Positions 1 through 24,132 of a stretch of DNA of 24,132 nt are shown one piece after another. Each line of letters opens with the position of its first letter. Within the stretch, counting starts at the first letter, position 1. The DNA comes from a virus, in IMG/VR virus record IMGVR_UViG_3300044733_002328, positions 1 through 24,132 of that record; one strand, 5' to 3'. The position numbers were made by a program, and so were the translations under genes. The notes beneath the pieces were generated by a model, which searched no databases, had not been told where the DNA came from, and worked only from the letters and a program-made list of their open reading frames with translations.

Positions 1-2
1 TT

Positions 3-215
3 AAATTTACAGAAATACTTAAAAGAGGAGATAATAGTATCTACATTAAATATGAAATTGACTGGGAGATGCCAGAGACTATGGAAGATTGGTGGGATTA
101 TGAGGAATTTATAGAAAAACATTTAAATAAATTATCAGATAATTTGAATATATTTGAATATAATTATGATTTAACTAGTATTAGAATATATCCCCGTAAA
201 AATAAAAATAATTGA
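3..215 (+). CDS. Hypothetical protein, 5' end outside the window
   Basis: The frame is open from the left edge and encodes about 70 residues ending in PRKNKNN before TGA. The visible part is acidic and aromatic in the middle (WEMPETMEDWWDYEEF) and has a basic C-terminus. I recognise no family. The start lies upstream of the window. A short gap of 63 bases separates it from the DUF551 gene. It is called coding because the frame is uninterrupted, its composition matches the neighbours, and it lies on the same strand. Confidence 0.6.
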   Translation, partial: KFTEILKRGDNSIYIKYEIDWEMPETMEDWWDYEEFIEKHLNKLSDNLNIFEYNYDLTSIRIYPRKNKNN

Positions 216-278
216 ATATAACGGTCGCAGATATGCCCAGTTTGGGATTAAATAGTATAAACTTTAAATTAATATAAA

Positions 279-515
279 ATGAACAAAGAAGAACAAAATT
301 TGAATAACGCAGAGAACCCCAAATTGGATATATCTGATGTTAGCGGTAGTTATTTATGGATTCCTGTAACGGAGCGACTACCTGAAACCGAAGATTACTA
401 TGCAGTTAGATTTGAAAACGGCATTGAAGATGAAAAACCTTTTAGGATTAGACCAAAGAAAAATATCTTCGGTTTTATGACTATGGAGAAAGTTACACAT
501 TGGGCGGTTCTATAA
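279..515 (+). CDS. DUF551-type small protein
   Basis: The product has 78 residues. Residues 26-78 carry the DUF551 pattern: W-I-P-V-x-E-R-L-P-E near residue 27 and a closing V-T-H-W-A-V-L. This domain is common in phages and mobile elements and has no known biochemical role. The first 25 residues are polar and probably disordered. The gene stands alone between gaps of 63 and about 165 bases, and its stop codon lies at the foot of a large attC-like hairpin. That layout resembles a single-gene integron cassette, although no matching site is seen upstream. The start ATG follows an A-rich stretch without a Shine-Dalgarno sequence. Confidence 0.8.
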   Translation: MNKEEQNLNNAENPKLDISDVSGSYLWIPVTERLPETEDYYAVRFENGIEDEKPFRIRPKKNIFGFMTMEKVTHWAVL

Positions 516-587
516 TTACCGCTAACGTTTTGCGTGTATAAAATCGTTTTAATGTTTTATACACGCTGTTAGCAGTAGTACGGTAAT
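515..587 (+). repeat. Large imperfect inverted repeat, attC-like
   Basis: GCTAAC (521-526) pairs with GTTAGC (568-573). Next comes an asymmetric unpaired spacer (GTTTT against T), then a 12-bp stem, GCGTGTATAAAA (532-543) with TTTTATACACGC (555-566), around an 11-base loop. An outer ATTACC/GGTAAT pair (515-520 with 582-587) closes it with an 8-base bulge. No T tract follows, so a simple terminator is unlikely. Outer GYTAAC/GTTAGC boxes, an unpaired central spacer and a long inner stem are the folded layout of integron attC sites. The R boxes are only an approximate match to RYYYAAC and GTTRRRY. Alternatives are a transposon end or a dispersed chromosomal repeat. Confidence 0.45.
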
Positions 588-714
588 TAACCACAAATGC
601 TCATTCGGAGAACTGAACCTTTTTCTTTTCTTTTTTGTGGGTTGGACAAAATAAATTTGAAAAATTTAAAAATAAATAATATGAAATTAGAAACAATTGA
701 AAATGGAGTTAAAG

Positions 715-798
715 ATGGGATTTGATAAAAAAATATTAGAAAATGATGGGTTGTTGGATGTTGAATTAGATAATGGGGTTTACAAATATAGTCTATGA
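715..798 (+). CDS. Very small ORF, 27 residues, possibly one half of a frameshifted gene
   Basis: This short frame begins MGFDKKILENDG and ends in YKYSL; its TGA overlaps the next ATG as ATGA, which favours real translation. A second tiny frame at 681-725 (MKLETIENGVKDGI) overlaps its start by 11 bases in another phase. Joining the two with a one-base shift would give a protein of about 40 residues, so this may be one gene with a frameshift near 715-725. No family is recognised. The evidence is only the overlap chain and the strand. Confidence 0.35.
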   Translation: MGFDKKILENDGLLDVELDNGVYKYSL

Positions 799-902
799 CG
801 TTACTTGAAACATATGTACATGTGTTTGGGATTTCTTTAACAATAATATTATTGGGAGGATATCTTACATACAGATACTTTAAGAAAAGAAAGAAAAAAT
901 AA
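795..902 (+). CDS. 35-residue single-pass membrane peptide
   Basis: The product starts MTLLETYVHVFGISLTII, has one hydrophobic segment at about residues 8-25, and ends in a strongly basic tail (RYFKKRKKK). By the positive-inside rule the tail is cytoplasmic and the N-terminus is outside. Its ATG overlaps the upstream stop (ATGA) and its stop overlaps the next ATG (TAATG), so it looks translationally coupled on both sides. Size and topology fit small phage membrane peptides such as holin accessories or superinfection-exclusion peptides, but nothing in the sequence chooses between them. Confidence 0.55.
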   Translation: MTLLETYVHVFGISLTIILLGGYLTYRYFKKRKKK

Positions 903-1534
903 TGGCTTACATTGAACATAATTTTTATCCTTTAAAAGTTTGGGTTAGAGACGAATACTTTTATCAGGGTAAAAATGGAAAGGGTAATTTCACTCAAGGG
1001 ATTATTATTTCTGTGAGATGTATGCCAGGTCAAGCGGCCTTATTTCAAGTTCTATTAGATAATGGGGTTATGAGAGATAAACTCCCGTCACATGCACTAC
1101 TAACAAAACCTGAATTACCAAATCCAGATCTTCCATTTCATTATTTACAATTATGGAATTGTTTTTCATATAATTTCACACTTCTTAAATTAAATTTTGT
1201 TTCAGGTGGACCTGTTGAAGTTTATATGAAAGATAGAAAATTTTATTCGGGTAAATATTTTGCCACTATAAATTGGGGTTCAAATGATATTAATACTGAT
1301 ATCACATTGTCCGAAGATCCAATGGAACATAAATCCCATCACATAATATTATTAGATAACGGACAAATTGCCTTACAACCTAATAATAGAATTAAATGGT
1401 CCGAACCAAGTTTTGTGACCAAACCCTTTCCTGAAAAACCAGATTACCTCGTTTGTAATGAATTTTATAATGTGGAAGACCATGAAAAATGGCACACAGA
1501 AGACAGTGAGAGAATGTTTTATGATAACGAATAA
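902..1534 (+). CDS. Hypothetical protein with two similar beta-rich halves
   Basis: The product has 210 residues. Two stretches look alike. About residues 12-75 have V-W-V-R-D-x-x-F-Y-Q-G, then F-Q-V-L-L-D-N-G-V, then LLTKPELPNP. About residues 105-182 have V-E-V-Y-M-K-D-R-K-F-Y-S-G, then H-I-I-L-L-D-N-G-Q, then FVTKPFPEKP. This suggests an internal duplication of a small beta-barrel (Tudor or SH3-like) unit; the fold is inferred from the pattern only. No function is recognised. The start overlaps the membrane peptide's stop by one base. Confidence 0.75.
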   Translation: MAYIEHNFYPLKVWVRDEYFYQGKNGKGNFTQGIIISVRCMPGQAALFQVLLDNGVMRDKLPSHALLTKPELPNPDLPFHYLQLWNCFSYNFTLLKLNFVSGGPVEVYMKDRKFYSGKYFATINWGSNDINTDITLSEDPMEHKSHHIILLDNGQIALQPNNRIKWSEPSFVTKPFPEKPDYLVCNEFYNVEDHEKWHTEDSERMFYDNE

Positions 1535-1584
1535 TAACATATCTCATTGGGCGATCAACGCCATAATACACAAATTCATTTATT

Positions 1585-1806
1585 ATGAAAACACTTGATT
1601 TACATGGAGTTAAACACGCTGACGTTGCCAAGTTAATGGATCAATTTATTTGGGAACAGATGAATAAAAAATCTAAGGAGATTGAAATCATCACCGGCAT
1701 AAGCCAAACGATGAAAGATGTGGTCATCAAAAATCTAAAAGATTATGAGTTCACCTATAACGAAGCGTGGAACAACCCTGGTAAGTTGATAGTAAGTTTA
1801 GTTTAG
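1585..1806 (+). CDS. Smr-domain protein, minimal
   Basis: The 73 residues are one Smr (small MutS-related) domain. Residues 4-8 are the signature LDLHG, followed by a helix, then E-I-I-T-G-I-S-Q-T at about 34-42 and a C-terminal L-I-V strand. Smr domains are nicking endonucleases or RNA-binding modules. The usual loop is T/H-G-x-G; here it reads T-G-I-S, so the second glycine is missing and catalysis is uncertain. It has no MutS2 portion, as is usual for phage forms. A strong terminator follows 17 bases after its stop. Confidence 0.8.
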   Translation: MKTLDLHGVKHADVAKLMDQFIWEQMNKKSKEIEIITGISQTMKDVVIKNLKDYEFTYNEAWNNPGKLIVSLV

Positions 1807-1823
1807 TGAAAAAAAAGTGTGAT

Positions 1824-1852
1824 CCCCCGGTTGAATAAGTCGGGGGTTTTTT
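1824..1852 (+). terminator. Rho-independent terminator after the Smr gene
   Basis: CCCCCG (1824-1829) pairs with CGGGGG (1841-1846) around an 11-base loop, and six T follow. It ends the leftmost transcription unit. The loop contains the TTG of the next promoter, so terminator and promoter overlap physically. Confidence 0.9.
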
Positions 1853-1861
1853 CTATCTTTG
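1831..1861 (+). promoter_or_regulatory. Bacteroidota-type promoter for the PcfJ-like gene
   Basis: TTG (1831-1833), 20 bases, then TATCTTTG (1854-1861). This matches the TTG / TAnnTTTG consensus of the Bacteroidota primary sigma factor. Only four bases separate the -7 box from the ATG at 1866, so the transcript would be leaderless or nearly so. The -33 TTG lies in the loop of the preceding terminator hairpin. Confidence 0.8.
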
Positions 1862-1865
1862 TGTT

Positions 1866-3602
1866 ATGTTGCAAGTAGAAGGTAAAACATTTCATAAGTT
1901 TATTGAGTTAAAGTCTTATAAAACGCAGACTTTCAAAAACTCCTGTCCTATAGAGTATGGACCTGTATATCGTAACGGGAATAATGAATGTATTATAAAA
2001 AAAACAGGTAGATTTTATTACGACGAACTCTTTTTGTCTGAAGAAGACTATGTTAAAAATTTTGGAAACATATGGGCTCAAGTAGACTTTACAAGACAAC
2101 GAGTTTTTATTGAAGAAGGGGAAGACTCAATTTCAATAAAGGCTCAGTATTACCATAAATGGAGAATAGTAGGAAAAAGATTCTTTGTGGTAAGAAAACA
2201 CACAAACTACCTATCCTTCAATTTCAAAACCAAAATGTTCTACACAGGTACATTCAAAGGAAAGAATAAAACAAAGATTGGAAACTCCATGAAGGTTGAT
2301 CCAAGTTTTAGAGCTATTAGAGATTTAGAATACACTTTGAAAATTCATAATTCTGTTAGACCTGAAAGTTATTTTTATTTTTTTTTAGAAAAAATATGGG
2401 ATAGACTTGGACTTGAAAACACACAAAACTTTGAGACAAAAAATCCTTTTACCCATTATAGTTTAACAAAGTATTTGATCAAAGGTGTAAAAATACCAAA
2501 CAATTGGATTCAATACACCGACACATTTGTCCCAATCAAAACTCTTAGAAGTTGTGATATGAACTTAGTTGATGGGGTTATGAAAATGTTAAAATTAAAA
2601 GGGTCAAAAATTAAAAGAATTCTTAATGAAATCCCAAATGTCAATTTTGATAGACTTACAGGTCTCTACTATTTGTTAGGAATTGATAGATTCAATAAAC
2701 TACCTGATAAAATATTCGATTATCAATTCTCAAATGATAGATATGGTAACCCCATTGAAGAAAATCCTGCGGGAGGACAATATTGGTATTGTACCCATCA
2801 GGACTATTTTAAAGATTTTAAAAGAAAGTTTCCTGAGTTAACTAATAAAGAAAAAGATAGAATCCTAACCCTTGGTGAACATCTTGATGATGCGGTATTT
2901 CATACACTTATTGAACATTTAGAGTTCAAAAAGAAACTAAATGAACTTGGTGAAGATGTTAAGTTGAAATTTCAAAATAGAAGTACCTTCAATTTAGAAC
3001 ACGAAGAGTTTAGTAGATTACTTACTTCATACACAAGAGGTGAGGTTGAAAGATATTATGGTGAAATTGATACTTTAGAAACACCTATTGAACACGAGGG
3101 TGAAACATATTATCCTGTACTATTGAGAAAAACACTAGATTACGAGAAAGAATCACAACACCAACATAATTGTGTAAGAACATATTGTGAAAGACCCGAT
3201 TCAATAATCTTCTCAATTCGAAAAGGTTCTATAAATGGTCAAGAAAGGATTACTGTTGAATACCAATTTAGAAAAAATGAAATTCTTAATGTTCAAGAAA
3301 GAGCAAGGTTTAATGAGTTACCAAATGAAACATTTTCTCATGTTGCAAAAATTCAGTTGGCAAATATTAATTTAGAATATAAACTTGGGACACTTAAACT
3401 TCCAAAGTTGACTAAAAGATATCGTAATGGTAAAATAACGGAACAGTTCTCGACTTTTGAAATTGACTTTGATAATGGAACAAGAGTTATTCCTATGACA
3501 CCAAGATGGAATTATGAAACACTTGAGTTCAATTCATGGCAAAACGAAATTTTAGATATGCAACAAGTTCCTGTGAATGATTTTTGGGATGAATTACCAT
3601 AA
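1866..3602 (+). CDS. PcfJ-like protein
   Basis: The product has 578 residues, the largest in the window. About residues 400-510 match the PcfJ-like domain: L-D-Y-E-K-E-S-Q-H-Q-H-N-C-V-R-T-Y (Cys436), then I-I-F-S-I-R, a T-V-E-Y strand, and N-V-Q-E-R. PcfJ is named from a conjugative plasmid operon, occurs in many phages and plasmids, and has no established activity. The N-terminal 390 residues are basic and aromatic with no family I know. A terminator followed by a host-type promoter stands immediately upstream, so this gene heads its own transcript, which fits expression by host RNA polymerase. The start is fixed by promoter position and A/T-rich context. Confidence 0.8.
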   Translation: MLQVEGKTFHKFIELKSYKTQTFKNSCPIEYGPVYRNGNNECIIKKTGRFYYDELFLSEEDYVKNFGNIWAQVDFTRQRVFIEEGEDSISIKAQYYHKWRIVGKRFFVVRKHTNYLSFNFKTKMFYTGTFKGKNKTKIGNSMKVDPSFRAIRDLEYTLKIHNSVRPESYFYFFLEKIWDRLGLENTQNFETKNPFTHYSLTKYLIKGVKIPNNWIQYTDTFVPIKTLRSCDMNLVDGVMKMLKLKGSKIKRILNEIPNVNFDRLTGLYYLLGIDRFNKLPDKIFDYQFSNDRYGNPIEENPAGGQYWYCTHQDYFKDFKRKFPELTNKEKDRILTLGEHLDDAVFHTLIEHLEFKKKLNELGEDVKLKFQNRSTFNLEHEEFSRLLTSYTRGEVERYYGEIDTLETPIEHEGETYYPVLLRKTLDYEKESQHQHNCVRTYCERPDSIIFSIRKGSINGQERITVEYQFRKNEILNVQERARFNELPNETFSHVAKIQLANINLEYKLGTLKLPKLTKRYRNGKITEQFSTFEIDFDNGTRVIPMTPRWNYETLEFNSWQNEILDMQQVPVNDFWDELP

Positions 3603-3616
3603 TTTTATTATATTTG
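3584..3616 (+). promoter_or_regulatory. Weak Bacteroidota-type promoter
   Basis: TATATTTG (3609-3616) fits the TAnnTTTG -7 box. The nearest upstream TTG (3584-3586) is 22 bases away, longer than the 20 of the two better promoters here. It would serve the membrane protein gene at 3632. Confidence 0.4.
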
Positions 3617-3631
3617 TAAAAAACATATAAA

Positions 3632-3913
3632 ATGACAGAAAGACAACAAGAACTTTTGATTGAAATGGTTACCAAAATTGATGAAGCCAGAACTTATAAT
3701 CTAATTTCAGGTGTCTTGACATTCTTGTGGTTATTTGAATTCATATACTTAATTTTTTGGGATAACAATCTCAATATAACTTTATATTTTACTATTTGGT
3801 TGGTTTGTATGGTTGGTTGGGTTCACATGGATAGAAAGTTTAAAAAGAGTATGAAAGAATATAACGAATTAAAAGACGAATACATAACAGAATTTGGAGA
3901 TGAAAACATATAA
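3632..3913 (+). CDS. Two-pass membrane protein with charged C-terminal helix
   Basis: The product has 93 residues with hydrophobic segments at about 23-43 and 47-65, joined by a short loop (DNNLN). Both ends are predicted cytoplasmic. Residues 66-90 are a lysine/glutamate-rich helix (KFKKSMKEYNELKDEY) that could be a short coiled coil. Size and two-helix layout resemble some holins, but the lysis enzyme is about 8 kb away, so I do not call it one. The next gene overlaps its end. Confidence 0.7.
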   Translation: MTERQQELLIEMVTKIDEARTYNLISGVLTFLWLFEFIYLIFWDNNLNITLYFTIWLVCMVGWVHMDRKFKKSMKEYNELKDEYITEFGDENI

Positions 3914-4481
3914 ACAACTACCGATCCCTGAAGACACGGCTTGGGATAGATCAACATTATACGGGAGATTACATTGGAGAATTAGAGATTTTATAACCAG
4001 TTGTCATAACTTAATCAAGTGGTTTCCAACTATTTGGAACGATAGAGATTGGGATGATAGTTTTATCTTAAAGATTCTACAAAAGAAAATTGAATTTCAA
4101 AGAAAAGAACTTGTTAATTCCAACCGACACATGAGAATTGAACTTGATAATCGTGATATGACTTTAGCTCTTAATTTACTTGAAAGAGTAAATGAAGAAT
4201 ACTACCAATTGGAGTGTATGGATTATTGGGATAACGATATGATATTCGACGATGTTCCTGATAAACCTGGATTTAAATCAATTGATTTTGAGGAAAAGTG
4301 GGAAAAATATGATGAATACCTTTCTAAATATCCTTCTTCAGTTCGTGCGGTTGTTAAAGAACATGGAGAACAAGATGACAAAAAGCGTTTATGTTTATTG
4401 GTTTCCCATTATAATCATAATAAAGCAAATAAACTACTATTCAGAGTGCTTGAGGAAAGACTTGCATTTTGGTGGGATTAA
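3900..4481 (+). CDS. Conserved phage protein of unknown function
   Basis: From ATG 3900 the product has 193 residues starting MKTYKQLPIPEDTAW; a TTG two codons upstream (3894) is possible but less likely. The stretch at about residues 40-65, with F-P-T-I-W-N-D-R-D-W-D and a following amphipathic helix, resembles a pattern I recall in proteins of many large tailed phages, always unannotated. The C-terminal half is mostly charged helix and ends in AFWWD. It overlaps the membrane protein gene by 14 bases and sits in the same chain. Confidence 0.7.
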   Translation: MKTYKQLPIPEDTAWDRSTLYGRLHWRIRDFITSCHNLIKWFPTIWNDRDWDDSFILKILQKKIEFQRKELVNSNRHMRIELDNRDMTLALNLLERVNEEYYQLECMDYWDNDMIFDDVPDKPGFKSIDFEEKWEKYDEYLSKYPSSVRAVVKEHGEQDDKKRLCLLVSHYNHNKANKLLFRVLEERLAFWWD

Positions 4482-4492
4482 AAAATAAAATT

Positions 4493-4669
4493 ATGGATAA
4501 AAGAATGATTCAAGGACAGTTAATGAATGAGCATCGTTTGATATCAAACGAGATTGCCGATATCAAAGCATCAAGTTTTGAATTAACTAAAGAACAAAAA
4601 CAAAGAATCTCTGAACTTGAAATTAAATTAAAAGTAATTGCTCAAAAGTTATATACACTATACCTATAG
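4493..4669 (+). CDS. Small helical protein, 58 residues
   Basis: ATG 4493 is preferred over a TTG at 4469 that would overlap the upstream stop. The sequence MDKRMIQGQLMNEHRLISNE and the following E/K-rich segment suggest two helices, probably a coiled coil, ending in YTLYL. No family is recognised. It lies 11 bases after one gene and 3 bases before the next. Confidence 0.6.
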   Translation: MDKRMIQGQLMNEHRLISNEIADIKASSFELTKEQKQRISELEIKLKVIAQKLYTLYL

Positions 4670-4672
4670 TTT

Positions 4673-4924
4673 ATGGATGGATATTTGATATTTTTCGAAA
4701 ATCAATGGGTGGTAAAAAATTTATCCCAAAATGATAATAAAGTTTATCCAATATGGGAAGAAAACCAAGAATGGATCAATAAACCATCAACAAAAAAAAT
4801 ACTTAAAGATGGTGTTGAGGTTGTATTTGACATCATAACTTCTGGTGAATATAGTGAAGAAAAACAACAAATTATTAAAACTGATTTTGCTAAAATTAAG
4901 GCAATTTATTTTGAAAGTTTATGA
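4673..4924 (+). CDS. Hypothetical protein, 83 residues
   Basis: A small mixed alpha/beta sequence beginning MDGYLIFFENQWVVKNL, with several tryptophans in the first half and a charged helix at the end. It has no membrane segment or cysteines. The last four bases overlap the next start (ATGA), so the pair is probably translationally coupled. No family is recognised. Confidence 0.65.
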   Translation: MDGYLIFFENQWVVKNLSQNDNKVYPIWEENQEWINKPSTKKILKDGVEVVFDIITSGEYSEEKQQIIKTDFAKIKAIYFESL

Positions 4925-5226
4925 AATTTGATAAAAGAATTTTAGATCTTAGTAAAACGATATATCAAACTTCGGTTATGTGTCATGAGTCCAAACAAGA
5001 CCCAAATAAACAAATTGATAAAATAAAAACGATGATTCGTGAGTTTATTAGACTTGAGGTTGTTCCTTATGAGCTAACAGAACAAGAAAAAACAAGTTTT
5101 ATTATTGAAAATGAATTAAAGATTATTGAGGCGGTTAGGAATGGGCACAAACCATGTGATAATGATGAATTTTCGAAAACAAGGGAAAAAATAAATAAAT
5201 ACAGAAAAGATTTAAAATTAATATGA
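4921..5226 (+). CDS. Hypothetical helical protein, 101 residues
   Basis: The sequence is mostly charged helix: MKFDKRILDLSKTIYQTS at the start, a central IREFIRLEVVPYELTEQEK, and a basic C-terminus. It overlaps both neighbours by four bases (ATGA at 4921 and 5223), part of a coupled chain of three small genes. I recognise no family. Confidence 0.65.
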   Translation: MKFDKRILDLSKTIYQTSVMCHESKQDPNKQIDKIKTMIREFIRLEVVPYELTEQEKTSFIIENELKIIEAVRNGHKPCDNDEFSKTREKINKYRKDLKLI

Positions 5227-5510
5227 GCGAAGATAGAATACCTTACCCGTTAGACGACTCTCAAGGAGGTCCTGATGGTGCATTTAAAGATAAAAATGTA
5301 AAATCAACTTGTATTGGTTCAGAAGGATATTACCACGACGACGAGGATATGTCAATTTGGGATAATACCCTTCGAGATGGATTACAGGAGTTTGAAGTTT
5401 ATGAAACCATTCAAAAAATAAGAAACTATTATAATGGTCATCATAATATTGACGGAAGACCACCTTCAAGAAAAGATTTTAATGATTACCTTGATTCGTT
5501 AGAAAAATAG
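5223..5510 (+). CDS. Hypothetical acidic protein, 95 residues
   Basis: The N-terminal half is loop-like, rich in Gly, Pro and Asp (DDSQGGPDGAF, then YYHDDEDMSIWD). The C-terminal half reads as helix with a closing SRKDFNDYLDSLEK. No zinc motif or signal peptide is present. It is the last of three genes joined by ATGA overlaps. No family is recognised. Confidence 0.65.
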   Translation: MSEDRIPYPLDDSQGGPDGAFKDKNVKSTCIGSEGYYHDDEDMSIWDNTLRDGLQEFEVYETIQKIRNYYNGHHNIDGRPPSRKDFNDYLDSLEK

Positions 5511-5525
5511 TTTTATTTTTAAACC

Positions 5526-5774
5526 ATGACAGAAAAAGAATTACATTTATTAGGATTCGATAAAGAATTTATCGACGAATACGAAGGAGACGAAACTTAT
5601 TATTACTACTACGAAATTGCCAGTGGTCTATCACTTATTTCTTGTTCAAGTGAAGATGTTGAAGACCATATGTGGTATGTTGAGGTCTTCAACACAGAAC
5701 CATCAATTAGATTTACTGAGTTTGGACAACTACAAGGTCTTATTAATTTATTGACTTCTGCAATAGTAAAATGA
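5526..5774 (+). CDS. Hypothetical acidic protein, 82 residues
   Basis: The sequence begins MTEKELHLLGFDKEFIDEY, has a tyrosine run (YYYYYE) around residue 26, then a beta-like M-W-Y-V-E-V-F segment and a C-terminal helix (LQGLINLLTSAIV). It looks like a compact single-domain cytoplasmic protein. Its stop overlaps the next start by four bases. Similar small proteins occur in phages, but I cannot name a family. Confidence 0.65.
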   Translation: MTEKELHLLGFDKEFIDEYEGDETYYYYYEIASGLSLISCSSEDVEDHMWYVEVFNTEPSIRFTEFGQLQGLINLLTSAIVK

Positions 5775-6055
5775 GTAATCTAATTAAAAATTACCCAAAG
5801 CCGGGTGAAAAATACCAACACTATAAAGGTGGTCAATACGAAGTTATTTGCATGTGTAATCACACAGATACTGACGAACCGCTAGTCATTTACAAATCAC
5901 TTTCTTTTGGATCACAATATGCAAGACCATTTTCCGAGTGGAATGATCAAGTCGATACTCAAAACTACGGAGGTAAAGAACAACCAATTTTTAGATTTAA
6001 AAAAAATAGAAAAGTAATGATGAATAATTTAGTTATCAAAAAAGATAGTAATTGA
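5771..6055 (+). CDS. DUF1653-domain protein
   Basis: Residues 10-60 match DUF1653: G-E-K-Y-Q-H-Y-K-G-G-Q-Y-E-V-I, then C-N-H-T-D-T-D-E-P-L-V-I-Y-K-S-L, then A-R-P. This is a small beta-rich domain found in bacteria and phages with no assigned activity. The usual family tryptophan before the R-P pair is replaced here by Y-A. The C-terminal 25 residues are basic. The gene ends the coupled chain just before the first homing endonuclease, which has its own promoter-like motif. Confidence 0.8.
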   Translation: MSNLIKNYPKPGEKYQHYKGGQYEVICMCNHTDTDEPLVIYKSLSFGSQYARPFSEWNDQVDTQNYGGKEQPIFRFKKNRKVMMNNLVIKKDSN

Positions 6056-6074
6056 ATATAAAAATAAGATAGTA

Positions 6075-6090
6075 GATATTTATAATAAAC
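6075..6090 (+). promoter_or_regulatory. Phage promoter-like motif before the first GIY-YIG gene
   Basis: GATATTTATAATAAAC ends seven bases before the ATG at 6098. It matches the same motif at 11538, 14674, 16707 and, on the minus strand, 16031. No -35 element is evident. The role as a promoter is inferred from recurrence and fixed spacing. Confidence 0.55.
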
Positions 6091-6097
6091 AAGTAAA

Positions 6098-6946
6098 ATG
6101 ATTATCTATAAAATAACTAACAATCTTAATAATAAAATCTATATCGGTCAAGATAGAAATAATAACCCATCTTACTTCGGAAGTGGTAAAAAAATACAAA
6201 GAGCCATAAAAAAATATGGTAAAGAAAATTTTGTAAAAGAAATTTTAGAAGAGTGTGTTGATGAAAATCATATGAATGAAAGAGAAGTTTACTGGATATT
6301 AAAATATAATAGTCAAGATAGAAAAATTGGTTATAATATAAGTAATGGTGGTAAAGAGGGTGACAGACAAATAGGTCAAGACATTACTAAAAACGGAATT
6401 TATAATTATTGGGTTGAAAAACACGGTCAGGAAGAAGCTGATATTAGAAAAAAACAACAAATTGAAAAAATCATAAAACATAACAAGGAAAACGGCACAG
6501 AACTAACTAAAAAAGGTCGTTATAGTTTATGGTTAGAAAAATATGGTAAAGAAGAGGCCGATAGAAGACATTTTGAATGGAGATTAAAAATATCACAACA
6601 TCAGCAATATAAATTAGAGAATGGGTGGAAGCATACTGACGAAGCCAAAGAAAAAATATCAAAGGCGGGTAAAGGTAGGAAACTATCTGAAGAAACAAAA
6701 AATAAAATGAGAAAACCTAAACCAAAAGGGTTTTCAGAAAAACTATCAAAATTGAAAAAAGGTGTGTCAACAGGATCATCAAAAAAAAGATTACAGGTTT
6801 TACAATTTGATTTAAATGGTAATTTACTTTATACTTGGGATAGTATAACAGAAGTTGAAAAACAATTAAAAATATTCAATATATCTGCGGTATGTAAAGG
6901 AAAACAAGAAACCGCTGGTGGTTATAAATGGGAATATAAAAAATAA
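6098..6946 (+). CDS. GIY-YIG homing endonuclease with NUMOD repeats
   Basis: The product has 282 residues. Residues 2-17 are the GIY-YIG core (IIYKITNNLNNKIYIG), with R35 and the NERE segment around E61-E63 as the expected catalytic Arg and Glu. DNA-binding repeats follow. Two copies of a Y-x-x-W-x-E-K-x-G-x-E-E-A-D module lie at about 102-116 and 142-156. NUMOD3-like helices with K-L-S-E-E-T-K-N-K-M are at about 180-222, and a NUMOD1-like helix-turn-helix is at about 232-280. Such enzymes cut a target in a neighbouring allele and drive their own spread. It sits five bases before thyA, the classic phage homing target, and is not inside an intron that I can see. Confidence 0.9.
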   Translation: MIIYKITNNLNNKIYIGQDRNNNPSYFGSGKKIQRAIKKYGKENFVKEILEECVDENHMNEREVYWILKYNSQDRKIGYNISNGGKEGDRQIGQDITKNGIYNYWVEKHGQEEADIRKKQQIEKIIKHNKENGTELTKKGRYSLWLEKYGKEEADRRHFEWRLKISQHQQYKLENGWKHTDEAKEKISKAGKGRKLSEETKNKMRKPKPKGFSEKLSKLKKGVSTGSSKKRLQVLQFDLNGNLLYTWDSITEVEKQLKIFNISAVCKGKQETAGGYKWEYKK

Positions 6947-6951
6947 CGAAA

Positions 6952-8046
6952 ATGAATAATTTAGACAAACAATACCAAGATTTACTTCAAGATATTTTGG
7001 ATAATGGGGTAAAAAAAGAAACAAGAAATGGAGGAACCATCAGTGTTTTTGGTCGTCAGATCAGACACAACATGAGTGAAGGATTTCCTTTACTCACAAC
7101 CAAGAAAATGTTTTGGAAAGGAATTGTAACTGAATTGATTTGGTTCCTACGTGGTGATACGAACATTAAATACCTTATAGATAATGATTGTCATATTTGG
7201 GACGGTGATGCTTATAAGAACTACGGTCAAAAGATTATCTCTGGAGGTTACCAAAATTTAGTTGCAATAGGATGGCCTAGTACACAAGAAGAGTTCATCA
7301 ACAAAATCAAAACAGATGATGAGTTTGCTAAGAAGTGGGGAGATTTAGGTCCTGTGTATGGTAGACAATGGAGAGCGTGGGGTGGCTTTGATAAAAAACC
7401 TTCAGGATGGAATCATGGGGCTGTTACTCATTTTTCTGAAGTGCCTAAACTTGACCAGATAAAAAATCTTATTCACGACCTTAAAACAAATCCTGATAGC
7501 CGAAGATTGATGGTTACAGCTTGGAACCCATCGGAATTGGACCAGATGACTCTTCCACCTTGTCATTATGGATTTCAAATTTATACAAGAGAGTTCAGTT
7601 TACAGGAAAGAAAAGACATATATGATAAATCGTCTTATGTTAAAGATATTTTTCCGACAGATGAAAATGGATGGAATAGTTTATTCAATGATTGTAGTAT
7701 ACCAACCAGGGCAATCTCTTTAATGTTCAATATGAGAAGCAATGATGTTCCGCTCGGGCTTCCATTTAATTTGGCTTCATATGGGTTACTTTTGATGATA
7801 TTGGCAAAAGAGGTTAATATGGTACCTGAAGAATTGATTTCAAATATGGGAGATTGTCACATATATCTAAATCAAATTGATGGTGTGAAAGAACAATTAA
7901 CAAGAGAACCATTTGAATTACCAACTCTTAATCAGTTCCCCACCTATGAAGGTTCAAGACCATCAATAGAATCTTATACTATTGGCGATTTCACACTTAA
8001 AAATTACAAATCACACCCAAGTATAAAAATGCCACTTTCTAACTAA
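6952..8046 (+). CDS. thyA: Thymidylate synthase, long phage type
   Basis: This enzyme makes dTMP from dUMP with methylene-tetrahydrofolate. The product has 364 residues against 264 in E. coli. Extra segments lie between I-W-D-G-D-A-Y-K and D-L-G-P-V-Y-G (about 86-131) and after the catalytic region (about 211-255). Core motifs are intact: P-D-S-R-R at 181-185, the nucleophile in L-P-P-C-H-Y-G-F-Q (Cys204), R-S-N-D-V-P-L-G-L-P-F-N (262-273), and G-D-C-H-I-Y-L-N near 310. The frame is uninterrupted, so there is no intron here. It lies between two GIY-YIG genes. It would raise thymidine supply for phage replication. Confidence 0.97.
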   Translation: MNNLDKQYQDLLQDILDNGVKKETRNGGTISVFGRQIRHNMSEGFPLLTTKKMFWKGIVTELIWFLRGDTNIKYLIDNDCHIWDGDAYKNYGQKIISGGYQNLVAIGWPSTQEEFINKIKTDDEFAKKWGDLGPVYGRQWRAWGGFDKKPSGWNHGAVTHFSEVPKLDQIKNLIHDLKTNPDSRRLMVTAWNPSELDQMTLPPCHYGFQIYTREFSLQERKDIYDKSSYVKDIFPTDENGWNSLFNDCSIPTRAISLMFNMRSNDVPLGLPFNLASYGLLLMILAKEVNMVPEELISNMGDCHIYLNQIDGVKEQLTREPFELPTLNQFPTYEGSRPSIESYTIGDFTLKNYKSHPSIKMPLSN

Positions 8047-8062
8047 CTTTTTATTATTTGAG

Positions 8063-8078
8063 GATATTTATATTAAAG
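8063..8078 (+). promoter_or_regulatory. Phage promoter-like motif before the second GIY-YIG gene
   Basis: GATATTTATATTAAAG differs from the motif at 6075 at two bases. It is 23 bases from the ATG at 8102, farther than the other copies, so the downstream leader would be longer. Confidence 0.45.
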
Positions 8079-8101
8079 GATAAACCTTAAAGTAAATCAA
8101 T

Positions 8102-8935
8102 ATGAAGAAATTTTTAGTTTATGAAATAAAAAACAACATTAATGGTAAATCTTATGTCGGACAATATAGTGGATTATCATTTGAAAAATATTTTGGGAGT
8201 GGAAAGTTGATTAAGTTAGCCATAAAAAAATATGGGTTAGAAAATTTCTCTAAAACTATTTTAGAAGAGTGTTCTAATAAAGATGAGTTGAATGAAAAAG
8301 AAATTTTTTGGATTGATAAACTCAAAACAATTGCAAACGGCTATAATTTAACTGAAGGTGGCACTGGTGGAGATTTATCTGAATTTATTAAGTATGATGA
8401 GAATTGGGTTGAAAACCAAAGACTCTCAACAAAAAAGTATTGGGACAATATCAGTGATGATGAAAGAAAAAAAAGAAGTGAAAGTGTATCTGGCGAAAAA
8501 AATGGAATGTATGGTAAAGAAGGATTTTGGAAAGGTAAGAAAATACCTAAAGAAATTGTAAAAAAATCATTAGATAATAGAAGAAGTTATGATAAAGAAC
8601 AAAATCCTAATTGGAAGGGAGGTTTAACTTATGTCTATTGTGAATGTGGTAAAAGAATAGGTTACGGTCACACTCATTGTAATAAATGTAGACCAAGAAG
8701 TAATGACGATAATCCATTTTTTGGTAAACAACATTCGGAAGAAACTAAAAATAAGTTAAGTGAAATCAGAAAAGGAACTTATAATGGAGAACAGAATATA
8801 CCAATAATAATTGATGATGTTGAATACCGTTCTGCTGGTGAGGCATCCAAAATACTTAATCTACCTATGGCAACGATAAGATGGAGGGTTTTAAGTAAAA
8901 ATAAAAAATTTGACAATTACAAATACAAAGATTAA
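8102..8935 (+). CDS. Second GIY-YIG homing endonuclease, with a zinc-finger-like insert
   Basis: The product has 277 residues. Residues 6-21 (VYEIKNNINGKSYVGQ) form the GIY-YIG core, and the NEKEIFW segment around E65-E67 supplies the expected catalytic Glu. The middle has NUMOD-type pieces (NPNWKGG near 168), a four-cysteine cluster C180-x-C182 with C193-x-x-C196 that probably binds zinc, and a NUMOD3 repeat (NPFFGKQHSEETKNKLSEI). It ends in a helix-turn-helix-like segment (SAGEASKILNLPMATIRWRV). The core resembles the enzyme upstream of thyA, but the DNA-binding parts differ, so the two probably cut different sites. Confidence 0.9.
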   Translation: MKKFLVYEIKNNINGKSYVGQYSGLSFEKYFGSGKLIKLAIKKYGLENFSKTILEECSNKDELNEKEIFWIDKLKTIANGYNLTEGGTGGDLSEFIKYDENWVENQRLSTKKYWDNISDDERKKRSESVSGEKNGMYGKEGFWKGKKIPKEIVKKSLDNRRSYDKEQNPNWKGGLTYVYCECGKRIGYGHTHCNKCRPRSNDDNPFFGKQHSEETKNKLSEIRKGTYNGEQNIPIIIDDVEYRSAGEASKILNLPMATIRWRVLSKNKKFDNYKYKD

Positions 8936-8947
8936 AATTAAATTAAT

Positions 8948-9085
8948 ATGACACACCACAATGTTTGGTTTAAAAGATGGTTTAACCCCACGCTAAGAAA
9001 GATATTCAAAGTTGAGATATGTTCTTTAATTGATGGTGAAACTGTGATTGGGTATGGAATAAGAAAATATAAAAAGTTATGTTAG
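8948..9085 (+). CDS. Small basic protein, 45 residues
   Basis: The frame begins MTHHNVWFKRWFNPTLRKIF and ends in YGIRKYKKLC, rich in Lys, Arg and aromatic residues. It fills the gap between the endonuclease and the next gene and overlaps that gene by seven bases (ATGTTAG). No family is recognised. The overlap and fit to the gap support it more than its composition does. Confidence 0.5.
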   Translation: MTHHNVWFKRWFNPTLRKIFKVEICSLIDGETVIGYGIRKYKKLC

Positions 9086-9762
9086 GATTAAGAAAGGTTG
9101 AACCTGGTAGATGGAGAAATGATTGGATGGAGTTTTACCCTGGATTCCATAAATGGAATTTAAGATACCTACCAAGTAATGGATTAAATTGGAAATTAGA
9201 TTTTTGTTTTATTTGGGGTCAATTTTATATGACATTCAAAACAAACAAACCACCAAAATATAAGGATGAAAGACCAAAATATGGATTTTATTTTTATTCG
9301 GTAGGTAGTTGGTTTCCTGATTCATTATGGATCCATAGAGGAACAAAAAAAATAAAATGTATTGATTTACCTTGGCAATATGATTGGGTAAGAACATCCA
9401 AATTTCTAAAAGATGGAACATGGGCACACCAAACCAAAAAAAATAAAATTGATTTTTATACTCCTGAATGGAAAGAAAAAATCCATAAAGAAACACATAA
9501 ATACTATTACATTCACGACGATTTGTTCCAAGATACTGAGGCCACTTGTAAGTTAGAGGAAAGAGAATGGAGACCAAGAATGTTCAGGTGGACACGACTT
9601 TTTAGAAAAGTAAGACGAAGTATTGATGTTGATTTCAGTAATCCGATTGGGAAAGGTGTTGATTCATATAAAGGAGGAACTTATGGTGCGGGACACGACA
9701 CTAATAAAGGTGAGACAATTAAACAATGTCTTAAAAGAATGATGAAAGAAAGAAAATTTTAA
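9079..9762 (+). CDS. Conserved phage protein of unknown function
   Basis: The product has 227 residues, rich in Trp, Tyr and Lys. The C-terminal third has a pattern I associate with a conserved family in large tailed phages: F-R-K-V-R-R-S-I-D-V-D-F, then G-x-G-V-D-S-Y-K-G-G-T-Y-G-A-G, then G-E-T-I-K-Q-C-L-K-R-M. The rest looks beta-rich. No catalytic motif, signal peptide or membrane segment is visible. Recognition of the family is from memory and its role is unknown. Confidence 0.7.
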   Translation: MLGLRKVEPGRWRNDWMEFYPGFHKWNLRYLPSNGLNWKLDFCFIWGQFYMTFKTNKPPKYKDERPKYGFYFYSVGSWFPDSLWIHRGTKKIKCIDLPWQYDWVRTSKFLKDGTWAHQTKKNKIDFYTPEWKEKIHKETHKYYYIHDDLFQDTEATCKLEEREWRPRMFRWTRLFRKVRRSIDVDFSNPIGKGVDSYKGGTYGAGHDTNKGETIKQCLKRMMKERKF

Positions 9763-9778
9763 CAACAAAAAATAAATT

Positions 9779-10090
9779 ATGACAGGAAAATACCTAATTA
9801 CAACAGACAGATATTTTGTCGCACCTGACGGAAAAACTTATACCGCAGTTTGGGGTGATGTTAATATTTTAGAAGACTCCATTCTCGGAGTTAAAACGAA
9901 CAGAAATAGTGCCAACTGGTATGCGATGGTTGGTAAAAATGGTAAAGAAATTACTATTGCGGGATGTCAAATATTTTACGCTATTAAGTGTGAGGAAAAA
10001 CCATACACAGAAGACGTGGAAGATTGGACGGTTGATAATGGTAAGTTTGATACATACGTAAGACCAACTAAAATTTACATCGCAGAATAA
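9779..10090 (+). CDS. Conserved phage protein, 103 residues
   Basis: The sequence has a recognisable arrangement seen in other large phages: G-K-Y-L-I-T-T-D at the start, A-P-D-G-K-x-Y-x-A-V-W-G, L-G-V-K-T-N-R-N-S-x-N-W-Y, then I-A-G-C-Q-I-x-Y-A and C-E-E-K-P. It is probably a compact beta protein. No enzymatic role is known to me. It stands 16 bases after its neighbour with an A-rich start context. Confidence 0.7.
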   Translation: MTGKYLITTDRYFVAPDGKTYTAVWGDVNILEDSILGVKTNRNSANWYAMVGKNGKEITIAGCQIFYAIKCEEKPYTEDVEDWTVDNGKFDTYVRPTKIYIAE

Positions 10091-10117
10091 CACTCAACAA
10101 TTAAAGTTTATTAAATT

Positions 10118-10666
10118 ATGAAAAAAAAAATTTCACAAGAAGAAATTCAAGAAATTGAAAGATTAACAGGGGGAAAAATTGGAACACATACATTTGGACC
10201 AAACAACGAAAACACATTGGAAAATTCATTCTTATCGCCTGATGGAACATATATCGGTAGTATTGATGAAGCAAGATGGTATGTTAAAAATAAAATGATG
10301 GTTGATGAAAATTATCCCCACGGAGTTGCTGCGGTTATTATCGAAGATACATATGGAACTGATAACCCTGTTATCGAAGGGATGTATGGATACACTCACA
10401 GAGGTGGTAGTCTTTTCAAAATCGGAGATAGATTATTTGATGGGGATTATGAACCCGTTAAAGAAGATTACCCTGAAGAACAATGGAATGAATACGAAAC
10501 AAAGTTCGCGGATTTATATCAAGAAGAAGATGAACTTGGTAGAAAATGGATGGATGAAGACGGAATATCTTATGTAATACCATTCAAATTAAGAGGATCA
10601 AAATTGATTGAAACAATGGAAGAAGCATTTGAAGCCGCTAAAAATATGTCAAATTATTTAAGTTAA
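10118..10666 (+). CDS. Hypothetical phage protein, 182 residues
   Basis: The middle carries a pattern that looks conserved: S-P-D-G-T-Y-I-G, W-Y-V-K-N, Y-P-H-G-V-A, then Y-G-Y-T-H-R-G-G-S-L-F-K-I-G-D-R-L-F-D (about 88-108). The C-terminal part is F-K-L-R-G-S-K-L-I-E-T followed by a helix. It is acidic and soluble, with no cysteines or membrane segments. I recall similar proteins from large phages, without a function. Confidence 0.65.
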   Translation: MKKKISQEEIQEIERLTGGKIGTHTFGPNNENTLENSFLSPDGTYIGSIDEARWYVKNKMMVDENYPHGVAAVIIEDTYGTDNPVIEGMYGYTHRGGSLFKIGDRLFDGDYEPVKEDYPEEQWNEYETKFADLYQEEDELGRKWMDEDGISYVIPFKLRGSKLIETMEEAFEAAKNMSNYLS

Positions 10667-10670
10667 TATT

Positions 10671-11108
10671 ATGAAAACAAAAGTATATTCAGCTTTCCCC
10701 GGTGTAGGGAAAACAACTTACTTCAATACAACAGATAGAAATGTATTGGATAGTGATAGTTCAAAGTTTGACAAGAAACATTTTCCTGACAACTACATTG
10801 AACACATCGAAAGAAACGTAGAAGATCCAAAGGTTGATAAGATTCTTGTTTCATCACATAAAGATGTAAGAGATGCTCTATTAAAAAAAGGTATTCCATT
10901 CGTATTAGTTTATCCTGACAGAAGTCTAAAAGACGAATACATTCAACGATATAAAGAAAGAGGAAATAACGATTCGTTTGTTGACTTATTGGACAAAAAT
11001 TGGGATAATTGGATGGACGAGATGGATCAAATGGAAGCACCTGAAGGTCAAACTTTATATAAGGTAAAATTAGGTCCGGGTCAATACTTAACAGATGTAA
11101 TAGATTAA
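10671..11108 (+). CDS. P-loop nucleotide kinase-like protein
   Basis: The product has 145 residues. A Walker A loop lies at residues 8-16 (AFPGVGKTT, with K14), its first glycine replaced by Ala. An early D-S-D-S-S segment (about 28-32) may hold the substrate or metal, and R-Y-K-E-R-G near 104 resembles a lid arginine cluster. This is the order seen in small adenylate- or deoxynucleotide-kinase-like phage proteins. A role in nucleotide metabolism fits with thyA nearby, but the substrate is not shown. The neighbours are only 3-4 bases away on each side. Confidence 0.75.
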   Translation: MKTKVYSAFPGVGKTTYFNTTDRNVLDSDSSKFDKKHFPDNYIEHIERNVEDPKVDKILVSSHKDVRDALLKKGIPFVLVYPDRSLKDEYIQRYKERGNNDSFVDLLDKNWDNWMDEMDQMEAPEGQTLYKVKLGPGQYLTDVID

Positions 11109-11111
11109 AAA

Positions 11112-11348
11112 ATGAAAGAACAAAACGATTGGAATGATCCCATTTTATCAGATGGAGATTTTCCACAAGTAAACAAAACAAAATTCCAAGTAGGAGACAA
11201 GGCAGTAAAATTAAAAGGATATAAGTTTCCTTGCACCATCGTATCGGTATTTAAAACCGTAGAAGGAAATGTTAGAGTCGTAGGAGAAATGGATGAACAC
11301 GGACTTCTTCACATCTTCAACGAAGATCAATTAGAACGCACCAACTAA
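11112..11348 (+). CDS. Small SH3-like phage protein
   Basis: From residue 23 the pattern V-G-D-K-A-V-K-L-K-G, C-T-I-V-S-V-F, V-R-V-V-G-E-M, G-L-L-H-I-F-N-E-D-Q-L-E matches a small beta-barrel family common in phages, where the barrel opens with V-G-D. The first 20 residues are polar and probably flexible. No binding partner is known. It follows the kinase-like gene after three bases. Confidence 0.65.
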   Translation: MKEQNDWNDPILSDGDFPQVNKTKFQVGDKAVKLKGYKFPCTIVSVFKTVEGNVRVVGEMDEHGLLHIFNEDQLERTN

Positions 11349-11349
11349 A

Positions 11350-11529
11350 ATGAAAAATTTAAAAAAATATACAATCAAAGAAATTTTTATTTCTGAGTTA
11401 GGTTATTTGATGGTGAAACTTTATAACAATGAAAAACAAGTTTTTACAACTTTAAATCTTGGTAATTGGAAAGACAATTTAAACTTTGATTTATATAATA
11501 TAAATCTTGATGAGGTGGGCAAAAAATAA
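11350..11529 (+). CDS. Small hypothetical protein, 59 residues
   Basis: The frame starts MKNLKKYTIKEIFISELGYL and ends in NLDEVGKK. It begins one base after the previous stop, which supports coupling. Beta-like hydrophobic alternation is seen in the middle (YLMVKLYNN). No family is recognised. It fills the space before the motif that precedes the endolysin. Confidence 0.6.
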   Translation: MKNLKKYTIKEIFISELGYLMVKLYNNEKQVFTTLNLGNWKDNLNFDLYNINLDEVGKK

Positions 11530-11537
11530 AACAATCA

Positions 11538-11553
11538 ATATTTATTATTAAAA
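11538..11553 (+). promoter_or_regulatory. Phage promoter-like motif before the endolysin
   Basis: ATATTTATTATTAAAA ends eight bases before the ATG at 11562. It is the same AT motif at the same distance as at 6075, 14674 and 16707. Placement before a lysis gene would fit late expression; this is inference. Confidence 0.5.
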
Positions 11554-11561
11554 CAATAGAT

Positions 11562-12446
11562 ATGAAAGTTCTAAAATTAGGATCTAAAGGTAAAGAAGTT
11601 GAAGATTTACAAAAATATTTAAAAATTAAGGTTGATGGTGATTTTGGACCAAAAACCGAAGAGTCGGTTAAAAAATTCCAAAAAGAAAATAAACTAACCG
11701 CCGATGGTGTTGTTGGTGAAAAAACATGGAATGCCATGGGATTTGGTATTACCACCGACCTTCAAGAAACGACATTATCAACAGAAAAACTGATTATAGA
11801 TCAAAAATTTTTAGATAAAGACGAATACCTGATAGGACCAACAAAAAAAGAATATTTGTTTTTACATCACACCGCAGGTGGAAACAACCCATACCAAGTT
11901 ATTACAATGTGGAATAACGATACAAGAGGACGAATTGGAACTGAGTTTGTTTTAGGAGGACAATCTGTTTTTAACGGAAATGAAACTTATGATGGGACAA
12001 TCGTTCAGGCATTTCCTGAAGGTTGTTATGGTTGGCACTTAGGAGATAATGGATCACAACACATGCACTCACACTCAGTTGGAATTGAGGTATGTAATTT
12101 TGGTCAAATTAAAAATGGTTTAACTTATACAGGACAAAAAGCTGACCCAAAACAAATTGTGGAACTTAAACAATCATTTAGAGGGTATAAGTTCTGGCAT
12201 AGATATTCAGACAAACAAATTGAGACATTGAGATCTTTAATTTTACATATTGCAAATAGAGACAGCATCGACATTCGAAAAGGTTTAATTGAAGAAATCA
12301 AAAATAAAGGAGCTTTAGGTTTTGAATTTAATTCTGACGCATATTATGGTAGAGTAAAAGGAATGTGGACTCACACAAACACCAGAAAAGATAAGTTCGA
12401 CATGTTCCCCCAACAAGAACTTATTGATATGTTATTATCTTTGTAA
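11562..12446 (+). CDS. Endolysin: N-acetylmuramoyl-L-alanine amidase with peptidoglycan-binding domain
   Basis: The product has 294 residues. Residues 3-58 are a PG_binding_1 domain (LKLGSKGKEVEDLQKYL, then V-D-G-D-F-G-P-K-T, A-D-G-V-V-G, W-N-A-M). Residues 95-200 are an Amidase_2 zinc enzyme: L-H-H-T-A-G (H102), W-H-L-G (H159) and H-S-H-S-V-G-I-E-V-C-N (H171, Cys178) supply ligands and active-site residues. It cuts the bond between muramic acid and L-alanine. There is no signal peptide, so a holin should release it, though none is identified with confidence. A terminator follows 19 bases after the stop, and a promoter-like motif precedes it. Confidence 0.93.
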   Translation: MKVLKLGSKGKEVEDLQKYLKIKVDGDFGPKTEESVKKFQKENKLTADGVVGEKTWNAMGFGITTDLQETTLSTEKLIIDQKFLDKDEYLIGPTKKEYLFLHHTAGGNNPYQVITMWNNDTRGRIGTEFVLGGQSVFNGNETYDGTIVQAFPEGCYGWHLGDNGSQHMHSHSVGIEVCNFGQIKNGLTYTGQKADPKQIVELKQSFRGYKFWHRYSDKQIETLRSLILHIANRDSIDIRKGLIEEIKNKGALGFEFNSDAYYGRVKGMWTHTNTRKDKFDMFPQQELIDMLLSL

Positions 12447-12465
12447 TGTATTAAAAATATTATTT

Positions 12466-12494
12466 AAACCCCATCTCAACAGGTGGGGTTTTTT
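12466..12494 (+). terminator. Rho-independent terminator after the endolysin
   Basis: AACCCCATCT (12467-12476) pairs with AGGTGGGGTT (12481-12490), including one G-T wobble, around the tetraloop CAAC, followed by a T run. The stem is nearly the same sequence as the terminator at 12777. Confidence 0.92.
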
Positions 12495-12519
12495 GTTTTT
12501 ACCTATTGACTATGATATT

Positions 12520-12527
12520 TATTTTTG
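12520..12527 (+). promoter_or_regulatory. Possible -7 box for the lipoprotein gene
   Basis: TATTTTTG fits TAnnTTTG, but the TTG triplets upstream are 11 or 24 bases away, not the expected 20. The same place also reads GATATTTAT, the first half of the phage motif. Since the gene lies between two terminators, some promoter should be here. Confidence 0.35.
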
Positions 12528-12569
12528 TTAAAATTTATTAACAAATAAACCCTTAATAAAAGTCGAAAC

Positions 12570-12746
12570 ATGAAAAATGTATTTTTTGTAAGTTTGATGT
12601 TACTTGGGACTACACTTGGTGTTGTTTCTTGTGGTGAAAAAAAAGAAAACGAAACCACACAAGAAGCAAAATCTGAAGATTCAACAAAAAATGTTGATAC
12701 TCAAAGTGTAAAACAAGATACACTTGTGCTAGACAACCAGAAATAA
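12570..12746 (+). CDS. Small secreted lipoprotein, 58 residues
   Basis: The sequence starts MKNVFFVSLMLLGTTLGVVS with a lipobox V-V-S-C (Cys21), so signal peptidase II would cut before Cys21 and leave a 38-residue polar chain (GEKKENETTQEAK and onwards). The style, S-C-G-E-K-K-E with a Glu/Thr/Ser-rich tail, is typical of small flavobacterial lipoproteins. It stands alone between two terminators directly after the endolysin. Position suggests an outer-membrane spanin or a superinfection-exclusion factor; capture from the host (moron-like) is equally possible. No inner-membrane spanin partner is seen nearby. Confidence 0.75.
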   Translation: MKNVFFVSLMLLGTTLGVVSCGEKKENETTQEAKSEDSTKNVDTQSVKQDTLVLDNQK

Positions 12747-12776
12747 TAATATGTATCAATTTGGATATTATTTCTC

Positions 12777-12802
12777 CCCCATCCTGTAAGGTGGGGTTTT
12801 TT
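12777..12802 (+). terminator. Rho-independent terminator after the lipoprotein gene
   Basis: CCCCATC (12777-12783) pairs with GGTGGGG (12790-12796) with one G-T pair and a 6-base loop, followed by six T. It is a near copy of the terminator at 12466. Confidence 0.9.
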
Positions 12803-12804
12803 GT

Positions 12805-12835
12805 TTGACATTTGTATTTAAATTTGTTATTTTTG
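12805..12835 (+). promoter_or_regulatory. Bacteroidota-type promoter
   Basis: TTG (12805-12807), 20 bases, then TATTTTTG (12828-12835). Spacing is identical to the promoter at 1831. The ATG at 12843 is only seven bases after the -7 box, so the leader is absent or very short. It begins right after a terminator, as at 1831. Confidence 0.78.
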
Positions 12836-12842
12836 TTTTATT

Positions 12843-13166
12843 ATGACAGATCAAGAAATCATTAAATACGGAGAAATACAATACTTAAAGGGTAGGTTAG
12901 ATGAACTATTCAAAGCTCTATCAACAATAACCAATATTGATAGAAAAAGAAGATTAGACCAACGAATTGAAAAATATTTCAACAAATTAAAAAAAGTTGA
13001 TGAGGTTGCATTTCATTTATATCAAGTTGAGTTGGTAAACAGACAAAGGTCGAAAGAAAAGTCCAAGAACGAAATCAAAGACCTATTGGAACAAATTCTA
13101 ATTAATGAAAATATTACAAATGAAGATATTCTTGATAGAATTAAAAAACAAATAGATCTATACTGA
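12843..13166 (+). CDS. Hypothetical coiled-coil-like protein, 107 residues
   Basis: Nearly all of the sequence is charged helix: MTDQEIIKYGEIQYLKGRLD, then NIDRKRRLDQRIEKYFNKLKK, then a Lys/Glu-rich stretch and I-L-I-N-E-N-I-T-N-E-D-I-L. It has no cysteines or membrane segment. It is the first gene after a host-type promoter, so it may be expressed early, together with the coupled genes that follow. No family is recognised. Confidence 0.65.
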   Translation: MTDQEIIKYGEIQYLKGRLDELFKALSTITNIDRKRRLDQRIEKYFNKLKKVDEVAFHLYQVELVNRQRSKEKSKNEIKDLLEQILINENITNEDILDRIKKQIDLY

Positions 13167-13399
13167 TGAAAACCAAAATACATGTGAATCAACATCACAT
13201 TAGGTCTAATAAAACAAAGAATACCGATTTACCTGTTATAACAATCAAACAAGGTAGAAGAAACACATATTGTAATGAGGTTGAAATTCTCGGACCTAGT
13301 AGGATTGTTTATTGTGGAAGTGGCGATGAAAAACCACTATTAAGTTGTGGGGCAAGAGTCGTAATAGAAACTGAGAGTGAAATTAAAATAATAAGTTGA
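13166..13399 (+). CDS. Small conserved phage protein, 77 residues
   Basis: The pattern I-H-V-N-Q-H-H-I-R-S-N near the start, P-V-I-T-I-K, Y-C-N-E-V-E-I-L-G-P-S-R-I-V-Y, and C-G-A-R-V-V-I-E-T near the end is one I recall from short conserved phage proteins, probably all beta. Its function is unknown. The ATG shares a base with the preceding TGA, which implies coupling. Confidence 0.7.
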   Translation: MKTKIHVNQHHIRSNKTKNTDLPVITIKQGRRNTYCNEVEILGPSRIVYCGSGDEKPLLSCGARVVIETESEIKIIS

Positions 13400-13776
13400 T
13401 GAGCGATAAAAAACCTGATAATGTTTCTGATAACCCTGGTTTATTACCATATGGTAGTAATGTTGGTGCTCCGGCAATAAAGGTCACCAATATGGAACAT
13501 TGGAAGGAACCAAGAATTATAAATGTCAATCAACAATTTGAGGATAAATTTTTGGAACTCAAAGAGGAGTATGAAAAATTAATTGAAGAATACAGATGGA
13601 ATGAATTGGTTTACAAAGCAAATTTTAGTTTTGAACCGGTAATTGGTAAAGTTTATCACCTTTATTATTCCTCAGACGAAAAAATATTCTTATCTTTGAT
13701 ATCACCAAATGAATGGAATAAAAAATATATTGGGACTTTTAAATTTAATTATAATAATAAATGGACAAAACTATGA
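13399..13776 (+). CDS. DUF2452-domain protein
   Basis: The product has 125 residues from ATG 13399; a TTG one codon upstream is not needed. It matches DUF2452: N-V-S-D-N-P-G-L-L-P-Y-G-S-N-V-G-A-P-A-I near residue 7, a central helix, then A-N-F-S-F-E-P-V-I-G-K-V-Y-H-L-Y and L-S-L-I-S-P-N-E-W. The family occurs in bacteria and large phages without an assigned role. Compared with typical members the central helix is short. It overlaps both neighbours. Confidence 0.85.
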   Translation: MSDKKPDNVSDNPGLLPYGSNVGAPAIKVTNMEHWKEPRIINVNQQFEDKFLELKEEYEKLIEEYRWNELVYKANFSFEPVIGKVYHLYYSSDEKIFLSLISPNEWNKKYIGTFKFNYNNKWTKL

Positions 13777-13967
13777 ATGCAAACAAAGATTTTGAATTTG
13801 TGCTTAGAGTATTAAACTCAAGCGAAAACCGTGAACACATTAAAACTACAGATAAACTGTTTGAAAATTTCAAAAACAAGTGGAAACGAAATATGGAATG
13901 TTATGAGCTTGTAGATTACATGTTCAAATATAAAGTAGAAAGAAAAAGAAATAAAAAAAATATATGA
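13773..13967 (+). CDS. Hypothetical helical phage protein, 64 residues
   Basis: The start at 13773 gives the ATGA overlap usual in this genome; an ATG at 13761 would overlap the upstream gene by 16 bases. The pattern F-V-L-R-V-L-N-S-S-E-N-R-E-H-I and L-F-E-N-F-K-N-K-W looks like a small family I recall from phages. The C-terminus is basic (KVERKRNKKNI). It also overlaps the next gene by four bases. Confidence 0.65.
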   Translation: MNANKDFEFVLRVLNSSENREHIKTTDKLFENFKNKWKRNMECYELVDYMFKYKVERKRNKKNI

Positions 13968-14656
13968 AACTTACAATAATTTCAGATACTCACAACAAAC
14001 ATAAACACGTTACCGGTGATTTACCGGGTGGTGACTTGTTAATTCATGCAGGAGACCTTAGTTCTATGGGTTATGAACACGAGATTCGTGAGTTCGCTAA
14101 GTGGTACAATGGGTTGGATAATTACACCAGTAAAGTTTTTATTGCTGGTAACCATGATTGGGGATTTCAAAACAATGTTGATAAAGTAAAAGAGATTGTT
14201 GGTTTCTATAATAATATAACTTATTTGGAAGATAGTTTTATGGGAATAATTGAAGGAGGGGAACCTGAAGTTAAAATTTGGGGTAGTCCTTGGCAACCTG
14301 TGTTTTATAATTGGGCATTTAATCTCCCACGAAATGGTGAGGAATTAAAGTCAAAATGGGATATGATACCTGAAGACATTGATATTCTAATCACTCACGG
14401 TCCAGCTTGGGGGTTTTTGGATGATGTTGAAGGTCGTCGTGGACAACACTTGGGTTGTGAACTACTAACAGAACGAATTAAACAAATCAAACCTAAAATT
14501 CATATCTGTGGACACATCCATAGTGGTTATGGACATTATTATGATGGACATACTCATTACTTCAACGCATCAGTATTGAATGAACGATATCTTTATTCTC
14601 ATTTACCTTGGAATATAGATTGGGATCCAATTACAAATGAGGTTAAGTTTTTATAA
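13964..14656 (+). CDS. Calcineurin-like metallophosphoesterase, MPPED type
   Basis: The product has 230 residues with all metal-binding motifs: D8-T-H10, G-D31, G-N63-H64-D, T-H145-G and G-H184-I-H186. F-I-A-G-N-H-D, L-I-T-H-G-P-A-W-G and I-C-G-H-I-H-S-G-Y-G resemble the MPPED1/2 (UPF0046) branch more than nucleases of the SbcD type. Members hydrolyse cyclic nucleotides or other phosphodiesters with two metals. In a phage it might act on host nucleotide signals or on nucleic-acid ends; the sequence does not decide. It overlaps the upstream gene by four bases. Confidence 0.88.
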   Translation: MKLTIISDTHNKHKHVTGDLPGGDLLIHAGDLSSMGYEHEIREFAKWYNGLDNYTSKVFIAGNHDWGFQNNVDKVKEIVGFYNNITYLEDSFMGIIEGGEPEVKIWGSPWQPVFYNWAFNLPRNGEELKSKWDMIPEDIDILITHGPAWGFLDDVEGRRGQHLGCELLTERIKQIKPKIHICGHIHSGYGHYYDGHTHYFNASVLNERYLYSHLPWNIDWDPITNEVKFL

Positions 14657-14673
14657 CTTAATCTCATTTTGAT

Positions 14674-14688
14674 ATATTTATAATAAAA
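14674..14688 (+). promoter_or_regulatory. Phage promoter-like motif before the DUF5856 gene
   Basis: ATATTTATAATAAAA ends eight bases before the ATG at 14697. It is one of the clearest copies of the recurrent motif. Confidence 0.55.
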
Positions 14689-14696
14689 TATATATT

Positions 14697-15209
14697 ATGA
14701 ATAAGTTTGATTTAACCGAAAAATTGAAAGAAGAATTAAAAAAAAGAAATCTTTGGGAACAAGAAGATGATGAAGATAATGATGATAATGAGTCTGATGA
14801 TAATCAAGATGACGAAGATTCAGACGAAGATTCAGAAAATCATAACGAAGATTTCTGTGAAATGGTTTGTCAGTTATTACACTCACAAACACAAATTCAT
14901 ATTTTCCATTTAGGGACCAAATCATATGCCGAACATAAAGCATTACAGGGTTATTACGAAGGTATTGATGCTTTAACTGATGGTCTAATTGAATCTTATC
15001 AGGGTAAATATGGTCTTTTAACAAATTACAAATCATATAAGAATCAATCATACAAAAACAAAAACCAAGTATTAAAATATTTTACAAGTTTATTAAATAT
15101 GATTGAAGAAAAAAGAGAATCGGTTGAGGACTCTTACATCCAAAACCAAATTGATACGGTTCAAGAATTGATTTATTCAACAATGTATAAGTTGAAATTT
15201 CTTAACTAA
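14697..15209 (+). CDS. DUF5856 ferritin-like protein with acidic insert
   Basis: The product has 170 residues. After a helix (LTEKLKEELKKRNLW) comes a run of almost only Asp, Glu, Asn and Ser at about 21-51. From about 54 it matches DUF5856, a Dps/ferritin-like family of large phages: L-L-H-S-Q-T-Q-I-H-I-F-H-L, K-S-Y-A-E-H-K-A-L, Y-Y-E-G-I-D-A-L-T-D-G-L-I-E and Y-Q-G-K-Y-G. The His and Glu residues fit a helical-bundle metal site. Metal storage or protection of DNA is inferred from the fold relation. The N-terminal L-W-E-Q is a weak candidate for the L-x-E site of the later leader genes. It ends tail to tail with the minus-strand gene, overlapping by four bases. Confidence 0.8.
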   Translation: MNKFDLTEKLKEELKKRNLWEQEDDEDNDDNESDDNQDDEDSDEDSENHNEDFCEMVCQLLHSQTQIHIFHLGTKSYAEHKALQGYYEGIDALTDGLIESYQGKYGLLTNYKSYKNQSYKNKNQVLKYFTSLLNMIEEKRESVEDSYIQNQIDTVQELIYSTMYKLKFLN

Positions 15210-16024
15210 TCTATTTCGTAAATATTATTTATTACATTCAGAGGATCTCCTTCACAATCACCTTCATAATTTCGGCATAGTTGGTCGACTTCAATCTTGT
15301 CGTCAACCTCACTGATATCAAGTAATATTGGTTCTGAATGATATATCATATTAACTTGATCATCGTTCAAGAATGTATCTACAGGTAATGATTTAAGTTC
15401 AGGGTTCAAACCAAAAAAATCAATTTCATCTTCTGTATAGTATTCATCACTTGATTCATAGTCACCATTTCCATCACAATAATCACAATCAACTTGTCCA
15501 TAACCATCACATCTATCACAGCCAAATTCACCTTTACCATCACACCAAGAACATTCAATTTCACCATTTCCTTGACAATCTGAACATGGTTCACCATCTA
15601 CTTCACCAGATCCATCACAGTTTCTACATTCTTCAGTTCCATTTCCTGAACATCTATCACAATCTACATCACCACTACCATCACATGTGCTACAATATTC
15701 AGTTCCTGATCCATCACATTCATGACAAGTTATATCACGATAACCCAAATCTCTATAATGATACATTCCGATGTTTATAAGATTACCACGAACTTTAGAA
15801 AAAGAAGATTCAATATCTTTAGTTCGTGAAAAGAAGTAAACCATAAACGCGATCTCTACTTTTTCTATTCTTTTAACATTCTTCAAAAGAAGTTTCAATA
15901 GTTCATCACTATTGATATGACTCATAATTTGTTGAACATTCATATCATTATCACCATGTTCATCAACTAAATGATTATAAACTTGTTTTGTGAATACTTT
16001 ATATTTTGAAGGTTGTAAGGACAT
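15206..16024 (-). CDS. Orphan DnaJ-type zinc-finger protein with eight CxxCxGxG motifs
   Basis: The product has 272 residues and is the only minus-strand gene in the window. Residues 100-187 hold eight CxxCxGxG motifs, starting at C100, C111, C122, C133, C147, C158, C169 and C180: a spacing of 11 residues with a single 14. DnaJ has four such motifs forming two zinc sites, so this would bind about four zinc ions. There is no J domain; the N-terminal 95 residues are helical and unrecognised, and the C-terminus is acidic. A role as a chaperone or protein-interaction module is inferred from the zinc domain only. A copy of the phage promoter motif lies six bases upstream on its strand. Confidence 0.88.
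   Translation of the reverse strand: MSLQPSKYKVFTKQVYNHLVDEHGDNDMNVQQIMSHINSDELLKLLLKNVKRIEKVEIAFMVYFFSRTKDIESSFSKVRGNLINIGMYHYRDLGYRDITCHECDGSGTEYCSTCDGSGDVDCDRCSGNGTEECRNCDGSGEVDGEPCSDCQGNGEIECSWCDGKGEFGCDRCDGYGQVDCDYCDGNGDYESSDEYYTEDEIDFFGLNPELKSLPVDTFLNDDQVNMIYHSEPILLDISEVDDKIEVDQLCRNYEGDCEGDPLNVINNIYEID
15464..15727 (-). repeat. 33-bp coding repeats of the CxxCxGxG array
   Basis: Eight related units encode the zinc motifs, most 33 bases long and one 42. On the plus strand they read as recurring CCATCACA and CCATTTCC segments. Such an array can gain or lose units by recombination. Confidence 0.8.
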
Positions 16025-16030
16025 TATTTA

Positions 16031-16048
16031 GTTTTATAAATAAATATT
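16031..16048 (-). promoter_or_regulatory. Phage promoter-like motif on the minus strand
   Basis: Read on the minus strand this is AATATTTATTTATAAAAC, ending six bases before the ATG of the zinc-finger gene. Same orientation and distance relative to its gene as the plus-strand copies, which supports a regulatory role. Confidence 0.55.
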
Positions 16049-16061
16049 GTATTTTTTAGTT

Positions 16062-16346
16062 ATGAACGAATATCCATCAATTAATAAAGATTTATTTTTC
16101 TATTTGGTTAGACACAATAAAGTGTTTTTTCCTCCTAATTCTTTATTTAATTCTAATAAACCCCATGTTGTAGTAGAGGATAGGTTCTTTCAAATTGAGA
16201 ATAATAAAAAGTATTTGAAAAGAAAGATCTATAATCTAATAGAACAAGAAAAACCAGAGTTAGTAGAGGGAAAAGAAAATATTTCAAAAACTAATAAAAC
16301 AATTAAGTATTTTTTACAAGAATCAAATAAAATTAAAAAACTATAA
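16062..16346 (+). CDS. Hypothetical basic protein, 94 residues
   Basis: ATG 16062 is preferred to a TTG at 16047 that falls inside the divergent promoter region. The sequence begins MNEYPSINKDLFFYLVRHNK, then F-F-P-P-N-S, V-V-V-E-D-R-F-F-Q-I, and a Lys-rich helical end. It is divergently placed relative to the zinc-finger gene with only 37 bases between. No family is recognised. Confidence 0.65.
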   Translation: MNEYPSINKDLFFYLVRHNKVFFPPNSLFNSNKPHVVVEDRFFQIENNKKYLKRKIYNLIEQEKPELVEGKENISKTNKTIKYFLQESNKIKKL

Positions 16347-16350
16347 AATT

Positions 16351-16704
16351 ATGGCTCACCCGGTGCTTCACGCAAAATCAAATCAAAAAAAATTCGGAGG
16401 AAAATGGGAAGATTATATACATCTTCACGAATGGATGGATTCCACTAAATCGTGGTATGGACATTCATTACATAGAATGTGGAGACACCACAGTGAAGGT
16501 ATATTTGAGGCGGAATCAAAATTTGGGGTTTATTTTACAAATTCTGACGGGAAAGTGGTTTATACAAGATACTGTTTGGAAAGTCATGTCAAAGAAGATT
16601 GTGATGGAATTATACCATCGGCATCAGATTGGATGAGAATTCTAATATCAGGTGAAAGACCAACTTGGGCGACAAGATCAAAAAAGTTAGAGTTTGAAGA
16701 TTAA
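16351..16704 (+). CDS. DUF6915-like protein
   Basis: The 117 residues follow a known pattern: H-P-V-L-H-A-K-S-N-Q-K-K-F-G-G, D-Y-I-H-L-H-E-W-M-D, S-L-H-R-M-W-R-H-H-S-E-G-I-F, F-G-V-Y-F-T-N-S-D-G-K-V-V-Y-T-R, E-S-H-V-K-E-D, I-P-S-A-S-D-W. The many conserved His and Asp residues suggest a metal site, unproven. The family occurs in bacteria and phages with no assigned activity. The family name is from memory of the pattern. Confidence 0.75.
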   Translation: MAHPVLHAKSNQKKFGGKWEDYIHLHEWMDSTKSWYGHSLHRMWRHHSEGIFEAESKFGVYFTNSDGKVVYTRYCLESHVKEDCDGIIPSASDWMRILISGERPTWATRSKKLEFED

Positions 16705-16706
16705 AA

Positions 16707-16721
16707 GTATTTATAATAAAA
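16707..16721 (+). promoter_or_regulatory. Phage promoter-like motif before the DUF6878-like gene
   Basis: GTATTTATAATAAAA lies six bases before the ATG at 16728 and starts three bases after the previous stop. It would drive the run that leads into the leader-peptide genes, which are separated by almost no space. Confidence 0.58.
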
Positions 16722-16727
16722 GTTTAG

Positions 16728-17465
16728 ATGGAACTAACAGACAAACAAAAACATGATTTAAGAAGATTTTCTTTGATACTAAATTCCTTGAACATGGAAG
16801 ATGGTGTAGAATGGGTATATAGACATTATGATGACTGGGAAAGTGATTATCCTGACGGACCTTATTATAGAAATAAAAATGTAAAAGGTGAATTAGATTT
16901 TTTACCAGGATCAATAGGACCTTTGTTTGATGAAATAAAAGAAAATTTTGATACTGATCTTTTTTATAATGATTACTACGACAATTACACAGGAGGTCTT
17001 CAGATATTTGTAAACGCCGAAAAGAAAATGTTAATTGTGAAATATTATTATTACACAATGATCACAGAGGATAGCAGAATAGAAAGATCATTCAAAGAAT
17101 TATCTGAAACGACTAATCCATGGAGAAGGGGTGAAAGAGAATTAACCAAACTTACAAATGAAGACTTTTTAAACAGAATGAAAGAAGAATACGGTTCTTA
17201 TGTTGAATTGAAATATGATGGTAGTGGTGATAGTGGGTGGATTGATGATAATGTAGATAGTGATAAAGGAAGTAAAGTTTCAACTAATCAACTTGAAGAT
17301 ATTGCGTATGAGGCTTTAGAATTGTTTCATGCGGGATGGGAAATCAATGAAGGATCAAGCGGGACAATGACATTTAATTTTGAAAATCAAACTTTTACTG
17401 TTGAACACTATCAAAATATTGAAGATGAAGCTGAAGACTTCTATAAATCTTTTTCCTTTGCTTAA
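16728..17465 (+). CDS. DUF6878-like protein with N-terminal extension
   Basis: The product has 245 residues. The C-terminal half carries V-E-L-K-Y-D-G-S-G-D-S-G-W-I-D-D (about 160-175), a helix L-E-D-I-A-Y-E-A-L-E, and H-A-G-W-E-I-N-E-G-S-S-G-T-M-T-F, which is the DUF6878 pattern. The N-terminal half is acidic and rich in Tyr and Asp (YYDNYTGGLQIFV). Function is unknown. The stop is immediately followed by the ATG of the first leader gene, so they are probably cotranscribed and coupled. Confidence 0.7.
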   Translation: MELTDKQKHDLRRFSLILNSLNMEDGVEWVYRHYDDWESDYPDGPYYRNKNVKGELDFLPGSIGPLFDEIKENFDTDLFYNDYYDNYTGGLQIFVNAEKKMLIVKYYYYTMITEDSRIERSFKELSETTNPWRRGERELTKLTNEDFLNRMKEEYGSYVELKYDGSGDSGWIDDNVDSDKGSKVSTNQLEDIAYEALELFHAGWEINEGSSGTMTFNFENQTFTVEHYQNIEDEAEDFYKSFSFA

Positions 17466-18329
17466 ATGAACAAGTTAATTAAAGAAGAAATACTAAGAAT
17501 AAATGAGTTAATGAATACAAAAATTCTTAACGAATCGGAATATAAAGAATGCTCAAGATTTTCAGATTCTCCACAGAAATTACTTGTTTGTAGAAAAATC
17601 GCATCACTTAAAAGTTGGTTACACAAAGACGATGGATTTGGAATGAAAAATGTTATAAATAATAAAATTGAAGATTTAAAAACCGACATTCCTCAAAACT
17701 TAAAACAACAATTTATTCAAGGGGCAAACTTATTGTATTCACTAAATAAAATAAATGAAAGACAAAGGGATTACTTTATAGATAATAAAGTTAATTCAGC
17801 TAAATTGGTATACATAAACGGTGATTGGCAATTAATTAATAAGTTAAACACAAACTATTCTGATTTGGCAGAAATGTTAACAGATATGATTTATAAAGGT
17901 GGAGATAGGGCTAGACCAATAATTCAAAATATTATTAGAGATCCTAAAGCTGCTTTGTCATCAATACAACCCAAAATAATAGAATTAGTTGATAAGTATT
18001 TTGAGGATCCTAATGTGTTAATTGACTATACAAAAAATATAGAAAGATCAACATCTATAGGTGAAATTGCTGAAAAACAAGTTGAAGATAAGTTAATCAC
18101 AAAAGGTTTTACAACCGATTACGCTGGAGGTAATGGCGATCTAATCGATATGTCTTTTGGGACAGATTTAATCATGACATCACCGGAATACGGGACAAAA
18201 ACAATCCAAGTAAAAAATTCTGAAAAGGCTTGGAATAAGTCTGATGAATATCCTTACGTTGATTGGGTTATAATTTCAAACCCTTTTACCATTTATGATA
18301 ATAAAACAAAGGAAGTTGTTGAATTATGA
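17466..18329 (+). CDS. Leader-peptide protein with PD-(D/E)XK nuclease-like domain
   Basis: The product has 287 residues. Residues 1-24 form a leader (LIKEEILRINELM) ending in I-L-N-E-S, the same L-x-E-S ending as the next genes but a different body. Residues 25-190 are helical and unrecognised. Residues 195-270 look like a PD-(D/E)XK nuclease core: S-I-G-E-I-A-E (E200, E203), G-F-x-x-D-Y-A-G-G-N-G-D, D228 or D234, and I-Q-V-K-N-S (Q248, K250), a variant with Q-x-K in place of E-x-K. If the leader targets the head, this would be an injected nuclease acting on host or rival DNA. The domain call rests on motif order alone. Confidence 0.7.
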   Translation: MNKLIKEEILRINELMNTKILNESEYKECSRFSDSPQKLLVCRKIASLKSWLHKDDGFGMKNVINNKIEDLKTDIPQNLKQQFIQGANLLYSLNKINERQRDYFIDNKVNSAKLVYINGDWQLINKLNTNYSDLAEMLTDMIYKGGDRARPIIQNIIRDPKAALSSIQPKIIELVDKYFEDPNVLIDYTKNIERSTSIGEIAEKQVEDKLITKGFTTDYAGGNGDLIDMSFGTDLIMTSPEYGTKTIQVKNSEKAWNKSDEYPYVDWVIISNPFTIYDNKTKEVVEL

Positions 18330-18886
18330 AAATAATAATATCAGAACACCAATTTAATTTTCTTAACGAAAGTGATGTTAATAGAAATATTGATGCTATC
18401 AAAAAGTATTGGAAAAGTGAATTGAAAAAAGGAAATCAAATTAGATTTAATAAAGACGAACTTGAATATTGGGGTATTATTAAAACTTCAGATGAAATAC
18501 ATGCTCAATTAGCATTTCAGATATTAGTTGGAGATGAGGAGTTCGCTAAAAAATTCATAAACAAATTATTAAATAAAACATTTTCAACAAAAGACTTTAG
18601 TGATAGAATTGTAGGTGGTTATGATTTTGAATGGATTATTACTCAAATGAATTATCAAGATTTTGATTTCTTTTTGTATGGTCAAACACTACCAGGTGGA
18701 ACTGTTAGTCTAATTATGATGGATGGTAGAAATCTGACTTTACAGGAAGCTTTAGAAGACGAAGATATTGGTTGGGAAATTCAAGAGGAAGTTAACAACG
18801 TTGTTCAGGACTGTATGAACGAAATAATTTTACCGGCCACAGGTTATGATGTAGAAGTTCCGGTTATTTATATTGCAGAAGAATGA
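18326..18886 (+). CDS. Leader-peptide protein, body of unknown function (186 residues)
   Basis: Residues 1-16 are the leader MKIIISEHQFNFLNES, with the expected cut after Glu15 in L-N-E. The body is acidic: a helical start (NIDAIKKYWKSELKK), a central segment with D-E-I-H-A-Q-L-A-F-Q-I-L-V-G, aromatic strands (DFEWIITQMNYQDFDFFLYG), and a C-terminal helix with V-P-V-I-Y-I-A-E-E. No family is recognised for the body. It overlaps both neighbours by ATGA, so it is translated as part of the cassette. Confidence 0.75.
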   Translation: MKIIISEHQFNFLNESDVNRNIDAIKKYWKSELKKGNQIRFNKDELEYWGIIKTSDEIHAQLAFQILVGDEEFAKKFINKLLNKTFSTKDFSDRIVGGYDFEWIITQMNYQDFDFFLYGQTLPGGTVSLIMMDGRNLTLQEALEDEDIGWEIQEEVNNVVQDCMNEIILPATGYDVEVPVIYIAEE

Positions 18887-19269
18887 AAATAATAATTTCA
18901 GAACGACAACAAAAGTTATTAACCGAGTCAAAAAAACTTGAGTCGGCACAAAATCTTATTGATCAGGCATTTGAGGAATTAAGAGAAAACTGTGAAAAAA
19001 ATTGGGTTGAACAATATGCTTGTGATCAAATGGAAACCGTTGAAGAGATTAAAGTTGTTGCATCTGAAAAAGGATCAGCGACCACAAGAGGTCAAAAAAC
19101 TAATTTTTGGTTGATTGAAGTTGACATATATTATTCATCATTAGGATATACACCTTTTGAAGATTTTATTTATCAAATCCAATGGGAAGTTAGAGAAATT
19201 GTCGGATCAAGAAATATTATTATAACCATCCGAGGTACTATAAACTCAAACAAAGACCTAAACTGGTAA
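18883..19269 (+). CDS. Leader-peptide protein, paralogue of the 20155 gene
   Basis: Residues 1-16 are MKIIISERQQKLLTES, with L-T-E as candidate cut site. The following K-K-L-E-S-A-Q-N-L-I-D-Q-A-F-E matches K-Q-I-D-S-V-Q-N-L-V-D-M-A-V-E of the gene at 20155, and the rest runs parallel: a cysteine pair region, a V-K-V/L-K-V-L strand, then F-E-D-F and V-x-x-I-V/I-G-S/T. The two arose by duplication. The body has 112 residues after the leader, and its fold and function are unrecognised. The stop shares one base with the next ATG (TAATG). Confidence 0.75.
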   Translation: MKIIISERQQKLLTESKKLESAQNLIDQAFEELRENCEKNWVEQYACDQMETVEEIKVVASEKGSATTRGQKTNFWLIEVDIYYSSLGYTPFEDFIYQIQWEVREIVGSRNIIITIRGTINSNKDLNW

Positions 19270-19712
19270 TGAAAATAATAATATCAGAATCACAATATAA
19301 TTTACTTTTAGAATCAAAGTTGAAACAAAATCTTAAACAGGAAATTAAAGATTTTGGAGTAAAAGATACTGCTGAACTTGTTAATGGTTTCGATAATTTA
19401 ATGGAAATTTTAAACATAAATTCTCCGATGGATTTTTTACATTTGTTTGATGACTTGGATGTTGTTCAAAGTGAAATGGACCCTGATTGGACTTTATTTC
19501 GATATAAACCAAAACATAATTTGATGGTTCACAATAGAAAAAATAGAACTGTTTTCATTAATTACGAAGAAATTTGGAAACCTTTATTTGATACTGGTCT
19601 TTTCGATCCTGACATAAAGGAACTTACAAAAGAGTGGTTGTCTAGTGTCTACAACTTAAGGGGAGTCACAACCGAAAGGTTTTATCAAGCTTCTCCATGG
19701 TTAGTTGTCTAG
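19269..19712 (+). CDS. Leader-peptide protein with possible frameshifted C-terminus
   Basis: Residues 1-16 are MKIIISESQYNLLLES, cut site L-L-E. The body (147 residues in all) has D-W-T-L-F-R-Y-K-P-K-H-N-L-M-V and I-N-Y-E-E-I-W-K-P-L, then K-E-W-L-S-S-V-Y-N-L. Near the end an 18-base repeat of the DNA for L-S-S-V-Y-N occurs again in another frame. Read in that frame, the tail would be L-S-S-V-Y-N-L-K-K ending at 19734, three bases before the next ATG. A shift of four inserted bases near 19698-19704 would explain this, so the present ending P-W-L-V-V may be a truncation. The family of the body is unknown. Confidence 0.72.
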   Translation: MKIIISESQYNLLLESKLKQNLKQEIKDFGVKDTAELVNGFDNLMEILNINSPMDFLHLFDDLDVVQSEMDPDWTLFRYKPKHNLMVHNRKNRTVFINYEEIWKPLFDTGLFDPDIKELTKEWLSSVYNLRGVTTERFYQASPWLVV

Positions 19713-19721
19713 TGTCTACAA
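19637..19721. repeat. Pair of 18-bp perfect direct repeats
   Basis: GTTGTCTAGTGTCTACAA occurs at 19637-19654 and 19704-19721; similarity continues into (C/T)TTAA. In the first copy it is read as L-S-S-V-Y-N; in the second it falls one base out of phase and supplies the stop codon TAG of the gene. Confidence 0.9.
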
Positions 19722-19737
19722 TTTAAAAAAATAGAAT

Positions 19738-20139
19738 ATGAAAATAATAATTACAGAATCACAAGTTAGTCTTCTCAAAGAAAATTCCATTGTGGATATG
19801 GATCTTCAACAACTATATGACAGGGCCATAAAATTAAAAAAAGTGGTTTCTAAAAATGTCCAAAGAGAGTTGGAAGATTATTCTTGGTTTGATGGATTAC
19901 AGGTAAGTATTGATAGAGATTGGGGAGGACTACCTTATTATTTTTTTAACATAAAAACAAATTTGTCCCTAACAGAGGATGAATTTTATAGTCAAGAATT
20001 AGGTGATGAAATTTATGATAAAATTGGTGATGTTTTTGGTCACTTTTTTCCAGAGGTTAATAAAAATACACAATATAACTTAACTGGTGTTTGGGATGCT
20101 TCTATAACAGACAGACATGGTTATGTAACTCACATTTAG
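19738..20139 (+). CDS. Leader-peptide protein, body of unknown function (133 residues)
   Basis: Residues 1-16 are MKIIITESQVSLLKEN, with candidate cut site L-K-E. The body begins with a helix (MDLQQLYDRAIKLKKVV), then beta-like W-F-D-G-L-Q-V-S-I-D and Y-Y-F-F-N-I-K-T-N-L, a D-E-F-Y-S-Q-E-L helix, and a C-terminal W-D-A-S-I-T-D-R-H-G. I recognise no family. It stands 25 bases after the previous stop, or three if the alternative end of that gene is right. Confidence 0.75.
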   Translation: MKIIITESQVSLLKENSIVDMDLQQLYDRAIKLKKVVSKNVQRELEDYSWFDGLQVSIDRDWGGLPYYFFNIKTNLSLTEDEFYSQELGDEIYDKIGDVFGHFFPEVNKNTQYNLTGVWDASITDRHGYVTHI

Positions 20140-20154
20140 AACTATTTATTTAAT

Positions 20155-20844
20155 ATGAAAATCATCATTTCAGAAGATCAACAAAAAGTATTACTTGAAT
20201 CAAAACAAATTGATTCAGTTCAAAATCTTGTTGATATGGCGGTTGAAGATTATGTTGAAGGTTGTTCTAGAAGACATGCATTTAGAAATCTTGAACTTGC
20301 ACTTTGTAAAGGGTTCAAGAACGGAACAACAAAACTTAAAGTTTTAGAAGTAAAAAAAATACACGACCATTATGATGTAAAACTTTCTATACACACAGAT
20401 CAAGAATGGTTTCAAAGAGCGGACTTTCAAGATTTTGAAATCACATTAATACTTAAAGTTGCAAATATAATAGGAACACACAAATATGGGTTTGATATTA
20501 AGGACATGGAATTAAATGATCGTGATGAAGAAGTGATTTCTGAAAGTCGTGAAATGAGTACTAAACTAAGACGAAGATTTAGTGAACTTGAAAAAATTGG
20601 AGAGTCAATAGAGTATCAAACTGAAATACAAGATCCATGTGATTTTGAGGATGAGAATGACTATGCTGACTATTGTATTGGACAAGGACTTTATTTTTAT
20701 TACAACGATGATGAAGATGAAGACTATGAATATCCACCAGACGAAATGGTTGAGGTTAGAGATGAGGTAGAAGAATATTTAGAAGAAAAATACCACAATT
20801 ATTTAGTAGATATTTATAATGACTTAGTAGAAAACTGTAACTAA
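20155..20844 (+). CDS. Leader-peptide protein, longer paralogue with acidic tail
   Basis: Residues 1-16 are MKIIISEDQQKVLLES, cut site L-L-E. Residues 17-120 align by eye with the product of the gene at 18883 (D-S-V-Q-N-L-V-D-M-A). An added C-terminal part includes E-E-V-I-S-E-S-R-E-M-S-T-K-L-R-R-R, D-P-C-D-F-E-D-E-N-D-Y-A-D-Y-C, and an acidic run (NDDEDEDYEYPPDE). The V-I-S-E-S inside is a second place that resembles the leader ending, so the protein might be cut into two. A partial copy of the AT promoter motif (TATTTATTTAAT, 20143-20154) touches its ATG. Confidence 0.75.
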   Translation: MKIIISEDQQKVLLESKQIDSVQNLVDMAVEDYVEGCSRRHAFRNLELALCKGFKNGTTKLKVLEVKKIHDHYDVKLSIHTDQEWFQRADFQDFEITLILKVANIIGTHKYGFDIKDMELNDRDEEVISESREMSTKLRRRFSELEKIGESIEYQTEIQDPCDFEDENDYADYCIGQGLYFYYNDDEDEDYEYPPDEMVEVRDEVEEYLEEKYHNYLVDIYNDLVENCN

Positions 20845-21149
20845 TGAAAATACTATTAACAGAAAAACAGGCCGATAGAATATTCAACGAAAAGATTGAA
20901 TGCGAAAAGTGCGAACACTCTTGGAAAAAAGAAAATGATGACAAACATCCATTTCTTTGTCATGATTGTGGGTGGGACCAAAAAAAAGGTCTTTACGATA
21001 AAGAAAACTTATTTAAGTTTTGGAAAGGAAAATTATCTAAAGAACCAATTGAAGAAAAGTGGTCTGAAAAATATAAAAGATCAATCAACTGTAATAACCC
21101 AAAAGGTTTTAGTCAAAAGGCTCATTGTCAAGGGAGAAAGAAAAAATAA
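20844..21149 (+). CDS. Leader-peptide zinc-ribbon protein with GFSQKAHC tail
   Basis: The product has 101 residues. The leader is MKILLTEKQADRIFNE, one residue longer and more diverged (F-N-E). A zinc ribbon follows: C20-x-x-C23-E-H-S-W and P-F-L-C39-H-D-C42-G-W-D. The C-terminus N-C83-N-N-P-K-G-F-S-Q-K-A-H-C95-Q-G-R-K-K-K is a tail I recall from unrelated proteins of large phages, and its two cysteines with His94 might bind metal. Role unknown; the tail may be a second targeting or docking signal. It overlaps the preceding stop by one base and ends just before the sugar cluster. Confidence 0.8.
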   Translation: MKILLTEKQADRIFNEKIECEKCEHSWKKENDDKHPFLCHDCGWDQKKGLYDKENLFKFWKGKLSKEPIEEKWSEKYKRSINCNNPKGFSQKAHCQGRKKK

Positions 21150-21150
21150 A

Positions 21151-21936
21151 ATGGAGTTTAAACAAGTTAAAATTTCTTCTAATTTATCAGAATTTTTTTC
21201 TGATAATTTCAAAAAAAAATGGAATTTAGTTGATTATTACGATACTAATAAACCGGCAATTTTTTTTGGTTTATACACAAATACAGATAGATTGTTTTTG
21301 CAAAATCATAAAGGAAAAAGTTTGGTAATTTGGGGAGGTTCTGACTTAGATAGACCAAAATCTTTAAGTTTAGTTAAAAACTTAGTAGATATTGGTTCAT
21401 GCTATACTTGGGTTTATCCAGGTTTTTTTTCGGAAGTATTAAGTAAATACAAAATAAAACATAAAAAAATTTTTGTTCCTATAAAAAACTATGACGAGTT
21501 CCAACCAATTGAATGTGGGGATAAAATTTACGTTTATAAAGGAATTTTAGGCAACAGAAAAGATTATTTTAAATGGGACGAGGTAATCCAACCAATAATA
21601 AACCATTTTGGTAAAGATAATATTTTGTATACTCAAAACGAAACAATTGAAACTTTAAAAAATAAATTTTATAAAAATTCTTTTGTGTATATTAAACCAA
21701 ATGAAAAAGGTGGTTGTACTACCATGTTCGAAATGGCTTATATGGGAAGAAAAACAATAGGTTTAGGGTTTGAAAACTGTGAATTTTTTTCTACCTATAA
21801 AAACACTAACAACCTAATCCAACAAATCGAAGATGAATCAAAAAAAATTGGTAAAATAAATTATAAAACTTCAGAGTCTATAAAAAATACCTTTATTTCG
21901 GATAATTCTTGGTTATACTCTAACTATTATGAATAA
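21151..21936 (+). CDS. GT4-like glycosyltransferase, GT-B fold
   Basis: From ATG 21151 the product has 261 residues. The frame is open farther upstream, but that part lies over the zinc-ribbon gene and is not used. Motifs of the GT-B type are S-L-V-I-W-G-G-S-D-L-D-R (about 58-69), an acceptor-side R-K-D-Y-F-K-W, then the donor loop Y-I-K-P-N-E-K-G-G-C-T-T-M-F-E-M-A-Y-M-G-R-K-T-I-G (about 182-206), where the second Glu contacts the nucleotide sugar in GT4 enzymes. It is shorter than the usual 350-400 residues, so the N-terminal domain is reduced. First gene of the sugar cluster, one base after the leader cassette. Confidence 0.75.
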   Translation: MEFKQVKISSNLSEFFSDNFKKKWNLVDYYDTNKPAIFFGLYTNTDRLFLQNHKGKSLVIWGGSDLDRPKSLSLVKNLVDIGSCYTWVYPGFFSEVLSKYKIKHKKIFVPIKNYDEFQPIECGDKIYVYKGILGNRKDYFKWDEVIQPIINHFGKDNILYTQNETIETLKNKFYKNSFVYIKPNEKGGCTTMFEMAYMGRKTIGLGFENCEFFSTYKNTNNLIQQIEDESKKIGKINYKTSESIKNTFISDNSWLYSNYYE

Positions 21937-22693
21937 TGTTTTTTGTGAGGATTTCCGAGTAGGTAAAAATACTTTTATTTCACCTAAGGCAACTATAAAA
22001 GGAATAAATGGTAATGCAAAAAAAATAACAATAGGTGATAATACTTATATCGGCGACAATGTTCAAATAATAATTGATGAATTAGAAATTGGTGATTATT
22101 GTAAAATACACCATCACACAAATATTCATGGTTATTTACCTATGAAAATAGGACATAACGCATGGATTGGACAAGGTTGTATAATTGATTCTATAGGTGG
22201 AGTTACTATTGGAAACAATTGTGGTATTGGTGCCTATTCTCAATTGTGGAGTCATATTAAGTATGGGGATCCTTTAATTGGTTGTAACTACAACGATAAT
22301 AAACCTTTGACAATTGGGAATGATGTTTGGTTTGTTGGTCATTGTATTGTTTCACCAATACACGCAAAAGATAGATCAATGGCCTTGGTTGGTAGTGTAA
22401 TAACAAAAGATATGGAAACAGATCAAGTTTACGCCGGAAGTCCTGCAAAAAATATAACTTCTAAAGTTAAACCACAATTTACCGACATAACTTTACAGGA
22501 GAAATGGGATTTAATAAAAAAAATACCTAAAACTGATGATATTGAAATTGTTGAGTCAAATAGTGAAATTATTTGTAACAAAAAAAGTTATTTTAATATA
22601 AATGAAAGAACCTACACAAAAAAAAATACAGATACTGAAATTGCCTTTATGAAAAAGTTACAATCTCAATTAATAAAATTTGTACCAAAATAA
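21929..22693 (+). CDS. Hexapeptide-repeat acyltransferase
   Basis: The product has 254 residues. Residues 30-175 are a left-handed beta-helix of [I/V]-G-x-x repeats: I-T-I-G-D-N-T-Y-I-G-D-N, L-E-I-G-D-Y-C-K-I, M-K-I-G-H-N-A-W-I-G, V-T-I-G-N-N-C-G-I-G, L-T-I-G-N-D-V-W-F-V-G. It closes with V-I-T-K-D and the typical V-Y-A-G-S-P-A-K-N-I. Such enzymes transfer acetyl or other acyl groups, often to amino sugars. A donor is not shown. The C-terminal 75 residues are extra and Lys/Glu-rich. It overlaps the glycosyltransferase gene by eight bases. Confidence 0.88.
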   Translation: MNNVFCEDFRVGKNTFISPKATIKGINGNAKKITIGDNTYIGDNVQIIIDELEIGDYCKIHHHTNIHGYLPMKIGHNAWIGQGCIIDSIGGVTIGNNCGIGAYSQLWSHIKYGDPLIGCNYNDNKPLTIGNDVWFVGHCIVSPIHAKDRSMALVGSVITKDMETDQVYAGSPAKNITSKVKPQFTDITLQEKWDLIKKIPKTDDIEIVESNSEIICNKKSYFNINERTYTKKNTDTEIAFMKKLQSQLIKFVPK

Positions 22694-22698
22694 AAAAT

Positions 22699-23334
22699 AT
22701 GCCAATAAAAGAACATAACCCATACAAAATAGTAAAAATGTTTGAAGAAGAAATTGCTTCTTACACTGGTGCTAAATATGCAATATCTGTTGATAGTTGT
22801 ACAAATGCCTTATTTTTGATGTGTAAATATCATCAAGTTAAAGAAGTTACGATTCCCTCAAAAACATATTTATCTGTCCCTATGAGTATAATTAATGCTG
22901 GTGGTGAAGTTATTTTTGATAAAAGGGAAATTACAAATCATTGGAGCGGTTTATATCAATTAAAACCATATCCAATTTATGACTCAGCAAAAAGATTAAC
23001 ATCAAACATGTATATTCCTGGTTCTTATATGGGTTTATCTTTCCATATAAAAAAACAACTTGGTATTGGAAAAGGAGGTATGATACTAACGGACGATGAA
23101 GTGGCCGCAAAGTGGTTTAAAAAGGCAAGATATGAGGGTAGAAGTGAAAAGTTTTATAAAGAAGATAATATTGAAACAATTGGTTGGAATATGTATATGA
23201 CACCACAGGAAGCTGCTCATGGACTTTGCCTTTTACAAAATTATCCCGAAAACAATATAGATTTAAATGAAATAAATGGATATAGAGATCTAACTGATTT
23301 CCATATTTTTAAAGATTGTAAAGTAATTAAATAA
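22699..23334 (+). CDS. Compact DegT/DnrJ/StrS-type aminotransferase
   Basis: These PLP enzymes add an amino group to keto-sugars. The product has only 211 residues against the usual 370 or more. Seen are A-S-Y-T-G-A-K-Y-A-I-S-V-D-S-C-T-N-A-L near 20-40, V-T-I-P-S-K-T-Y near 51, Y-D-S-A-K-R-L (the Asp expected to hold the pyridine nitrogen), and S-F-H-I-K-K-Q-L-G-I-G-K-G-G-M-I-L-T-D-D, which has the Schiff-base lysine. The C-terminal small domain is mostly absent. The frame ends cleanly before the next gene, so this looks like a natural short form rather than decay. Confidence 0.85.
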   Translation: MPIKEHNPYKIVKMFEEEIASYTGAKYAISVDSCTNALFLMCKYHQVKEVTIPSKTYLSVPMSIINAGGEVIFDKREITNHWSGLYQLKPYPIYDSAKRLTSNMYIPGSYMGLSFHIKKQLGIGKGGMILTDDEVAAKWFKKARYEGRSEKFYKEDNIETIGWNMYMTPQEAAHGLCLLQNYPENNIDLNEINGYRDLTDFHIFKDCKVIK

Positions 23335-23335
23335 A

Positions 23336-24046
23336 ATGAAACATTCTGTAATTGTAACAGGATTCAATTGTGAGTTATATGCCGAAGAGTGTATTCGGTC
23401 AATTCTGAATCAAACATATGATAATTTTGAAATATTAATTTATAATGATGGGAGCGTTGATTCTACCAAAAAAGTTTTAGAGCAATTCAAATCAAATAAA
23501 AATATAAAAATATATAACAATGAAACAAATATGGGTGCATTATATGGTAGGTATAACTTAAATAAATTAGCACAAGGTGAAATTGTTTCTTTTGTTGGTT
23601 TAGATGATAAATTAAGTTTAGATGCTTTGGAAATAGTTACTAATTATTATACACCAGAAATAAAAATGACATACGGCAATTGGGTTGATATGGACACTAA
23701 TGTTGTTTTTGAAGTTGAAGAATACAGTGAAGAAACTTTTGAATTAAAATTATTTAGAAAAACAAAATGGAAAGCTACTGCTTTAAACACTTTTAGAAAA
23801 AGTTTGATTGATACGATACCTGAAACTATTTTAAAAATGGACGGTAATTTTTTTACAAATTGTACAGATTTGGCATACAGTTATCCATGTTTGGAACAGT
23901 GTTCAAAAAAAGAAGTGTCTGTAATAAAAGAACCAATTTATATTTATAGAAAAAATCACCCTAATACTACTTTAAAAAGACTAGGAAGAACAAATAAAAA
24001 TATGGTTAGAGAATATATATCTAAACAAAAAATTTTTAAAATTTAA
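23336..24046 (+). CDS. Family 2 glycosyltransferase, GT-A fold
   Basis: The product has 236 residues. The N-terminus is the GT2 nucleotide-binding core: S-V-I-V-T-G-F-N-C-E-L-Y-A-E-E-C-I-R-S-I-L-N-Q-T-Y, then F-E-I-L-I-Y-N-D-G-S-V-D-S-T, N-E-T-N-M-G-A, and the metal-binding G-L-D-D-K-L near 84-89 as DXD equivalent. The C-terminal part is A/T-rich and less typical. No membrane helix is seen, so it works in the cytoplasm. It follows the aminotransferase after one base. Confidence 0.9.
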   Translation: MKHSVIVTGFNCELYAEECIRSILNQTYDNFEILIYNDGSVDSTKKVLEQFKSNKNIKIYNNETNMGALYGRYNLNKLAQGEIVSFVGLDDKLSLDALEIVTNYYTPEIKMTYGNWVDMDTNVVFEVEEYSEETFELKLFRKTKWKATALNTFRKSLIDTIPETILKMDGNFFTNCTDLAYSYPCLEQCSKKEVSVIKEPIYIYRKNHPNTTLKRLGRTNKNMVREYISKQKIFKI

Positions 24047-24052
24047 TTCTCT

Positions 24053-24132
24053 ATGGGAAACCAAGTATTTGACTACTGCATCATAATCACCACTTTTGAT
24101 AGACAGTTGGCACTAAAAAACCTTTTAAAAAA
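24053..24132 (+). CDS. Start of another family 2 glycosyltransferase, cut by window end
   Basis: Only 26 codons are visible: MGNQVFDYCIIITTFDRQLA and a following K-N-L-L-K. The hydrophobic strand followed by T-T-F-D-R and a helix is the opening of a GT2 domain. It is six bases after the previous stop, so the sugar cluster continues beyond the window. Confidence 0.65.
   Translation, partial: MGNQVFDYCIIITTFDRQLALKNLLK

What the first reader, a model, noticed from the sequence alone, without database searches (positions are those of the whole stretch)
17466..21149. Seven consecutive genes share a short N-terminal leader ending in [L/F]-x-E: a probable head-packaged effector cassette
Six adjacent genes start with near-identical 15-16 residue leaders (consensus M-K-I-[IL]-[IL]-[ST]-E-x-Q-x-x-[LVI]-[LF]-x-E). 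A seventh has a different leader with the same L-N-E-S ending. Apart from one duplicated pair, what follows is unrelated: a nuclease-like domain, a zinc ribbon and unknown folds. A conserved prefix on diverse bodies is the signature of a sorting signal. T4 internal proteins and Alt carry such a capsid-targeting peptide (MKTYQEFIxEA), removed by prohead protease gp21 after L/I-x-E. The seen part is the shared leader; packaging and injection are inferred.
Basis: partly seen in the sequence, partly recalled or inferred. Interest (0 to 1): 0.88.

Follow-up and report, generated by a model that had tools for sequence, protein, structure and literature searches.

The report
Swappable packaging-type leaders on phage proteins
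A T4-like phage puts short, interchangeable N-terminal tags ending in a predicted protease site on many unrelated small proteins, which very probably load them into the virus head for delivery into the bacterium; this would let injected phage proteins be recognised from sequence alone in uncultured phages, although packaging itself has not been shown.

Summary
Six adjacent genes (18326-21149) share the leader MKI[IL][IL][ST]ExQ...[LF]xE; the seventh (17466) has another leader ending LNE|S. The window is 99.99% identical over 16.3 kb to a 140-kb contig of the same phage (G027). That contig encodes the T4-type head module: terminase, portal, gp21-type (S77) protease and a gp23 capsid protein with a conserved LINE|A site resembling T4's. 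G027 carries about 35 leader-bearing genes of several classes. In related phages the leader sits on 118 mutually unrelated bodies, and conservation stops after the [LI]-x-E. Different leader classes occur on the same body, even among three paralogues in one genome. [LIV]xE is enriched only at protein N-termini. The leader is virtually absent from 257 Gb of cellular genomes. Best explanation: capsid-targeting propeptides, T4-like in logic but different in sequence, removed by the prohead protease. Bodies include ECF sigma factors, wall hydrolases and a nuclease-like protein, consistent with a head-delivered set. Packaging, cleavage and injection are not shown. About 17% of class A leaders lack the site; T4 experiments show targeting without processing is possible. 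New variant of a known kind.

The parts
17466..18329 (+). Gene 1: class D leader MNKLIKEEILRINELMNTKILNE (17466-17534) on a PD-(D/E)XK nuclease-like protein, 287 aa
   Evidence: leader unplaced (pLDDT ~50) and C-terminal domain confident in AF2; weak leading hits to restriction-type nucleases
18326..18886 (+). Gene 2: class A leader MKIIISEHQFNFLNE (18326-18370); unknown body, 21-member leader-bearing family
18883..19269 (+). Gene 3: class A leader MKIIISERQQKLLTE (18883-18927); unknown body, 12-member family
19269..19712 (+). Gene 4: class A leader MKIIISESQYNLLLE (19269-19313); body also found behind class B and class C leaders in the same phage
   Evidence: AF2 pLDDT 90
19738..20139 (+). 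Gene 5: class A leader MKIIITESQVSLLKE (19738-19782); unknown body
20155..20844 (+). Gene 6: class A leader MKIIISEDQQKVLLE (20155-20199); gene 3-like start fused to a second unit behind a decayed internal leader
20844..21149 (+). Gene 7: diverged class A leader MKILLTEKQADRIFNE (20844-20891); zinc-ribbon body; terminal E not conserved in relatives
14697..15209 (+). Tentative further member: MNKFDLTEKLKEELKKRNLWE|Q before a DUF5856 body; the homologue in G042 starts MDKLTLTKEQLFKVMHLNE|Q
   Evidence: DUF5856 E 1e-21; N-termini compared by eye

Best explanation
The leaders are capsid-targeting propeptides of a T4-type phage. Their N-terminal part (MKIII[ST]ExQ in class A) plus a short amphipathic helix binds the assembling prohead core, so whatever is fused behind it is enclosed. 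The gp21-type S77 protease then cuts after [LI]-x-E in most of them, as predicted for the capsid protein, leaving the body loose in the head to be ejected with the DNA. Shown: the leaders, their spread and exchange, the protease, the capsid protein and its conserved putative site in the same phage. Inferred: binding to the core, cleavage, packaging and injection.
For: Same phage encodes S77 protease, gp23-type capsid protein and terminase; all 10 leader-bearing records with gp23 also have S77. Capsid site ASxLINE|A invariant in the listed capsid proteins. 118 unrelated body clusters. Conservation falls to background after residue 16-17. [LIVMF]xE starts at residue 13 or 14 in 65% of class A against 0-7% at other positions. 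N-terminal helix-plus-site core 14 observed, 1.1 expected in G027. Leader classes A, B and C on one body family in one phage. Amino-acid-level selection. Almost phage-exclusive. T4 precedent: 10-19-residue propeptides, L/I-X-E, targeting separable from processing (PMC9026906).
Against: No virion data. About 17% of class A leaders have no [LIVMF]xE in residues 11-26. No recognisable sequence similarity to T4 MKTYQEFIAEA. Classes A/B found in only 3 of 20 other, mostly partial, S77 contigs. In gene 4 the predicted cut lies inside a continuous helix, residues 7-29. Some bodies (lysozyme with LysM, HNH) could also act without packaging.
Confidence: 0.72

Rival explanations
1. The leader is a docking tag for another phage-made assembly (tail, baseplate, replication or membrane complex) and is not removed; the [LI]xE ending is simply how the amphipathic helix is capped.
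For: About 17% of class A leaders lack the site; in gene 4 the leader helix runs on into the body; MKIIITESQ is kept where the site is deleted.
Against: Conservation stops at the Glu; unlike leaders converge on the same ending as the capsid protein's putative site; one body family with three leader classes; T4 shows targeting without processing is possible, so missing sites do not exclude capsid targeting.
Confidence: 0.15
2. The leader governs fate in the infected cell (stability, chaperone or regulated proteolysis tag) and has nothing to do with the virion.
For: Bodies include enzymes that could act in the infected cell, such as lysozyme with LysM and a sigma factor.
Against: Would not explain why leaders end like the capsid protein's putative protease site, nor why every leader-bearing record that holds gp23 also has S77.
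Confidence: 0.08
3. The shared prefix is a by-product of gene duplication and recombination at a common 5' end, or a translation-start element, without function as a peptide.
For: Tandem paralogues are common: about nine copies of the gene 4 family in G016.
Against: Free synonymous variation with conserved amino acids; different leader classes replace one another on one body; spread over many diverged phages.
Confidence: 0.05

Closest known systems
T4 internal proteins IPI-III and Alt: capsid targeting sequence (CTS) removed by gp21
   Same: Short N-terminal prefix on unrelated bodies, ending in [LI]-x-E, in a phage with a gp21-type S77 protease and gp23-type capsid protein; targeting half and processing half appear separable
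   Different: Other consensus (MKIII[ST]ExQ..., LTESDL..., MRxLIKxILKEE against MKTYQEFIAEA); about 35 candidate proteins in one phage instead of a handful; several interchangeable classes; packaging not shown
phiKZ/SPN3US-type giant phages: ejection proteins processed by a distant gp21 relative
   Same: Many different head proteins processed after x-x-E by a gp21 relative; large ejected set (PMC9026906)
   Different: Here the protease is a clear member of the T4 gp21 Pfam family in a T4-type head module, with short recurrent leaders; the text read describes no short shared leader for those phages

Membership tests
T4-type capsid targeting sequence / internal proteins | Short N-terminal propeptide, 10-19 residues in T4 (PMC9026906) | tested here: met
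   15-16 residues up to the Glu in genes 2-7; 23 in gene 1, slightly longer than in T4
T4-type capsid targeting sequence / internal proteins | Ends in the gp21 motif L/I-X-E | tested here: inconclusive
   Six of seven window genes have L-x-E; gene 7 has F-N-E and its relatives lose the E; 17% of class A lack any site
T4-type capsid targeting sequence / internal proteins | Phage encodes a gp21-type (S77) prohead protease and gp23-type capsid protein | tested here: met
   Same phage, contig G027
T4-type capsid targeting sequence / internal proteins | Same prefix on unrelated mature proteins | tested here: met
   118 body clusters
T4-type capsid targeting sequence / internal proteins | Sequence similarity to the T4 CTS MKTYQEFIAEA | tested here: not met
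   T4 leaders read from the record; class A and B patterns have no match in T4. Hence it may work like a CTS but is not filed as a homologue
T4-type capsid targeting sequence / internal proteins | Protein present in the head with the leader removed, and ejected into the host | not testable with these tools
   Needs virion mass spectrometry and infection assays

The most novel reading that the evidence does not exclude
A widespread group of large T4-type phages uses a modular, interchangeable address-peptide system with several leader classes to load dozens of unrelated proteins per genome into the head, including sigma factors that would redirect host transcription from the first moment of infection; the leader alone would identify the injected set.
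Probability: 0.55. Interest if true: 0.87.

Novelty: new variant of a known kind. Interest (0 to 1): 0.77.

Why it matters
Which phage proteins enter the host with the DNA is almost unknown for uncultured phages, because finding out needs virion proteomics. A leader readable from sequence would give a candidate list of injected proteins for many T4-type phages at once, and provides short tags that could be tested for packaging chosen proteins into heads.

Tried and rejected
Chance similarity: rejected. Nucleotide-level element: rejected. Leader as the first part of one common fold: rejected for gene 1 (leader pLDDT ~50) and by the 118 body types; left open locally for gene 4. Absence of a protease from the window taken as evidence: rejected, since the window is a 24-kb fragment. 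Short-leader tblastn against isolate phages gave nothing, but a 20-aa query is weak. PDB and BFVD fold searches of gene 4 gave no informative match; the Shiga-toxin rows (E about 0.7 or worse, TM about 0.3 or less) are noise. Literature searches found no description of these leaders in the open library held. Exclusive association with S77 could not be tested, because most records are partial and classes A/B occur in only 3 of 20 other S77 contigs.

Full report
OBSERVATION. The seven ORFs lie at the given coordinates. Six begin MKI[IL][IL][ST]ExQ...[LF]xE; gene 17466 begins MNKLIKEEILRINELMNTKILNE|S. Five match the leader pattern exactly, the reversed-pattern control has none, and synonymous codons vary freely. 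Only genes 18883 and 20155 share more than the leader, over residues 1-39.

THE LEADER IS A WIDESPREAD PREFIX. Columns 10-16, which the search did not fix, are conserved ([YLF]10, [KRN]11, [LI]13, E15/16), and information falls to background after residue 16-17. 279 leader proteins of classes A and B collected from the fetched sequence fall into 118 body clusters with no similarity between clusters at E 1e-3. In 84,980 cellular genomes (257 Gb) there were 40 pattern hits, of which one is a real leader gene, on a contig of a Prochlorococcus single-cell genome that carries the same M23-peptidase protein as a viral contig.

THE PHAGE. The window is its own 24-kb viral record. A 140-kb contig, G027, overlaps it at 99.994% over 16,280 bases, so it is the same phage. 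G027 encodes terminase, portal, S77 protease (E 8e-24), a scaffold-like protein and a gp23-type capsid protein. Capsid proteins of this group read ASxLINEA at the place where T4 gp23 is cut (the T4 site is from general knowledge), so the protease probably cuts after [LI]-x-E. Of 26 leader-bearing records, 11 have S77 and 10 have gp23, and all 10 with gp23 have S77. Large records without S77 (G003, G004, G007, G015) also lack portal, terminase and an intact capsid gene; G015 has one weak capsid-like stretch. Their lack of S77 is therefore uninformative.

MANY LEADER CLASSES, ONE ENDING. By eye, G027 has about 35 leader-bearing genes: class A (this cassette); class B, MKKIIRLTESDLTRIVRRVIKE; class C, short, MRNLIKQILKEE; class D, EEILRINELMxxxILNE; class E, ITEDEKKRILxMHK. 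The core [LIVM][LIV]xx[LIVF][LIV]xE is found in residues 2-20 of 14 G027 proteins against 1.1 expected from shuffles and 1, 0, 1 in later bins; G007 19 versus 1.7, G016 16 versus 2.4. The crAss001 half-genome control gives 1 versus 0.2, too small to be informative. The simpler [LIV]xE at residues 9-21 occurs in 42% of G027 proteins against 22% when shuffled.

LEADER EXCHANGE. The body of window gene 4 carries a class A leader here, class B at G027:98208 and class C at G027:108502 (the class C relation is by eye). The DHH-like body has class A in G007 and class C in G027. A DUF6576-like body has A or B. Zinc ribbons have A, or C in G042. In the sigma-factor family, homology resumes directly behind the Glu: TIINE|GFDFD, HLISE|GFNFD, and, internally in a fusion, KILTE|DVDFD. 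Exchange of unlike leaders in front of one body is what a sorting signal with loose sequence requirements predicts.

WHAT IS CARRIED. Confident bodies: ECF-type sigma factor (E 4e-14), M23 peptidase with peptidoglycan-binding domain, lysozyme with LysM, an alpha/beta hydrolase, and others among 20 Pfam families. Weak: DHH (E 0.006), PARP-like (E 0.02). Window gene 1 has a PD-(D/E)XK-like C-terminal domain: motif GDLID...IQVK, high AF2 confidence there, leading but weak hits to restriction-type nucleases. Most bodies are unknown.

MECHANISM. In T4, 10-19-residue propeptides of internal proteins target them into the prohead core and gp21 removes them after L/I-X-E; targeting sits mainly in the first half and processing in the last residues, and Asp at position 10 blocks processing but not targeting (PMC9026906). 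The present leaders show the same division: the first nine residues are kept even in family members whose [LI]xE is lost, and zinc-ribbon relatives read FND or FNN. The likeliest account is a capsid-targeting system built on other sequences. Packaging, cleavage and injection are inferred.

LIMITS. No virion data. Gene calls are simple longest ORFs. Classes C-E are defined by eye plus one regular expression. Leader-poor S77 contigs exist. The literature library held is open-access only.

Noticed in passing
L074:2093-3100 (+), L101:6783-7346 (-), L105:8111-8668 (-): ECF-type sigma factors carry the class A leader; in L074 the sigma factor follows a hydrophobic, membrane-like domain and a second, internal leader-like stretch ending ILTE|D, like a two-part precursor. 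Candidate head-delivered transcription factors.
   Followed up: partly
20155-20844: Gene fusion with a decayed internal leader; the C-terminal half exists as a free leader-bearing gene in L005 and L050.
   Followed up: partly
L340 (QCKH01000004.1, 83,794 bases): The only real leader gene among cellular genomes lies in a Prochlorococcus single-cell genome; probably a captured phage contig, possibly from an infected cell.
   Followed up: no
15206-16024 (-): Protein with many CxxCxG repeats like the DnaJ zinc domain, the only long gene on the minus strand in this region.
   Followed up: no
6098-6946 and 8102-8935: Two homing-endonuclease-like ORFs (GIY-YIG type by eye) flank a thymidylate synthase gene at 6952-8046.
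   Followed up: no
NC_055915.1 at 25061 and 111675: Flavobacterium phage immuto, an isolate with S77 and gp23, has two genes with a related leader (SEQFxRMQxLAGIITES); a cultured phage in which the prediction could be tested.
   Followed up: partly
G016:238754-242671 (L144, L145): Clustered expansion of the window gene 4 family: five copies within 4 kb and about nine or more in the 296-kb contig.
   Followed up: no
20844-21149 and G032:140634-140861: A C-terminal module KYKxSINCNNPKGFSQKAHCQxRKK ends both the zinc-ribbon protein of the window and an otherwise different leader-bearing protein of a related phage.
   Followed up: no
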